From Methylobacter sp. S3L5C (GTDB taxonomy: Bacteria; Pseudomonadota; Gammaproteobacteria; Methylococcales; Methylomonadaceae), in the NCBI RefSeq assembly GCF_022788635.1, contig NZ_CP076024.1, positions 1,240,001 to 1,304,000 of the forward strand: DNA of 64,000 bases. The letters run 5' to 3'. How positions within the stretch are numbered: position 1 is the first letter of the stretch; every line of letters starts with the position of its first letter. This document shows positions 1-64,000 of the stretch, piece after piece. Both the position numbers and the translations under genes were made by a program. The notes beneath the pieces were generated by a model. It saw only the letters and a list, made by a program, of their open reading frames with translations. It was not told the DNA's origin and did not search any database.

Positions 1-917
1 TAACTGGATTCGATAAGAGCCGGTTTAGCTTCTTCTTTAACAACGATGGTTTCTACCTGGTTATCGAGCATTTTAAACCACGATAAAAATCCCAGTTCGG
101 CTAACATTTGTTTTAGTTCGGCCGTATTTATAGGGTTACGTTTTAAATCCTCCATGTCATAAGGTAAATTAAGATCACATTTGATGGTTGTCAGTTGTTT
201 GGCCAACGGCAGCTGATGCAGGCTGGCACGCAAGCTTTCACCAATTTTACCGGTAATTTTATCGGCATTAGCGACCAGATTTTCCAGGGTTTCGTACTGT
301 TCCAGCCACTTTGCCGCCGTTTTTGGACCCACTTTGGGTATGCCGGGAATATTGTCGCTGCTATCGCCCATTAATGCCAGATAATCAATAATCTGTTCCG
401 GTTTGACACCAAACTTGTCGATAACACCCTGAATATCCATGCGCGTGTTGGACATGGTATTTTCCAGGATAATATGGTCGGTGACTAGTTGTGCCATGTC
501 TTTATCGCCAGTAGAAATAATGACATCAAAACCTTGCCCTTCCGCATATTGCGCCAAGGCACCGAGAACATCGTCGGCTTCAACATCAGGTTCCATAATC
601 AAGGGTAAACCCATAGCCCGAATCAAGTGGTGCAAGGGTTCAATTTGTACGCGCAAATCGTCAGGCATCGGCGGCCGGTGAGCTTTATATTGGTCATAAA
701 GATCATTGCGAAAGGTTTTACCTGGCGCATCAAAAACCACGGTGATGTAGTCACTTTGATAGTCGGCTATCAGTTTCCGCAGCATGTTGGACACGCCGTA
801 AACGGCGTTGGTAGGTTCGCCCAGAGGATTGGTTAAGGGTGGAATTGCATGATAAGCACGAAATAAAAAAGAGGAGCCGTCAATCAGAATCAGGCGTTTT
901 TGTGTTTGTTGTGACAT
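1..917 (-). CDS. polA: DNA polymerase I, N-terminal part (5'-3' exonuclease domain)
   Basis: The minus strand from an ATG at 917 reads MSQQTQKRLILIDGSSFLFR, the typical start of Pol I, and stays open to the window edge, giving about 305 of the roughly 900 residues. This part is the FEN-like 5'-3' exonuclease that removes RNA primers and damaged strands during Okazaki fragment maturation and repair. Metal-binding acidic motifs are visible: LILIDGSS near residue 10, EPDVEADDVLG near residue 112 and ISTGDKDMAQL near residue 135. The helix-hairpin-helix IPGIPKVGPKTAAKWL follows near residue 190. The polymerase domain lies beyond base 1. The gene is downstream of relA on the same strand, about 200 bp away. 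Identification is firm; only the 3' end is missing. Confidence 0.95.
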   Translation of the reverse strand, partial: MSQQTQKRLILIDGSSFLFRAYHAIPPLTNPLGEPTNAVYGVSNMLRKLIADYQSDYITVVFDAPGKTFRNDLYDQYKAHRPPMPDDLRVQIEPLHHLIRAMGLPLIMEPDVEADDVLGALAQYAEGQGFDVIISTGDKDMAQLVTDHIILENTMSNTRMDIQGVIDKFGVKPEQIIDYLALMGDSSDNIPGIPKVGPKTAAKWLEQYETLENLVANADKITGKIGESLRASLHQLPLAKQLTTIKCDLNLPYDMEDLKRNPINTAELKQMLAELGFLSWFKMLDNQVETIVVKEEAKPALIESS

Positions 918-1118
918 GGAATTTAAGATGCAAGGTTAAAGGCCTAAAACCGGATGCGGTATTTTACCTCTTTACTTGGTTTTCTCGTAGGGATCAAAAA
1001 GATCGGCTAAAAGTTAAAAACCTTATCGGCAATCTCATCGATTTTTACATTTTGTCCCCTTCGGTTAAGGGTTTTCAACAAAAGCGCAATTCGTGGCGGT
1101 CTGCGCTTATGTATCCTG

Positions 1119-3284
1119 TCAAGTTTTACGCTTAACCTCCATTATATTAGGCAAACAATTTATCTTACCAAGAACCTGACTTAATTGACTGGTGTTTTCT
1201 ATTTGAATAGTCATATTTAAAACGGCGGAAAAATCGGGATGGGTATCCAGTGCCGCGTTTAAAATATGAATTTTGGCTTGCGCTAAAATCTGCGATACAT
1301 TGTTTAGCAAATTTTGTGCATTAAAAGTATGAATGACAATAGGCACGGCATGGCTGGCTTTTTTTGCACCCCATTCAGCCGAAATAAGCTGAGGCTGTTT
1401 TTCAATGCTCAGCTGCGTAACGTTTTTACAATCTGTGCGATGAATTGTGATGCCTTTATGGTGGGAAATATAACCGATAATGTCATCACCCAGTACCGGC
1501 GAGCAACAGTGTGCAAACGACGTTTCTACATTATCGATACCTGCCACCGAAATCACCGATTTTTCTGAAAGCTTCTTCGGCCGGATTGTGACGGGTACAT
1601 CTTCCAGTTCGGGTATTTTTAAATAGCCGGCAAGTTGTCTGCTATTAATATCGCTACGGCCTATCGCCTCAAGTAAAGCATCAGTATTGGGTTGTTTAAA
1701 ATAACTCAGCATGTCGACCATGTTCAGCATTTTTAAGCCCAGTCGCTTACTTTCCTTATCCAGAATAGTTTTGCCACGCGCTATATTTTCTGTTTGCTGT
1801 TGATTTCTAAACCAGCTTTTTACTCTGCTGATAGCGCGCGATGATTTTAAATAGCCCAGATTGGGATCTATCCAATTATGGTTGGGTGCACCCTCTTTAG
1901 CCGTTAAAATCTCTACCTGTTCGCCGGATTTTAGCTTACAGGTTAGTGGCACGATCCTGCCGTTTATTTTTGCTCCACGGCAACGATGGCCTATTTCAGT
2001 ATGAATGGCATAAGCAAAATCCAGTGGGGTTGAGCCTTTTACCAGATCTATCAATTTACCGGCGGGTGTTAAAATATAAACTCGGTCATTAAATAATTCA
2101 CTACGGAAATCATCACTTAATGCCTCATCGCTGTGATTTTCTTTCAGCAGTTTGCGTAAAGAGGCAACGCGTTTTTCCATCTCGGTCGTCGGCTTGCCAC
2201 CTTCTTTATATGACCAATGCGCTGCGACGCCAAGTTCCGCATAATCGTGCATTTCCTGCGTGCGAATCTGCACCTCAATACGATTGCCTTGCGTGTCTAA
2301 AATGACGGTATGCAATGATTGATAGCCATTTTCTTTAGGATTGGCAATGTAATCATCAAATTCTTTGGGAATGTATTGCCATAAACCATGAACAATACCC
2401 AATACGGTGTAGCAGTTGGTTAAGTTATCAACGATCACCCGCACCGCCAACAAATCATACAATTGATCTATATTCAATTGTTTCTTCTGCATTTTTTTCC
2501 AAATGCTGTAAATATGTTTGGGCCGACCATAACAAGAACAGCTTATATTTTCTTCTGTAAGGTGTTTTTGTAACAGTTCAGTAAAACTGTTGATACAGTT
2601 TTCTCGTTGCTCACGATTATTGGCAAGAGATTTGGCAATCTGGAGATACGCTTGCGGCTCCAAATACCGAAAAGCCATATCTTCAAGTTCCCATTTAAAC
2701 TGATGAACGCCCAACCGATTGGCGATTGGTGCATAGATATCCAGTGTTTCCCTGGATATAAAGTGACGCATCTCATACGATTCTTTGGGTAAATTACGCA
2801 GTCGATGAATCCGGTAAGCCAGTTTGATTAATACTGCCCTGACATCCTGGGTCATGGACAATAACATTCGTCGTAATGTTTCTGCCTCATTGGGCTTTTT
2901 GTTCATTTCCGGTGAATAAACCGTTAATGTATTCAACCAGTTGACATCTTTTACCAAGGCATCAATAGTGTCACCAAACTGCCCTTTAATATCAGGTAAG
3001 GGTTTGAGTTCTGACAAACGCGGATCACTTAATATTGCCGCGAGTATGGTTTTAAAATCCACATTGTAATCGCGTAAAATTGCCGCAATCTCAACGCCTT
3101 TAGGCCGGTAATAATGCGGGTCGTCAGGGATGCTCGCGATAATCGTCAAGGCACGATCTATCTGCTCGTCATCGGCAGCAGATAAATTACTAAAAAGGTG
3201 TTTATTTGGATCAATGTTTTTTTGCATCAAATGATTGTAGACGATTACAGAAACTTGGCAATCAAAAGCCGCATTGTAAGGCAT
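1119..3284 (-). CDS. relA: RelA-type GTP pyrophosphokinase ((p)ppGpp synthetase)
   Basis: This 721-residue Rel/Spo protein makes (p)ppGpp from ATP and GTP/GDP at stalled ribosomes (stringent response). Order of domains: an HD-like region (about 40-200) in which the metal-binding HD motif is absent, as in monofunctional RelA; the synthetase domain (about 240-350) with YGRPKHIYSIWKKM and EFDDYIANPKENGYQSLHT; a TGS domain (about 400-460, RVYILTPAGKLIDLVKGSTP); and a C-terminal ACT domain (about 645-721). The EFDD acidic motif (residues 308-311) is the RelA signature, where SpoT has RFKD. The first ATG is at 3284. An internal ATG at 3227 (MQKNIDPNKH) could be the true start, since neither has a clear Shine-Dalgarno. 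No hydrolase activity is expected. Confidence 0.93.
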   Translation of the reverse strand: MPYNAAFDCQVSVIVYNHLMQKNIDPNKHLFSNLSAADDEQIDRALTIIASIPDDPHYYRPKGVEIAAILRDYNVDFKTILAAILSDPRLSELKPLPDIKGQFGDTIDALVKDVNWLNTLTVYSPEMNKKPNEAETLRRMLLSMTQDVRAVLIKLAYRIHRLRNLPKESYEMRHFISRETLDIYAPIANRLGVHQFKWELEDMAFRYLEPQAYLQIAKSLANNREQRENCINSFTELLQKHLTEENISCSCYGRPKHIYSIWKKMQKKQLNIDQLYDLLAVRVIVDNLTNCYTVLGIVHGLWQYIPKEFDDYIANPKENGYQSLHTVILDTQGNRIEVQIRTQEMHDYAELGVAAHWSYKEGGKPTTEMEKRVASLRKLLKENHSDEALSDDFRSELFNDRVYILTPAGKLIDLVKGSTPLDFAYAIHTEIGHRCRGAKINGRIVPLTCKLKSGEQVEILTAKEGAPNHNWIDPNLGYLKSSRAISRVKSWFRNQQQTENIARGKTILDKESKRLGLKMLNMVDMLSYFKQPNTDALLEAIGRSDINSRQLAGYLKIPELEDVPVTIRPKKLSEKSVISVAGIDNVETSFAHCCSPVLGDDIIGYISHHKGITIHRTDCKNVTQLSIEKQPQLISAEWGAKKASHAVPIVIHTFNAQNLLNNVSQILAQAKIHILNAALDTHPDFSAVLNMTIQIENTSQLSQVLGKINCLPNIMEVKRKT

Positions 3285-3315
3285 TCATCAGTAACAATTC
3301 AGGTTGATATTCCCT

Positions 3316-3365
3316 GGTTCCCAAGCTGAGCTTAGGAAGCTCTAGCTTCCTGATCTTAAGGAACC
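3316..3365. repeat. Interspersed palindromic repeat, family A (copy 1)
   Basis: A GGTTCCCAAGCT...AGGAACC hairpin-forming segment between relA and the IS5-family element. Related palindromes occur at 6488-6510, 6606-6631 and 7445-7470. It lies upstream of relA, so it is not a relA terminator. Confidence 0.6.
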
Positions 3366-3736
3366 AATTTTTCAACAGGATCATAAAAATTATATGTACC
3401 GATTTTATTGGCCTCCCAACTAATAGTCGTTACTTTAAAAATATATTTGGCTACGCTAGGTTCTGTTGACGTTTCACCAATCCGGTAGAATAAGTCGTTT
3501 TGAATGAAATGAAGCGGATAACATTAAGTGATGAAGAGTGGACTCGTATTTTGGCAAGCTTAAAAAAATTGCCTGGAGTTCATATCGGTTTACCCGATAT
3601 TTGCAGGCAGTTTGTTAATGCCATTTTGTGGATATTACGTACGGGAGCACAGTGGCGTGTATTACCGTCAACGTATGGTAAATGGAATAGCATCTTCAAG
3701 CGTTTTTCACGTTGGTGTATCAATGGCATATGGGGT

Positions 3737-5254
3737 TAATACTGCTACCGCAAATATAAAAAACAAAGTCAGAGGCTTAAACATGCCTCGTTTCTTGGCA
3801 CCATCAGCAAAGGAAAGGGTTTTGGTCGGCGTTTGACTGCTCTTGGCTGGCTCTTACGTTTTTGTTTTCCAATGGCCGTTGATGCCATCGCTTTTAATAA
3901 TTCACGCAAGGCGCTTATGAGTTGGTTCCCTGTCAAGCCTACCATCTGCTTGGCGGCTTGAATGACCAGTTGCACTGCTGACCTGAAACTCAGTTGGCGG
4001 GGTATCTTCTCATGCAGGCTGGCTGCCTGTGCCAAATTGCCACGAATGATGTTGTATGCCAATAAGTGGATAGCTATCTCCTTGCTTACCATGTCAGGTT
4101 TTTTGCACCGTAATATTTCCATGCCCATATTGGTTTTGATGGAACGAAAATCCAGCTCAATTTTCCAGCGCTGCTTATAAAGCATAGCCAGCTCTTGCTT
4201 ATGAAAGCCCTTTGCATTTAGTAAGGTGGTCAAATAGATTCTGCCGTTTACCGCAAACTCTCGGACGGTAATCGATTCCGGCAAGTCGCTATAGTCCTGC
4301 TTGGACATCCACACCGGTTTCCGTTTGGGTTTCGTCCAGTCAATCAAATGATCTCTTGCACCCAGGTAGACACCCAAGCTGAAATCTACTTTTTTCCGGG
4401 CATGTAGTGGAAATAGCACAGGAATTTCACGAGCCTGCAAGAGCGCAATAATGGCGAAGGTACAGTAATAGCGGTCCGCCATCAGCAAGTCGCCAACTGA
4501 CAGGCTGCCAAACAGTTGACTGAGTAACGATGTTTCGCCAGTTCCTTTGCCTTGATAGGCTCCCAGGCTATAGTCGAGCACGGTTCCTGCAGCCAAAGAA
4601 ATCAACACAACCATGCGAGCAATCGGAAAGCCCAAACCAGGCTTTTGACTATCCAGCTGAGGAAAGTCTGCCTGATTCTCTGGTGTATCTGGCATTTGCA
4701 CCGTTGCTCCATCAGTAAGGACAACGTTATAACCCTTCCATCGCCACGCGGCCAGAGACTGGTTATGAAGACGCAAACCAGCAGCTGTGGTGGCTGCTCT
4801 GAGTTCCTTTAGTGGTAAGCGTTGTCGGGCTTTACAGTAAGGTCCCGTGTTAACCGTATTGGCTGATTGTCCATCGACGATACGATCAATCAATACGCCT
4901 GCCACTGCCTGTTTACAGGAACCGTCATCACTTAATACTTGGAAAATGAAAGCTTTAAGCGTGACTAAGGGCAAGAACACCGAGGAGCGTTTATGCGGGG
5001 TATTGGCGATAATGTTGGTAATGCTGTCGGCTGAAAAAAATCCTCAACACCTAGTCCTTGGGATTGCAAAAATGACTTTTTGAAGCGGTCAATTTGCTGC
5101 TGAATACGGTTTTTTTTAATAGCTGGCATGGTTAAGTTATTGATCAGACTTTGTAATACTCAAAATTCTACCAGAATAGTGCTTGATCTTTATCTTATTA
5201 TTTGCGTATCTAACTGTAACTTATAGATTAATTACATTTGCGGTAGCAGTATTA
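3737..5254 (-). mobile_element. IS4-family insertion sequence (1518 bp) nested in the IS5-family element
   Basis: The ends are inverted repeats, TAATACTGCTACCGCAAAT at 3737-3755 and its complement at 5236-5254. The element is flanked by an exact 11-bp direct repeat, GCATATGGGGT, at 3726-3736 and 5255-5265. A duplication of 10-13 bp is characteristic of IS4. The single gene runs on the minus strand. A decayed relative with the same end sequence lies at about 34850-35175, so this element type has been active more than once in this genome. Confidence 0.92.
3769..5129 (-). CDS. IS4-family transposase, frame break at a T7 run (possible -1 frameshift)
   Basis: The main reading frame (stop at 3769, open up to 4980 from a GTG) carries the IS4 DDE core: NVVLTDGATVQMPDT (first Asp), GDLLMADRYYCTFA (second Asp) and the YREK signature YKQRWKIELDFRSIK. 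A proper start, ATG at 5129 (MPAIKKNRIQQQIDRFKKSF), lies in another frame. The two frames join exactly at seven Ts (5034-5040 on the plus strand, seven As) in GAT TTT TTT CAG. Slipping back one base gives ...VEDFFSADSITNIIANTPHK, which continues smoothly into the main frame, for about 453 residues in total. The slippery T TTT TTT heptamer would permit a programmed -1 shift, but a one-base deletion or a sequencing error fits equally well. Confidence 0.85.
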
Positions 5255-5911
5255 GCATATGGGGTGAAATTCTCTGTCATCTTGCTGAAGACGCTGATTT
5301 ACAAGATGTTTCCATGGATGGTTCAGTTATTAGAGCACATGCCTGCGCAGCTGGAGCGGCATATAGTTCTGCTGAGAATGAAGCACTTGGGCGCTCCAAA
5401 GGTGGATTTGGTTGTAAGATTCACGCGCTTTGTGATGGCTTGGGCATGCCCATCAAATTTATCCTGACAGGCGGGCAGGAGGCTGAATGCAAGCAAGCCA
5501 TATCTTTATTGGAAAATGTTAATGCTTCAGCCGTTTTAGCAGACAAAGCCTACGACACGAACGAGTTGCGGGAGTGGTTAGCCAGTCGTGAAATAAAAGC
5601 GGTTATCCCACCTAAATCGAACCGAAAAGAAGATATTGAGTGCGATTATTGGCATTATAAGGAGCGGCATGCCATTGAATGTATGTTCGGTAAGCTCAAG
5701 CACTATCGCAGAATTGCTACACGATATGAGAAAAAAGCTATTAATTACATGGGGATGCTATCATTTTCCTCGGTGCTTTTATGGCTGAGGTGAAACGTCA
5801 ACAGAACCTAGGACAGATTTTGTAACCTTGTTCCAAATGTTTAATATCGCCATTATTCAAAAAGTTTGCGTTAGGAATCTATAGCTGTTTAGTTCATGCG
5901 GGGTAAAAACA

Positions 5912-5946
5912 TGAGTAACGGAGTTACAAACCCCGTCACGCTTGAG
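5912..5946. repeat. Interspersed palindromic repeat, family B (copy 1)
   Basis: GAGTAACGGAGTTACAAACC followed by CCGTCACGCTTGAG. The same pattern, GTGACG-rag-gttacaaacct-CGTCACGCTT, recurs at 6671-6696 and 29937-29970. The stem arms are complementary, so it would form a hairpin. Confidence 0.55.
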
Positions 5947-6605
5947 TCAATTTTCAATTAAGCTAAAGCGCCTTATTATGAAGACAAAGCCTGAAAATCA
6001 ATGCATAGAGGGTTATCATTTCAGCATCTATCAAGAAAAATCGGCAGTGGATAAGTACTATCTGATAGCAGATCAAGCCAGCGATACAGTCGGGCTTATC
6101 TTCATTAGAGCAGGGTAAGGCTGCTATGCAATAGATAGTATTTAGATCGGTGTTGGAGAAGGGATATGGCACGGTGATGTAGAGTTGCCGTAATTCCTAC
6201 AGGCTTTACCACCAGCACTGAAAGCATGATCCAACACAGGGTAGGCTTTATCTCTTGTATTGAAGGCATCATCCCCCGCAGATATAATCTGACTTACAGC
6301 AATCAACTCTCCTCCGGAAATAGAATGCACCTCATCCCCTGCAACCTTGGCTTGATCTGTAGCCATTTAAAGGCGATCAATAGCAAAGTAAGCAGGATTT
6401 ACAGCATTGCTTGGTTATATTAGGTTAATTCAGATTTACTAAATTTTGGAGCAAACAAGAAACAGTCGTTTACCGATTTAATTCGCTGGTTCCCAAGCTC
6501 CAGCTTCCTGTTTATCTTTATCACAGTCTAGTCACCGATGCCTGAAAGCAGTTTCAGGTCTTGCAGGGTCTTTGTCTACGATTTTATCGTGATGAGAGTA
6601 GCGCT

Positions 6606-6631
6606 GGTTACCAAGCTCTAGCTTGGTAACC
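6606..6631. repeat. Interspersed palindromic repeat, family A (copy 3)
   Basis: A near-perfect 26-bp palindrome with arms GGTTACCAAGCT and AGCTTGGTAACC around a TCT/TAG centre. It is related to 3316-3365, 6488-6510 and 7445-7470. It is not followed by a T tract and is not next to a gene end, so it is probably not a terminator. Confidence 0.6.
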
Positions 6632-6670
6632 TAGTTCAGGAAGAGCTCCATCTTACTTTTTAACCTGCGT

Positions 6671-6696
6671 GTGACGAGGTTTGTAGCCCTCGTCAC
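6671..6696. repeat. Interspersed palindromic repeat, family B (copy 2)
   Basis: The arms GTGACGAGG and CTCGTCAC flank a TTTGTAGCC-type loop. It sits about 40 bp beyond the stop of the small membrane protein gene that ends at 6738, so it could also act as a transcript-end hairpin for that gene. Confidence 0.5.
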
Positions 6697-6737
6697 GCTT
6701 GAGAGCTACTTGCTCTATAACCTGTCACAATCGGCTT

Positions 6738-7055
6738 TTATTTTTTTCCTTGCCCAACAAGAAAACCAACCAAACCTGATGTAATCGCGCTAACAATCCC
6801 GGATGCCCATTTCTTGTCTTCCGCCTCTCCGGTAGCGAAGGTGTAAATACAGCCCGCAAAGACAACACCTACTATTAACAAAGCAAAGCAAAATAACGAG
6901 AAAGTTATTTTTCTTTTCAGCTCTGCGTCTGCTGCTTCAGCAGTACGACGGGCGACAGCATCTTCCGGTGCTTCGTTACTAACTGATAGTTCGTATTTAT
7001 GGTTGCCGGGGTCGATTAGTTGGCCAAGGTTGATTGGCTTCGACTCTTCGCTCAC
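6738..7055 (-). CDS. Small two-helix membrane protein paired with a ribbon-helix-helix protein
   Basis: A 105-residue protein of unknown family. Residues 1-45 are polar (MSEESKPINLGQLIDPGNHK...). A transmembrane helix follows at about 50-74 (ITFSLFCFALLIVGVVFAGC), then a short acidic loop (GEAEDKKW), then a second hydrophobic stretch rich in Gly (GIVSAITSGLVGFLVGQGKK). The start is GTG at 7055, only 5 bases after the stop of the upstream ribbon-helix-helix gene, so the two are very likely co-transcribed. The layout (small DNA-binding regulator first, small membrane protein second) resembles some toxin-antitoxin or phage/plasmid modules, but nothing in the protein proves toxicity. Function unknown. 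Confidence 0.75.
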   Translation of the reverse strand: MSEESKPINLGQLIDPGNHKYELSVSNEAPEDAVARRTAEAADAELKRKITFSLFCFALLIVGVVFAGCIYTFATGEAEDKKWASGIVSAITSGLVGFLVGQGKK

Positions 7056-7060
7056 AGGGC

Positions 7061-7282
7061 TTAGATGCCGACAATTTCAGTCAGTAAACGTTTGTCCTGA
7101 TCAAGAATGCCAAGCCGTTTCTTTTCCGTTTTAGCCTCTGCGACCACATCATATAGGGCGATAGCTTTGCGTAAAATTTCAGTCTTTGTTGTATGGCCGG
7201 AAGCGGCCAGTTGTTCCAATCGGTCATTTAGTTCCGGTGACAGGGACAAGCTGAGGCGGACTGTTTCTTTGGTGGTTGACAT
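7061..7282 (-). CDS. CopG-like ribbon-helix-helix DNA-binding protein
   Basis: A 73-residue protein that begins MSTTKETVRLSLSLSPELND. The strand-helix-helix pattern (VRLSLSLSPELNDRLEQLA, then TTKTEILRKAIALYDVVAEA) is that of dimeric ribbon-helix-helix regulators, where the first strand enters the major groove. A C-terminal tail (GILDQDKRLLTEIVGI) extends past the fold. It precedes the small membrane protein gene by 5 bases and probably represses its own promoter, as small proteins of this type often do. The family assignment rests on pattern only. It could be an antitoxin or a plasmid-type copy-number regulator homologue. Confidence 0.8.
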   Translation of the reverse strand: MSTTKETVRLSLSLSPELNDRLEQLAASGHTTKTEILRKAIALYDVVAEAKTEKKRLGILDQDKRLLTEIVGI

Positions 7283-7444
7283 ATTAATCTCCGGTTACAC
7301 TAAAAAGGCGTTATTAATACATTAATAATACGCTTTTTTTTGTTTTGCACCAAATTAACCTGCTTTTGTCAGTTCGCAAACTTGAGCGGTTGTAAAAGTG
7401 TTGGTAAAGATGCATAACAATGCCAAAACTACAGGGACTTAGCG

Positions 7445-7470
7445 GGTTCCCAAGCCGGAGCTTGGGAAAC
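7445..7470. repeat. Interspersed palindromic repeat, family A (copy 4)
   Basis: GGTTCCCAAGC...GCTTGGGAAAC palindrome about 55 bp beyond the 3' end (minus strand) of the orphan gene at 7524. It shares arms with the copies at 3316, 6488 and 6606. Confidence 0.55.
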
Positions 7471-7523
7471 AAAAGAGACAAGCTGGAGCTATTTTGGCAT
7501 GAACGGTTTAACTGTGCGGCTTT

Positions 7524-7841
7524 TTATACGGGACTGGTAAACTTATCCACTAACAAGGTGTAACGATTAAAAGAACGGCCGTTATTTTTCTGCTCTTTGC
7601 CTTGAAAAGTTATGGTGACTAAATCTCCCAGGGCAGCGTTATGCTGTTTCAAGCTGTGAATTAAATAACGATTTAGGTCAACACCGACAACCGCACCGTT
7701 ATCCTCCTGTAAAAACAGTGTTTTCTGTTCGTCATAAAGTAAGTCATTAGAAGTGCCACTGCCTTGAATGATCCCTGTGATTGCGTTGCCTGCCGAAGGT
7801 TGCCAGTAGGTTACTTTGTTGATTGGTTGGTTTTCAGTCAT
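7524..7841 (-). CDS. Conserved-looking small protein of unknown function
   Basis: The frame opens upstream to 8012, but the ATG at 7841 (MTENQPINKVTYWQPSAGN) is preferred because AGGA lies about 7 bases upstream and the more distal part looks like untranslated sequence. The 105-residue product is soluble, with alternating short strands (GIIQGSG..., KTLFLQEDNGAVVGVDLN, DLVTITFQGKEQ, YTLLVDKFTS). This could be a small beta-barrel such as an OB-like fold, but no motif confirms it. No signal peptide and no membrane helix. It stands alone, with 200-400 bp of non-coding DNA on both sides. Function not recognised. Confidence 0.6.
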   Translation of the reverse strand: MTENQPINKVTYWQPSAGNAITGIIQGSGTSNDLLYDEQKTLFLQEDNGAVVGVDLNRYLIHSLKQHNAALGDLVTITFQGKEQKNNGRSFNRYTLLVDKFTSPV

Positions 7842-8263
7842 TTTTTTATCCTGTTTCTTAATGAGAGCAACTGGGCACAATTGTACCCAGTTCATCGTAA
7901 TATTGCTTAATAGTGATGAAAGTATGGGGACGCATGAACCGTATACAAGGTGATTCAAGCTATAGCGATCATTAATATCAATTAACAGGATGGCATGAGA
8001 CAAAAAACACAATTTTATTATGAGAATATCGGTTAAACAATTTTAGGGAAAAGCTTTTTCTGGCGACTAACATCAACTTGTGTGTCCAAAAAACGGATTT
8101 TTAAATCTTGCGTATATTAAAACGCTGAAAATTTACTATGATTAAGGCATGTTTGTGCTATTCAAGGCTTATAAATTTAAGCCTAAGTAGCTTGTTTTTT
8201 TGGAAAAATTATTATTCAGGATAAATAGAAAAAATTAACCAGGAATAACAAGAAGGTAATGAA
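7842..8263. other. Non-coding interval upstream of prsR
   Basis: 422 bp between two divergent genes. It is AT-rich and should contain both promoters. No sigma-54 (GG-N10-GC) site or strong sigma-70 pair was recognised. Confidence 0.5.
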
Positions 8264-9619
8264 TTGAATCATAGGAAAGTTTTACTTATTGTTGAGGATG
8301 ATCCGGGACTGCAAAAACAATTAAAATGGGCTTTTGAAGGTTATCAAACGGTAATCGCCAGCAATAAAAATGAAGCCATTACCGCTTTGAGGCGTTATAT
8401 GCCCAGAGTTGTCACGCTGGATTTAGGCTTGCCTCCCGACACCGCCAATGCCCGCGAGGGCATGAAGACGCTCCAGGAAATTCTGGAGCTTGCACCTGCA
8501 ACCAAGGTTATTGTTGTTGCCGGAAATGATGATAGGGAAAATGCTATTGAGGCAGTAGCAATGGGTGCTTATGATTTTTATCAAAAACCAGTTGATATCG
8601 ATATTCTAAACTTGATTATCGAGCGCGCCTTTCAACTCAGTGAACTGGAGAAGGAGCATTTGACGCTACAACAACAAAAATCAGAATCTTTAGTGGGAAT
8701 TATCGCTTCCTGTAAAAAGATGCAGGAACTTTCCCGCAAGGTAGAAAAAATTGCCCCAACCAATATTACTACCTTATTACTGGGAGAAAGCGGCACAGGT
8801 AAAGAGGTGCTCGCTAAAGCCATTCATGGTTTGAGTAATCGTAGAAACAAGCCTTTTATTGCCGTCAATTGCGCTGCCATTCCTGAGAATCTCCTTGAAA
8901 GCGAATTGTTTGGTTATGAAAAAGGCGCTTTTACCGGCGCTTCCCAACAAACCAAAGGAAAAATTGAATATGCCCATAACGGTACCTTTTTTTTAGATGA
9001 AATTGGTGACCTGCCTTTTTCCCTGCAATCGAAGTTATTACGTTTTCTTCAAGAAAGAACGATAGAACGAATCGGTGGAAGGCGTGAGATACCTATTAAT
9101 GTACGTATCATTTGTGCTACCCATCAAAACTTGCAGGCGCTAATTAATGAAGGTAAATTCAGGCTTGATTTATATTATCGTATTAGTGAAGTAACTATTT
9201 CTATTCCTCCCTTAAGAGAAAGAGAAGGCGATGCCATTGCCATCGCCTCGGCATTTCTAAGACAATTTTGTAAATTAAATAACAAGAAAATCAAAGGTTT
9301 TAGCAAAGAGGCGGTAAAAGCTATTGAAAGTTACTCCTGGCCGGGTAACATTCGGGAGCTGGAAAATAAAATAAAACACGCCGTGATTATGTCTGACGAT
9401 ACCAATATCAGCTTTGAGGATATGGAACTGAACGATAACCTTGATGCTTCGATGCCGTTTAATTTAAAAGAGGTACGAAAGAGTGCAGAAACTTTGGCAA
9501 TCAGAAGGGCATTAACACACTCTAATAACAATATTTCAAGTACCGCAAGACTTCTTGGTATTACAAGACCTACGCTGTATATGCTTGTCGATAAATATGG
9601 AATTCAAGTGAATGAATAG
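8264..9619 (+). CDS. prsR: PEP-CTERM-system response regulator, sigma-54 activator
   Basis: A 451-residue NtrC-type regulator. The receiver domain (1-125) has the phospho-acceptor Asp53 in TLDLGLPPD, acidic EDD at 11-13 and the conserved Lys in YQKPVDI. The sequence LLIVEDDPGLQKQLKWAF is characteristic of PrsR, the regulator linked to PEP-CTERM/exosortase and exopolysaccharide genes. The AAA+ sigma-54 domain (about 145-385) has Walker A GESGTGKE, the sigma-54 contact loop GAFTGA and Walker B-like GTFFLDEIGDL. A Fis-type helix-turn-helix (NNISSTARLLGITRPTLYML) ends the protein. The start is TTG at 8264 with AAGAAGG about 8 bases upstream. The usual sensor kinase PrsK is not adjacent. PEP-CTERM-like targets lie 15 and 45 kb away. 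Confidence 0.9.
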   Translation: MNHRKVLLIVEDDPGLQKQLKWAFEGYQTVIASNKNEAITALRRYMPRVVTLDLGLPPDTANAREGMKTLQEILELAPATKVIVVAGNDDRENAIEAVAMGAYDFYQKPVDIDILNLIIERAFQLSELEKEHLTLQQQKSESLVGIIASCKKMQELSRKVEKIAPTNITTLLLGESGTGKEVLAKAIHGLSNRRNKPFIAVNCAAIPENLLESELFGYEKGAFTGASQQTKGKIEYAHNGTFFLDEIGDLPFSLQSKLLRFLQERTIERIGGRREIPINVRIICATHQNLQALINEGKFRLDLYYRISEVTISIPPLREREGDAIAIASAFLRQFCKLNNKKIKGFSKEAVKAIESYSWPGNIRELENKIKHAVIMSDDTNISFEDMELNDNLDASMPFNLKEVRKSAETLAIRRALTHSNNNISSTARLLGITRPTLYMLVDKYGIQVNE

Positions 9620-9862
9620 CCATACTATTTAAAAGGGAGATTGTCCGAGAAAGAAAATTTACTGCGAAAAAGCCATTGTGACCCTATTTTCTGCTCATTT
9701 TCCTTTAATAGAACAACTATTTACCTCAAATGACCAAAAAATTTGATAAAAAATAAGCTTCCTCTCGCTACCACACCTCTTCTCGGTCAGCCTCCTGGCC
9801 AAATTTATAAGTATTATTTTTTGACTGAAAAACCTTAATGGTGCTGGTAGCGAATAGTTGTT

Positions 9863-10207
9863 TTATTTCTGTGTTGTTAAAAATACAGCAACAGCGATAA
9901 TAATAAGTACCACCGCAGTTATAACGATTAGCCATTTTTTGCTACGGCTGCTTTGTAACGAGTCTTTTGTTATATCTTCTGTCAGGCTTACGCCTTCAAT
10001 TTGAGCATTAATCGCTTTGTATTTGCCCCGATTATCTTTGGCAATCTGGTAATAAATAATATCACCGGTTGTAGGTCTGCGACTTACGCCGTTTAGTGCC
10101 GAGATATGTATAAAAATGTCTTTGCCGCCGTCATCCGGTTTGATAAAGCCAAACCCTCTATCTTCTTTCCACGTTTTTAAAACTCCCTTAACCATTTTTT
10201 TTGTCAT
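9863..10207 (-). CDS. Membrane-anchored cold-shock-domain protein
   Basis: The first ~70 of 114 residues form a cold-shock domain: GVLKTWKEDRGFGFIKPDDG contains the RNP1-like motif and DIFIHISALNG the RNP2-like motif, the single-stranded nucleic acid binding surface. After a linker (about 72-88) comes SKKWLIVITAVVLIIIAVAV, a single transmembrane helix, and a five-residue tail. Plain CspA proteins are about 70 residues and cytoplasmic. Longer relatives fuse the domain to DUF1294, a multi-helix membrane domain, which is cut down to one helix here. The protein may hold RNA at the inner membrane face, but this is inference. It is monocistronic. Confidence 0.85.
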   Translation of the reverse strand: MTKKMVKGVLKTWKEDRGFGFIKPDDGGKDIFIHISALNGVSRRPTTGDIIYYQIAKDNRGKYKAINAQIEGVSLTEDITKDSLQSSRSKKWLIVITAVVLIIIAVAVFLTTQK

Positions 10208-10422
10208 AAAAGTTACTTCTTTGTTGTTTAATCATATTGGTTTCTGATCTTACTTTTTTTGGATTGGTCCTTTCATGTTGCCAGTAGAAAATGCGTAATA
10301 GCCGTCTCAAATGTGACACAACATGAATTATTAGTAGTCTGGCAAAATACGTTAAAAAAATCCCTGATTAAAGCCATGTAAAAATGACAAGACTTAATCA
10401 ATTGGCGAATTTTGCACCGGAT

Positions 10423-10788
10423 TTATTTTTTAATAATGACTTTATCATCAATAATTAATTCAGAAATCCCACCCAAAGAGCCCAGTACGGTGCAACTGGC
10501 TTTTTTAAAACCGCCTGTTTTAACATTTTCACCTTCCCAGATTAACGTGACATAGGTATCTTTATCACTTTTTGTTTCCTTGGGAAAATAGACTTGTTCT
10601 CCGGTTTTTTCTTTAATGATCACAGGGCATTTCTCACTTGCCATTGTTTGTATTGCAACCAGGTTTCTAATTGATGAGGCGGCTTCTTTTTGTGCATTAG
10701 AGGGTTCATCTTTACTAACGCCGACCATAATAAATCCGGCGACAAAAACGCCAATAACAGCTAGTACAACTTTCATTGTTTCAGACAT
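10423..10788 (-). CDS. Small membrane-anchored or periplasmic protein of unknown function
   Basis: 121 residues. MKVVLAVIGVFVAGFIMVGV near the N-terminus is a signal-anchor or uncleaved signal, and the rest is a soluble domain with two cysteines (SEKCPVIIK and KASCTVLGS) that could form a disulfide in the periplasm. The start ATG at 10788 has AGGAG about 7 bases upstream. No family recognised. It is flanked by the cold-shock protein gene (same strand, more than 200 bp away) and a MITE-like repeat upstream. Confidence 0.65.
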   Translation of the reverse strand: MSETMKVVLAVIGVFVAGFIMVGVSKDEPSNAQKEAASSIRNLVAIQTMASEKCPVIIKEKTGEQVYFPKETKSDKDTYVTLIWEGENVKTGGFKKASCTVLGSLGGISELIIDDKVIIKK

Positions 10789-10862
10789 TTATATTCTCCT
10801 TTTATTGTGAAAAAGCAGCCAGATTTACTGTCTACCCCAAATTTTTTTATTGGTTAACCCAA

Positions 10863-10922
10863 GGTGGTTTCCTGCGAATAATATACCCCTGCTTGCTGGT
10901 TTTTTTATTCTTGGATATTACC
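10863..10922. repeat. MITE-like element 1, short deletion copy
   Basis: GGTGGTTTCCTGCGAATAAT at the left, and the complement of AGGTAATATCCAAGAATA at the right, match the imperfect terminal repeats of the longer copies at 29709-29896 and 47486-47590. The shared TATACCC...GCTTGCTGG stretch is identical to that of the 29.7-kb copy. About 60 bp; it lacks the centre. Confidence 0.6.
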
Positions 10923-11080
10923 TAAAAAGTTTGGTTAACGGGTTAATATACCATTCACTCTGATGTATGCAAGGGCGAGTGCAAGGTTTAAATATCGAAA
11001 TGCCCCAAATTATTATTGTCCGCTGCGTCCGACAGATACACTATAAGGTGTGGTTTTACCGGTTGCCAAATTGGTCGCAT

Positions 11081-13228
11081 TTAATTTAACAGCTTGGCTG
11101 TTGCCAGAGCCATAACGGCTGGATAATCGACTTTACCTGTAGCCATAATGGGTATGCTCTCAACGAGCATAATTTTTCTGGGCAGACTGATATTGGCAAC
11201 CCCAGGCGATGCGGCTGCCAAATCATTGACAGTTACCTGCTTTTTAGTGGTAACTAAAATAATCTGTTCACCTTTTTTTGCATCCGGCAGACTGATTGCT
11301 GCGTGATGTGCATCCGGCCAGGCATTAATAGCCAATTGCTCGACAGCAGTTAAGGAGACCATTTCACCACTAATTTTGGCGAAACGTTTACTGCGTCCGC
11401 GAATGCTGATGAAACCGTCATTATCAACATGAACGATATCTCCAGTGTCATACCAGCCTTTGCCATAGATCGATTCAGGTGGAATCAGTGTGCCCGGATG
11501 GTCGGCCAACAGATAACCCAACATGATATTAGGGCCTTTGACATGCAATTGCCCGGCATCATTAATTCCTGGTATCGGTTCCAGTTTGTGTTCCATATAA
11601 GGCATAAAGCGACCAACAGTTCCTGTCTTGTAATAGATAGGCGTGTTAACCGAGATTATCGGTGAGGTTTCGCTGGCACCATAACCCTCCAAAATACGAA
11701 TGCCGAATTTTTCTGCCCAGATTTGACGGGTATTTTCCTGGAGCTTTTCTGCCCCGGCAACCACATAGCGCATATTATAAAAATCGTAGGCGTGAGCTTG
11801 TTTGGCGTAAGCGGCAAAAAAAGTATTGGTGCCAAACATAATGGTGGCATGGATTTCATAAGCAATTTCAGGAATAACGCTAAAATGCAGGGGAGTGGGA
11901 TAAAAAAAAGTTTTCATGCCACTGATAATCGGTAGCAGGGTGCCGACGGTAAAGCCAAAGGAATGAAACATGGGTAAAAAATTAAGTACTATATCTTTGG
12001 CATTAAAACTGATGCAGGCTTCCAATTGCTTTAGGTTACCTAAAATGTTGGCATGGGAAAGCACGACACCTTTTGGGGTGCCTTCTGATCCTGAGGTAAA
12101 TAAAATCACGGCCGGACTATCAGGGTTGTACTTTTTATTTTTATACCAAATATCAGTCGTTCTGCTTTTTATCAGAGCAGTAAACTTGTCCAATGCGGAA
12201 ATTTTTTCGGCCAAATCTTCCAGATACACCAACACACATTGTTTACTTAACTGGTCGGCTTCTTTCTTTAAATTTCCCAGTTCAATAAAACGACGCGAGG
12301 TTAATACCGTTTTAACTTGCGCGGTTTGACAGGCAGATGGCATACCGGCTGAACCCATTGAGTAATTCAACATCGCGGGAATACGATTATGTAGTTGTAA
12401 GCCCAACACAGTAATAAGGGTTTTAGACGAATTCGGTAGAAAAACCCCTACATTTTCACCGGTTGTCGTGATGTTTTTTAAGGCTTTGCCAAGGGCAATG
12501 CTGCGCATGACTAAATCGTCATAGGACAACAGGGTACGATCGAGATCTTCGGCTATTTTGTGTTTACCGCCATATATTGTTCGGGCATCAAGCAGACTGG
12601 TAAAAATGGTTTGCCGATAAGGACTGGTGACAAACATCATATTAGTCATAATATCGGATAAAAGATGACCACAGTAAGCGCGGCGGGTTCTGCCCCTGAG
12701 TTTCGTGGGAGCAGAAATATGCGTGGACGGTAAAATATGAATAGTGATTTTAGGAAATAAACGTAAAGGGACAATTCTGTGGAGTTTTGAAAAATGCGTA
12801 TACTGGGCACCCGATATCCGTATTGGCAAAATGGTGGCTCCGGATTTATCGGCGACCATACCGGTTCCATCATAAATTTTCATTAATGATCCGGTAACAG
12901 TGATTCGGCCCTCAGGAAAAATAACAGTTTTGGTGTCATTTTCAAGATGATGAATCAAATTTTTTAAGGATAAAGGATGGGTAGGATCCATTGGAAATAC
13001 CCGCGACAACCTCAAGAAAGGTTTTAACCACCAGCGCTGTGAAACCTGGGTATTGATTGCAAAAGTTATCTCATCGGGTAGAAAAACACCCAGTAATAAG
13101 GGATCGAGAAAAGAGCTGTGATTAGCGATAATCAAAACCCGTTTTCCCGCTTTGGTGTAGTTATCAAGGCCTGTCACTTCGACTTTGTAGAGTAAAGTAA
13201 GTAGTCCGCGTAAAAATATTTTTAGCAT
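11081..13228 (-). CDS. aas: Bifunctional acyltransferase / acyl-ACP synthetase (Aas-like)
   Basis: This 715-residue fusion has the size of E. coli Aas. The N-terminal PlsC-type acyltransferase (about 1-200) shows the catalytic NHSSFLD (His37, Asp42) and FPEGRITVTG. The remainder is an AMP-forming acyl-ACP/CoA synthetase, with the nucleotide loop LFTSGSEGTPKGVVLSH (about 365-380), EGYGASETSP and the Asp-containing YDTGDIVHVD hinge region. The enzyme re-acylates lysophospholipids such as 2-acyl-GPE with fatty acids activated on ACP, for inner-membrane phospholipid repair. E. coli Aas usually sits next to the transporter lplT, which is not seen here. It is monocistronic. Confidence 0.9.
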   Translation of the reverse strand: MLKIFLRGLLTLLYKVEVTGLDNYTKAGKRVLIIANHSSFLDPLLLGVFLPDEITFAINTQVSQRWWLKPFLRLSRVFPMDPTHPLSLKNLIHHLENDTKTVIFPEGRITVTGSLMKIYDGTGMVADKSGATILPIRISGAQYTHFSKLHRIVPLRLFPKITIHILPSTHISAPTKLRGRTRRAYCGHLLSDIMTNMMFVTSPYRQTIFTSLLDARTIYGGKHKIAEDLDRTLLSYDDLVMRSIALGKALKNITTTGENVGVFLPNSSKTLITVLGLQLHNRIPAMLNYSMGSAGMPSACQTAQVKTVLTSRRFIELGNLKKEADQLSKQCVLVYLEDLAEKISALDKFTALIKSRTTDIWYKNKKYNPDSPAVILFTSGSEGTPKGVVLSHANILGNLKQLEACISFNAKDIVLNFLPMFHSFGFTVGTLLPIISGMKTFFYPTPLHFSVIPEIAYEIHATIMFGTNTFFAAYAKQAHAYDFYNMRYVVAGAEKLQENTRQIWAEKFGIRILEGYGASETSPIISVNTPIYYKTGTVGRFMPYMEHKLEPIPGINDAGQLHVKGPNIMLGYLLADHPGTLIPPESIYGKGWYDTGDIVHVDNDGFISIRGRSKRFAKISGEMVSLTAVEQLAINAWPDAHHAAISLPDAKKGEQIILVTTKKQVTVNDLAAASPGVANISLPRKIMLVESIPIMATGKVDYPAVMALATAKLLN

Positions 13229-13340
13229 AGATTTCTGTTCACATTCTCTTAATGGGGATTTTAAGAGATTCCTTAAAGTGGTTTAAATATAGGCTATGAA
13301 AGGGCGCATAACACAACATACAGACTGAGTTGATAAACTC

Positions 13341-13364
13341 ACGGCTTTTGAAACGATAAGCCGT
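13341..13364 (-). terminator. Hairpin just beyond the DksA/TraR-like gene
   Basis: ACGGCTT and AAGCCGT arms around a 10-base loop lie 7 bases past the stop at 13371 (minus strand). They are followed by GAGTTTATC rather than a long T run. Position supports a terminator; the weak T tract lowers confidence. Confidence 0.5.
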
Positions 13365-13370
13365 CGGGTT

Positions 13371-13709
13371 TTAATGCTCCTTTTTACTGGCGCATTTAAT
13401 ACATAAAGTAGAATAGGGCATTATTTTTAAACGCTCTTTATTGATGGGCTTATCGCAAACCTGGCAAATACCGTAGTGGCCATTGTCTATTTTCGCAATA
13501 GCCTGTTTAATCATTTCTATTTCAGTTCTGGCTGAATTACCCAGATAATCCACTACTTCATTGTTTTCATTTTGTGTTGCTTGTTCCGCAAAGTCCTTTT
13601 CTAAAGGTGTGTCGGAATGCTTGATATCATTAGTGATGCTGGTGAGTCGAAGATTTAGTTCTTCCAGCATGGCAATTAAATGGCTACGAATTTCATCATA
13701 TTCTTTCAT
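13371..13709 (-). CDS. DksA/TraR-family zinc-finger protein
   Basis: 112 residues: an acidic N-terminal coiled-coil region (about 1-70), then the C4 zinc finger GHYGICQVCDKPINKERL...TLCIKCASKK with two C-x2-C pairs. Proteins of this family enter the RNA polymerase secondary channel and modulate initiation, often with ppGpp. The acidic coil-tip region shows DNGHYG and the central EQATQNENNEVVDYLG pattern of short TraR/YbiI/DksA2-like members, not full-length DksA (about 150 residues). It may be a stress-induced DksA paralogue. RelA, the source of ppGpp, is 10 kb away, but no operon link exists. Confidence 0.85.
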   Translation of the reverse strand: MKEYDEIRSHLIAMLEELNLRLTSITNDIKHSDTPLEKDFAEQATQNENNEVVDYLGNSARTEIEMIKQAIAKIDNGHYGICQVCDKPINKERLKIMPYSTLCIKCASKKEH

Positions 13710-13842
13710 TAGACTATTGCTCTTTTTTTAAAATGGAGGCACTCTTAAGTTTTGTATTCTGCTTTTAGGCGATATTACCGCGTAGTAAATTGCCTTAACT
13801 CAAAGTTGAATTACAATAACTTTCGGTATCCTATCATCCCTT

Positions 13843-14748
13843 ATGCAAAATGACACCCAACATCTATTGGATGCCGCTAATCAGGTCATCCTTGGTAAAG
13901 CGCATAAAATTCGTCTGGCATTATGTTGCCTGATTGCACGCGGTCATTTACTGATAGAAGATATTCCCGGCGTAGGAAAAACAACGCTGGCAAATACCTT
14001 GGCAAAATTGCTGGGTTTAAATTGTCAGCGGATTCAATTTACCAGTGATATTTTGCCTGCCGACATTATAGGGGCTTCAGTATTTGATGCCAAAAATTTT
14101 ACCTTTAAATTTCACCCCGGGCCTCTCTTTAATCAAATGGTTTTGGCTGATGAAATTAATCGTGCTACGCCTAAAGCACAAAGTGCCTTGCTGGAAGCAA
14201 TGGAAGAGCAAAATATTACCGTTGATGGAAAGACCTATCCGTTACCCAGTCCTTTTTTTGTCATTGCCACCCAAAACCCCTCTTATCAAATAGGTACATT
14301 TCCTTTGCCGGAGTCGCAATTAGATCGGTTTTTAATGCGTATTGAATTGGGTTATCCTGATCATGATGCAGAAAGACTGTTACTTAAAGGTCAAAGCCGG
14401 CATAGTTTGATTGAATCGCTGCCAGTCATGCTGACACCAGAGCGGCTAATTAACATGCAGGATGCCGTTACCGATATTTATGTCTCCAACGCCGTACTGG
14501 ATTATTGCCAGGCCATCATTAGCTTTACGCGAGAATCATCAGAATATCATTGCGGGCTTTCACCCAGGGCGGGCTTGGCATTGCTTAACGCCGCTAAAGC
14601 CTGGGCATTTATGGAGCAGCGCGATGCTGTCATTCCTGAAGATATACAAGCCGTATTGGCGGCCGTAGCCGGCCATCGCTTACGATCAGGCAACAATGAT
14701 TCAGCGGCTATAGTGGCACCCATTTTAGCCAAAGTAGCTGTCCATTGA
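13843..14748 (+). CDS. MoxR-family AAA+ ATPase
   Basis: A 301-residue MoxR-type chaperone ATPase. Walker A is IPGVGKTTLA (Lys46), Walker B is VLADEINRATPKAQSALLEA, sensor 1 is VIATQNP, and LDRFLMRIELGYPD holds the arginine finger region. MoxR proteins act with VWA or DUF58 partners in metal-cofactor insertion or maturation of protein complexes. The gene overlaps the following DUF58 gene by 4 bases, and a transglutaminase-like membrane protein follows, the well-known moxR-DUF58-TgpA order. The downstream DUF58 gene is split by an IS, so the ATPase may have lost its direct partner. Confidence 0.92.
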   Translation: MQNDTQHLLDAANQVILGKAHKIRLALCCLIARGHLLIEDIPGVGKTTLANTLAKLLGLNCQRIQFTSDILPADIIGASVFDAKNFTFKFHPGPLFNQMVLADEINRATPKAQSALLEAMEEQNITVDGKTYPLPSPFFVIATQNPSYQIGTFPLPESQLDRFLMRIELGYPDHDAERLLLKGQSRHSLIESLPVMLTPERLINMQDAVTDIYVSNAVLDYCQAIISFTRESSEYHCGLSPRAGLALLNAAKAWAFMEQRDAVIPEDIQAVLAAVAGHRLRSGNNDSAAIVAPILAKVAVH

Positions 14749-15496
14749 ATAGGTTATCTTTAAAAGAACGCTTTCAGCTGAGCCGCTTTTTTAGTGGCGA
14801 GAAAGCCGTTGATGAGCCGGTAAAATTAACGCATCGACGTATCTTTATTTTACCCACTTATCGGGGAATTAACTTTGCCATACTGACGGCTTTGCTATTG
14901 TTGATGGCCTTTGTTTATAACAATAACCTGGTCTATCTACTGACTTTTTTATTGGCCAGTATTTTTTTTATTACCATTTTGCATAGTTATAAAGCGCTGG
15001 CGGGTCTGGTTTTACAAAAAGGACAGAGCAAGCCGGTTTTTGCCGGAGAAGCTGCCGGGTTTACTATTTATATAAATAATCCGGTTGATGTGGAGCGTTT
15101 TAATTTACAGATTAAACTGCAACAACCCGAAAGCCTTACCATTAAGCCGCAAAGCAAGACCTGCCTAACCCTGTATTCTTTAACGCAAAAAAGAGGCTGG
15201 CACACAGCCGGAACAGTAACCCTTTCCAGTACCTATCCATTCGGTTTATTTCGGGTCTGGTCGCCGGTACGCTTTAATCTTAAAGCTCTGGTTTATCCAA
15301 AACCATCGCTACAAGAACGGCCCTTTCCAGAAATGCCTTCAACTACTGTCAATAAAGGTTTTAGCCAGAAGGGGGCGGATGATTTTTATGGCTTAAAGAG
15401 CTATCAGCCAGGAGATTCCATTAAACACATACACTGGAAAGCCTTTGCCAAAGGGCAGGGTTTATTCAGTAAACAATAGACATCTTTCCTAAATAA

Positions 15497-15524
15497 TTGA
15501 CATAGAATTTGGCTTTGATAGGGT
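15497..15524 (+). promoter_or_regulatory. Candidate transposase promoter in the 932-bp IS
   Basis: TTGACA (15497-15502) is separated by 16 bases from TAGGGT (15519-15524), with an upstream TG giving an extended -10 (TGATAGGGT). It lies about 37 bases ahead of the transposase ATG at 15561. The same sequence is present in all copies. Confidence 0.45.
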
Positions 15525-15560
15525 TAAAATAGCGATCTACCTCTGAAAACACGGATAGCC

Positions 15561-16398
15561 ATGACTCCTTATGCCCAATTGCCAAGACACAAGCCTGAAG
15601 AATTTTTAAGGACTGTCGGCCTGTCACCAGAAGATTTTCTGCATCTTCACGGTAAGCTGGTGACTTACCTGGACGAACAAAAAGTCCTTAATCCACTGAC
15701 TAGACGGGGACGAAAAGACTCCAAGATGGCTTTGGAAGACCGCTTGTTACTGACACTCTATTATCTTCGTCACTATCCGACGTTGATAAATCTGGCTGCG
15801 GTCTTCGACATCAGCGAATCGTATTGCCATAAAATCTATACTCGCACTGTAAGACTATTGATCAAAATCGAAAAACTGCCCAACCGCAAAGCACTGTTGG
15901 AAGATCCCGCAGCTACCGTGGTCATTGATGTTTCGGAGCAGCCTATCGAGCGCCCTGTTAAAAACCAGAAAGCGTACTTTTCAGGAAAAAAAACGCCACA
16001 CGATCAAAGTCCAACTCGTGATCTGCCTATTGACGATGACTATACTCTCCGTAGTGATAGGTAAAGGTCAACAGCATGATTTTTCGATCTTCAAAGATAG
16101 CCGTCTATTGTTACATCCTGATGCCCTGTTGTTGGCGGATTCCGGATACCAAGGGATAAAGAAACACCATCAGAACTCGACTCTACCGGTTAAAAAGAAA
16201 AAAGGCCAACCGCTTTCGGCAGAAGACAAAGCCGATAATAAGGCACTATCAAAACAGCGTATTTTTATTGAGCATGTTAATCGCCGATGCAAAATTTTCA
16301 GGATTGCCAAAGATGTTTATCGGGGCAAACACAAGCATTACTCCTTGACATGGAATTTAGTGGCTGCTCTTGTTAACTTACGCTATGGCTGTATTTAG
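15561..16398 (+). CDS. IS5-family transposase in two overlapping frames (copy 1)
   Basis: Frame 1 (15561-16064, 167 aa) begins MTPYAQLPRHKPEEFLRTVG. It contains a helix-turn-helix-like region (LINLAAVFDISESYCHKIYT) and the first catalytic Asp in VVIDVSEQPIERP. Frame 2 (open from 15925 to 16398) contains the second Asp in LLLADSGYQGIKKHH and the Glu in IFIEHVNRRCKIFR. The frames join at the A8 run after TTTTCAGG (about 15981-15990). Skipping one base there yields SGKKRHTIKVQ, the expected transposase continuity, for a product of about 278 residues. All three copies show the same arrangement, which argues for a programmed +1/-2 shift or spread of one defective master copy. Confidence 0.85.
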
Positions 16399-16628
16399 GA
16401 AAGATGTCTAATATAGTAGCGATAGTTCAGAGGAAATCTGGTTGAATTACGATAATGCCCCCGGACATAATACCGAAGAACGCTTAAGCCAGTTATGCCG
16501 GTGGGTTATTGATGCCGAGCGTATGGGAATACCCTATGGGTTTTCTCTGCCCGGATTAAAGTTGTCGCCGGATAATGGTATGGCACACACCAGAAAGTGT
16601 CTGGAAGCACTCGCCCTGTTTTAAAAGC

Positions 16629-18581
16629 ATGAATAGTGTCCAAAATAAACGCATTTTAATTTTTTTATTAGCATCTATCGGGCTGATAGCTTTTCCGCAT
16701 ATTAACCATATTCCAAAAGCCGTTTTCGCTTTTTTTTATCTATTGTTAAGTTGGCGTTTTATCGGTATCTGGAAACAAAACTGGCTACCCAATAAATCGG
16801 TCATTTTTTTTCTGACAGTCTGCGGGCTGGCTCTGCTGTATAGTCAATATCATGGCGTTTTTGGACGAGATGCCGGAACCCGCTTGTTTGTTACTGCCCT
16901 GGCATTGAAGTTATTGGAGATTAAGTCAGAACGTGATCTTTATTTAATCACCTATCTGGCTTTTATCGTTGCCGCTTCACAGTTTCTTTATGAGCAAAGT
17001 CTGTTGATGGCCGCTTATATTTTATTTGTTTGCAGTATATTGTTGGCGACCTTGGTTTGTCTCAACAGCACCAAGCCGCAGCCATTTTTAGCGTTAAAAA
17101 CAGCCGGTATTATTCTCGTTCAGGCCATCCCCATGGCAGTGATTTTGTTTATATTGTTTCCTCGGGTGGAGGCGCCAAAATGGATGCTGTTTAACGAAAA
17201 GCATCAAGCTAAAGCCGGTTTGAGCGATAGCATGGAACCTGGCTCTATCAGCGACTTGGGCATGTCGGATGAACTGGTTTTCAGGGTTAAATTTACGGGA
17301 GCACTGCCACCGCCAGCGCAACGTTATTGGCGAGGGCCGGTTTTGTCATATACCGATGGTAAAAAGTGGACTCAGGTAAAAGACCTGCGTTTCAGGCCGT
17401 TTTTAAATAAACCGGTTTTTACCGGGTCATCGTATCAATACACTCTGTTAATGGAGCCGCAAGATAAAAATTGGGTTTTTGCACTGGAAATGCCGGCAGA
17501 CTATGCTTTGCCGTTAAGCCAAAATGCAAATTATCAGCTGGTTACCTTGGATAATCCCGATAAACGTACTGAATATAAAATCACTTCTTATCCTGGTTAT
17601 AACACCGGTACTATTACGCGTGCCGAATATAAAGACGCTACGCAATTACCAGGTGATCCATCTGACAAAATTAAACAGCTGGTTAAACAATTACACGGAT
17701 TTGATAGCACGTCCGATTATTTTATTAACGAGTTGTTAAACCATTTCAGAAAGGAGGATTTTCATTACACCTTAACGCCGCCCTTGATGGAAGAAAATCC
17801 GCTTGAAACCTTCTTGTTTGAAACCCGTTACGGGTTTTGCAGCCATTATGCCGCCGCTTTTGTTTATTTGCTACGGGTTGCCAATATTCCTGCCCGCGTG
17901 GTTACCGGTTACCAGGGAGGGGAGCTTAACAACGTCGGTAATTTTTTGGAAATACGTCAAGCTGATGCGCATGCCTGGGCAGAAGTCTGGCTGGAAAATA
18001 AAGGCTGGGTTCGATTTGATCCCACCGCAGCCATTGCACCGGAAAGAATTGAGCGAAATATCAATATAGACCAGCTTATGCCTGGGGGCGTCATTAACTA
18101 TATGCCGACCGATGCTGCGCAAGCGGCTTTTAACTGGCTAAAACAGAGTCGCCAATTGTGGAGCAATATTGACTATCACTGGCAACGTTGGGTTATTAAT
18201 TACGATAATAAAAACCAATCCGGATTCTTGTCATCCTTAGGCATTACTGACATCAAAGCCATGCTTTACTGGATGGTTGGAAGCATAGGTTTAATAACTG
18301 CCCTGCTAAGTTGGTTGTTGTTATATCAAAAACAACAAGCCATTGATCCGGTAGTGCGGCTTTATAATCGATTTTGTCAGAAAATTGCCAAACGTGGCTT
18401 ACTCAGAGGCCCATGTGAAGGGGCTAAAGATTTTGCCGGGAGAGTTAAAATAAAGTTGCCTGAAAAAGCAACGTTGATTGATCAGATTACTGATCTTTTT
18501 ATCAAGCTACATTACGGTAAAAATCCAACCCCTGATGATTTTAAGTTATTCAAAAAACGGGTTAAAAGCTTTAAAATTTAA
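16629..18581 (+). CDS. TgpA-like membrane transglutaminase (DUF3488/DUF4129)
   Basis: About 650 residues from ATG 16629; an earlier in-frame GTG is inside the DUF58 gene and unlikely. The N-terminal third contains several membrane helices (ILIFLLASIGLIAFPHINHI, AAYILFVCSILLATLV, LVQAIPMAVILFILFP). The large periplasmic part holds the transglutaminase core: Cys in RYGFCSHYAAAFVYLLR, His in ADAHAWAEVWL and Asp in WVRFDPTAAI. A last helix (MLYWMVGSIGLITALLSWLL) precedes a cytoplasmic DUF4129-like tail. It lies 4 bases after the DUF58 stop. TgpA proteins are periplasmic transglutaminases or proteases acting with MoxR/DUF58. It is likely still expressed if IS copy 1 is not polar. Confidence 0.88.
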   Translation: MNSVQNKRILIFLLASIGLIAFPHINHIPKAVFAFFYLLLSWRFIGIWKQNWLPNKSVIFFLTVCGLALLYSQYHGVFGRDAGTRLFVTALALKLLEIKSERDLYLITYLAFIVAASQFLYEQSLLMAAYILFVCSILLATLVCLNSTKPQPFLALKTAGIILVQAIPMAVILFILFPRVEAPKWMLFNEKHQAKAGLSDSMEPGSISDLGMSDELVFRVKFTGALPPPAQRYWRGPVLSYTDGKKWTQVKDLRFRPFLNKPVFTGSSYQYTLLMEPQDKNWVFALEMPADYALPLSQNANYQLVTLDNPDKRTEYKITSYPGYNTGTITRAEYKDATQLPGDPSDKIKQLVKQLHGFDSTSDYFINELLNHFRKEDFHYTLTPPLMEENPLETFLFETRYGFCSHYAAAFVYLLRVANIPARVVTGYQGGELNNVGNFLEIRQADAHAWAEVWLENKGWVRFDPTAAIAPERIERNINIDQLMPGGVINYMPTDAAQAAFNWLKQSRQLWSNIDYHWQRWVINYDNKNQSGFLSSLGITDIKAMLYWMVGSIGLITALLSWLLLYQKQQAIDPVVRLYNRFCQKIAKRGLLRGPCEGAKDFAGRVKIKLPEKATLIDQITDLFIKLHYGKNPTPDDFKLFKKRVKSFKI

Positions 18582-20990
18582 TCACTTTTCCATGGCAATT
18601 TTTAATGCATCATCAACCTTTTCGAGCCAGATAAACTGTAGTTGATTTCTTACCGCTTCAGGTATTTCTTCAAAGTCTCTTTGGTTGCGTGCCGGAAGCA
18701 TGACTGTTTTTATGCCTGCCCTGGCAGCGGCAATGACTTTCTCTTTAATGCCGCCGACCGGCAATACCAGTCCACGCAAACTAATTTCCCCGGTCATGGC
18801 AATATCGTTTTGTACAATCCGTTCAGAAAACGCGGAATAAAGGGCAGTGAACATTGCGACACCGGCGCTGGGGCCATCTTTAGGAATCGCACCTGCCGGT
18901 ACATGAACATGAATGTCATTTTTTTCAAACATTTCCTGGGATAAGCCCAGCTCATGGGCACGTGACTTAACCAGACTTAATGCAGCCTGGGCACTTTCTT
19001 TCATGACATCGCCCAATTGTCCGGTAAGAATCAGCTTGCCGTTTCCGGGAACACGGGCGGCTTCAATAAAAAGAATGTCGCCGCCAACCGGAGTCCACGC
19101 CAGTCCTGTCGCAACGCCCGGAACACTGGTGCGCATGGCGACGTCCCTTTCAAATTTTTTTGGTCCCAGAATCCCGGGAAGTTGTTCGCTATCGATTTGC
19201 TCATTAACGATAATACCTTCAGCAATACGCATGGCTACACGGCGAAATACCGAGCCGATTTCACGTTCCAAATTTCTGCAACCGGCTTCGCGGGTATAAT
19301 CCTGAATAATGGTTTCTATGGCCTGGTCGGTGATGGAACATTGTTCTGCGGTGAGACCGTTTGTTTCCAATTGCCGGTTTACCAGATAACGCCTTGCTAT
19401 CTGTGCTTTTTCATCCAGGGTATAACCGGATAATTCGATGACTTCCATCCGATCGCGCAGCGGTATTGGTACGCTGTCCAGTACATTGGCCGTGCCAATG
19501 AACATGACATGACTTAGATCAAATGGCACGGAAAGATAATTATCGCGAAAGCTTGAGTTCTGCTCCGGGTCCAATACTTCCAGCAAGGCTGAAGAGGGAT
19601 CACCCTGAAATCCTGACCCGAGTTTATCCATTTCATCAAGCATAAATACCGGATTATTGGTGCCTGCTTTCAGAATGGATTGAATAATATTACCCGGCAG
19701 CGCGCCAATATAAGTGCGTCGGTGCCCACGGACTTCAGCTTCGTCATGCGTGCCGCCCAGACTGGTACGGATAAATTCACGGCCGGTAGCACGGGCTATA
19801 CTGCGTCCCAAAGAAGTCTTGCCGACTCCTGGTGGTCCGACAAAACATAAAATAGGACTTTTGCCATTCGGATTCAGTTTGCGCACAGCCAAAAATTCGA
19901 GTATTCGCTGCTTTATTTTATCCAGGCCGTAATGATCTTCATTAAGAATTTCCCTCGCTTTTGCTATATCAATAGCGCCTGTACTCGCGACCGACCAAGG
20001 CAATTCTGTCAGCCAATCAAGATAGGTGCGAATCATTGAGTATTCACCACTGGCATCCGGCATGTGCTGTAAGCGCCCGAGTTCCTTGCGTGCTTGTTTT
20101 TCTACCTCTTCAGGCATCTTGGCTGCACTAATGGCGTTACTGATTTCTTCAATTTCGGCAGTATGTCCTTCTCCTTCACCCAATTCCTTTTGGATAGCCT
20201 TCATTTGCTCCCGCAACACGAATTCACGTTGCTGCTGACCCATGGTTTCCTGGGTTTTCTCGCTAATTTTGTTGGAAAGTTTTAATACTTCAAGCCGATA
20301 ATTAAGCAGCTCCAGAAGCTTGTCAATACGTTCCTGTATGGTAAACAGAACCAGTATTTCTTGTTTCTCTTCAGGTTTTAAAATCAGGTAACTGGCAATC
20401 AGATCGGCCAACACTGTTGGTGAGGTAATGGATTGAATAGCCCCTATCAGTTCATTAGGTGCTTGTTGCGTTTGCGCCAGTACTTCCAGTGCTTTTTGTT
20501 TGAGTGTTATGACTCGCGCTTCCACATCCTTGGAGCTTATTTCCTGCTCTTCATAAAGCTCGATACGGGCGACAAGAAATGGGTAGCCCGGCAAAAATTC
20601 CTTTACCCGAAAGCGCTGTACACCCTGACAAACGACATGATGGGAGTTATCAGGAGCCGTCAGGTAGCGCAAAATTTCCGCTACAGTACCAACTGTATGG
20701 AGATCATCGCCCTCAGGTTCTTCATCCTGGTCACGTAGTTGCATGATCAGGCCGATCGGTTTCTCGGAACGTACTGCTTGCTGCACTGCTGCAACAGAGC
20801 GTATGCGACCTATCACCAGGGGAGAGACGTTTTGCGGAAAAAGTACGGTACCTCGCATGGGTACAATAATCAGTGCATCATCAGGAATAGGTGGGGATGA
20901 CAACGGAGTTTCCTGCTTTATCTCCTGATTTGACTCTTCCGTATCCATTGATAACCCAAGCAGCCTGTTTTTTATATCCTTGATATGCAT
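18582..20990 (-). CDS. lon: ATP-dependent protease Lon
   Basis: 802 residues, full length. The LonA N-terminal substrate-binding domain (about 35-235, starting LIIVPMRGTVLFPQNVSPLV) is followed by a coiled helical region, an AAA+ module with Walker A FVGPPGVGKTSLG (about 370) and FMLDEMDKLGSGF (Walker B), and the peptidase domain with the Ser-Lys dyad: Ser in PKDGPSAGVAMF (about 708) and Lys in PVGGIKEKVIAA (about 749). Lon degrades misfolded and regulatory proteins. The ATG at 20990 has AAGGA 6 bases upstream. The upstream hsp20 stop is 9 bases away, so both are probably one heat-shock transcript. The gene converges on tgpA with no gap. Confidence 0.96.
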   Translation of the reverse strand: MHIKDIKNRLLGLSMDTEESNQEIKQETPLSSPPIPDDALIIVPMRGTVLFPQNVSPLVIGRIRSVAAVQQAVRSEKPIGLIMQLRDQDEEPEGDDLHTVGTVAEILRYLTAPDNSHHVVCQGVQRFRVKEFLPGYPFLVARIELYEEQEISSKDVEARVITLKQKALEVLAQTQQAPNELIGAIQSITSPTVLADLIASYLILKPEEKQEILVLFTIQERIDKLLELLNYRLEVLKLSNKISEKTQETMGQQQREFVLREQMKAIQKELGEGEGHTAEIEEISNAISAAKMPEEVEKQARKELGRLQHMPDASGEYSMIRTYLDWLTELPWSVASTGAIDIAKAREILNEDHYGLDKIKQRILEFLAVRKLNPNGKSPILCFVGPPGVGKTSLGRSIARATGREFIRTSLGGTHDEAEVRGHRRTYIGALPGNIIQSILKAGTNNPVFMLDEMDKLGSGFQGDPSSALLEVLDPEQNSSFRDNYLSVPFDLSHVMFIGTANVLDSVPIPLRDRMEVIELSGYTLDEKAQIARRYLVNRQLETNGLTAEQCSITDQAIETIIQDYTREAGCRNLEREIGSVFRRVAMRIAEGIIVNEQIDSEQLPGILGPKKFERDVAMRTSVPGVATGLAWTPVGGDILFIEAARVPGNGKLILTGQLGDVMKESAQAALSLVKSRAHELGLSQEMFEKNDIHVHVPAGAIPKDGPSAGVAMFTALYSAFSERIVQNDIAMTGEISLRGLVLPVGGIKEKVIAAARAGIKTVMLPARNQRDFEEIPEAVRNQLQFIWLEKVDDALKIAMEK

Positions 20991-20999
20991 AAGAAATCC

Positions 21000-21401
21000 T
21001 TATATTTTCCGCAATGAAATTAATAAACAACCGTTTACAAATTCACGAGTACCAATTTCAAAATGGCCTGCGGGCATTTCAATGCGCCGTTCAAAGCGTC
21101 CATAGGGAATTTCCAGACGCCGAATATGCGCTTCTGAGTTGACAGGTAGACGCCGCTGCCCGTTTACCATTAAATGATTACCTTCCAGAGTTACGCTTAG
21201 ATGTTCCGGGGCAACGCCAGGTAGTGCGATCATAATTGTGAATTCATAATTGGTTTCGTAGATATCAACCGGCGGCTCCCACGTGGGGTGCCTGACGTTA
21301 ATAACTGCAGGTCTAAAGAATTGTCGGTGCAGCCTGTCAGCCCGATCCACTATTTCGCAAGCTTCCGCCCACATCCAGGTTTCAAGATCACGTATTGGCA
21401 T
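21000..21401 (-). CDS. Small heat-shock protein (Hsp20/alpha-crystallin family)
   Basis: A 133-residue protein whose core spans an alpha-crystallin domain: WEPPVDIYETNYEFTIMIAL, PGVAPEHLSVTLEGNHLMVNG, GRFERRIEMPAGHFE and the C-terminal NGCLLISLRKI with the short I/L-x-I/L-type tail. It begins MPIRDLETWMWAEACEIVDR. Such proteins hold unfolded clients for refolding or degradation. Its position directly ahead of lon suggests a joint holdase/protease heat-shock unit. A loose sigma-32-like pair upstream has a wrong spacing, so the control mechanism is not shown by the sequence. Confidence 0.9.
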   Translation of the reverse strand: MPIRDLETWMWAEACEIVDRADRLHRQFFRPAVINVRHPTWEPPVDIYETNYEFTIMIALPGVAPEHLSVTLEGNHLMVNGQRRLPVNSEAHIRRLEIPYGRFERRIEMPAGHFEIGTREFVNGCLLISLRKI

Positions 21402-21695
21402 AAGGTGTTTATCTTAGGTTGTCGATTCACAAGTCACTAGGCTTAAAGCTATGGTGATTTAATTTAAGCTTTTTTTTCAAAGAGTCAATGACTATGTTGG
21501 CTATAGCTGATGAATATTAATTTTGTTTAAAATGTTCAGCCATTAACGCAACCGGCAGTTGTCCAAATTCTGCCGGCCATTAAAGATGGGAGATATCTGG
21601 ATGCTGTCATTCAGATTTGAACATGTTAGTATTATTGATAATTTTTGCGGCTCACATAAGCGTAGTACCCTGTTTTTTAAAGGATGTTTAATATA

Positions 21696-22727
21696 ATGGA
21701 AAAAACAAATTCAGACTTTTGGATGAAAGTAAAACTTATACTTTTTGGGATATTCTCAATAACCACACTTATTCTTCTTTACTATTCTTTATTCATTGTT
21801 CTTGTGTCATTGATAGGAATTGGGCTTGGCGTATTGGTTGCGCCAATTCTTTCCTTTGCAAGATACCGATTTAATATCCCTCGGGCCATGAGCGCCCTAC
21901 TTTGTCTTATTGTGTTTATTATTGTTATTGGTGGAGCAAGTTTTGGCATTTGGTACTTGGTCTCGGATCAAGCAGAAAACCTTTCCGAGCGCATACCAGA
22001 AATTTCAGCGAATCTAAAGAGTCGGCTTTCGTCACTTTTCATAAAACATTCGGCAGTCCAGGCTCAGCTTGAAGGTCTGAATGTTGCCGCTACCGCACAA
22101 AGTATTGCAGCATTTTTTTTAAAGGGTCTGCAAAACAGCTTTTCCGCAACCAGCGGATTTCTGTTTGCTTTGATTATCGGTCTGTACACATCGGTCTCTC
22201 TGGATACTTATTTTGCGGCAGTTGTTCGTGCCTTTCCTGAAAATTCCCGGGATAAAGCAAGCGCTATTCTCAGTCAATGTGCCATAACACTCAGACTCTG
22301 GTTTCGTGCACAAATGATAGACATGATTATTCTGGGCTTTATGACAGCGTTTGGTTTATGGCTTGTCGGTGTCGATTATTGGGCTTTATATGGACTTCTT
22401 ACGGCAATATTTGGCATTATTCCGTATCTCGGAACCCTGATTGTCCTCGCTTGCGCATCACTGATTACCTTGACATCCGAACCCTCGCTGGTTATTTGGG
22501 TTATTGCTGTTTTTGTTATCGTCCAACAGATCGAGGGTAATATTATTCTTCCAATGCTCATGAAAGGTCAGGTTGAGCTACCTGAAGTACCACTGCTGAT
22601 TTTTATTTTACTTTTGGGCTCATGGCTTGGTATTGTCGGCGTTTTCCTTGCTCCTCCGTTCTTTGCCATTATTAAAGTTTTATATGTGGAGCTTTATCTT
22701 CCTCGGGTTGGCGAGGAGATCGGCTGA
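21696..22727 (+). CDS. AI-2E family (PerM/TqsA-like) membrane permease
   Basis: About 343 residues with seven to eight hydrophobic segments: paired N-terminal helices (LILFGIFSITTLILLYYSLF, IVLVSLIGIGLGVLVAPIL), a third (ALLCLIVFIIVIGGASFGIW), a soluble loop rich in A/Q/L (about 100-150), and the conserved C-terminal block (IPYLGTLIVLACASLITL, VQQIEGNIILPMLMKGQVEL, LLIFILLLGSWLGIVGVFLA PP). The PMLMKGQVELPEV stretch is typical of the family. Members export or exchange small molecules, quorum signals or ions, but substrates are mostly unproven. ATG 21696 (MEKTNSDFW) is preferred over 21684 because AAAGGA sits 11 bases ahead of it but overlaps the earlier ATG. It is not in an operon. Confidence 0.88.
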   Translation: MEKTNSDFWMKVKLILFGIFSITTLILLYYSLFIVLVSLIGIGLGVLVAPILSFARYRFNIPRAMSALLCLIVFIIVIGGASFGIWYLVSDQAENLSERIPEISANLKSRLSSLFIKHSAVQAQLEGLNVAATAQSIAAFFLKGLQNSFSATSGFLFALIIGLYTSVSLDTYFAAVVRAFPENSRDKASAILSQCAITLRLWFRAQMIDMIILGFMTAFGLWLVGVDYWALYGLLTAIFGIIPYLGTLIVLACASLITLTSEPSLVIWVIAVFVIVQQIEGNIILPMLMKGQVELPEVPLLIFILLLGSWLGIVGVFLAPPFFAIIKVLYVELYLPRVGEEIG

Positions 22728-23293
22728 ATCGTCGATCTAAATCAGTGGCAATTAACGGCTAAAATCGTTTTTGTTACGGGAAAGGATATTAATGCCTTAA
22801 GCCCAAGCTTCCATGGGTTTTTTAATAATTGAGCAGGCGTTTGACTTTAGCGTGTCAAGAGCATGTTTATAAAATAATTATTTTTTTGTATGTTTTAGTA
22901 ACCCGAAGCGCGAGCAAAAAACTCTAAAAGATATTTTGGCTTATCATAAACGATCTGTTTTCGGGTTCAAAAAATCGCGGCGCATCAGACGAATCATTTG
23001 TTGTTATACTTAATCAGAGAGTACTTCTGGCGTGTATTCCGTGACTTCGGCAAGTCCATTCCAGCATCACTGACTATATTGCAGATAAGGTAGATATTAC
23101 TTAAGTCAATTATATTGAGTTGTTACATTTTGTTACAATTAATAAATTGTAGATAAAAAAGATACATTATATATTTATGCCTCTGTAAATAGTAATTATC
23201 ACCAAGCTTTATTAAAAATATTTTATTTTTTAATATTTTCATAATGAGAGTGGCTATTTTTTTAGAGTAACTTAAATAAAGGAATTAGATAAA
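22728..23293. other. Non-coding interval before the PEP-CTERM-like gene
   Basis: 566 bp, AT-rich towards the right. It contains TTGTTACGGGAAAGGATA near 22771, which recurs at about 25990-26007. No gene or strong terminator is seen. The right part should hold the promoter of the exported-protein gene that starts at 23294; no sigma-54 site is recognised. Confidence 0.5.
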
Positions 23294-23325
23294 ATGACCA
23301 AGAAATTAATAGTAGCTTTGATAAT

Positions 23326-24257
23326 AGACATCTTTCCTAAATAATTGACATAGAATTTGGCTTTGATAGGGTTAAAATAGCGATCTACCTCTGAAAACAC
23401 GGATAGCCATGACTCCTTATGCCCAATTGCCAAGACACAAGCCTGAAGAATTTTTAAGGACTGTCGGCCTGTCACCAGAAGATTTTCTGCATCTTCACGG
23501 TAAGCTGGTGACTTACCTGGACGAACAAAAAGTCCTTAATCCACTGACTAGACGGGGACGAAAAGACTCCAAGATGGCTTTGGAAGACCGCTTGTTACTG
23601 ACACTCTATTATCTTCGTCACTATCCGACGTTGATAAATCTGGCTGCGGTCTTCGACATCAGCGAATCGTATTGCCATAAAATCTATACTCGCACTGTAA
23701 GACTATTGATCAAAATCGAAAAACTGCCCAACCGCAAAGCACTGTTGGAAGATCCCGCAGCTACCGTGGTCATTGATGTTTCGGAGCAGCCTATCGAGCG
23801 CCCTGTTAAAAACCAGAAAGCGTACTTTTCAGGAAAAAAAACGCCACACGATCAAAGTCCAACTCGTGATCTGCCTATTGACGATGACTATACTCTCCGT
23901 AGTGATAGGTAAAGGTCAACAGCATGATTTTTCGATCTTCAAAGATAGCCGTCTATTGTTACATCCTGATGCCCTGTTGTTGGCGGATTCCGGATACCAA
24001 GGGATAAAGAAACACCATCAGAACTCGACTCTACCGGTTAAAAAGAAAAAAGGCCAACCGCTTTCGGCAGAAGACAAAGCCGATAATAAGGCACTATCAA
24101 AACAGCGTATTTTTATTGAGCATGTTAATCGCCGATGCAAAATTTTCAGGATTGCCAAAGATGTTTATCGGGGCAAACACAAGCATTACTCCTTGACATG
24201 GAATTTAGTGGCTGCTCTTGTTAACTTACGCTATGGCTGTATTTAGGAAAGATGTCT
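23326..24257 (+). mobile_element. IS5-family (ISL2-like) insertion sequence, copy 2 (932 bp)
   Basis: Same ends and length as copy 1, with AAT at 23323-23325 and 24258-24260. It inserted within codons for the signal peptide of the PEP-CTERM-like gene, in the same orientation. Confidence 0.92.
23409..24246 (+). CDS. IS5-family transposase in two overlapping frames (copy 2)
   Basis: Frame 1 spans 23409-23912 and frame 2 is open 23773-24246. The encoded sequences are the same as in copy 1, including the A8 frame junction, so the same shift would be needed for a full DDE protein. The catalytic residues are as described for copy 1. Confidence 0.85.
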
Positions 24258-24790
24258 AATGTTTGTCGGATTTGTAGAAGCCCAAGCATCCAATTTGGTA
24301 AATAACGGGGATTTCAGTCAAGGTGCCACAGGTTGGACAATAATCAGTCCAATCCATAATTATGGATTGAGTGCTCAAGGCTGGTATGACGGCGCGTATA
24401 AAAACAATCCCGATACTTTTTCTCAAGCTATAAACACAATAGCAGGAGATAAATATACATTATCCTATACGTTCTCCACAGTGACAAATCAAGCAGGTTT
24501 GATTTTCAAATCTATATGGAATGGTACCGCGATTCAGACAATTACAACTCCTAACACGACTCCCACAACATATACTTTCACTGATCTACTTGCCACGAGT
24601 AATTCTACAGTGCTAAGTTTCGTAAGTGGGAACGATCCCTATTTTAACCTTCTGCAAAATATCAGTTTGACACAACAACCTTCAGCAGTACCCGTTCCAG
24701 CAGCAATCTGGATGTTTGCTACTGGCTTGCTGGGCTTTGGTGCAATGCGTAAAAAGGTTCAAGCTTAAAACTGATATTACGCCAAGGATT

Positions 24791-24820
24791 AAAGCCATCT
24801 CATAAAAGGTGGCTTTTTTA
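24791..24820 (+). terminator. Rho-independent terminator after the PEP-CTERM-like gene
   Basis: AAAGCCATCT pairs with AGGTGGCTTT (one G-T wobble) around a short loop and runs into six Ts. It lies about 25 bases past the stop at 24768. Confidence 0.8.
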
Positions 24821-24992
24821 TATCCTGCTGATTTAAAAGTAATTGAACACTAGATAAAACGATATATCCCCGCTGATTTATCTTGATGAAATATTAATAG
24901 AACCTGTATGACTATAACGGACATTCAAAAATTATAGCGTACATAATGACATTCTTTAGGAAATGCATACCTGTAAAACTCATCATCAAATT

Positions 24993-25952
24993 TTAATGGC
25001 TAAAATCGCTTATTGCTCCTGATGTAAAAAAACTATGCGAACAAACCATACGGTTTCTGCCTTTTTGCTTCGCCTGATAAAGCCGCTTGTCTACTTCGTC
25101 AATAAAGCCTATTAGTTCATCTGCATGAGTTGGAATAATGGTAGCAACTCCAAGGCTGACGGTCAGTATTTGACTAACCAGGGACTTTTCATGAGGTATC
25201 TGTTTTTTAAAAATCAAGCTGCGGCATCTTTCAGCCACCATTTTAGCTGATTTTGCATCCGTTTCGGGTAGAACCAACACAAATTCTTCTCCGCCAAAAC
25301 GGGCAAAAAAATCTCGAGGCCGAGTTCCAGCCGAATTTAGGGTTTTTGCTACACGCTTTAAACAATCATCTCCCTGAATATGCCCATATTGATCGTTATA
25401 CTGCTTAAAATAATCAATATCGAACATGATTAATGAAAGCGGTTGATTATTACGTTTTGCATTGACCCATTCCACTTCCATAATAGAATCGAACATGCGT
25501 CGATTGGCGACGCCGGTTAATCCGTCTTTAAAAGAAAATTCATGTAGTTCTTTCTGGAGGCCAAGTAGTTTTTCCTCATTTTTTTTCCGCTCACTGATGT
25601 CAAACATAAATCCGACCAGAGAATCAACACTACCTTCTTCGTTACGAACTACATGCACCACATCACGGATCCAAACGTAATCGCCATTCTTGGTAAGTGC
25701 ACGATAATCTGCCTCGTGGTCGATTCCGGCTTGTGATTGAGCAACGCAAAAATTAACAACTTCGTCTCTGTCTTCGGGGTGCATTCTTTCTGCCCAGTTT
25801 TCTACGCTCACCCAACTCGCAGGTAACCAGCCCAGCAAGCTTTCTATCTGGGGTCCGATGTAAGCGAACTGCATGGTATTCCAGTCCAGTTTCCATGGAA
25901 TTGCTTTTGTGGATTCCAACAGGGTTTTGTATACACTATTGTCACTTTCCAT
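24993..25952 (-). CDS. PAS-domain diguanylate cyclase
   Basis: About 319 residues from ATG 25952 (MESDNSVYKTLLESTKAIPW); the frame extends upstream to 25988. A PAS sensor region with PAC (about 15-130) contains FAYIGPQIESLLGWLP and ends in MFDISERKKNEEKL, followed by a short coiled coil and a GGDEF domain (about 150-310). The active site is FGGEEFVLVLP, with substrate-binding FDIDYFKQYNDQYGH. An RPRD motif five residues ahead of GGEEF is the product-inhibition I-site. It makes cyclic di-GMP from two GTP in response to a PAS signal and probably influences biofilm or polysaccharide traits. No membrane helix, so cytoplasmic. Monocistronic. Confidence 0.9.
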   Translation of the reverse strand: MESDNSVYKTLLESTKAIPWKLDWNTMQFAYIGPQIESLLGWLPASWVSVENWAERMHPEDRDEVVNFCVAQSQAGIDHEADYRALTKNGDYVWIRDVVHVVRNEEGSVDSLVGFMFDISERKKNEEKLLGLQKELHEFSFKDGLTGVANRRMFDSIMEVEWVNAKRNNQPLSLIMFDIDYFKQYNDQYGHIQGDDCLKRVAKTLNSAGTRPRDFFARFGGEEFVLVLPETDAKSAKMVAERCRSLIFKKQIPHEKSLVSQILTVSLGVATIIPTHADELIGFIDEVDKRLYQAKQKGRNRMVCSHSFFTSGAISDFSH

Positions 25953-26136
25953 TTCTTTTCCCACTTCCATCATTATTTTTAACTTCAATTTGTTACGGGA
26001 AAGGATACCAACGTCTTACAACAGATATTTGAATGTAAGTCTCAGGTATATTCTAATTCATTTATATAACTTATCAGCCTCCCTTAAACTAAAATAGGCT
26101 ATGATAATTAATCAAACTGACCTATCAGGATAATTT

Positions 26137-27813
26137 ATGTCCAGACAATCCCCAAACAATAGTGGCATATCAACGGCTACCAAGCTGTTGCAACTATGGC
26201 ATCACTGGATGGATCGCAATATTTACGATCTTGCCCGACAGATGCGCTTGAGTTATGTGCCGCCGCTGATGGTTTATATGGCGGCCGGTTTGTCAGGCTT
26301 AACAGGGATTGTCGGTACTTTTTTTGTTAAGGAATATCTCGGGTTATCCGCAGAATTTTTGGCGACTTTAAGCTTTTGGGTGATGTTGCCATGGGCATTG
26401 AAAATGCCACTGGGTCATTTGGTGGATTTACTCTGGCGCTATAAGGCCGGATTGATTTATCTGGGTGCCGGATTGATTACCGTAAGTTTACTGATCATGA
26501 CCAATTTGCTGGCAGATCTTGATTATATGACTAATCTGATGCCCGCAGAAGCCTGGTATATCCTGGCATCATTATTGGCTCCCATCGGTTATGTCATGCA
26601 GGATATTGTCGCCGATGCCATGACTGTAGAAGCGGTAGCGCGTTTTGATAAAGATGGAAAGCCGATTACACAAGAGCAAATTCTGCTGGCGCATACGACT
26701 ATGCAGACTTTGGGGCGAGTGTCCATTATCGGTGGCACGTTGATGGTCGCTGCCGCCAATGTCTACATGTTTAGTGGCGTAGCGACGATGACTGCTGTGG
26801 AAAAAACGGCGGTTTATATCAGTATTTATGATTGGGCATTACTGATTCCATTTATTTCAGTTTTTGGGGTTTTTTTGTCTTCCTGGCAACGCTCTCAACA
26901 GGAATGGAAGCTTGCCGCTAAAGGCTATGAGTTTACAGACATTGAACGCATGTTGGGGCGGTCGTCAACGGAACTACCGGAGATTAATTGGTGGCTATTA
27001 GGCGGAGGGCTCGGTTTTACCTTGTTTGCGGCTGTTATGGGTCTGGCCGATGTGCAAAATAATGAGGAGATAGTGTTTGCCGGATCTTTGTCCATCGTCT
27101 TATTCTTGATGTGGCAGTTGACGAAAGAGCTTGGCGTCCGTGAAAGAAAGCAGTTGTTTGGTACGGCATTTGTCATTTTTGCCTTTCGTGCAGTACCAAC
27201 TTCAGGGGCAGGCGAGACTTGGTGGATGATTGACGTGCTTGATTTTGATCAGCAGTTTTTGTCGCAATTATCCTTGATCAGCAGTGCGCTGACTCTGTTT
27301 GGGATGTTCCTGTTTCGGCGCTTTATGGCCGAGCGTTCGATAACCACTATTATTGCCGTTCTTACCGTTGCCTTGGCAGTACTTTATGTGCCAAATATTG
27401 CCCTGTTTTATGGTGTCCATGAATGGACGCAGGCACATACCGGCGGGGTTGTCGATGCCCGATTTATTGCTCTGATCGATACCGCACTGGAATCGCCTTT
27501 GGGGCAAATTGCCATGATTCCCATGCTGGCCTGGATTGCCAATTCAGCGCCAGAACGACTTAAAGCAACTTATTTTGCGGTGATGGCCGCGTTTGTCAAT
27601 TTGGCTTTATCGCTTTCACAGCTATTAACGAAAGCGCTTAATCAATATTTTTTAATTACCAGAGAAGTGAAGGCAGCATCCGGCGAGGTAACGGTATCAG
27701 CAGATTACAGCCAATTAGGCGAACTATTTATCACGGTTATGTTGCTAAGTCTGGCTTTGCCAATGCTGGCTATCTTTATTGTCAAGCGGAGCTTTCTGGC
27801 CAAACAGTCGTAG
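26137..27813 (+). CDS. BT1/MFS-type multi-pass transporter
   Basis: 558 residues with about 12 hydrophobic segments and a short soluble N-terminus (MSRQSPNNSGISTATKLLQL). The region AEAWYILASLLAPIGYVMQ-DIVADAMTVEAVAR, with its conserved QDIVADAM core, resembles the folate-biopterin transporter (BT1) branch of the major facilitator superfamily. The opening helix YVPPLMVYMAAGLSGLTGIV and the WVMLPWALKMPLGHLVDL loop fit the same family. Transport of folates or pterins is known for some plant, protist and cyanobacterial members; the substrate here is unknown. It stands alone between the GGDEF gene and the DOMON-like/NamZ pair, about 107 bases ahead of the latter. Confidence 0.78.
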   Translation: MSRQSPNNSGISTATKLLQLWHHWMDRNIYDLARQMRLSYVPPLMVYMAAGLSGLTGIVGTFFVKEYLGLSAEFLATLSFWVMLPWALKMPLGHLVDLLWRYKAGLIYLGAGLITVSLLIMTNLLADLDYMTNLMPAEAWYILASLLAPIGYVMQDIVADAMTVEAVARFDKDGKPITQEQILLAHTTMQTLGRVSIIGGTLMVAAANVYMFSGVATMTAVEKTAVYISIYDWALLIPFISVFGVFLSSWQRSQQEWKLAAKGYEFTDIERMLGRSSTELPEINWWLLGGGLGFTLFAAVMGLADVQNNEEIVFAGSLSIVLFLMWQLTKELGVRERKQLFGTAFVIFAFRAVPTSGAGETWWMIDVLDFDQQFLSQLSLISSALTLFGMFLFRRFMAERSITTIIAVLTVALAVLYVPNIALFYGVHEWTQAHTGGVVDARFIALIDTALESPLGQIAMIPMLAWIANSAPERLKATYFAVMAAFVNLALSLSQLLTKALNQYFLITREVKAASGEVTVSADYSQLGELFITVMLLSLALPMLAIFIVKRSFLAKQS

Positions 27814-27920
27814 ACAAGTTTCAGCCTGGTAAGGACCTGCCATGCTTACCTTTTTTGCAGATCAGGATATAATTGATGCTGATACATTGAATCATTAACA
27901 GAGAAATTGACTGGTTTGCG

Positions 27921-28499
27921 ATGCAATCGAAAAAAGTAACGGGTAACAATAAGCTTATTTGCCATGGTGGCGCAGTATCCAATGTCGTGCAGAGTCTGCA
28001 TGTTAACGTTGAGCCAGAGCCCCAGGGCGCTTTACATTTACGCTTTCAATTGACCGGTGATTTGCCGCAAATAGACATTCCGGCACCGCGACTCTCTTTG
28101 GCGGTTGATGGCTTATGGGAACATACCTGTTTTGAGGTGTTTGTTGCCGTAGAGGGTGACGCAAACTATCATGAGTTTAATTTTTCACCATCCGGGCAGT
28201 GGGCAGCGTATGCCTTTAGCGGCTATCGGATACGTAGTGCATGGCTGATTAGTCAGGCACCGATTATTCATTTTATTAAGACGAGTGAGCAGTTGTTACT
28301 GGAAGCCGTTATCGCTGCGGTCGACTTGCCCGAAAATATTACCGGCAAGCCGTTTCAGCTAGGTTTGACCGCAGTGATCAAGGTGAGCGACGGTAGTCGT
28401 TCTTATTGGGCATTACGCCACCCGGAAACTCACCCTGATTTTCATCATCGCGCGGGATTTATTGCGTTATTTAACCAGAGTTTACCCACAAAAATATGA
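27921..28499 (+). CDS. DOMON-like domain protein
   Basis: 192 residues, no signal peptide. The fold pattern is a beta sandwich: LHLRFQLTGDLPQIDIPAPR, GLWEHTCFEVFVAVEGDANY, HEFNFSPSGQWAAYAFSGYR, and a final RSYWALRHPETHPDFHHR. WEHTCFEVF and HEFNFSPSG are characteristic of the DOMON-like/CBM9-like group found in Gammaproteobacteria. A sugar or haem ligand is known for relatives, but none is proven here. The stop overlaps the next start (ATGA at 28496-28499), so it is translationally coupled to the NamZ-like gene and may act in the same cell-wall process. Confidence 0.75.
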   Translation: MQSKKVTGNNKLICHGGAVSNVVQSLHVNVEPEPQGALHLRFQLTGDLPQIDIPAPRLSLAVDGLWEHTCFEVFVAVEGDANYHEFNFSPSGQWAAYAFSGYRIRSAWLISQAPIIHFIKTSEQLLLEAVIAAVDLPENITGKPFQLGLTAVIKVSDGSRSYWALRHPETHPDFHHRAGFIALFNQSLPTKI

Positions 28500-29704
28500 A
28501 ATTTGGTATTGACCGTTTACTTGAAGATTCAGCATTGCGCAAACCTCTGGCGGGAAAACGCGTGGCGTTATTGGCGCATCCGGCCTCGGTTACGCAGGAT
28601 TTGACGCATACACTGGATGCGCTGGCCGCTCTACCCGACATTAAACTGAGTGCGGCGTTCGGCCCTCAGCATGGACTGCGCGGTGACAAGCAAGATAATA
28701 TGATGGAATCCCCTGATTTTATTGACCCGGTGCTGGGTATTCCGGTATTTAGTCTCTATGGCGAAGTTCGTCGTCCGACCGATGTAATGATGGATACCTT
28801 TGATGTGTTGTTGGTTGATTTACAAGATCTCGGTTGCCGCATTTATACTTTTATCACGACCTTGCGTTATGTCCTGGAAGCGGCTGCAGCGCACCAAAAA
28901 ACGGTGTGGATACTGGATCGGCCTAATCCGGCCGGACGGCCTGTAGAAGGATTACTATTACGGAAAGGTTGGGAAAGCTTTGTCGGTGCAGGCCCGATGC
29001 CGATGCGCCATGGGTTGACGATGGGTGAGTTGGCACACTGGTTTATTGCTATCTTGGCGCTGGATGTCGATTGTCAGGTTATCAGAATGCAAGACTGGCA
29101 ACCGGAATCAGGGCCTGGTTATGGCTGGCCGCTGGGTGAGCGTAGTTGGATCAACCCTAGCCCCAATGCACCGAATCTGTCGATGACTCGCTGTTACGCG
29201 GGAACTGTAATGCTTGAAGGTACAACGCTCTCCGAAGGTCGTGGCACGACTAGACCACTGGAATTATTTGGCGCACCGGACATCGATGCCAAAGCGCTTA
29301 TTAAAATTATGCACGATATTGCTCCACAATGGTTGGCGGGTTGTCGTCTGCGTGAATGCTGGTTTGAACCGACTTTTCATAAGTACGCAGGTAAATTGTG
29401 TGCCGGTGTGCAAATCCATGTGGAAGATGGCGCTTACGATCATGCAGCTTTTCGTCCTTGGCGCTTGCAAGCCTTGGCGTTTAAAGCGCTACGTCGCCAG
29501 CAACCGGATTACCGGTTGTGGCGGGATTTTCCCTACGAGTATGAGCTTGATCGATTGGCCATCGACGTTATTAACGGTTCACCGCTGTTGCGCGAATGGG
29601 TCGATGATGCTGCTGCCATGCCGGAAGATTTGGAGATGATTACCAGAATGGATGAGCTGGCTTGGGAACAAGCACGCCTGCCGTTTTTGTTGTATCAAGA
29701 ATAA
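28496..29704 (+). CDS. namZ: Exo-beta-N-acetylmuramidase NamZ-like protein (DUF1343)
   Basis: 402 residues without a signal peptide. DUF1343 features: MKFGIDRLL at the start, GKRVALLAHPASVT, FGPQHGLRGDKQDNM, PVFSLYGEVRRPT, VLLVDLQDLGCRIYTFITTL, WILDRPNPAGRP and LSEGRGTTRPLELFGAPDID. Characterised NamZ removes terminal MurNAc from peptidoglycan fragments during wall turnover and recycling. Many NamZ proteins are secreted, whereas this one and its partner lack signals and would act in the cytoplasm on imported muropeptides. It is coupled by a 4-base overlap to the DOMON-like gene. A MITE-like element starts 5 bases after the stop. Confidence 0.85.
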   Translation: MKFGIDRLLEDSALRKPLAGKRVALLAHPASVTQDLTHTLDALAALPDIKLSAAFGPQHGLRGDKQDNMMESPDFIDPVLGIPVFSLYGEVRRPTDVMMDTFDVLLVDLQDLGCRIYTFITTLRYVLEAAAAHQKTVWILDRPNPAGRPVEGLLLRKGWESFVGAGPMPMRHGLTMGELAHWFIAILALDVDCQVIRMQDWQPESGPGYGWPLGERSWINPSPNAPNLSMTRCYAGTVMLEGTTLSEGRGTTRPLELFGAPDIDAKALIKIMHDIAPQWLAGCRLRECWFEPTFHKYAGKLCAGVQIHVEDGAYDHAAFRPWRLQALAFKALRRQQPDYRLWRDFPYEYELDRLAIDVINGSPLLREWVDDAAAMPEDLEMITRMDELAWEQARLPFLLYQE

Positions 29705-29708
29705 CTTA

Positions 29709-29896
29709 GGTGATTTCCCGAGAATAATATACCCAGCTTGCTGGTTTTTTTATTCATTTATTGCGTTGTCAAAATAGTTACGTAGCCAGCTACGCGCCTA
29801 TTTTTTCGCCTCGGCAACTGCTTCTGCATCTTTGCGGTCGTTGTAAATAAACAAAAATCCTGTGCCACTTGGGCATATTAATTTTCGGATATTTGC
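29709..29896. repeat. MITE-like element 1, long copy (188 bp)
   Basis: The left end GGTGATTTCCCGAGAATAAT and the right end are imperfect inverted repeats, flanked by TTA at 29706-29708 and 29897-29899. The right portion (CTGTGCCACTTGGGC...) matches the copy at 47486-47590. No coding capacity. Confidence 0.65.
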
Positions 29897-29936
29897 TTAG
29901 GCATTTTGTTCCCTCCGGTTATAGTTTTTATAACAT

Positions 29937-29970
29937 GAGTGACGGAGGTACAGCCTCAGTCACGCTTCAG
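29937..29970. repeat. Interspersed palindromic repeat, family B (copy 3)
   Basis: GAGTGACGGAGGTACAGCCT then CAGTCACGCTTCAG, the same hairpin pattern as at 5912-5946 and 6671-6696. It lies between the NamZ gene and the 3' end of the pilus operon and could also end that transcript. Confidence 0.5.
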
Positions 29971-29987
29971 GCCGTTTTATGATATGG

Positions 29988-30548
29988 CTATAGTCCTTCG
30001 TGAAATTCTACTGTTACTGTGATGGTATCCGAGTAATTGCCCGCTGCTACATACTGACCTGCAGGAATGCTGCCATAGATAGTGTGATTAATGTTGGTCC
30101 CCAATATTTGGATTAGTAAAGAATCCGTCCAGATACTCGTACCACCTGTTCCGTCTCCCCAAACTGTGGTGTGACTGACCTCTTTATATAAATTGTAATT
30201 GAGTCGATTGGCACCGTTGGACATTTTTCGAAGAGCGAAAGAACCGTTACCTCCAGTGTTGAGGCTGATATTGGTTGTAGATAAAATACTGATCAGAAGC
30301 GCTGTGCAGGCAACATGGACATTCCCTGTGACGTCAGTTGGTAAGCTGCTGGTAGGATTATAATTACCAAAGTTCACACCTGTTGCAGATACAGTGCAAT
30401 TAAGTCCGAGTGCGATCGCTGCCATTGGCATCAATGACAAAGCAATGCCAAGCAGAATGGCTGTTAAATTGAATAACATGTTGAATCTTCTTGGTTGTGA
30501 ATAATTCAAACGAATCCATTTAAACTGATAATAGCGACATTTTATCAT
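29988..30548 (-). CDS. Spore coat U domain protein, probable tip adhesin of the Csu-type pilus
   Basis: 186 residues: a signal region (about 24-46, MLFNLTAILLGIALSLMPM with AIALGL) and one spore coat U domain with paired cysteines (LNCTVSATGVNFGNYNP and VHVACTALL), ending AGNYSDTITVTVEFHEGL as family members do. It starts four bases inside the usher stop (ATGA overlap at 30545-30548), so it is the last gene of the operon. In archaic pili the last gene often encodes the tip protein with two domains (CsuE). Here only one domain is present, so the tip may be simplified or the assignment may be a second major subunit. Confidence 0.85.
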   Translation of the reverse strand: MIKCRYYQFKWIRLNYSQPRRFNMLFNLTAILLGIALSLMPMAAIALGLNCTVSATGVNFGNYNPTSSLPTDVTGNVHVACTALLISILSTTNISLNTGGNGSFALRKMSNGANRLNYNLYKEVSHTTVWGDGTGGTSIWTDSLLIQILGTNINHTIYGSIPAGQYVAAGNYSDTITVTVEFHEGL

Positions 30549-32862
30549 TGTGTGACTCCATGACAGATAAAGCTACCAAGATCAGGCAGCGGTTCTTCCG
30601 TGTCAGCAAAATGAACCTCAATTTCGCAGCTTTTCTCATGCCAGAGTACGTGTAAATAATTATTAGGTGCAAGTCCTGTGATATAAACTTTTCCTTGTAA
30701 AGCCGTCGGAAATCTTTCTTGCTGTCCGATGATTTCCACTGTAGCTCCGGCCGGTAGAGGTTGACCATTGTCCATCACTATTGTTATGGTCGCCCCGCGC
30801 GAACGCCGAACCGGAAATTTTAGTAGAAAGCCGCTGCGAAAATAAGGCGAGGCATTGAGTGACAAGGTATCGATTTTTGCATCCAAAGGCAGGTCAGATT
30901 GTTCAATGCTAATGTGGTTTTCCTGATAGGGCCTAAGTGCAGGCACCATTGCATTCCCCCAAGCGTTGGTAGTTCCGACGAGTTGATTTTCTGCATAAAC
31001 ATCTACATTGGGATAATCAGGAACCTGTACGACAGCGAAACTGCTGTTGATACGGCGAGAAAAAAATGCATCGCCTGCCATGATAGCCAAACCTCCGCTG
31101 GCACCACCACGAACATTGTTTTGCCCCTGAAACCGGGAGGCGTCCAAATGGTAAGTCCCAATATCATTTTGCAGGCTAACCCCGGATTCGATACGTTCTG
31201 ATTCGTTATATCCGGCTAACACTCGATAGCCAAGTCCACTGCCAGGCGGTAAATTTTGTTGTACCTGCATTAGCGTATTAGGCGTGTTATTTTGTAGTCC
31301 TGTCGTGAGGTTTGCGGTGGTGCGCTCTCCGAGGGTATGGCTAAGTACCAGTGTCATACCTTTATTATTATCATCATACAGGCTATTGAATATGGAAAGA
31401 TTTAAAAACCATCCTTCACCGATAGTGGTATTGTAGCTTGCATTGATCAGGTTGATGTTGCCCTGATCACGATATTGCTGATAGATATGGTTTAGGTTAA
31501 AGCTTCCGTAACCGTGGGTTGAAACACCCATATATAGTGAGCCTAAAAGTTTTGGTGCCGGCCGATTCTGAGCGAAACCGAGTTGTGCAAATGGGCTGTC
31601 GGAAAATTGCGCATGGCCGCCAAAATTTAGCCATGAGGCTTGTCTTTGAAAGCCCATTGATAGCAAAGCCCCAAACCCTTTCTGACTATGACTGCCGGCT
31701 ATGGCGACGTCAAAAACACCTATTATTGGTGATAAAAAAACGCTGCCTAGGCCAAGAGTTTGTTGGTTCTGCAACAGTTCGCTATGCAATTCACCGGTAA
31801 GTTGATCGCTAAGGCCGCGACGATGTGTACCTACAGCAAACCAGCGACCGTAATCGTTACTGCTTAGTCCAAAGTTTTCACGGATCGGGCCGATCTCGTA
31901 CGAAAATTCCTGTAAATTTCGCTGTAGCAAGTTGGGACTTGCATAATAGGGTTGAGTAATTGTTTGTTCGCGGCCCAGTATGTCGCGTACAACCATTCGT
32001 ATATCGCGCAAACCGGTAATCATTGGCACATTGTTAACGGTAAACGGTCCTGGCTGCACTTGGCGATTTAATAACAGGTTATTATCGACATAGACATCTA
32101 CCGTGGAAGGCAGCGCCGCTTCGCCTGCCATGCTCGGTAGTGGAAATGTAATAAACCCGGGGCGAGTCTTAAAGTCGGTAGCCCACTGCAAGCCGCCGAA
32201 GCGAACAGGCCTCCCCCAAGCACCGGCGCTACTGATTGCGTCACCTATACGGACACTGGTTAATTGATCAGGCTTATCAATAGTCCATGTGCTATCGAGA
32301 CGGATAAGTCGGGTTTTATCGCTAATATCCTGGCCTAAAAAATTACTCACACCTACGCCCCAGCCGTTGAAAGCCCCCAATTCCACCAAGCTATTAAGTT
32401 GAAATCGTTGCTGCATGTATTGCGTAAAAATATCGTAATTGATAAATCCGCCCATAGGAGAGGGATTCGGCTCTGATAATTGTAATGCAGAGCCGTTGAG
32501 CGAAGTAGATGATAAAGCTGCCGTTTTGACGTCGATCAACAGCGCTTGCCTGGCCTCATCTATATGGTAGGTAATACCTGTAAGTGCTGTTAACGAGTAG
32601 TAATGATGTTCCTGATAAGGAAACGCCGGTTCCGATGGCAGTGACAAACGCCATCGCTTTAAATCATTGGCGTCAGCTAATAAGTCACCATTTTTTTTTA
32701 GTAACAGTGCTGTTTCGTGCAAATCCTCTTGATTGACATAAATCGCCATTAACAACTCCTGTTCGCTTGGCTGATTGGGGATGACTGAAAATGGCAGCGG
32801 ATTAACCGTTTCAGCAACGACCGGTTTTATCAAAAACAATAGGCAAAAAAAAACCGCCTCAT
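30545..32862 (-). CDS. Outer-membrane usher of the Csu-type pilus, frame break in the signal peptide
   Basis: The open frame (start TTG 32839) lacks a full signal peptide. Ten bases after the chaperone stop an ATG at 32862 reads MRRFFF and is then stopped after a T9 run (32845-32853). One more T would give MRRFFFCLLFLIKPVVAETV, a good signal peptide joined in frame to the usher. The mature part (about 760 aa) has the usher N-domain, the beta barrel with FITFPLPSMAGEAALPSTV and VDVYVDNNLLLNRQVQPGPF, the plug and two C-terminal domains (YPNVDVYAENQLVGTTNAWG, LPAGATVEIIGQQERFPTAL). Ushers assemble and secrete pilus subunits. Either a sequencing error or a switchable homopolymer is possible. Confidence 0.88.
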
Positions 32863-32872
32863 TAGTTGATAT

Positions 32873-33625
32873 CTAGGGTTTGTCCATAACGATATCAGCG
32901 TTGACTTCGCCCATCTCGGTAGTCGCCAAAATACGTAGGTGTTCGCCGGGATTAGGCATGCTATTGGTTGTAAACGACCAATAATGAGGTTTGTCGGATA
33001 GCAGGTAAGTGAAAAGTTGCTTTGTAATTATAGGGTTGGCGTTGCCTGTCCGATAAATCCTATAAGCTGAAAGATGATCATGGCTATCACCGGTATTGGT
33101 TACAGTGACTTTAAGTGTGTGCTCATCAAAACGTACAGCTTGCCAGCTTAAAACAGGTTTGACGGGATTAGGGGGGGTTACATATACCGGAATGCTAATA
33201 CGTAGGGCAACTTGTAAACCTGCAGCGTCAGATTTTACAGGCGGAGGTACTTCTTGTAAAAACATCCGGTAGGCGAGCTCTCGTTGTACGTCTGGAAGGC
33301 GACGCAGGCCGACCCGAATAATTTGCGAGGCCCCGACCGGTAAAGTAAAGATAGGTGGAGTCGCCAATAACTCTCGTGTTGGCAAGTGACTATCCTGGCC
33401 ATTTACTTGCGACCAAGCAGCTAATTCTACTTGTATCACAGTAGCTTCTGCTCCATCGTTACGTACCGTAATGATCTGCGTGGGAGTTTGTGCGGAAAGC
33501 ATCAATTTGACCGGATTAACACCATAGGAACCAGCATAAACAAATTCTATGTTACTCAGGAATATCAGCAAAAAGTACGCCCAATTTTTTGGCGAACGGC
33601 TGGTGTGAATACTAGGCATTGTCAT
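32873..33625 (-). CDS. Periplasmic pilus chaperone (CsuC-like)
   Basis: 250 residues: an N-terminal signal (ILLIFLSNIEFVYA-like hydrophobic stretch ending at about residue 31, then GSYGVNPVKLMLSA) and two immunoglobulin-like domains. The first has the conserved IRVGLRRLPDVQRELAYRM, including the R/Y segment that in FimC/PapD-type chaperones precedes the G1 strand, and VPPPVKSD; the second starts near 150. Chaperones of this class donate a strand to spore coat U subunits in the periplasm until the usher takes them. The gene overlaps the start of the upstream subunit stop by one base and lies 10 bases ahead of the usher ATG. Confidence 0.9.
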   Translation of the reverse strand: MTMPSIHTSRSPKNWAYFLLIFLSNIEFVYAGSYGVNPVKLMLSAQTPTQIITVRNDGAEATVIQVELAAWSQVNGQDSHLPTRELLATPPIFTLPVGASQIIRVGLRRLPDVQRELAYRMFLQEVPPPVKSDAAGLQVALRISIPVYVTPPNPVKPVLSWQAVRFDEHTLKVTVTNTGDSHDHLSAYRIYRTGNANPIITKQLFTYLLSDKPHYWSFTTNSMPNPGEHLRILATTEMGEVNADIVMDKP

Positions 33626-34125
33626 TAATAGGTAACGGTGACAGTAATGGTATCGGCATAAGATCCTGCGGTTACATACTGATTGGAAGCTATCCTGCCG
33701 TAAACGGTATAGAGTTCAGCTGCGCCGCTAGCACTGGCGACATGAACTGTGTCTGTACTGACTGTATTTCCCCAATTGGTAGTGTAACCGGCATTGCTGT
33801 AAAGGCTGTAATTGATCAGGTCAGTTAATGTCGCATGCTTCATCTGTCGGGACGTTACCGTTGCACCACTGGCTATTCCTGCGTTTAAACCTATGTCATA
33901 AGCGGTAGCCTTGGTACAGGTCATCGTAATCGTACTGGTATTATCATTAGCTGCCGCAGAAGCATTATAGATACCAAAGGCTAGATTCGTTGCTGAAACA
34001 CTGCAGGCTGCGTTGACTGTTGCGGTAACTTGAAAAGTGCTGGTTGTAGTAGCTGCTTGTATAGCTTGTCCACTAAGCATCAATAAGACCACGGCAAGGT
34101 TAATTTCTTTTTGAAAAAAATTCAT
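33625..34125 (-). CDS. Spore coat U domain pilus subunit (CsuA/B-like), first gene of the operon
   Basis: 166 residues. A signal peptide (NLAVVLLMLSGQAIQA, cleavage near residue 24) and one spore coat U domain: ATTTSTFQVTATVNAACSVS, LAFGIYNASAAANDNTSTIT, MTCTKATAYDIGLNAG and a C-terminal GSYADTITVTVTY. The domain makes the rod subunit of archaic chaperone-usher pili, used in biofilm attachment to abiotic surfaces. The order subunit, chaperone, usher, subunit on the minus strand matches Csu-type operons (which usually have several more minor subunits). Upstream 1.4 kb of intergenic DNA holds the promoter and repeats. Confidence 0.9.
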   Translation of the reverse strand: MNFFQKEINLAVVLLMLSGQAIQAATTTSTFQVTATVNAACSVSATNLAFGIYNASAAANDNTSTITMTCTKATAYDIGLNAGIASGATVTSRQMKHATLTDLINYSLYSNAGYTTNWGNTVSTDTVHVASASGAAELYTVYGRIASNQYVTAGSYADTITVTVTY

Positions 34126-34625
34126 TGAACTCTTCTACTAAGTAGTTATGGGCAAGTTATATCAATACTTCGGACAGTTTTAAATTATTAAATTGATATG
34201 TTATTTGGCGAGTCATCTAAGAATTTAACAATTATGGTAACTGTTATTGATTACTCTGAAGTTTTGAAAAGTACTTTATTTTAAAGGCTTGTAAAAACAA
34301 GTGCGCAGGACGACAAGATCTTTTTTGTGTTCTATCAAATGGATGCCACTGATTAATTGTGCAGGTATTTGTGCAATTTATTTATTTTCAATTATACATT
34401 AAATGCACTACATATGTATTCTATTTTAAATATACATTTTTTGTGCTCACAATATTTGCAAATATAAAATATCCATTATTTTGTCTCATTAGGGTTCAGA
34501 CTTTAATTTTAGCATCGCTCAAAAATCTAATTAAATCCTATTGGGACAAAAAAGTGTCTCATTATCACGGTTTATTTGGGTACACCAGCTTGGTATAAAT
34601 TAGCCAATTTTGATTTGCATTTATT

Positions 34626-34761
34626 CAATACTTCGGACAATTTTTATCAAACGACAGTCCGTAGAAAGATAACTATTTGAAAAGTAGCAGCTTTAATTTT
34701 TTGAATGGCGTTTTTGAAATCTTTTAAAATCAGATAATTACAAAAACTGTCCGAAGTATTG
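34626..34761. repeat. MITE-like element 2 (136 bp)
   Basis: CAATACTTCGGACAATTTTT at the left and, inverted, AAAAACTGTCCGAAGTATTG at the right. A solitary end is at 34164-34181. No coding capacity. The source transposase is not in the window. Confidence 0.65.
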
Positions 34762-34849
34762 GTTTTATAAACAATGTGTTAAGTGTGGTTCTGGCAACTT
34801 GAACACCGATTCTGGAAAAACCCAGAAAAGTGTTCAGATTGAGCCAGAA

Positions 34850-35175
34850 TATGCACAACATCATTCGCGGGAATTTGGCACAGACGGCCAGTCTGCATGA
34901 GAAGATACCTCCCCAACTGAGTTTCATATCAGCAGTGCAGTTCATCATTTAAGCCTCCAAGCAGATTATAGGCTTGAATGGGAATCGACTGATAAGCGCC
35001 TTGCAGAAATTATTAAGGGCGATAGTATCAACGGCCATTGGAAAACAAAAACGAAAGAGCGAACCAAGAGCTGTCAAACATCGACCAAAACCCTTTCCTT
35101 TGCCGACCGTGCCAAGAAACAAGGCATGTTTAAAGCTCTGATATTTATTTTTTTATATTTTCGGTAGCAGTATTG
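34850..35175 (+). pseudogene. IS4-family transposase remnant (C-terminal end)
   Basis: The plus strand encodes MHNIIRGNLAQTASLHEKIP, then LSF(I)SAVQF, then a stop. It re-enters other frames with the basic tail (GDSINGHWKTKTKERTKS, CQTSTKTLSFADRAKKQGM) that matches the last ~130 residues of the transposase at 3769-5129. TCGGTAGCAGTATT at its right edge matches that element's inverted repeat. It is a strongly decayed relative of the IS4 element. Confidence 0.8.
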
Positions 35176-35374
35176 GCCAATAGGCTGTTATTAAATTTTC
35201 AATAGCTTGATTTATCGCAACTTATTGTTTTACATCAAATAATTTATTACCATTGAAGCGCTAATCAGATTAATGATCGGCAAGTCGTTAAAAATAATTG
35301 AAATAAGTAAAAATATCATCTTTATTTGATGTAATGAAATAGTCTGCATCTGATAAGGTATCTTATAAAAATGT

Positions 35375-35435
35375 ATTATTATTTTTTATTAAAAATAAAA
35401 TAATATTATTATTCTTTTATTAAAAATAAAATAAT
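35375..35435. repeat. AT-only tandem repeat, two units of 30-31 bp
   Basis: Two adjacent near-identical copies, one from 35375 to 35404 and the next to 35435. Each contains ATTAAAAATAAAATAAT and can fold on itself. Located about 120 bp ahead of the first chemosensory gene, it could bend DNA or bind a nucleoid protein; no role is shown. Confidence 0.6.
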
Positions 35436-35556
35436 TGCATTTTAGCTAGCAGCTATATTGATGGAAATTGAAATATATAAAAACCCTGGGTAGCCCGTTG
35501 TATTTTATATAGGGCCATGAATATTAATAATCAAGGATTACTTAGGAAGCTGTAAT

Positions 35557-37032
35557 ATGAAAGAAGCGATAAAAATGTATCAAAATGATTGTTGGCAAAC
35601 ACTTCCCTTGTTGTCAGTAAGCGGCTTTGGTTTATTAGGACTTATTGTATCCAACCGTTTTGTGATTAGTGAGTGGGCAATGTCTGCAGTATTAATCGGC
35701 CTGACTGCCGCCTTGTATTTCTGGAGTAAAAAATGCTATCGACTGTCGCTGCAAACTATCGAGCAGAATCTGTCTGTAAAATTGCAGAAAGAAAATGATG
35801 AAATAATCGACAGTTTGCGGAATTCACATAAGCAAGCAATTTTGCAAGCTGGCACCAATCGAGTCAAGGTAGAGCGACAGCATATAGAAAACCTGCTGGC
35901 TGGCTTAGCTGAAGGTTTTGACACATTATCAAAGCTTATTGGCGGCAAGTATGAAGAAAAAACAGAGATCTTACCGATTTCTGTTGAAACACAGATTGCT
36001 GGTTTGGCAGAGCGTTGTAAAGCTTTAACCATGCATCTTGATGAGTTGTCGACAGACACTGAAAATCAAGACTCAGGTATAGGTGGACTGGATTCATTAT
36101 GTCAAAAAGTATTACCTATCTGGGCAAGTCAGGTTGATATGGCCAAGGTGCATAGTGAAGAATCCATAGCCGATTTGGCAGAACGCTTTGGTGTCCTGAC
36201 AAATCGTTTGGATGCCTCTTCCCTGGCATCTCAAAATGCCGTCAGTGGTGATCACGATTTACAAGGTGGGATCGTTGATCTCTTACAGGATAGTCAATTG
36301 GAATTGGGAACTATAACCACGGCTTTGGGTGCTTCGTTGGAAGATAAGGGGAAACTGCTGCGTTCAATCGAGGAATTGTCAGGTTTTACTGAAAAATTAA
36401 GCAATATGGCATCGGAAATCAGCAGTATTGCCAGACATACCAACATACTGGCAATTAATGCTGCCATTCAGGCAGCACAGGCTGGTAATGCCGGTCGCGG
36501 CTTTTCAGTGGTTGCCTCTGAAGTACGAAAATTGTCACAGTCATCAGGTGATTATGGCAAGCAAATTATCGATACTATTGCCGCTGTCAATAAGGCGATT
36601 AATGGTACGTTAAAAATTTCCCGGAAATTTGCCAAACAAGACGAAGAGACGCTAGATAATGCCGAGCAAATTATTGCTGTGGTTTTGAAGCGCTTCAGAC
36701 TGGCAGCTGTTGAGTTAACCGATTCTGAGAAACTGCTACGTGTTGAAAATAATGCGATTAATCATGAAATATCTGATGTTTGCGTGGCTTTGCAGTTTCA
36801 GGACCGAGTTAGCCAGATTCTAACGCATGTTGGTAATGATTTGAACAAACTCGAACAGCATTTGAATGTGCTGAATAATACAGAAACCAGTGCGGGGTTG
36901 CCTCGTTCGGTGAATGCCGAGCAATGGCTGCAAGAACTGGTCAAGACTTACACAATGGAAGAGCAGGTTGCGGTGCATGATGGGGCGAAGATTGAGATCA
37001 AGCCTTATGAAAACAATATTACTTTTTTTTGA
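35557..37032 (+). CDS. Methyl-accepting chemotaxis-like protein heading the chemosensory operon
   Basis: 491 residues. Two short N-terminal membrane helices (LLSVSGFGLLGLIVSNRF and WAMSAVLIGLTAALYFW) with almost no periplasmic loop, then a long cytoplasmic helical region. The signalling hairpin tip is ISSIARHTNILAINAAIQAA-QAGNAGRGFSVVASEVRKLS, a diverged version of the usual I-A[16 protein letters not shown] sequence. A C-terminal acidic tail ends YENNITFF. The small loop suggests sensing of membrane or cytoplasmic state rather than an external ligand. It may be an accessory regulator of the CheA complex, as the tip is diverged. cheY follows after 9 bases. Confidence 0.8.
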   Translation: MKEAIKMYQNDCWQTLPLLSVSGFGLLGLIVSNRFVISEWAMSAVLIGLTAALYFWSKKCYRLSLQTIEQNLSVKLQKENDEIIDSLRNSHKQAILQAGTNRVKVERQHIENLLAGLAEGFDTLSKLIGGKYEEKTEILPISVETQIAGLAERCKALTMHLDELSTDTENQDSGIGGLDSLCQKVLPIWASQVDMAKVHSEESIADLAERFGVLTNRLDASSLASQNAVSGDHDLQGGIVDLLQDSQLELGTITTALGASLEDKGKLLRSIEELSGFTEKLSNMASEISSIARHTNILAINAAIQAAQAGNAGRGFSVVASEVRKLSQSSGDYGKQIIDTIAAVNKAINGTLKISRKFAKQDEETLDNAEQIIAVVLKRFRLAAVELTDSEKLLRVENNAINHEISDVCVALQFQDRVSQILTHVGNDLNKLEQHLNVLNNTETSAGLPRSVNAEQWLQELVKTYTMEEQVAVHDGAKIEIKPYENNITFF

Positions 37033-37041
37033 GATACCAAT

Positions 37042-37410
37042 ATGGCAAAAACAATACTGTTTGTAGAAGATTCAGCATCGGTCAGGCAGGTGATGAATAG
37101 CACCCTTACCCGCGAAGGATATGATGTGATTTTAGCCTGTGATGGCCAGGATGCCTTAACCAAACTGGACGGTAGTAAAATCCATCTTATCATCAGTGAC
37201 GTGAATATGCCCAATATGGATGGGCTCACCTTTGTTAAAGCAGCCAAGCAACTGCCTGCCTATAAATTTACGCCCATTATCATGCTAACCACTGAAACTC
37301 AAGCCGCGAAAATGAATGAAGGCAAGGCTGCAGGGGTAAAAGCCTGGATAGTTAAACCTTTTCAACCTGCACAATTATTGGCAGCAGTTGCGCAGCTTAT
37401 TCAGGCATAA
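37042..37410 (+). CDS. cheY: CheY-type single-domain response regulator
   Basis: 122 residues, receiver domain only. Phospho-acceptor Asp53 in IISDVNMPNMDG, the acidic pair in FVEDSASVRQ, Thr in MLTTETQ and Lys in WIVKPFQPAQ are all present. It begins MAKTILFVEDSASVRQVMNS. It lies between the first MCP-like gene and the STAS gene. It is the output of CheA, acting on a flagellar motor, a type IV pilus or another target; no motility gene is in the window, so the target is open. No CheZ phosphatase gene is present in the operon. Confidence 0.92.
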   Translation: MAKTILFVEDSASVRQVMNSTLTREGYDVILACDGQDALTKLDGSKIHLIISDVNMPNMDGLTFVKAAKQLPAYKFTPIIMLTTETQAAKMNEGKAAGVKAWIVKPFQPAQLLAAVAQLIQA

Positions 37411-37423
37411 ATCATTGGAGTAA

Positions 37424-37768
37424 TTGATGGCGAACGTGAAAAATAAAAACCGGCAGAGTCAAGGCATTGTTATAGACGGTGAATTAACTATTTATACTGC
37501 GATGGAATTGAAAAATAAATTACTGGTGGATTTATCAGTGACTGAAGAACTGGAGCTTGATTTATCCGAAGTCGGTGAAATTGACGCTGCCGGATTACAG
37601 TTGCTGGTGATGATAAAGCAGGAAGCAACCGCGTTAGGCAAAGTAGTGAGCTTTACAGGCCATAGTCCGGTCGTATTGACGCTGCTTGAATTGTCCGGTT
37701 TAGCCGGTTTTTTTGGTGATCCTTTGCTGATAGTTTATCCATCGACAGTTGAAGGTAAATCGATATGA
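37424..37768 (+). CDS. STAS-domain protein in the chemosensory operon
   Basis: 114 residues forming one STAS domain: GIVIDGELTIYTAMELKNKL, LELDLSEVGEIDAAGLQLLV, VSFTGHSPVVLTLLELSGLA. In anti-anti-sigma factors the phosphorylated Ser lies in D-S-S-G/D-S-x-G. Here it reads DAAG, so kinase control by phosphorylation is unlikely. STAS proteins in chemotaxis operons have unclear roles, and some link the array to other partner-switch pathways. It overlaps the cheA start by 4 bases and follows cheY by 13 bases, so it is firmly in the operon. Confidence 0.85.
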   Translation: MMANVKNKNRQSQGIVIDGELTIYTAMELKNKLLVDLSVTEELELDLSEVGEIDAAGLQLLVMIKQEATALGKVVSFTGHSPVVLTLLELSGLAGFFGDPLLIVYPSTVEGKSI

Positions 37769-39948
37769 TTCCAGACGAATATCTACAAACCTTTGTTATC
37801 GAATGCAGAGAATTGCTCGAAGAAATGGAAGAAGCCCTGCTGATTGTCGAGCAATCAGCAGATGATGCTGAAATCATTAATGCGATTTTTCGGGCAGCGC
37901 ATACCATTAAAGGCTCGGCTGGCATGTTTGGCCTGGATCCTATTGTGTTATTTACCCATGCCTCGGAAAGTGTCTTGGATCGGGTACGTAGCGGTGATAT
38001 CGCCATGAATTCTATATTGGCCTCATTATTTCTTGAAGCTCATGATCATTTGAGTGTATTAATCAATCATGTTGCTGAAGGCAGTTATCCAACGGATGAT
38101 ACCGACAGTCGTGGTAAACGTTTAATAATACAACTTGAGACTTATCTTGGCGATACGGTGTTGGATCAAGCCGTAGCTTTAACAGAAGTACCGATGGTTA
38201 GCGAGTCTGAGGTGGAGCGAGAAGAAAGTGATGCAGTCGGTACTGATCATTGGCATTTGTCCTTACGCTTTGGAACTGAAGTGTTCAGAAACGGCATGGA
38301 TCCTTTTTCTTTTGTGCGCTGTCTGTCTTCTGTAGGCAACATTGTGCAACTGGTCACCATCATTGATGCCATTCCTGCTGCTGAGAATATGGATCCTGAA
38401 TCGTGTTATTTGGGCTTTGAAATTAGTTTTGATAGTGATGCGGATAAGCTTGCCATTGAGAGCATTTTCAATTTTGTTCTTAGTGACTGTTCAATTCATA
38501 TATTGCCGCCACGCAGTAAAGTCTCGGAATACAAACGCCTGATTATGGAATTGCCGGAACAGGAAATGCGTCTGGGCGAAATTCTGGTCAAATGCGGCAC
38601 TTTAACCCCGCAAGAACTGAGCAACATCCTGCTTCTTCAATCAGGGCAGGGCAATGAGCCGCAACAGCCCATAGGCGAAGTGCTGGTTGAACAACAGTTG
38701 GTTAGTCCCCCGGTAGTCGTTGCTGCATTGGAAAAGCAAAGACAGGTTAAAGACAACAAAAAAAATGAAGCCAACCTGATTCGTGTCGATGCCGAAAAAC
38801 TCGATGAACTAATCAATTTGGTAGGCGAGCTTATTATTGCTGGCGCGGGTACCAATTTAATCGCCAGGAGTGCCAAAATGACAGAACTTATCGAGTCTAC
38901 TGAGACTTTGTCACGGTTGGTCGAAGAAGTTCGTGATTCAGCGTTGGCATTACGTATGGTACAAATCGGTGGTACATTCAATCGCTTCCAGCGTGTGGTA
39001 CGTGATGTCAGTAAAGAACTGGGCAAAGACATTGATCTGGTTATCAGTGGCGCAGAGACGGAACTCGACAAAACTGTCGTGGATAAAATCGGAGACCCGC
39101 TCACTCATTTGGTACGTAACTCTATGGATCACGGTATAGAGTCTGCAGAACTGCGCATTGCTCGGGGGAAGCCGGCCAAAGGCACACTCAAGCTTAATGC
39201 CTATCATGATGCCGGCAGTATTGTTATCGAAGTTATCGATGATGGTGGTGGCTTGAATAAAGAAAAAATTCTTAAAAAAGCCATTGAACGTGGCCTGGTT
39301 ACCGAGGGTATAAATCTGACTGATAAGGAAATCTACAACCTTATCTTTGAAGCCGGTTTCTCTACTGCCGATGTGGTCAGTAATCTCTCTGGTCGTGGTG
39401 TGGGTATGGATGTTGTAAGACGTAATATTCAGGCCTTACGGGGCACCGTTGATCTGGATAGTATAGAAGGTCAAGGTAGCACTGTGCGTATCCGACTGCC
39501 GCTCACCTTGGCTATTATTGATGGTTTCATGGTTGGCGTCGGCAATGCCGCTTACGTTATTCCACTGGATATGGTGGTTGAGTGTATAGAATTAAAGGCT
39601 TGGGCAAGCGACGAGGGTGATGGCAAATATCTCAACCTACGCGGTGAAGTGCTGCCGTATCGACGGTTGAGTGATCACTTTGCCATGAAAGGTGCCATGG
39701 TACAACGCGATTATGTCGTTGTGGTGCGCTACGGAGAGCATAAGGCTGGATTAGTTGTGGATAAATTGATGGGTGAGTTCCAGACCGTAATCAAACCGTT
39801 GGGCAAGCTGTTTAAAGGCGAAAAAAGTATTGGTGGCTTTACCATTTTAGGTAGCGGCGAGGTTGCCTTAATCATTGATGTGCCCGGACTGATGGGACAG
39901 ATAAAACATGAAGCCGAGGTGAGTCAGACGTTGGTTTCGGCAGTATAA
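37765..39948 (+). CDS. cheA: Chemotaxis histidine kinase CheA
   Basis: 727 residues. The P1 Hpt domain holds the phosphorylated His46 in AAHTIKGSAGMFG. A regulator-binding region with extra sequence follows (about 150-340). The P3 dimerisation helices (LIELVGELIIAGAGTNLI-like region, about 350-400) lead to the P4 kinase domain with N-box HLVRNSMDHGIESAELR, G1 DDGGGLNKEKI, and G2 GRGVGMDVVRRNI. The P5 CheW-like domain is at the C-terminus (NAAYVIPLDMVVECIELK; DYVVVVRYGEHKAGLVVD). It autophosphorylates under receptor control and passes phosphate to CheY and CheB. There is no fused receiver. The start ATG overlaps the STAS stop. Confidence 0.95.
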   Translation: MIPDEYLQTFVIECRELLEEMEEALLIVEQSADDAEIINAIFRAAHTIKGSAGMFGLDPIVLFTHASESVLDRVRSGDIAMNSILASLFLEAHDHLSVLINHVAEGSYPTDDTDSRGKRLIIQLETYLGDTVLDQAVALTEVPMVSESEVEREESDAVGTDHWHLSLRFGTEVFRNGMDPFSFVRCLSSVGNIVQLVTIIDAIPAAENMDPESCYLGFEISFDSDADKLAIESIFNFVLSDCSIHILPPRSKVSEYKRLIMELPEQEMRLGEILVKCGTLTPQELSNILLLQSGQGNEPQQPIGEVLVEQQLVSPPVVVAALEKQRQVKDNKKNEANLIRVDAEKLDELINLVGELIIAGAGTNLIARSAKMTELIESTETLSRLVEEVRDSALALRMVQIGGTFNRFQRVVRDVSKELGKDIDLVISGAETELDKTVVDKIGDPLTHLVRNSMDHGIESAELRIARGKPAKGTLKLNAYHDAGSIVIEVIDDGGGLNKEKILKKAIERGLVTEGINLTDKEIYNLIFEAGFSTADVVSNLSGRGVGMDVVRRNIQALRGTVDLDSIEGQGSTVRIRLPLTLAIIDGFMVGVGNAAYVIPLDMVVECIELKAWASDEGDGKYLNLRGEVLPYRRLSDHFAMKGAMVQRDYVVVVRYGEHKAGLVVDKLMGEFQTVIKPLGKLFKGEKSIGGFTILGSGEVALIIDVPGLMGQIKHEAEVSQTLVSAV

Positions 39949-40044
39949 AAATAGTGAAGCAGGCAAGATAAGGGAGCATCCCGAAATAGTAAATGCCAGT
40001 TTTTAACACACCCTAATAAAATAACTTGTATCAGGAAACACGCC

Positions 40045-43000
40045 ATGAAAGTCATTGATTATTTATTCAACCGCAATCAGCAACACGAGAACACCCAATT
40101 TCAATTGTTTTTTGAAAAAACCAGTAATGGACTCATATTCTTTAATGCCAATTTGGTGATTTCTAAAGTCAGTTTGTCGGCAGCCAAACTATTCCAACAA
40201 CATCAACAGGTTTTTGAAAAATTGATGCCGGATTTTAATATTCAGCATCTTGTCGATACGCGTATTGACAGTTTTACAACTATTCCTGCCCAAGTCTTTT
40301 TGGAACTATATAAGGAACATAAAAGCTGGGCCAAGATGATGTCGTTGGGAGAGGAGACTTTTCATGTTTCGCTGTTACCGTTCGTTAATGAGTACGGTAT
40401 TTTTAAAGGCGGAGTACTCGAATTTTGGTATGCAACGGAATATTTGAAGTTGGAAGTTGAGGCCGACAGATCAAAATCGGTACTCCACAATATGGTGACG
40501 CCGGTTATGACTTGCGATTTAGAACGACGAATTACCTCAACCAATCCGTCGCTAATAAAACTATTAAACCAATATAAAACAGAGCTGCAAAAAGTTTTTC
40601 CCGGTTTTGATCCTGAGCGGCTAATAGGCGTTTGTATAGATAGTTTTCATCGTAACCCGGAGATGCAAAAACGTATTTTTGCCGATCCAGGTAAAATGCC
40701 GCATAAAGCAACCATCCAGGTTTTGGATATGTCGTTTAATTTAACTGTTTTTCCCGTGCTGGATAAACAAAACAATATTAATGGCTATGCGGTGGAATGG
40801 GTTGACTGCACTACAGAAGCAAAAGCCAATGTTGAAATTAAACGTGTAACCAGTGCTGCTATCGTCGGAGAACTCAGTGAACGTATCAATACTACTGAAC
40901 TGAGTGGAGCGGTCAAAGATTTTGGGGATTCGGTTAATCAGATGTTGGATGCCATTCTCCTACCAATTGGTGAAGGTAATCGTATTTTGCGTATGATTAG
41001 GGGTGGTGATTTAAGTCAGCGAGTAGAAATAGAGTGCAAAGGCGACCATGACAAGATGAAACAGGCTGTTAATGGTGTGCATAGTTGGCTATCCGATTTG
41101 ATTGCTTATGTCACCCAGCTTGCCAATGGCGATATGACTGCAGAAATGGGGAAAGCGTCTAACGACGACCAAATACACGAATGGCTGATATTGCTTAAGC
41201 TCAATATTCAGGCTTTGGTGGCAGATGCTGCCATACTTTCCATGGCTGCCGTTGAGGGGCGGCTGGAAACCCGTGCCGATGCGGGCAAACATCAGGGTGA
41301 TTTCCGCAAGATTGTCGAAGGTGTCAATAACACGCTGGATGCCGTGATTGGTCCGTTGAATGTTGCTGCGAATTATGTTGATAATATTGCCAACGGCAAT
41401 ATCCCGGCCAAGATCACCGATACTTATAATGGTGATTTTAATATTATTAAAAACAACCTCAATACCTGTATCGATGCAGTTAATGCTCTGGTTGCTGATG
41501 CTAATTTATTATCGATAGCCGCTGTTGAAGGCCGTTTGGCCACCCGTGCCGATGCGGGCAAACATCAGGGTGATTTCCGCAAGATTGTCGAAGGTGTCAA
41601 TAACACGCTGGATGCCGTGATTGATCCGCTGAATGTTGCTGCAAATTATGTTGATAATATTGCCAACGGCAATATCCCGGCCAAGATCACCGATACTTAT
41701 AATGGTGATTTTAATATTATTAAAAACAACCTCAATACCTGTATCGATGCAGTTAATGCTCTGGTTGCTGATGCTAATTTATTATCGATAGCCGCTGTTG
41801 AAGGCCGTTTGGCCACCCGTGCCGATGCGGGCAAACATCAGGGTGATTTCCGCAAGATTGTCGAAGGTGTCAATAACACGCTGGATGCCGTGATTGATCC
41901 GCTGAATGTTGCTGCAAATTATGTTGATAATATTGCCAACGGTAATATCCCGGCCAAGATCACCGATACTTATAATGGTGATTTTAATATTATTAAAAAT
42001 AACCTCAATACCTGTATCGATGCAGTTAATGCTCTGGTTGCTGATGCTAATTTATTATCCATAGCCGCTGTTGAAGGCCGGTTGGCTACCCGTGCCGATG
42101 CCAGTAAACATCAAGGTGATTACCGCAAGATTGTCGAAGGTGTTAATGGCACGCTGGATGCCGTGATTGGACCGTTGAATATTGCTGCCAACTATGTGGA
42201 GCGTATATCCAAAGGGGATACACCGCCTAAAATTACCGATTCTTATAACGGTGATTTCAACAACATAAAGAACAACCTCAATCAGGCTATCGATGCCATC
42301 AATGAGCAGGCAACTGCAGCCCAAGGCATTGCAGGAGGTGACTTGTCAGTCAAGGTCAATGTCCGTTCGGAAAATGATGTTGTGGCCAAGAGTTTGGAAC
42401 TGGTACGTGATAATCTAAAAGCCGTTATAGACGACACGGATAGTCTGATCAAAGCGGCTGCCGAAGGCCTGCTGGATATTCGTGCCGATGCCTCCAAACA
42501 TCAGGGCGATTTCAGTAAATTGGTCGCAGGTATTAATAAAACCCTTGATGGAATCATTCTTCCGGTTAATGAAACCGTAGCAGTACTTTCTGCGCTGGAG
42601 ACCGGCGATCTTACTAAATCTGTTATTGGTGATTACAAGGGGCAGCTTAAAGATTTTAAAGATACCGTCAACAACACGATTGCCAAACTTGCGCAAGTGA
42701 TTGCCCAAGTCAATAGTGCTGCGTACAGTATAGCCTCGGCTAGTGAAGAGGTCTCTGCTACCGCACAAAATATGTCACAAGCGACCAGTGAACAAGCCGC
42801 CTCGGTGGAGGAAACCAGCTCTTCCATTGAAGAAATGTCTGCTTCCATCAACCAGAATACTGAAAATGCCAAAGTTACCGAAGGTATGGCTACCCAAGCT
42901 AGTAGCGATGCAGTACAAGGCGGTACAGCCGTTAAAGATACCGTAAGTGCAATGAAAAGTATCGCCGGAAAAATTGGCATCATCGATGATATCGCTTATC

Positions 43001-43515
43001 AGACCAATTTATTGGCTTTGAACGCGGCGATTGAAGCCGCACGTGCCGGTGAGCACGGCCGCGGGTTTGCGGTTGTCGCTGCCGAAGTGCGTAAACTTGC
43101 CGAACGTAGCCAGGTTGCCGCACAGGAAATTGGCGAACTTGCTTCCAGCAGTGTCGAGATGGCGGAAAGCGCCGGTAAGCTTTTGGATACCATCGTACCC
43201 GCTATCAAGAAAACGTCCGATCTGGTACAGGAAATCGCGGCTGCTTCTGAAGAGCAATCGTCAGGCGCCGCCCAAATTAACACAGCTATGAATCAGCTCA
43301 ACCAGATTACCCAGCAGAATGCCAGTTCCTCGGAAGAGTTGGCCGCTACTTCGGAAGAGATGAGCGGACAGGCCATGCAATTGCAAGAAATTATGGCATT
43401 TTTTACCGTGGCCGGTAGCGAAGGCGAGGTATTGTCTAAGGCCTCTAAACCTGCGGTAAAAAAAATGAAGATTATAAAAGAGACACCTAATGAAGCTCAA
43501 TTCGTCAGGTTTTAG
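40045..43515 (+). CDS. Soluble PAS-containing chemoreceptor with tandem HAMP-like units
   Basis: 1156 residues, no membrane helix, so cytoplasmic. Two PAS-like domains (about 22-140 and 145-260; first ends [15 protein letters not shown], second ends [15 protein letters not shown]) are followed by HAMP-like segments. Residues about 392-755 are four tandem 91-residue units ([20 protein letters not shown]..., [38 protein letters not shown]). One more partial unit follows, then a methylation/signalling region with tip [19 protein letters not shown] and [20 protein letters not shown]. The C-terminus NEAQFVRF fits the CheR-tether consensus x-[HFYW]-x-x-[HFYW]. A CheW gene starts 9 bases later. It probably reports an intracellular redox, energy or small-molecule state. 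Confidence 0.9.
41218..42309 (+). repeat. Four tandem 273-bp units (91-residue HAMP-like repeats) in the soluble receptor gene
   Basis: Unit starts at 41218, 41491, 41764 and 42037, each exactly 273 bp apart. The second and third are nearly identical at the DNA level, the first differs mainly at its start, and the fourth diverges in its second half. Such DNA can expand or contract by recombination without breaking the frame. Confidence 0.9.
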
Positions 43516-43524
43516 GAGCGATGC

Positions 43525-44076
43525 ATGAATACGATGATACCCGCAACAAAGTCACTGTTAACTATAGCTGGCAGCCAAAATAAAGAAGAACGGCAGCAAT
43601 ATCTGACCTTTATGCTAAGTGGAGAACCTTATGCCATCAGCATATTGAGTATCAAGGAGATTTTGCAATATAGCCAACTGACGGAGGTGCCGCGAATGCC
43701 GGATTTTATTCGGGGTGTCATTAATCTGAGAGGGGTTGTGGTTCCTGTGATTGATCTGAGTGCCCGATTTGGTAAACAGCTCACTCATGTAGGCCGACGC
43801 AACTGTATTATTATCGTTGAAGTAGCTGTAGGCGAGGAAATTCAGAATGTTGGCGTTATGGTTGATGTTGTAAACGCTGTGCTGGAAATTCCCGCTCATG
43901 AGATCGAACCGGCGCCCTCGTTTGGTAGCAATATTCGAGCTGACTTTATCGCCGGTATGGGCAAGATTAATGACAAGTTAGTCATTATCTTGAATATTCA
44001 GCATGTACTGTCGATGGATGATATAGAGGTACTGGCTGGGGTGGCGTCAACTAGCGAATTGGTGACAGTGATATGA
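43525..44076 (+). CDS. cheW: CheW coupling protein (first copy)
   Basis: 183 residues with one CheW domain: YLTFMLSGEPYAISILSIKE, RMPDFIRGVINLRGVVVPVI, DLSARFGK and the second half NVGVMVDVVNAVLEIPAHEI. An N-terminal extension of about 25 residues precedes the core. It docks CheA to receptors. It lies 9 bases after the soluble receptor gene. A paralogue at 46895-47452 is about 75-80 per cent identical by eye and follows the second receptor in the same way, so the receptor-CheW unit appears duplicated. Confidence 0.93.
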   Translation: MNTMIPATKSLLTIAGSQNKEERQQYLTFMLSGEPYAISILSIKEILQYSQLTEVPRMPDFIRGVINLRGVVVPVIDLSARFGKQLTHVGRRNCIIIVEVAVGEEIQNVGVMVDVVNAVLEIPAHEIEPAPSFGSNIRADFIAGMGKINDKLVIILNIQHVLSMDDIEVLAGVASTSELVTVI

Positions 44077-44191
44077 CCTGTCATTTTTGGTATGAGATTA
44101 TCTTGGAAAGATAGTGTCGGCTGATACGGAATCTGTCACGGCATAAAAAGCAAACAGTTGTTATTTTTTAATTTATCCGAGAGTAAGTGAA

Positions 44192-46885
44192 ATGAAGGTT
44201 ACCGTTGCTAGAAAGATGATTTTGCTGGTATTTACTGGCATTTTGGGCCTGGTGATACTGTCTTTGTTTGGACAGAACAAGATGGATGTCGTTTATGAAA
44301 AAACCAATTATGCCAACGTCAACAGCATTCCCAGTATCGTGATGCTGGCCAAGGGTGTAGAGTCATTTGGCCGTTTGCGTGTCCGTGTATACCGTCATGT
44401 TTTGAATACTGATCCAAGCAAAATGATGGATATAGAAACACAGGTTAAAGAGGCACAGAATGGTGTCTTAAGCGCTCTTAAAGACTATGAAGGCGTAGTC
44501 TCAGACGATAAGGACAAACAGTTACTGGCTGATGATCTGGCTGATTTAAAAAAATACATCAGTGGCGTAGACAATACACTCAACTTGTCCCGCGATAACA
44601 AGAACGATCTGGCTCGTGATGCGCTGACACAAAATGCTGACCAGGCCGAAAGGACCAATGCTACGCTTAATGCTCACATGACATACAACGTTGATCTGGC
44701 AATGAAGGCATCCAATATCGCCGCCGCAACCAAAGTTGATGCGACACGAATGTCTACGATTATTGCGGCTTTTATTTTGCTGGCGACTGTGTTGATGGGT
44801 TGGTTTATTACTCGTGGTATTAGTCGGCCATTGAACGTAGCTTTGGATGTCGCCAATAACATTGCCAAAGGTGACCTGACCACTGATATTCAAGTCACCA
44901 GCACCGATGAAACCGGGCAGTTGCTTGGTGCCATGAAGCATATGTGTGACAGTATCAAAGCGATGGTAGCCGATGCCAACATGCTGGCTGTTGCTGCTTC
45001 CGAAGGCCGATTACAAACACGTGCCGATGCCGGTAAACATCAGGGTGATTACCGCATGATTGTCGAAGGTGTGAATAGCACGCTGGATGCCGTGATTGGG
45101 CCGTTGAACGTTGCCGCCGATTACGTCGAGAATATTGCCAACGGTAATATCCCCGTCAAGATCACCGATACTTATAACGGTGATTTTAATATTATTAAAA
45201 ATAACCTGAATACCTGTATCGACGCTATTAGCGCTTTGGTGAGTGATGCTAATTTATTATCCTTAGCGGCTGTCGAAGGCCGATTGGCAACCCGTGCCGA
45301 TGCAAGCAAACATCAGGGCGATTACCGCAAGATTGTCGAAGGCGTGAATAGCACGCTGGATGCCGTGATTGGGCCGTTGAACGTTGCCGCCGATTACGTC
45401 GAGAATATTGCCAACGGTAATATCCCGGTCAAGATCACCGATGCTTATAACGGTGATTTTAATATTATTAAAAATAACCTGAATACCTGTATCGACGCTA
45501 TTAGCGCTTTGGTGAGTGATGCTAATTTATTATTCTTAGCGGCTGTCGAAGGCCGATTGGCTACCCGTGCCGATGCAAGCAAACATCAGGGCGATTACCG
45601 CAAGATTGTCGAAGGCGTGAATAGCACGCTGGATGCCGTGATTGGGCCGTTGAACGTTGCCGCCGATTACGTCGAGAATATTGCCAACGGTAATATCCCG
45701 GTCAAGATCACCGATACTTATAACGGTGATTTTAATATTATTAAAAATAACCTGAATACCTGTATCGACGCTATTAGCGCTTTGGTGAGTGATGCTGATT
45801 TATTATCCTTAGCGGCTGTCGAAGGCCGATTGGCTACCCGTGCCGATGCAAGCAAACATCAGGGCGATTACCGCAAGATTGTTGAAGGCGTGAATAGCAC
45901 GCTGGATGCTGTGATTGGACCATTAAACGAAGCAGTAAAGGTTTTTGTTGCTATGGAGGCTGGTGATCTTACTAAAACTGTGAATGGAGATTACAACGGC
46001 CAGCTTAAAGATTTTAAAGAAACTATCAACAATACTATCACCAAACTTTCAGAAGTTATTAGTCAGGTTAATGGTGCTGCATACAATATAGCCTCTGCCA
46101 GTGAAGAGGTATCTGCTACCGCACAAAGCATGTCACAAGCGACCAGTGAACAAGCATCGTCCGTTGAAGAAACCAGTGCTTCCATTGAAGAAATGTCGGC
46201 TTCTATCGATCAAAATACTGAAAATGCCAAAGTTACCGAAGGTATGGCTACCCAAGCCAGTAGCGATGCCGTACAAGGGGGGAGTGCCGTTAAAGAGACT
46301 GTGAGCGCGATGAAGAGTATTGCCGGAAAAATTGGCATTATCGACGATATCGCTTATCAGACCAATTTATTGGCTTTGAACGCGGCGATTGAAGCTGCAC
46401 GCGCCGGGGAGCATGGTCGCGGGTTTGCGGTCGTCGCTGCCGAAGTGCGTAAACTGGCCGAACGTAGCCAAGTTGCCGCACAGGAAATTGGCGAACTTGC
46501 CTCCAGCAGTGTCGAGATGGCGGAAAGCGCCGGCAAGCTTCTGGATACCATTGTGCCTTCAATTAAGAAAACTTCCGATTTAGTACAGGAAATCGCTGCC
46601 GCTTCTGAAGAGCAATCATCCGGTGCCGCCCAAATCAATACAGCAATGGATCAGCTTAATAAAATCACCCAGCAGAATGCCAGTGCATCGGAAGAATTGG
46701 CTGCTACTTCGGAAGAAATGAGCGGACAGGCCATGCAATTGCAAGAGTTGATGGCATTTTTTACCGTGGCTGATAGTGGAGGCACAATGTCAGTGACTTC
46801 CAATACAATGCCATTTAAACCGGCCGTAAAAAAAATGGGCGAGGAAAATCAAGCACCAAACGAAGCTGAATTTGTCAGGTTTTAG
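44192..46885 (+). CDS. Membrane chemoreceptor with tandem HAMP-like units
   Basis: 897 residues. The first helix ([19 protein letters not shown]) leads into a periplasmic four-helix bundle (about 32-185: [40 protein letters not shown]) and the second helix [21 protein letters not shown] membrane-proximal HAMP ([20 protein letters not shown]) precedes three full and one partial 91-residue HAMP-like units (about 259-580). The signalling domain matches that of the soluble receptor, with tip [19 protein letters not shown]. It ends NEAEFVRF, a CheR-tether-like pentapeptide. It likely binds small ligands in the periplasm, though the ligand is unknown. CheW starts 9 bases later. Confidence 0.93.
44966..45930 (+). 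repeat. Tandem 273-bp units in the membrane receptor gene
   Basis: Units start at 44966, 45239, 45512 and 45785, each 273 bp apart. The fourth is truncated near 45930, where the sequence turns into the adaptation region. The units resemble those at 41218-42309 but are closer to one another than to that set, pointing to concerted evolution within each gene. Confidence 0.88.
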
Positions 46886-46894
46886 GAGTCGCGC

Positions 46895-47452
46895 ATGAAA
46901 GCAATGACACCCATAGCAAAGTCACTATTGACTGTTGCTGGCAGTCAAAATCAAGAGGAGCAGCAGCAATATTTGACTTTTATGCTGCGCAGTGAGACTT
47001 ATGCCATCAGCATATTGAGTATCAAGGAGATTATTCAACATAGTCAACTGACTGAGGTGCCGCGAATGCCCGATTTTATTTTGGGCGTTATTAATCTTCG
47101 GGGGGCTGTGGTGCCGGTGATTGATCTGAGTGCCCGTTTTGGCAAGCGGGCTATTCAGGTAGGTCGACGCAACTGTATTATTATTGTCGAAGTAAATACC
47201 GGTGAGGAGTCCCAGAATGTTGGTGTGATGGTCGATGCGGTAAATGCTGTGTTGGAAATTCCAGCCCACGAAATCGAGCCGGCACCCTCATTTGGTAGCA
47301 ATATTCGAGCTGACTTTATCGCCGGTATGGGCAAGATCAATGGCAAGTTTGTAATTATCCTGAATATTCAGTATGTGTTGTCGATGGATGATATGGCAGC
47401 ACTGGTTGGGGCGGGATATACTTCGGCAGTTGAATTGAAGCCAGTGGAATAA
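46895..47452 (+). CDS. cheW: CheW coupling protein (second copy)
   Basis: 185 residues, one CheW domain with the same core blocks as the first copy (YLTFMLRSETYAISILSIKE; PRMPDFILGVINLRGAVVP). Differences lie mainly in the mid-region (GKRAIQVGRRNCIIIVEVNT) and the C-terminal tail. It follows the membrane receptor gene by 9 bases. Two CheW proteins may bias CheA toward one receptor or the other. A MITE-like element starts 34 bp downstream. Confidence 0.93.
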   Translation: MKAMTPIAKSLLTVAGSQNQEEQQQYLTFMLRSETYAISILSIKEIIQHSQLTEVPRMPDFILGVINLRGAVVPVIDLSARFGKRAIQVGRRNCIIIVEVNTGEESQNVGVMVDAVNAVLEIPAHEIEPAPSFGSNIRADFIAGMGKINGKFVIILNIQYVLSMDDMAALVGAGYTSAVELKPVE

Positions 47453-47485
47453 CTACATCGATTTTATTAATTAATAAGGCTGTTA

Positions 47486-47590
47486 GGTGATTTTCTGCGA
47501 ATAATATATCCGGCTACGCGCTTATTTTTGCATTGTGTAAAAAAACAAGAATTCTGAGCCACTTGGGACTATTAATTTCTGTATATCACC
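47486..47590. repeat. MITE-like element 1, 105-bp copy
   Basis: GGTGATTTTCTGCGAATAAT at the left and, inverted, GGTGATATACAGAAATTAAT at the right, flanked by TTA on both sides (47483-47485 and 47591-47593). Related copies: 10863-10922 and 29709-29896. It sits between cheW and cheR inside the operon. Confidence 0.7.
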
Positions 47591-47663
47591 TTAAGTCGAA
47601 AATAATCGTGCGTGAAAAATCTTCCTGAACAATGATATCTAATACCAATATATAAAATTAAAA

Positions 47664-48500
47664 ATGACTGAATACAAGTTCCTCAAGCCTAATCAAGCTT
47701 CTGTGGCGGTCCAGGAAAAGGAACTGGCACAGTTTCGTGATCTGATCTACCGTATTGCCGGCATCAGTATGTCGCCAGCTAAAAACTCTTTGGTAGTTAG
47801 TCGGCTGGCGAAGCGACTTACGCATTATGGGCTGACGAGTTACGGTGAATATTTTCAACTGATTACCGCCGCCAACAAAGAATTAGAGCTACAAATGGCA
47901 GTAGACTTACTAACCACTAACGAAACGCATTTTTTTCGTGAACCCAAACATTTCGATTTTCTGCAGCACCATATTCTGCCGATACGAAAGCCCGGAAAAA
48001 CCTTACGCATTTGGAGTGCAGCCTGTTCTAGTGGCGAGGAAGCTTACAGTATTGCCATGCTACTGGATGCAGTATTGGGTAGCGTGCCGTGGGAAATTGT
48101 AGCATCCGATCTTAGTACTCAAGTACTGGAAAAGGCACGTAACGGTCTTTACCCTATAGATTGTATGCTGAAAATCCCTCCCCTGTATTTGTCAAAATAT
48201 TGTCTTAAGGGCACAGGTAGTCAGGAGGGGGCTTTGTTGATTGAGCGAAAACTGCGTGAGCGCGTGCAATTTAAGCAACATAATCTTACTGATAAGCCGC
48301 CGAAAATCGGTGAATTTGATGTGATATTCTTGCGTAACGTCATGATTTACTTTAATCAGGATACTAAACGGCAGGTCGTGTCCCGCTTGGTGTCGTTATT
48401 ACGCCCAGGCGGGCATTTTTTTGTGGGTCATTCCGAAACGCTGAACGGCATAACCAAAGACTTGCGATTAGTGCAGCCAGCCGTTTATCTAAAGCCTTGA
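47664..48500 (+). CDS. cheR: Chemoreceptor glutamate methyltransferase CheR
   Basis: 278 residues: an N-terminal helical domain (FRDLIYRIAGISMSPAKNSL, VSRLAKRLTHYGL; T-T-N-E-T-H-F-F-R-E-P hallmark at about 83-93) and the SAM-dependent methyltransferase domain with LRIWSAACSSGEEAYSIAML (motif I) and FDVIFLRNVMIYF. It methylates receptor glutamates to adapt signalling. The beta-subdomain that binds receptor C-terminal pentapeptides is present in the usual place (about 165-205). Both long receptors in the operon end in EFVRF or QFVRF, which could serve as tethers. It is followed after 3 bases by cheD. Confidence 0.94.
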   Translation: MTEYKFLKPNQASVAVQEKELAQFRDLIYRIAGISMSPAKNSLVVSRLAKRLTHYGLTSYGEYFQLITAANKELELQMAVDLLTTNETHFFREPKHFDFLQHHILPIRKPGKTLRIWSAACSSGEEAYSIAMLLDAVLGSVPWEIVASDLSTQVLEKARNGLYPIDCMLKIPPLYLSKYCLKGTGSQEGALLIERKLRERVQFKQHNLTDKPPKIGEFDVIFLRNVMIYFNQDTKRQVVSRLVSLLRPGGHFFVGHSETLNGITKDLRLVQPAVYLKP

Positions 48501-48723
48501 AATATGTATTCTTTTGCTCCTTTAAAGATATTTCTTGCTCCTGGCGAATATTATTTCGGTAATCGGAATACCCGTATCAGTACCGTCCTGGGTTCTTGTG
48601 TCTCAATAACCTTTTGGCATCCTAAACTGCTGGTAGGAGGAATGTGTCACTACATGCTCCCCCCCCTGCGTCAGAATAGTTGTCGCCTCAACTTTTAAGA
48701 AAAAATAAAATTTGAGAGTAGAA

Positions 48724-49224
48724 ATGAAAAAATATAAAAGGTATTCAGTAGGCTTCAGAGAGCAGGCCCTGGTAAAAGTATACAATCGTAGTAATGACCA
48801 ATCAGTTCAGTCCGTCGCAAACGAATTGAATATCCATTTAACAACCTTGAAGGCTTGGATGAAACAGAAGGAACAGGACGTCAAACTTGCACCGCTAAAA
48901 TCAAAGCGTCCCGAAGATTGGAGCTCTGAAGAACGCTTTACTGCTTTACAAAAAACCTATAATTTGATCGGTGAAGACTTAAATGCCTGGTGTCGTGAAC
49001 GCGGCGTTTTTATTCATCAGTTGGAACAATGGAAAGCTGATTTCTGCCGCCAGGATGACTTAGTAGACAAGCGTGAAGAAGCGCGGGTCCTGCGTATATT
49101 GAAAGAAGAAGTCCAAAGCCTTGAGCGCAATTTATTGCGTAAAGACAAAGCCTTAGCAGAAGCCGCAGCGCTGTTGGTACTGCAAAAAAAGTTCCGGGCG
49201 CTCTTGGGGGGAGAGGTCGAATGA
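48724..49224 (+). CDS. IS3-family transposase OrfA
   Basis: About 166 residues from ATG 48724 (MKKYKRYSVGFREQALVKVY); the frame extends to a TTG at 48712. The first 50 residues form a helix-turn-helix of the transposase-8 type (SVANELNIHLTTLKAWMKQK), binding the element ends. The rest is coiled coil (EEVQSLERNLLRKDKALAEA), expected to mediate dimers. It overlaps orfB by 4 bases, so OrfB is probably made by reinitiation or a frameshift fusion. Confidence 0.82.
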   Translation: MKKYKRYSVGFREQALVKVYNRSNDQSVQSVANELNIHLTTLKAWMKQKEQDVKLAPLKSKRPEDWSSEERFTALQKTYNLIGEDLNAWCRERGVFIHQLEQWKADFCRQDDLVDKREEARVLRILKEEVQSLERNLLRKDKALAEAAALLVLQKKFRALLGGEVE

Positions 49225-50249
49225 CTGGCCACGAAGAGCGCGAACAAGTGATTGCTTTACTTAATGAATCAGTAACTGCGGGAGCACGTCAAGCTAAAGC
49301 CTGTGAAGTATTAGGACTTAGTGAGCGTACCTTACAACGCTGGCAGACAGGTGAGACGATTCACTGCGATCAACGCCCCTTGCGTGACTATCAACCGCCA
49401 CACAAACTAACAGCAATCGAGCGTGCCGAGGTGCTGATCGTCGCTAATTCAGATGAATTTGGTCATCTGCCACCGAGTCAGATCGTGCCACGACTGGCCG
49501 ACCAAGGTAGCTATCTGGCGTCTGAGTCGACCTTCTATCGCATCCTGCGCGAGGAAAAACAGCTTACCCATCGGCGTAGCGAACGTCCGGCTCAAACACG
49601 AACAAAGCCACGCGCGGCATGTGCTACAGCACCTAATCAACTGTACAGTTGGGACATTACTTATCTGCCATCACTGATCCGTGGACAGTTTTTCTATCTG
49701 TATCTATTTGTTGATATTTTCAGCCGAAAGATCGTCGGTTGGCAGGTGTATGAAGAAGAAAACAGCGCCTTGGCTGGCGAATTGTTACGTGATCTCTGTC
49801 ATCGTGAAGGGATACAGGCAGAACAGCTTATCCTGCATTCTGACAACGGCAGTCCGATGAAGGGATCGACTATGCTGGCGACCTTGCAACAACTGGGTGT
49901 CATGCCTTCGTTTAGTCGGCCATCGGTTAGCAACGATAATCCGTACTCAGAATCGTTGTTTAAGACCTTGAAATATCGTCCTAACTATCCGCTAAAGCCG
50001 TTCGCCGATGTTACGGAAGCGCGTCAGTGGGTCACAAGCTTAGTGGAATGGTACAACCATGAGCATCGTCACAGCGCTATTCGGTTTATTACTCCAGCGC
50101 AACGCCATGAAGGCTTGGACGACAAGCTTCTGGATAACCGTAAAGTCGTCTACGAAGCAGCACGTGCTAAACATCCGCAACGCTGGACTGGAAGTTCCCG
50201 TAATTGGGAAAAAATCCAGACAGCCCACCTTAACCCAGACAAGGTCTAA
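49221..50249 (+). CDS. IS3-family transposase OrfB (DDE integrase core)
   Basis: 342 residues. The N-terminal part has an HTH-like segment (LGLSERTLQRWQTGE) and a second domain with PSQIVPRLADQGSYLASEST. The rve catalytic core has Asp in LYSWDITYLPSLIRGQFF, Asp in LILHSDNGSPMKGSTML and Glu in NPYSESLFKTLKYRPNYP, the D-D-E triad with the usual spacing. The tail VEWYNHEHRHSAIRFITPAQ is also typical. Both element genes appear intact, so this copy may be active. Confidence 0.9.
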   Translation: MTGHEEREQVIALLNESVTAGARQAKACEVLGLSERTLQRWQTGETIHCDQRPLRDYQPPHKLTAIERAEVLIVANSDEFGHLPPSQIVPRLADQGSYLASESTFYRILREEKQLTHRRSERPAQTRTKPRAACATAPNQLYSWDITYLPSLIRGQFFYLYLFVDIFSRKIVGWQVYEEENSALAGELLRDLCHREGIQAEQLILHSDNGSPMKGSTMLATLQQLGVMPSFSRPSVSNDNPYSESLFKTLKYRPNYPLKPFADVTEARQWVTSLVEWYNHEHRHSAIRFITPAQRHEGLDDKLLDNRKVVYEAARAKHPQRWTGSSRNWEKIQTAHLNPDKV

Positions 50250-50717
50250 ACAAAAAAATGCTACCAAGGAAGTGATTATTTAGAAAACAAACCAGAGTAA
50301 GATTTAACCGTCGAGGCGACAACTACATTGACAATTACCGCGGCCAAGACATGGCATTGATCACAGGATAGACGATTTGCCTGTCCCGAGTGGTCGTTAT
50401 GCCGATGAGGCAATTGCCTTGCTGTTAAAGAAAATCGATGCCATTGGCACACCCTATAAGGAATATCAGGTCAAATTATTTGGGGGAGGGAATATGTTTC
50501 CTGGAAGTTTTGAAAACAGGATGTCCCATATCGGCTTTCAGAATGTGCAAGCTGCGCAGCAACTGGTAAATCAATATGGTTTTACTTGCGTGGCCGAACA
50601 TCTGGGAGATGTCGGACATCGTAATGTGATTTTTGAAGTGTGGAGCGGAGAGGTTTGGGTTAAACACAGTCCCATATTGTATCTCACCGAATATGAGCTT
50701 ATAGACAGGAGCCTAAA

Positions 50718-51788
50718 ATGACTCAGATAAAGGTATTAATAGTAGATGATTCTGCCGTGGTACGGCAGGTTTTGACTGCAACTCTATCACAAGATCCCGG
50801 TATTAATGTGATAGGTGCCGTTGCTGATCCGTTGTTCGCCATGGCGCGAATGCAGGCGCAATGGCCCGATGTGATAGTGTTGGATGTGGAAATGCCACGC
50901 ATGGATGGTATTACATTTTTAAAAAAGCTGATGACCGAACGCCCTACGCCAGTAGTTATTTGCTCCACGCTGACCGAAAAAGGTGCAGAAACTACTATGC
51001 AGGCCTTGGCTGCAGGAGCAGTGAGTATTGTTACCAAGCCTAAAGTAGGGCTTAAACAGTTTTTGCAGGATGACTCGGAAAATCTGCTGGCTGCAGTCAA
51101 AGCGGCTGCGCGTGCCAATTTGCGCCGACTGGCCAAATCCCCTGTGGTAACGGTATCAGCTAAATTAACGGCAGATGCCATTCTTCCTGCTGCCATTAAT
51201 GCTATGGCCGAAACTACCGACCGGATTGTTGCCATCGGAACTTCTACTGGTGGTACCCAAGCATTGGAATATATACTAACGGCCTTGCCTCGAGTCTGTC
51301 CAGGTATTGTGATCGTGCAACATATGCCGGAAAAATTTACCGGTGCTTTTGCTACCCGTTTAAATAGTTTGTGTAAGATTGAGGTACGCGAAGCGGCCAA
51401 TGGTGACCGAGTGATCCCAGGGCGCGCGTTGATTGCACAAGGTGGGCGACATATGTTGCTCAAGCGTAGCGGCGCGCAGTACTATGTTGAAATTGTCGAA
51501 GGGCCGCCCGTCAGTCGTCATTGTCCATCTGTTGATGTGCTGTTTCGCTCGGTAGCAAAATGCGCAGGCAAAAATGCACTGGGTATCATCATGACGGGTA
51601 TGGGTGATGATGGTGCCAAAGGTCTAAAAGAAATGTTTGATATGGGAGCCAGTACCTTGGGTCAGGATGAAGATAGTTGCGTAGTCTATGGCATGCCTAA
51701 AGAAGCGTTAAAATTGGGTGCTGTTAATCGAGAACTACCACTAAGCCAGATTGCCCACGAAATTGTTGCATATGCTGGCAGGCGGTAG
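50718..51788 (+). CDS. cheB: Receptor methylesterase/deamidase CheB
   Basis: 356 residues. The receiver domain has the phospho-Asp56 in [14 protein letters not shown] and acidic VDDSAVVR. After a linker comes the esterase with the catalytic triad Ser176 (IGTSTGGTQ), His202 ([10 protein letters not shown]) and Asp297/298 ([11 protein letters not shown]). It removes methyl groups from receptors when phosphorylated by CheA, opposing CheR. The ATG at 50718 overlaps the cheD stop. It could lie downstream of the IS insertion with reduced expression unless the IS supplies a promoter. Last gene of the operon. Confidence 0.95.
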
Positions 51789-51953
51789 CTCAAGGATTAT
51801 CTTCGCCTCCTGATATGGCTTGTTAATCAGCGATAAAGATTTAAACCTTAAAAAAATAAAACCGTTAAAATAAATTGGTATGTTGCAAAAAGCTGTTCGT
51901 TTAAATAATAATAATGTAAATCCAACTAAATGAATATTAACAGGTAAATATAA

Positions 51954-52229
51954 ATGGTAAATTACGCCTTCGACTTGGCATTATGGACAATCCTTTTTTT
52001 CATCACCGGAATGTATAAGCCTCAGTGGCCCCTGTTCTTTTTGAAAAAACCTGACAGATTCATGATTATTGTGATCACAACTGTATTTGTTATGGCCACT
52101 TTTACGCTTTATGGTGAAGGCGAGCGACTTGAAAAAGTAGCTAAACAACCCGTTTCTGAAACTCTTACACCACCACATGTCGCTGTTCCGGTTCCCGTGC
52201 CTGCCCCTGAAAAGCCGGCGATTAAATAA
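51954..52229 (+). CDS. Small two-helix membrane protein, Pro/Val-rich tail
   Basis: 91 residues. Two hydrophobic helices (FDLALWTILFFITGMY, then FMIIVITTVFVMATFTLYGE) joined by a short loop with WPLFFLKKPDRF, and a soluble C-terminal tail of about 35 residues rich in Pro and Val (TPPHVAVPVPVPAPEKPAIK). The start ATG at 51954 has AGGTAAA upstream at about 9 bases. The Pro/Val tail may be an extended periplasmic or cytoplasmic spacer. No family recognised; monocistronic. Confidence 0.6.
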   Translation: MVNYAFDLALWTILFFITGMYKPQWPLFFLKKPDRFMIIVITTVFVMATFTLYGEGERLEKVAKQPVSETLTPPHVAVPVPVPAPEKPAIK

Positions 52230-52362
52230 AGTCTTCTTGCATCGTCTATTGGAAAGTAAGTTTCATACTACAACAGTCAAGCTATCGATTATAGGTGAGA
52301 CGTGACGGTATTATAAAATCTGTCAGGTCTTACCCAAGCAGTAAGTAGCTTGTCACCAGAAT

Positions 52363-53676
52363 CTAAATATCTTTTAATAAACGGTTTTGTTCAGAGGTTT
52401 GCATCAGTTTATTGAAGGTATTGACGGCATTCATAAATAATCTCTCCTGATTCATATCCGGCAGGTGATTTTGTCCACACTGCTCCAACGCATCGATAAT
52501 ATAACTAATAGTGAGAATATTGATATCGACTGCGGGCTGGTAAACTTCATCATCTTCGTTTAAATTTTTATACTCGACAATAATATGACTGCTGATTAAA
52601 TTTAATAATACCGGTTGAATAATTGCTATAGGGATAACCAGTTTTGTTGCTATTTCAGTAGCGGTTAAGGGCTTGTTTAATTGCGTAAAATTTTTGATAA
52701 TTAAATGCGTAATTTGTAGGGCAATAACTTTTTTCAGGGAGAAACTTAAATCAGAGAATCGGTTGTTATTTCGATAAATTTCATAATTCTGTAGAAAAAA
52801 AGCGACTTCACAACCAAATAAAACAATCATCCAGCCTGTTTGTAACCAGACAACAAATAAAGGCAAGGCAGCAAAACTACCGTAAATTGCATTATAACTG
52901 GATGCGCCAATTTGCAGGCTTAGATAAGCCCATTGCGACAGATGATATAAAATACCGGTAACAATACCGGCAATTATCCCTGCCCGATAATGTATTTTAT
53001 GATTAGGCATAAAAATAAAAGTAAAGCCAAATAACGCTATCATAAGTACTAAAGGCGACAAAGCCAGCCCTCTTAAAACCAGCCAGGTACCAAACTCCGG
53101 TAAACCAATAACAGTAATCAACCAGGTTATTTTTGTTTTCAGGAATACTGTAATGCTACTGGATGCGATTAATAAAACGGGAGCGAATAGCATGAGCGAT
53201 AAATAATCGCTAAATTTACGACTGATGGAGCGTCCTTTACCTATTTTCCAGATAAAGTTAAAAGACTCTTCGATGTTGCCTATCACATTGATAATGGTCC
53301 AAAACAGCACAACAATACCAATTCCTGCAACAACTTCGCCTTTAGTGCTCTCCAGCAGATTTTGTGCAAAACTTATTAGATCCAGCACCATGGTATTTTG
53401 ATCAGGCGAGTGCCTAAGTAATTGTTGTTCGAGCATTTTTTCAAAACCAAAACCTTTGGCGATGCCAAAGAGCATGGCAATAACAGGCACTATCGACAGT
53501 ATGCTATAAAGCGTTAATGCTGATGCCCTGAGTGGACACAGATCGCGGGAGAAGCCCTGAACAGATAAGATAATAATTTTTAACGACTTGATGACGGCTG
53601 CTTTAAATAGTGGCAGCTTTTGCTCATGTAACAGCCATATATCTTCTTTAATAAAATTAAACAGATTAATTTTCAT
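52363..53676 (-). CDS. YihY/BrkB-family inner-membrane protein
   Basis: 437 residues. The first ~300 residues contain the YihY pattern of about six membrane helices: RASALTLYSILSIVPVIAML at about 50-70 is characteristic, followed by FWTIINVIGNIEESFNFIWK, a region with YLSLMLFAPVLLIASSSITV, and SYNAIYGSFAALPLFVVWLQ near the end of the membrane part. The C-terminal ~140 residues are a soluble extension with winged-helix character (LTATEIATKLVIPIAIIQPV). The old name RNase BN for this family is wrong. Physiological role uncertain. Monocistronic. Confidence 0.88.
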   Translation of the reverse strand: MKINLFNFIKEDIWLLHEQKLPLFKAAVIKSLKIIILSVQGFSRDLCPLRASALTLYSILSIVPVIAMLFGIAKGFGFEKMLEQQLLRHSPDQNTMVLDLISFAQNLLESTKGEVVAGIGIVVLFWTIINVIGNIEESFNFIWKIGKGRSISRKFSDYLSLMLFAPVLLIASSSITVFLKTKITWLITVIGLPEFGTWLVLRGLALSPLVLMIALFGFTFIFMPNHKIHYRAGIIAGIVTGILYHLSQWAYLSLQIGASSYNAIYGSFAALPLFVVWLQTGWMIVLFGCEVAFFLQNYEIYRNNNRFSDLSFSLKKVIALQITHLIIKNFTQLNKPLTATEIATKLVIPIAIIQPVLLNLISSHIIVEYKNLNEDDEVYQPAVDINILTISYIIDALEQCGQNHLPDMNQERLFMNAVNTFNKLMQTSEQNRLLKDI

Positions 53677-53918
53677 TGGCTGATAGTATGCATTTTAAGG
53701 GAAGGTAATTTTTATTAACCAGGTATGTAAGTGAGATACCTGGAATAATGCAATCAATTTAACCGTTAATGCCTTAGAGATAAAGTATTTTTACTTGAAT
53801 TGAATAAAGGCAAATATTGCCTTACGAAAGCCTTGAAAGCTATTGAGGTGTAAAACCTTTTTGGGTACAGTTGAAAACTTAGATCGCTATCCGAATTTAA
53901 GCTACTGAGAAATTCAGA

Positions 53919-54551
53919 TTACAGCGGAGTTTGACGTTTCCGACGGCTAATTATACCAAAAACCGCCAGTCCGCTACCAAACAACCAGATAGCTCCGGGT
54001 ACCGGTACGGAAGGAACAACTACAGAAAAATCAACAGGATTCGAAGTCAGGTTGGTATAAGGATTGCCGCCGCCACTGCCACCAACACCACTATTATTAC
54101 CGCCGCCCCCACTTTTTTTGGTAACGGCTTGATTTAATGTGGGTTTATTGGCTAAAGAGGTGGGGAGAGGTGGCAGGATTTCGTTTGCCTGGCTAAGAGT
54201 AGGGCGGCCGGTAATAATATTTGATGAGTAACTAAGGCCGGTGAACAGGCTTTCAAAAAAATTGGTTGTCGATTTGGAAATACCGCTACTCTGTTTAAGA
54301 GCAGTATATATGTCAAAAGCAGGATTTTTAGGATTAGAACTTAGTTCGGACGATTCAATACTTGCTTCGCCTTTATTAGATATTATCAAACTATCATATG
54401 AAAAAAGACGAGAGAATTCTTCACCTGCCAGTTCACTACTATTAGTGACGCCAAAAAATGTGTAATTAATTGTTGATGCTTCGGATATTGGTGAAATGAT
54501 CATTAATACCCAGCAAAAACTAGAGGCAGCAGCTCTTGAAAACCTGTTCAT
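53919..54551 (-). CDS. PEP-CTERM-like exported protein
   Basis: 210 residues. AGGA lies about 7 bases before ATG 54551, which reads MNRFSRAAASSFCWVLMIIS, with signal cleavage near residue 25 (SEA-STINYTF). The mature part begins as many PEP-CTERM family proteins do (INYTFFGVTNSSELAGEEFS). A Gly/Asn/Ser-rich spacer (GGGGNNSGVGGSGGGNPYTN) follows, and the C-terminus VPSVPVPGAIWLFGSGLAVF-GIISRRKRQTPL is a sorting signal: P-V-P motif, hydrophobic helix, basic tail. Exosortase would cleave it at the membrane and direct the protein to the envelope or matrix. It may be controlled by PrsR. Exact role unknown. Confidence 0.85.
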   Translation of the reverse strand: MNRFSRAAASSFCWVLMIISPISEASTINYTFFGVTNSSELAGEEFSRLFSYDSLIISNKGEASIESSELSSNPKNPAFDIYTALKQSSGISKSTTNFFESLFTGLSYSSNIITGRPTLSQANEILPPLPTSLANKPTLNQAVTKKSGGGGNNSGVGGSGGGNPYTNLTSNPVDFSVVVPSVPVPGAIWLFGSGLAVFGIISRRKRQTPL

Positions 54552-54843
54552 ATTTTTGTCCTGTAAAAGGGTTGCAAACCCCCAAGCGCAGACGTAACTT
54601 CATTATTGTGAGCAGTTACGGCTGTAAAAGTAATTATTAGATTACAATTATAGTGATTTTTTTTTGAATATTAACAGGATTTGCAGTTATTTGCTTACTT
54701 TTTAAATGTCATTGAAATTTTTAAGTGTGCCGATCAGAGTTACAAGCCTCGACTGACAGCGAAACTAAAGCTGATGGAAATTGAGATTACAGTGCAAGTT
54801 GACGTTTCCGACGGCTGATCATGCCAAGCCACTGCCAAACAAT

Positions 54844-55775
54844 AGACATCTTTCCTAAATACAGCCATAGCGTAAGTTAACAAGAGCAGCCACTAAATTC
54901 CATGTCAAGGAGTAATGCTTGTGTTTGCCCCGATAAACATCTTTGGCAATCCTGAAAATTTTGCATCGGCGATTAACATGCTCAATAAAAATACGCTGTT
55001 TTGATAGTGCCTTATTATCGGCTTTGTCTTCTGCCGAAAGCGGTTGGCCTTTTTTCTTTTTAACCGGTAGAGTCGAGTTCTGATGGTGTTTCTTTATCCC
55101 TTGGTATCCGGAATCCGCCAACAACAGGGCATCAGGATGTAACAATAGACGGCTATCTTTGAAGATCGAAAAATCATGCTGTTGACCTTTACCTATCACT
55201 ACGGAGAGTATAGTCATCGTCAATAGGCAGATCACGAGTTGGACTTTGATCGTGTGGCGTTTTTTTTCCTGAAAAGTACGCTTTCTGGTTTTTAACAGGG
55301 CGCTCGATAGGCTGCTCCGAAACATCAATGACCACGGTAGCTGCGGGATCTTCCAACAGTGCTTTGCGGTTGGGCAGTTTTTCGATTTTGATCAATAGTC
55401 TTACAGTGCGAGTATAGATTTTATGGCAATACGATTCGCTGATGTCGAAGACCGCAGCCAGATTTATCAACGTCGGATAGTGACGAAGATAATAGAGTGT
55501 CAGTAACAAGCGGTCTTCCAAAGCCATCTTGGAGTCTTTTCGTCCCCGTCTAGTCAGTGGATTAAGGACTTTTTGTTCGTCCAGGTAAGTCACCAGCTTA
55601 CCGTGAAGATGCAGAAAATCTTCTGGTGACAGGCCGACAGTCCTTAAAAATTCTTCAGGCTTGTGTCTTGGCAATTGGGCATAAGGAGTCATGGCTATCC
55701 GTGTTTTCAGAGGTAGATCGCTATTTTAACCCTATCAAAGCCAAATTCTATGTCAATTATTTAGGAAAGATGTCT
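54844..55775 (-). mobile_element. IS5-family (ISL2-like) insertion sequence, copy 3 (932 bp, inverted)
   Basis: Same ends and length as copies 1 and 2 but in opposite orientation, with AAT at 54841-54843 and 55776-55778. It lies in the C-terminal coding part of the decayed PEP-CTERM-like gene. Confidence 0.92.
54855..55692 (-). CDS. IS5-family transposase in two overlapping frames (copy 3)
   Basis: Frame 1 is 55692-55189 and frame 2 is open 55328-54855 on the minus strand, giving the same protein pieces as in copy 1. The A8/T8 frame junction is preserved. Catalytic residues are as described for copy 1. Confidence 0.85.
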
Positions 55776-55938
55776 AATAAGTATAGCTGCAGGTACCGGT
55801 ATGGAACTGGGAGTAGGGGGAGTGATGTTCACATAACTAATATCACCATAGCGGCTTGTGCCAGTTACCGTTTGTATAGAAGTATTATCCTATTTATAAT
55901 AGGAAAGATAAAGAGCATAGCCACCAGATGCATCTATA

Positions 55939-56960
55939 GTTTCTCAGATAAATAATTTCCAGCCCACCACGGTAGGTATTACCAAGTAATCGCAAAATCC
56001 TCGCGCATTTTTTCATCACGCACAACACTTTACTGGCATCTTGCAGATACGTTTTGAAGGTCGTTATAACGGAATCATATAGATCTTCAACGGTTTTAAA
56101 ATACTTCATGTGGGTCGAAACACGTTTGGTATTTTTCCATAATTTTTCAATGGGATTATAGTCAGGAGAAAATGCAGGTAGCCTTTCAATCGTCAAGCGA
56201 CCCAAATTCGCTGACTTAAAGTCCTTGACGCCAGTGATTGTTGGTATTGAAAGTTGCCGCTTTTGAGCTCAATCGTACCAAACATTTTCAGGCCTTTGCT
56301 TATACCCGTTGTTTTGACTGTCGGTTACTGACCTATCGGTGCCCATGTTCGAGCTAATGATCCCCTCATGGCAAATGATACTTCATCGCCAAATAAAAAC
56401 GACGCAGCCATCTTCTTTAGTTTTTTTAATAATGGCCGGTAACGTTGCTTCCAGCCACTTTTTTCTCGCTATCTGGTACGCTTCTTCCTCTTGGTGGTCA
56501 CTGATAAAGCGAGCCTTCTGGCAGTTTAAGCCCAACTTTTTCAACAAGCTGGATAGGTAGTTCACGTTATAACGAACCTCAAATTTTAACCAAATGACTT
56601 CGGCAATCATCGCACTGTTCCATATTCCGCAATGAAAGCCGCTGGCTTCAGATCCGTCTTTTATCAATTGAACCGATTGGATTTGCTGGGCTTTAGTCAA
56701 CTTTTCTTTGCGTCCACGCTCTTGATAGTGCTGACCGGTAACCACTTCATACCTTTGTACATAAAGGTTGTCAGCCAATTGATAATGGCCTTTATGTGCA
56801 CCCCCATCCGCTTTGCTATTTCTTTGATTCCTACATCTTCAGTGTACCAGATTAGCGCACTTGCTAATCGGTAAAAACCAATATTACTCAACCTCAGGGT
56901 GATTAATAGGTTGTTTTGCAGTTTTTCCAGAATTGATTTTGAAAAGCTAAGTCTTATCAT
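55939..56960 (-). pseudogene. IS630-family transposase, multiple frame breaks
   Basis: The first fragment (from 56960, MIRLSFSKSILEKLQNNLL) carries a helix-turn-helix (DVGIKEIAKRMGVHIKAIIN). The second (56778-56383) has winged-helix and DDE-start features (VRYNVNYLSSLLKKLGLNCQ). The frame then breaks before the first catalytic region, where other frames read D-E-V-S-F-A-M-R-G. The last fragment has IERLPAFSPDYNPIEKLWKN, where the catalytic Glu is the one in NPIEKLW. At least three frameshifts or stops; non-functional. Confidence 0.8.
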
Positions 56961-57051
56961 CCATGTACTCCTTTGATGACTTTTTCTTGGCAGAAATAAG
57001 TATATCTTCAAGGGAGTTTTTACTGGTTAGGAAATTATTTTTCTGAAAGTC
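55939..57051 (-). mobile_element. IS630-family element remnant
   Basis: The 27-bp ends starting CTATAG at 55934 and (inverted) ending 57056 match at 23 of 27 positions, both ending in ATAATTTCC inward. TA dinucleotides flank the core, as IS630 inserts at TA. Internal coding is broken in several frames, so the element cannot move by itself. Confidence 0.75.
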
Positions 57052-57228
57052 TATAGTAAAAATTAACACATAAGCTTTTTTGAACTGTAACGAAATGTAA
57101 CAGGATGCAGTATTTAAGAGTTAATGAATTGTATCGACAAACAGCAATTTGCTATAAATGATATTAATAAATAGGGAAAATAAAAAATAAAGTTATAATC
57201 ACTTAAATCAAATGTGTGGATGCACTCA

Positions 57229-57945
57229 ATGTTACAACTTAAAATACTGATTGTGGACGATGACGAGCACCTAAGCTATTTGCTCAAGTACTATCTCTGT
57301 GACCAAGGTTTTGGTGTCGATATTGCGGGTGATGGTCAGCAGATGTTCAAAAAAATGGATAGAAATCCATTCGATTTGATCATCCTGGATTGGATGTTGC
57401 CTGGTGAGGATGGTCTGTCTATTTGTCGTCGGTTGAGTCAAGATGAAAATAGCCCCCCCGTCATTATGGTGACCGGCAGTGGTGGTGAAGCCGATCGTAT
57501 TTTGGGCCTGGATTGCGGTGCCGATGATTATCTGTCCAAGCCGTTTAATCCGCGCGAACTGCTGGCTCGTATTCATGCGGTTCTGCGGCGTAATCCAAGA
57601 CTGGTTGCAGCCATTCCTGAAGCAAATCATGCCCCGTTTTATTTTGGGCCGTATCTGTTGGATTTTTCTCAACGTTGCTTATTCCGGGATGATTTCAAGA
57701 TTGATTTGACCAATAGTGAATTTGGTTTACTTAAAGTGCTGGCGCAACAAGGCGGTGTACCGTTAACGCGTGAGCGTCTGGGTCACCTTGTCGACGGACG
57801 CAATCATAAGCCGTCAAGCCGTTCCATTGATATTCAGATATCGAGATTACGACGTTTACTTGAAGACGATCCAACTCATCCGTCCTATTTGCAAACGGTA
57901 CGAGGGCTTGGTTATGTGCTGGTTAAGAAAAGTGCCGATGAATAA
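57229..57945 (+). CDS. OmpR-family response regulator (orphan)
   Basis: About 238 residues from ATG 57229 (MLQLKILIVDDDEHLSYLLK); earlier in-frame GTG 57214 and ATG 57220 add only a few residues. The receiver domain has acidic VDDDE, phospho-Asp in LIILDWMLPGEDGLS (about residue 53), Thr in MVTGSGGE and Lys in DYLSKPFNPREL. The winged-helix output domain contains FKIDLTNSEFGLLKVLAQQG and SSRSIDIQISRLRRLLEDDP, ending VRGLGYVLVKKS. No histidine kinase gene is adjacent, so the partner kinase is elsewhere. A strong hairpin terminator follows. Confidence 0.92.
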   Translation: MLQLKILIVDDDEHLSYLLKYYLCDQGFGVDIAGDGQQMFKKMDRNPFDLIILDWMLPGEDGLSICRRLSQDENSPPVIMVTGSGGEADRILGLDCGADDYLSKPFNPRELLARIHAVLRRNPRLVAAIPEANHAPFYFGPYLLDFSQRCLFRDDFKIDLTNSEFGLLKVLAQQGGVPLTRERLGHLVDGRNHKPSSRSIDIQISRLRRLLEDDPTHPSYLQTVRGLGYVLVKKSADE

Positions 57946-57979
57946 GCTTTTATCAAAAAATACTGCTTGGGCAAGTGCA

Positions 57980-58035
57980 GGCATCAGACACAATGAAACG
58001 TCTTTTACAGGACGCTTCATTGTGTGGCCTGATTT
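57980..58035 (+). terminator. Terminator between the OmpR-type gene and pgi
   Basis: A 15-bp stem, ACACAATGAAACGTC paired with GACGCTTCATTGTGT (one wobble mismatch), spans 57988-58002 and 58011-58025 around an 8-base loop. A T-rich tract (ATTTTTATC) follows about 8 bases later. It can end the regulator transcript. For pgi (minus strand) the hairpin is present too, but without a T run. Confidence 0.8.
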
Positions 58036-58046
58036 TTATCTGAATA

Positions 58047-59636
58047 TTAACGCGCTTGGTAGCTAACCATTAGCTGATCAGGTTTGGCGAGATCACCGTG
58101 TAAAATCACTCCACGATTATTGGCTGCCAGATGACGAACAATTTTGTAAACATGTTCAATTTGATCGTCAGCTTCTGCTTTTTCTGCCAATGCTGCCAGT
58201 TCTTGTGGTTGATCAGCACTTTTTAAAACGGCCAGTATTTTTCGTTGCAGGTTCAATAATGTTTCTGCGGCTTTTTTCCCTGCTTCTACGCCCGGTTGAT
58301 TATAAGCATTGATGTTTACCAGCGAAGCATAAAAACCAACCGCTCGCTCAAACAGGGCGATTAGTGCGCCAACTGTTTCAGGGTTAACCTGGGTAATTGT
58401 CAGTGTAATCGAATCCCGATGATTGTCATATAACGCCTGCCGGGTACCTTGTAAAAACCCGGACAGAAAATCACCTGATGTCGCTTCGGGTTCTACTTCA
58501 ATTGATGCGCCATTTCGGTCTTTCAGCACTTCTACAAAAATAGCGAAGAAGTTCGCTACCCCCTCCCGCAATTGTTGCACAAAGGCATGCTGATCCGTAG
58601 AGCCCTTGTTACCATAAACAGCAATGCCCTGGTGCACTGTATTGCCGTCCAAATCCTTTTCTTTGCCCAAGGATTCCATGACCAATTGTTGCAAATAACG
58701 CGAGAACAGCAGCAGGCTATCTTTGTAAGGCAGAACCACCATACCTTTCTCACCCTTGCCGTTGCCCGCACAATACCAGGAAAGTGCCAATAAAGCGGCT
58801 GGATTTTTTCTGATTTCCGGCACACGGGTAGCGATATCCATGGTCTTGGCACCAGCCAATAAAGCTCTAACATTAATTCCCAGTAATGAAGCCGACAATA
58901 GTCCTACTGATGACATTTCTGAAGTGCGACCGCCCACCCAATCAAACATGGGAAATTCGGCCAGCCAACCTTCAATGCGCTCAAGTTCATCCATTTTACT
59001 GCCCAACATGGTCACAGCAACGGCATGGGCAGCGAAGTTTAAACCCTGTAGTTCGTAGGCATGCTTCACTTCCAGCATTCCGTTACGCGTTTCAGGCGTG
59101 CCGCCTGATTTACTGGTAATAATAACCAGGGTGCTTTTAAGACGGCCTTTTAGATGGTTTAGGATGTGATCGATGCCAGCCGGATCGGTATTATCAATAA
59201 AATGGATGGACAAAGGTGGGGAATCAGGTGTTAATGCTTCGCCCACGAATTGTGGACCCAGAGCCGAGCCGCCAATACCGATAGAAAGAACGTTCGTAAA
59301 TTTGGGGGCCAGCGGTGGATGAATGGCGCCTTTATGTACCTTTTCGACAAAGGCTTCAATCTGATCAAGATTATTTATGATCTCGTTTTTAAGCTCCGCT
59401 GGAGCCAATTCAGGATTACGCAACCAGTAATGCCCAACCATTCGATTTTCATCCGGGTTGGCAATTGCACCTTGTTCCAAAGCTGCCATGTCGGTAAACG
59501 CCTGGGCAAATTTTGGCTCCAGTAATTTTATAAGGCAATCATCAATGCGTATCCGGCTAACATCCAAATACAGTCCCAAGTCTTCGTTAAAATAAAGCCA
59601 ATCCTGATAGCGTTGCCAGAGTTCTTGAGTAGTCAT
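58047..59636 (-). CDS. pgi: Glucose-6-phosphate isomerase
   Basis: 529 residues. Hallmark blocks: [20 protein letters not shown] (about 118), [40 protein letters not shown] (PGI signature-type), and [20 protein letters not shown] with [14 protein letters not shown]. It interconverts glucose-6-P and fructose-6-P in glycolysis, the ribulose monophosphate/Entner-Doudoroff routes and glycogen metabolism. The neighbours ackA, a histidine phosphatase and glgP on the same strand suggest a central-carbon block, though the 225-bp gap to ackA makes an operon uncertain. Confidence 0.93.
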
Positions 59637-59861
59637 AATGTCTGTATTGTGAGCTTATAATGTTTAATGAAAAAATTAGTGCCACTAATTTACGTTTATA
59701 GCCGATTTTATAGTGTGATGTTACTCAAAAAGTGACTTCATTACCATGAAGAGGGTTAATTTTCAGGTTTTTATGGGTGACTTTTTTTAAGAGTAATAGG
59801 ATAACTACCAGCCAAGTTAAGTCAATTTTTAAAAATGAAGGTAACAAATGCATCGTAATGA

Positions 59862-61064
59862 TCATTGTTTATCGCCATTAGAGTTTACTTGCTCCAGTGT
59901 GTGGTGGGCGATCATTAGGTTTTCCTCGGTAGCTATTACCCATGCTGATATTTTTGATGATAAGGTTGATATGCGCACAGTCCCGGCTTCATTGGCTGCA
60001 TCGTCAAGTTGAAGCCCTAACCACAACGCCTGATAGCAGATTTTTGCACGAATTACGGCACAATGTTCACCGATACCGCCGGTAAATACCAGTGCGTCAA
60101 GCCCGCCCAGAGCCGCAGTCAGAGAGCCTATTTCACGTCCTATACGATAGACGAATAACTCGATGGCCTCCTCTGCGTGTGGGTGGTTACTGGCAAGCAA
60201 TAGGCGCATATCGTTGGAAATTCCGGAAACGCCCAGCAAGCCGGATTGATGATAGAGCAGTTGTTCCAGGGCACGCGCATCCATGTTGTGGTGATCCATC
60301 AGATAAAGCAAAACGCCGGGGTCGATACTGCCGCAACGAGTGCCCATGACCAACCCGTCAAGGGGGGAAAAACTCATGGTAGTGGCAATGCTATTGCCTT
60401 TGTAAAGCCCGCACAGGCTGGCACCACTCCCCAAATGAGCGACAATAACACGCGCATTGGTAAGCGCAGGCTCAACTGTGGGTAATATGGAAGCTATATA
60501 TTCATAGGAGAGACCGTGGAATCCGTAATGACGTATGCCTTCATCAGTCAAGTGTCGCGGTATCGCAAAATGCTGCGCTACGGGGGGTTGAGTGCGGTGA
60601 AATGCCGTATCAAAGCACGCGACTTGCGGCATCGATGGCATGGTCTTGAGTAGTGCGCGGATAGCCGCGAGGTTATGAGGTTGATGAAGCGGGGCCAAAG
60701 GAATGAGGGATTCCAGTTCGGTAAGAACACCCGGATTAATGAGGACAGGCGCTGAATAGTATTGTCCGCCGTGGACGACGCGATGCCCCACTGCCAGTAA
60801 TGTTCCATTCGCCAAATACGCGCGTAGCCAGCTGAGCAAGATAGTGATGGCTCCCGAGTGATCCCCCGCTTCGTCGACAGTGAGCGCCCGATCAATCAAA
60901 ATTAAATCATCGGGGGTCTTCACCATGAAGTGTGGCTGGCTACCGATACCTTCAATTTGTCCGGCAGCATCGGTAATAAGTTTTACTGATGGGGTATCCT
61001 TCCGGTAAATGGCAAACTTGATGCTTGATGAGCCGGCGTTAATGACCAGTAAGTATTTATGCAT
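59862..61064 (-). CDS. ackA: Acetate kinase
   Basis: 400 residues of the ASKHA fold. The substrate site LLVINAGSSSIKFAIYRKD is at residue 5 onward. Further motifs: VGHRVVHGGQYYSAPVLI, IVAHLGSGASLCGLYKG, SPLDGLVMGTRCGSIDPGVL and the C-terminal FTGGIGEHCAVIRAKICYQA. It makes ATP from acetyl phosphate (or the reverse). In methanotrophs it often works with a phosphoketolase, whose gene is not in the window. It lies 75 bp after the histidine-phosphatase gene and on the same strand, so it is probably co-transcribed with glgP and that gene. Confidence 0.95.
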   Translation of the reverse strand: MHKYLLVINAGSSSIKFAIYRKDTPSVKLITDAAGQIEGIGSQPHFMVKTPDDLILIDRALTVDEAGDHSGAITILLSWLRAYLANGTLLAVGHRVVHGGQYYSAPVLINPGVLTELESLIPLAPLHQPHNLAAIRALLKTMPSMPQVACFDTAFHRTQPPVAQHFAIPRHLTDEGIRHYGFHGLSYEYIASILPTVEPALTNARVIVAHLGSGASLCGLYKGNSIATTMSFSPLDGLVMGTRCGSIDPGVLLYLMDHHNMDARALEQLLYHQSGLLGVSGISNDMRLLLASNHPHAEEAIELFVYRIGREIGSLTAALGGLDALVFTGGIGEHCAVIRAKICYQALWLGLQLDDAANEAGTVRISTLSSKISAWVIATEENLMIAHHTLEQVNSNGDKQ

Positions 61065-61139
61065 AATGCTTGATTAATTTAATAAAAAGCCGGAACGGTA
61101 ATGCATATTTCAGCGACATGGGTGTTACAAAGCTGGTCA

Positions 61140-61778
61140 TCAGGTTCCCACACGGTTACGCAAGTGTTCAGGCATATAATTGCGGTCACCCAAGACTTCC
61201 AGCATCGGCCCGTGAACATCAAACTTAACAATACTTAATGAGGCTGCCGGAGTATCAATGCGATCCCGGTAGCGACCGGTATCAATTCCCATCAGACTAC
61301 AAAGAATAATGCGTATCGTGGCTTTATGTGAGACGACCAATACGTTGCCATTCTTGTAGTTGGATTCAATTTCAGAGATGATAGGGAGTGCCCGACTGGC
61401 AACCTGAACCGCTGTTTCACCGTCGGTTGGCGGATTCCAGGCGGGTTCGGTCAGCCAGCGGATATAATCCTGTTCGTAGCGTACTCGAACATCGTCCTGT
61501 TCTTTATCTTCCCAGGCACCGTAACCAATTTCCTTAAGCCCGTCCCTGGTTTGCATGGGCAGACCTACCGCTTCACATAAAGGTTGTGCCGTTGCAACCG
61601 TTCTTTTCATGGGGCTGGCGTAAATGGCCGACCAGGATACAGAACGGTAAGCATCCGCAAAAGCTTGCGCCATTTGGCTTCCTTCCGGTGTCAATTCCGG
61701 ATCGAGTGCGCCACAATAGGCTCCCCGCCGGCTATATTCTGTTTCTCCATGGCGTAGCAAATAAATTTTCAGGCTCAT
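61140..61778 (-). CDS. Histidine phosphatase family protein (phosphoglycerate mutase-like)
   Basis: 212 residues. The catalytic RHG is in YLLRHGETEYSRRGAY, the family's second-half motifs are SPMKRTVATAQPL and GYGAWEDKEQDD, and the late His is in VLVVSHKATIRIILCSLM. The fold covers cofactor-dependent phosphoglycerate mutases and broad-specificity phosphatases. The short length and non-standard substrate loop do not settle which, so mutase activity is an inference. The start overlaps the glgP stop by 4 bases (61775-61778), indicating translational coupling with glycogen breakdown. Confidence 0.85.
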   Translation of the reverse strand: MSLKIYLLRHGETEYSRRGAYCGALDPELTPEGSQMAQAFADAYRSVSWSAIYASPMKRTVATAQPLCEAVGLPMQTRDGLKEIGYGAWEDKEQDDVRVRYEQDYIRWLTEPAWNPPTDGETAVQVASRALPIISEIESNYKNGNVLVVSHKATIRIILCSLMGIDTGRYRDRIDTPAASLSIVKFDVHGPMLEVLGDRNYMPEHLRNRVGT

Positions 61779-64000
61779 ATTAAAAATCCGGGTTCATTGA
61801 TGGGTAACTTGATAGAGACTTTCCGGACATTCCAAATTTCATCGCAATATTCACGAATTGCCCTATCAGAGGAAAATTTGCCGGCTCTGGCCGTATTCAG
61901 GATAGACATGCGCGTCCATCGTTCCGGGTCTTGCCATGCTTCGGTGACTTTATCCTGACAGGCAATGTAGTCGGCGTAATCAGCCAACACCAGAAAAGGG
62001 TCATTTTGGCATAGATTATCTATCAAAGGCCGGAATATTTCGGTGTCACCATGCGAAAAATGACCTGAAGCGATTAGATGAATGACTTCGGCCAATTGCG
62101 GATTTTTTTCGATAGTGGTCGCTGGATGATAACCTGCGCACTGAAGTTTAACGGCCTCCTTTTCGGTTAACCCAAACAAAAAGAAATTTTCGGCACCGAC
62201 TTCTTCACGAATCTCTATGTTGGCACCATCCAGGGTGCCGATAGTCAAGGCACCGTTTAGCGTGAATTTCATATTACCGGTGCCTGATGCTTCTTTGCCC
62301 GCCGTAGAAATCTGCTCTGATAAATCGGCTGCCGGATAAATTAGCTGGCCGTTCTGGACGTTAAAGTTAGGGATAAAAGCGACACGTAGATATTTATTAA
62401 CATCCGAGTCGTTATTGATTACCTCGGCCACAGCGTTGATCAATTTAATGATGCGTTTGGCCAGAAAATAACCGGGTGCTGCTTTGCCACCGAAGATAAA
62501 TGCTTGTGGCGAAATGCTAAGTGATGGATTGCGTTTAAGACGACAGTATAAAGTGATAATGTGCAGCACATTGAGATGCTGACGCTTATATTCGTGGATG
62601 CGCTTGACCTGAATGTCGAATAACCAGGTCGGATTCAGTTCAATGCCGGTCTGTTTATGCAAATAAGTAGCGAGTTTTTCCTTGTTCGCTTGCTTAACGG
62701 CTCGCCACTCTTGGCGAAATACCGCATCTTCGGCAAAGGCTTCAAGTTTTTTGAGCTCATTAGTCTGTGTAATCCACCCATCGCCAATCGAGCGTGTGAT
62801 TAAATCACTCAGTTTGGGATTGGCCAGTACCATGAAGCGGCGCGGAGTTACTCCATTGGTTTTGTTACTGAAACGTTCCGGCCACAGTTCGTAAAAATCT
62901 TTTAGCAAACTGGTGGTTAGCAGTTCGCTATGTAAAGCAGCTACGCCATTAATGGCATGACTGCCGACACAGGCAAGATGTGCCATGCGTATACGCTTTT
63001 TGCCGCCTTCATCGATTAGCGACAGTCTGGCTACGCGCTGATCGTCGCCCGGATAACGACGCCGTACTTCATCAAGAAAACGGCTGTTTATTTCGTAAAT
63101 TATTTCCAGATGTCGTGGCAGGAGTTCACCAAACAAGGGTAGCGACCAGGTTTCAAGTGCTTCCGGTAGCAAGGTGTGATTAGTGTAGCCAAAAGTGCGA
63201 AAAGTAATGCTCCATGCCGAGTCCCAGGCAAGTTGACGTTCGTCGACCAATATCCTCATTAGCTCGGCAATAGCGACCGAGGGATGGGTATCGTTAAGCT
63301 GGGCGGCAAATCGGTCGGGGAAATGTTCAAGAGGCAGACCGGCAAGTTCAAGCATATTAAGCATGTCCTGTAGTGAGCAGGAAACGAAAAAATATTGTTG
63401 TGCCAGACGAAGTTTTTTCCCGTCTTCAGGTTCGTCATTAGGATACAGTACCTTTGTGAGTGTCTCGGAAATAACTTTATCGTCCACCGCCTGGTAATAA
63501 TCGCCGGTATTAAAGGCCTGAAAGTCAAAGGATTCACAGGCTTCGGCACTCCAAAGACGTAGGGTATTGCAGGTATTAACGCGATAACCTGGAACCGGGG
63601 TATCGAAAGCCACGCCTTTGACGACATGGTGTGGTATCCATCGTTTTCGAAGAGAACCCTGATGATCATGGTAGCTTTCCGATTGCCCGCCCAAGTTGAC
63701 GTAATACGCTACATCGGGTTTGGCTATTTCCCACGGATTACCCCAGCGTAACCATTTGTCGGTGATCTCCACCTGCCAGCCATCATGAATCTCCTGATCG
63801 AAGATACCGAATTCGTAACGGATGCCGTAACCAATTGCCGGGCGCTCCAGAGTTGCCAGTGAGTCAAGATAGCAGGCGGCAAGACGGCCAAGGCCGCCAT
63901 TACCCAAGCCCGGCTCTTCTTCCAGAGCCATCAGGTCGTCAAGATCCTTGCCAAGTTCAGCAACTGCTTGCCGAATTTCAAACTCAATGCCGAGATTAAC
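61775..64000 (-). CDS. glgP: Glycogen/starch phosphorylase, C-terminal part
   Basis: At least 741 residues, continuing past the window's right edge (the frame is open upstream to base 64000, where homologues continue N-terminally). MALEEEPGLGNGGLGRLAAC (the glucan-binding and phosphate region near the start), NDTHPSVAIAELMRILVDER, ERFSNKTNGVTPRRF, VKRIHEYKRQHLNVLHIITL and the PLP site EASGTGNMKFTLNGALTIGT (PLP-linked Lys in NMKF). It releases glucose-1-P from glycogen. It is the first gene of a probable operon with the phosphatase and ackA. Confidence 0.95.
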   Translation of the reverse strand, partial: VNLGIEFEIRQAVAELGKDLDDLMALEEEPGLGNGGLGRLAACYLDSLATLERPAIGYGIRYEFGIFDQEIHDGWQVEITDKWLRWGNPWEIAKPDVAYYVNLGGQSESYHDHQGSLRKRWIPHHVVKGVAFDTPVPGYRVNTCNTLRLWSAEACESFDFQAFNTGDYYQAVDDKVISETLTKVLYPNDEPEDGKKLRLAQQYFFVSCSLQDMLNMLELAGLPLEHFPDRFAAQLNDTHPSVAIAELMRILVDERQLAWDSAWSITFRTFGYTNHTLLPEALETWSLPLFGELLPRHLEIIYEINSRFLDEVRRRYPGDDQRVARLSLIDEGGKKRIRMAHLACVGSHAINGVAALHSELLTTSLLKDFYELWPERFSNKTNGVTPRRFMVLANPKLSDLITRSIGDGWITQTNELKKLEAFAEDAVFRQEWRAVKQANKEKLATYLHKQTGIELNPTWLFDIQVKRIHEYKRQHLNVLHIITLYCRLKRNPSLSISPQAFIFGGKAAPGYFLAKRIIKLINAVAEVINNDSDVNKYLRVAFIPNFNVQNGQLIYPAADLSEQISTAGKEASGTGNMKFTLNGALTIGTLDGANIEIREEVGAENFFLFGLTEKEAVKLQCAGYHPATTIEKNPQLAEVIHLIASGHFSHGDTEIFRPLIDNLCQNDPFLVLADYADYIACQDKVTEAWQDPERWTRMSILNTARAGKFSSDRAIREYCDEIWNVRKVSIKLPINEPGFLI

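What the first reader, a model, noticed from the sequence alone, without database searches (positions are those of the whole stretch)
47486..47590. New MITE-like family with TTA-flanked, GGTGATWTWC-type ends
Seen: three copies of different size (60, 188 and 105 bp at 10863, 29709, 47486) with related ends. The two longer copies have TTA on both sides. One lies inside the che operon and one directly after namZ. Inference: non-autonomous elements moved by an IS5-like (T-N-A target) transposase.
Basis: partly seen in the sequence, partly recalled or inferred. Interest (0 to 1): 0.5.

Follow-up and report, generated by a model that had tools for sequence, protein, structure and literature searches.

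The report
Widespread hairpin MITE with conserved core
The three repeats belong to a real family of tiny jumping DNA elements that fold into a hairpin; the middle of the hairpin is conserved in very distantly related bacteria although the ends differ, which is unusual and suggests that the middle does something of its own.

Summary
Six insertion sites were aligned to empty sites in relatives. It is a genuine non-autonomous MITE of about 158 bp that duplicates TWA and folds into one long hairpin. Two of the window's copies are internal-deletion derivatives.

The unexpected part is the 95-nt centre. It shows strong compensatory change (153 two-sided cells against 47 in shuffles) and recurs in Methylococcales, Thiotrichales, Clostridia and other proteobacterial classes. 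In those other classes it sits in elements of 155-162 bp with TWAGG...CCTWA ends in 14 of 24 loci, but with other tip sequences. One relative (G022) has the same tips without the centre; another (G036) has the centre with different tips.

No autonomous partner was found, though every search was partial, so "IS5-like" is unproven. No Rfam family reaches its threshold over the element, and eight paper searches showed no description of it.

The parts
10860..10925 (+). 60-bp deletion derivative (10863-10922) with flanks CAA and TAA
   Evidence: matches profile positions 2-51, then the right tip
29706..29899 (+). 188-bp copy (29709-29896) with TTA on both sides; keeps the conserved centre, with an extra segment of about 30 bp in the right arm; right tip decayed
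29741..29829 (+). match of the conserved-centre model R1 inside the 188-bp copy
   Evidence: 58.5 bits, E 1.1e-10
47483..47593 (+). 105-bp deletion derivative (47486-47590) with TTA on both sides, between CheW-like and CheR-like ORFs
   Evidence: lacks profile positions 33-78

Best explanation
A non-autonomous DNA transposon (MITE) of about 158 bp that folds end to end into one imperfect hairpin. Shown: paired inverted tips, insertion at TWA with 3-bp duplication, empty sites in relatives, and internally deleted copies down to tip-only remnants. Inferred: it is moved in trans by a DDE-type transposase that reads the GG-starting tips; its gene is absent from, or was missed in, the genomes examined. 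The 95-nt centre is a separately conserved structured module (covarying stems plus fixed unpaired motifs CTKGTC, TTR/YGC and ATCCTGCGC) shared across proteobacterial classes and Clostridia. Its likeliest role, and this is inference, is a strand-neutral hairpin acting at DNA level, for instance binding a host or transposition factor, that helps the element persist.
For: 22 of 34 candidate tip pairs have identical 3-bp flanks; 15 of 16 pairs readable in the capped G013 list and 7 of 8 pairs in the complete G242 list also do, by my reading. Joined flanks match empty sites with 0-2 gap openings for six copies. A full copy folds with z -5.57, 0 of 200 shuffles. Centre: 92.5% of cells paired against 76.7% shuffled, 153 two-sided changes against 47.1, 0 of 500; collapse on sliding. 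Core-only model finds TWAGG...CCTWA ends in 14 of 24 loci of other classes, 56 of 20000 random places, 12 of the 14 with identical flanks. Orientation to codirectional genes is 9 same, 11 opposite (with strands), which does not favour a one-strand RNA role.
Against: No transposase found. Within the genus the centre is not clearly more conserved than the rest (apex 0.858, tips 0.90, stems 0.87-0.89, left box 0.956). 12 of 34 candidate pairs lack identical flanks (some of these pairs are chance or overlapping). The centre's function is untested. The 36 aligned centres were preselected for the three boxes.
Confidence: 0.7

Rival explanations
1. Structure recognition: the moving enzyme binds the conserved centre of the hairpin and cuts at a fixed distance of about 30 bp, so that tip sequences may drift as long as the two ends pair.
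For: Element length stays near 155-162 bp while tips change; centre conserved across phyla.
Against: Tips are well conserved within the genus (0.90, arms 0.82-0.84). G022 has copies with the same tips and TTA flanks but without the centre, although four of its seven loci share the sequence on the right and look like parts of one composite unit. Tip-only mini-elements with TWA flanks exist, which may however be deletions after insertion.
Confidence: 0.15
2. Functional RNA: the centre acts in transcripts, for example as a processing or termination hairpin that makes insertions in operons tolerable.
For: Conserved internal loops and covariation; 20 of 27 intergenic copies lie between codirectional genes; three positions are rich in G-U pairs.
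Against: No orientation bias, 9 against 11. Outside those three positions A-C mismatches outnumber G-U 22 to 11 (hand count), so no preference for one strand. No Rfam family at threshold.
Confidence: 0.12
3. The element is linked to Rpn/PD-(D/E)XK_2 putative transposases, as suggested for a MITE of Thiomargarita (PMC4853749, passages).
For: The published suggestion; overlap of taxa by recall.
Against: The element-rich genomes G000, G013, G034, G036 and G040 have no PF12784 match, while many element-free relatives do. Some element carriers (G001, G004, G022, G028) do have it.
Confidence: 0.02

Closest known systems
Bacterial hairpin MITEs such as Correia/NEMIS, ERIC (RU-1), Nezha, RUP and the bcr1 repeat (recalled, no sequence compared here)
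   Same: Short intergenic elements with inverted ends that fold into a hairpin; mostly no autonomous copy beside them
   Different: TWA duplication; a 95-nt centre at constant spacing in several proteobacterial classes and Clostridia under different tips. Those families are, as I recall, confined to narrow groups
IS5-family (IS1031-type) or PIF/Harbinger-like transposons (recalled)
   Same: 3-bp T-N-A target duplication, ends starting with G
   Different: No transposase linked to these tips was found, so the link is only by analogy
REP/BIME palindromes (PMC3733652, search listing and start of abstract only)
   Same: Palindromic and intergenic
   Different: REPs are 20-40 bp and tagged by GTAG or CGTC at one end; here about 158 bp, two paired ends and a target duplication
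MITEs of Ca. Thiomargarita nelsonii (PMC4853749, passages read)
   Same: Abundant hairpin MITEs in a related sulfur bacterium without an identified parent IS
   Different: Described with 10-bp direct repeats (hupL) or TATAG ends (dsrA); their sequences were in supplements that I could not read

Membership tests
MITE | short, no transposase gene, many dispersed copies | tested here: met
   26 to about 330 bp; 57 BLAST matches in the own genome
MITE | terminal inverted repeats | tested here: met
   34 candidate pairs of inward-facing tips
MITE | target-site duplication and empty sites | tested here: met
   22 of 34 pairs identical; six copies aligned to empty sites
MITE | autonomous relative with the same tips | tested here: inconclusive
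   none found; all searches partial
IS5-family mobilised element | 3-bp T-N-A duplication | tested here: met
   TTA or TAA in 21 of the 22 identical pairs
IS5-family mobilised element | IS5-family transposase carrying the same tips | tested here: inconclusive
   88 PF01609 matches in the own genome; only 30 loci from four genomes scanned, none with such tips
Rpn/PDDEXK_2-linked element | co-occurrence with PF12784 | tested here: not met
   0 matches in G000, G013, G034, G036, G040
Known Rfam RNA family | reaches the gathering score over the element | tested here: not met
   best over an element is MIR5380, 60.1 of 150 bits in L189, mainly by hairpin shape
REP/BIME | 20-40 bp palindrome without target duplication (recalled) | tested here: not met
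   about 158 bp with 3-bp duplications

The most novel reading that the evidence does not exclude
The 95-nt centre is a functional structured nucleic acid: a mobile non-coding module carried across bacterial classes and phyla by MITEs with different tips, and probably by different transposases, and kept by selection on its own fold instead of being inert filler between transposase binding sites.
Probability: 0.4. Interest if true: 0.82.

Novelty: new variant of a known kind. Interest (0 to 1): 0.6.

Why it matters
MITE interiors are usually treated as unconstrained filler and MITE families as local to a species or genus (recall). A 95-nt interior with constant length, covarying stems and fixed unpaired motifs in Gammaproteobacteria, other proteobacterial classes and Clostridia, under different tips, would be a very widely spread mobile non-coding module without an Rfam entry that I could find. 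It makes a direct question testable: what does this hairpin do, and which enzyme moves it?

Tried and rejected
Autonomous partner. Tip patterns in the own genome and G013, with 16 unpaired G013 tips and 4 own stretches read (the list was capped). 30 of the PF01609 loci of four genomes. Non-MITE tips in 201 family genomes: 5 places in 3 genomes, sequence seen for all five, ORFs listed for two, no transposase recognised. Bacillota tips: 12 stretches fetched, ORFs listed for two; the distant candidate pairs proved to be short elements. G036 TA-type tips: mostly 38-bp palindromic mini-elements; ORFs listed for L363 only. 40 contigs of G362, 494,551 of about 2.0 million bases. Nothing found; none of these is exhaustive.

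The copies at 3757247 and 3759727, in opposite orientation 2.3 kb apart, were checked as a possible long element: I recognised no transposase among the ORFs (by eye).

PD-(D/E)XK_2 link: disfavoured. A dif-like XerCD site at the apex (idea from recall): dropped because the apical stem and its spacing vary freely in other classes. attC: dropped, the end motifs point the other way (recall plus sequence). One-strand RNA selection: not supported (see rivals).

Literature: eight searches of open-licence PMC papers gave nothing that describes it; the fragment search matched 83 papers, 20 shown, all unrelated by title. PMC4666352 (passages) treats a different G/C-rich motif. PMC2267715 (abstract and outline only) reports 92 stem-loop families whose sequences I did not see, so an overlap is possible.

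Collections: no match for an own copy in plasmids, none for a Clostridia copy in plasmids and phages, none for the exact 24-nt pattern in viral contigs.

Weak parts: Bacteroidota loci share the 24-nt centre and in 4 of 8 the left box, but in 0 of 8 the right box; they score 26-45 bits with the model and one of the six tested (L238) was missed. The one Verrucomicrobiota match has neither box.

Full report
What is there. The 188-bp copy finds 57 matches in the 4.8-Mb own genome. A 25-base tip pattern with up to 3 mismatches finds 53 places against 0 for the reversed control. A profile from ten copies shows a typical element of about 158 bp; the 105-bp copy lacks profile positions 33-78 and the 60-bp copy matches positions 2-51 followed by the right tip. 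Shorter remnants occur: 33 bp with TTA on both sides at 1689625, 42 bp at 3678738 (flanks TAA/CGA), and 26 bp in G013.

Evidence that it moves. Of 34 candidate tip pairs in the pieces fetched, 22 have identical 3-bp flanks (14 TTA, 7 TAA, 1 CAA); a few of the other 12 pairs are chance or overlapping. By my reading, 15 of 16 pairs visible in the capped G013 list and 7 of 8 in the complete G242 list have identical TTA or TAA flanks. For 16 own copies I joined the flanks around one TWA and searched 35 genus genomes, the own genome included. Six copies were then aligned to contiguous matches in relatives, i.e. empty sites: 144858, 590525 and 2376049 in G034; 3200916 in G004, G007, G022, G028 and G031; 772748 in G004, G007 and G031; 1659512 in G028 (0 to 2 gap openings). 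At two of them the joined flanks read alike right at the junction: CCC-TTA-AGGAT for 2376049 and CAAT-TAA-CGA for 590525. Four more (1647678, 1689625, 1747861, 2321913) have matches that cross the junction but were not aligned. The remaining six, among them all three window copies, show no crossing match in the capped list.

Shape and place. A full copy folds as one long hairpin (-26.2 kcal/mol, z -5.57, 0 of 200 shuffles); the 105-bp copy does not fold better than chance (z -0.45, 63 of 200). In 29 full-length copies of the genus, mean identity is 0.90 in both tips, 0.82-0.84 in the neighbouring arms, 0.87-0.89 in the stems, 0.956 in the left box, 0.899 in the right box and 0.858 at the apex; so within the genus the centre does not stand out as a whole. 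Of 29 own copies examined for context, 27 are intergenic and 2 overlap only short ORFs; 20 of the 27 lie between codirectional ORFs, 4 between divergent and 3 between convergent ones. The element has the same direction as the genes 9 times and the opposite 11 times (strands).

The unexpected centre. In 61 genomes (own included) the DNA query matched 12, and G036, of another genus, was matched mostly in the middle. Of 110 distinct matches with enough flank, 67 are Pseudomonadota (41 Methylococcales, 21 Thiotrichales, 5 unassigned Gammaproteobacteria), 22 Bacillota (Clostridia), 8 Bacteroidota, 1 Verrucomicrobiota and 12 unassigned. Two motifs outside the pattern, CT(T/G)G(T/C)(C)TTTT on the left and AAAAATC(C/A) on the right, occur together in 24 of 67 Pseudomonadota, 13 of 22 Bacillota, 0 of 8 Bacteroidota and 4 of 12 unassigned matches; in shuffled flanks each occurs in under 1%. 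Eight genomes reached through such loci (seven Bacillota, one unassigned) carry 17 to 179 matches of the GGAACTGT tip pattern each, against 0 to 3 in the control. Many of these records are metagenome assemblies, but dozens of copies per genome speak against stray contamination.

Thirty-six centres align at 94-96 bases with 30 invariant columns. They were chosen: 51 of 125 matches passed a three-box filter, 49 unique, of which I used 26, leaving out the Bacteroidota and longer ones; the other ten come from the own genome and relatives. On 28 pairs 92.5% of cells are paired (76.7% in shuffles), 153 cells changed on both sides (47.1), 16 pairs with such a change (13.0, reached by 2 of 500 shuffles); for paired cells, two-sided cells and covariation score 0 of 500 shuffles reach the value, and sliding partners by 1-3 columns lowers paired cells to 40-49%. 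Related sequences can exceed shuffles without structure, as the tool warns; the slide control and the spread of pair types are the stronger evidence.

Independent test. The model R1 of the centre contains no tips. In 398 Pseudomonadota genomes it matched 20 at E<=1e-6: the own genome and 19 listed as other classes; no other sampled genome of the same class was matched. Of 28 fetched loci from those, 24 had enough sequence; 14 have TWAGG upstream and CCTWA downstream in the expected range (56 of 20000 random places do), 12 of the 14 with identical flanks, lengths 155-162 bp. Their tips (GGAGCC, GGGCCR, GGAACG, GGTAAC and others) differ from GGYGAT. Thirty control loci gave nothing below E 0.49. 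In 61 genomes the model matched 14, patchily: 35 in G000, 36 in G013, 50 in G034, 69 (the scoring cap) in G036, 18 in G040. Of 29 loci with the 24-nt pattern but not in the model, 28 were matched, Bacteroidota weakly.

Modularity. G022 has seven loci of a roughly 108-bp element with the GGTGATTTCC tip but no centre; six share an exact 30-base tip and five show TTA on both sides. Four of them share the sequence on the right and look like one composite unit of two such elements, so independent movement of the small element is only suggested. G036 carries the centre with TWAGG-type tips (L064, L307) and with TAAGTACCC-type tips (L308-L310, L312-L317), the latter most simply read as TA-flanked, which is ambiguous. 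So tips and centre are separable, and the centre needs its own explanation.

Mechanism. I judge it most likely that a trans-acting DDE transposase reads the tips and inserts at TWA; the IS5/PIF-type assignment rests only on the duplication (recall). For the centre, no orientation bias and mixed wobble counts (11 G-U against 22 A-C outside three G-U-rich positions, hand count) modestly favour a DNA-level hairpin over selection on one RNA strand, without excluding RNA.

Known or not. No Rfam family reaches gathering score over an element; a sub-threshold match to MIR5380 (60.1 of 150 bits) covers the element in L189, mainly by hairpin shape. No match in plasmids, phages or viral contigs. The eight paper searches showed no description; only open-licence papers were covered and supplements could not be read, so this is weak evidence of absence. 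The window's organism was not identified.

Noticed in passing
window 15477-16410, 23322-24265, 54836-55779: Three copies of a 934-944 bp repeat, 100% alike in the aligned arms, with ends like AATAGACATCTTTCCTAAATA: an IS with PF01609 matches and many more copies in the own genome.
   Followed up: partly
window 41202-46075: Two blocks of 273-bp repeat units (four copies each) inside long ORFs of the che region, e.g. ORF 44192-46885.
   Followed up: no
L086-L092 (G022): Coreless 108-bp element with the same tips; four loci share the right-hand sequence, suggesting a composite of two elements that spread together.
   Followed up: partly
L364-L376 (G036): 38-bp palindromes TAAGTACCCAAGTWAAATTAATTTWACTTGGGTACTTA at several places: recurrent deletion products or mobile mini-elements.
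   Followed up: partly
L191, L220, L230, L248, L286, L301; own long copies L008, L020, L027: Longer elements carry an extra segment in one arm (CTACATGGATGTAGG...AGCAGGAGC or its complement-like form), seemingly a second module.
   Followed up: no
G362, G386 (other proteobacterial classes): Many copies with identical model scores, several at contig ends: probably a recent burst and a good place to look for an active transposase.
   Followed up: partly
own genome 196805-209105: Eleven occurrences of TTAGTCGATATCCAGAGCA on one strand within 12 kb, probably repeats inside large genes.
   Followed up: no
relatives: PF12784 (PDDEXK_2) matches occur in 25 of 61 genomes but not in the most element-rich ones (G000, G013, G034, G036, G040).
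   Followed up: yes
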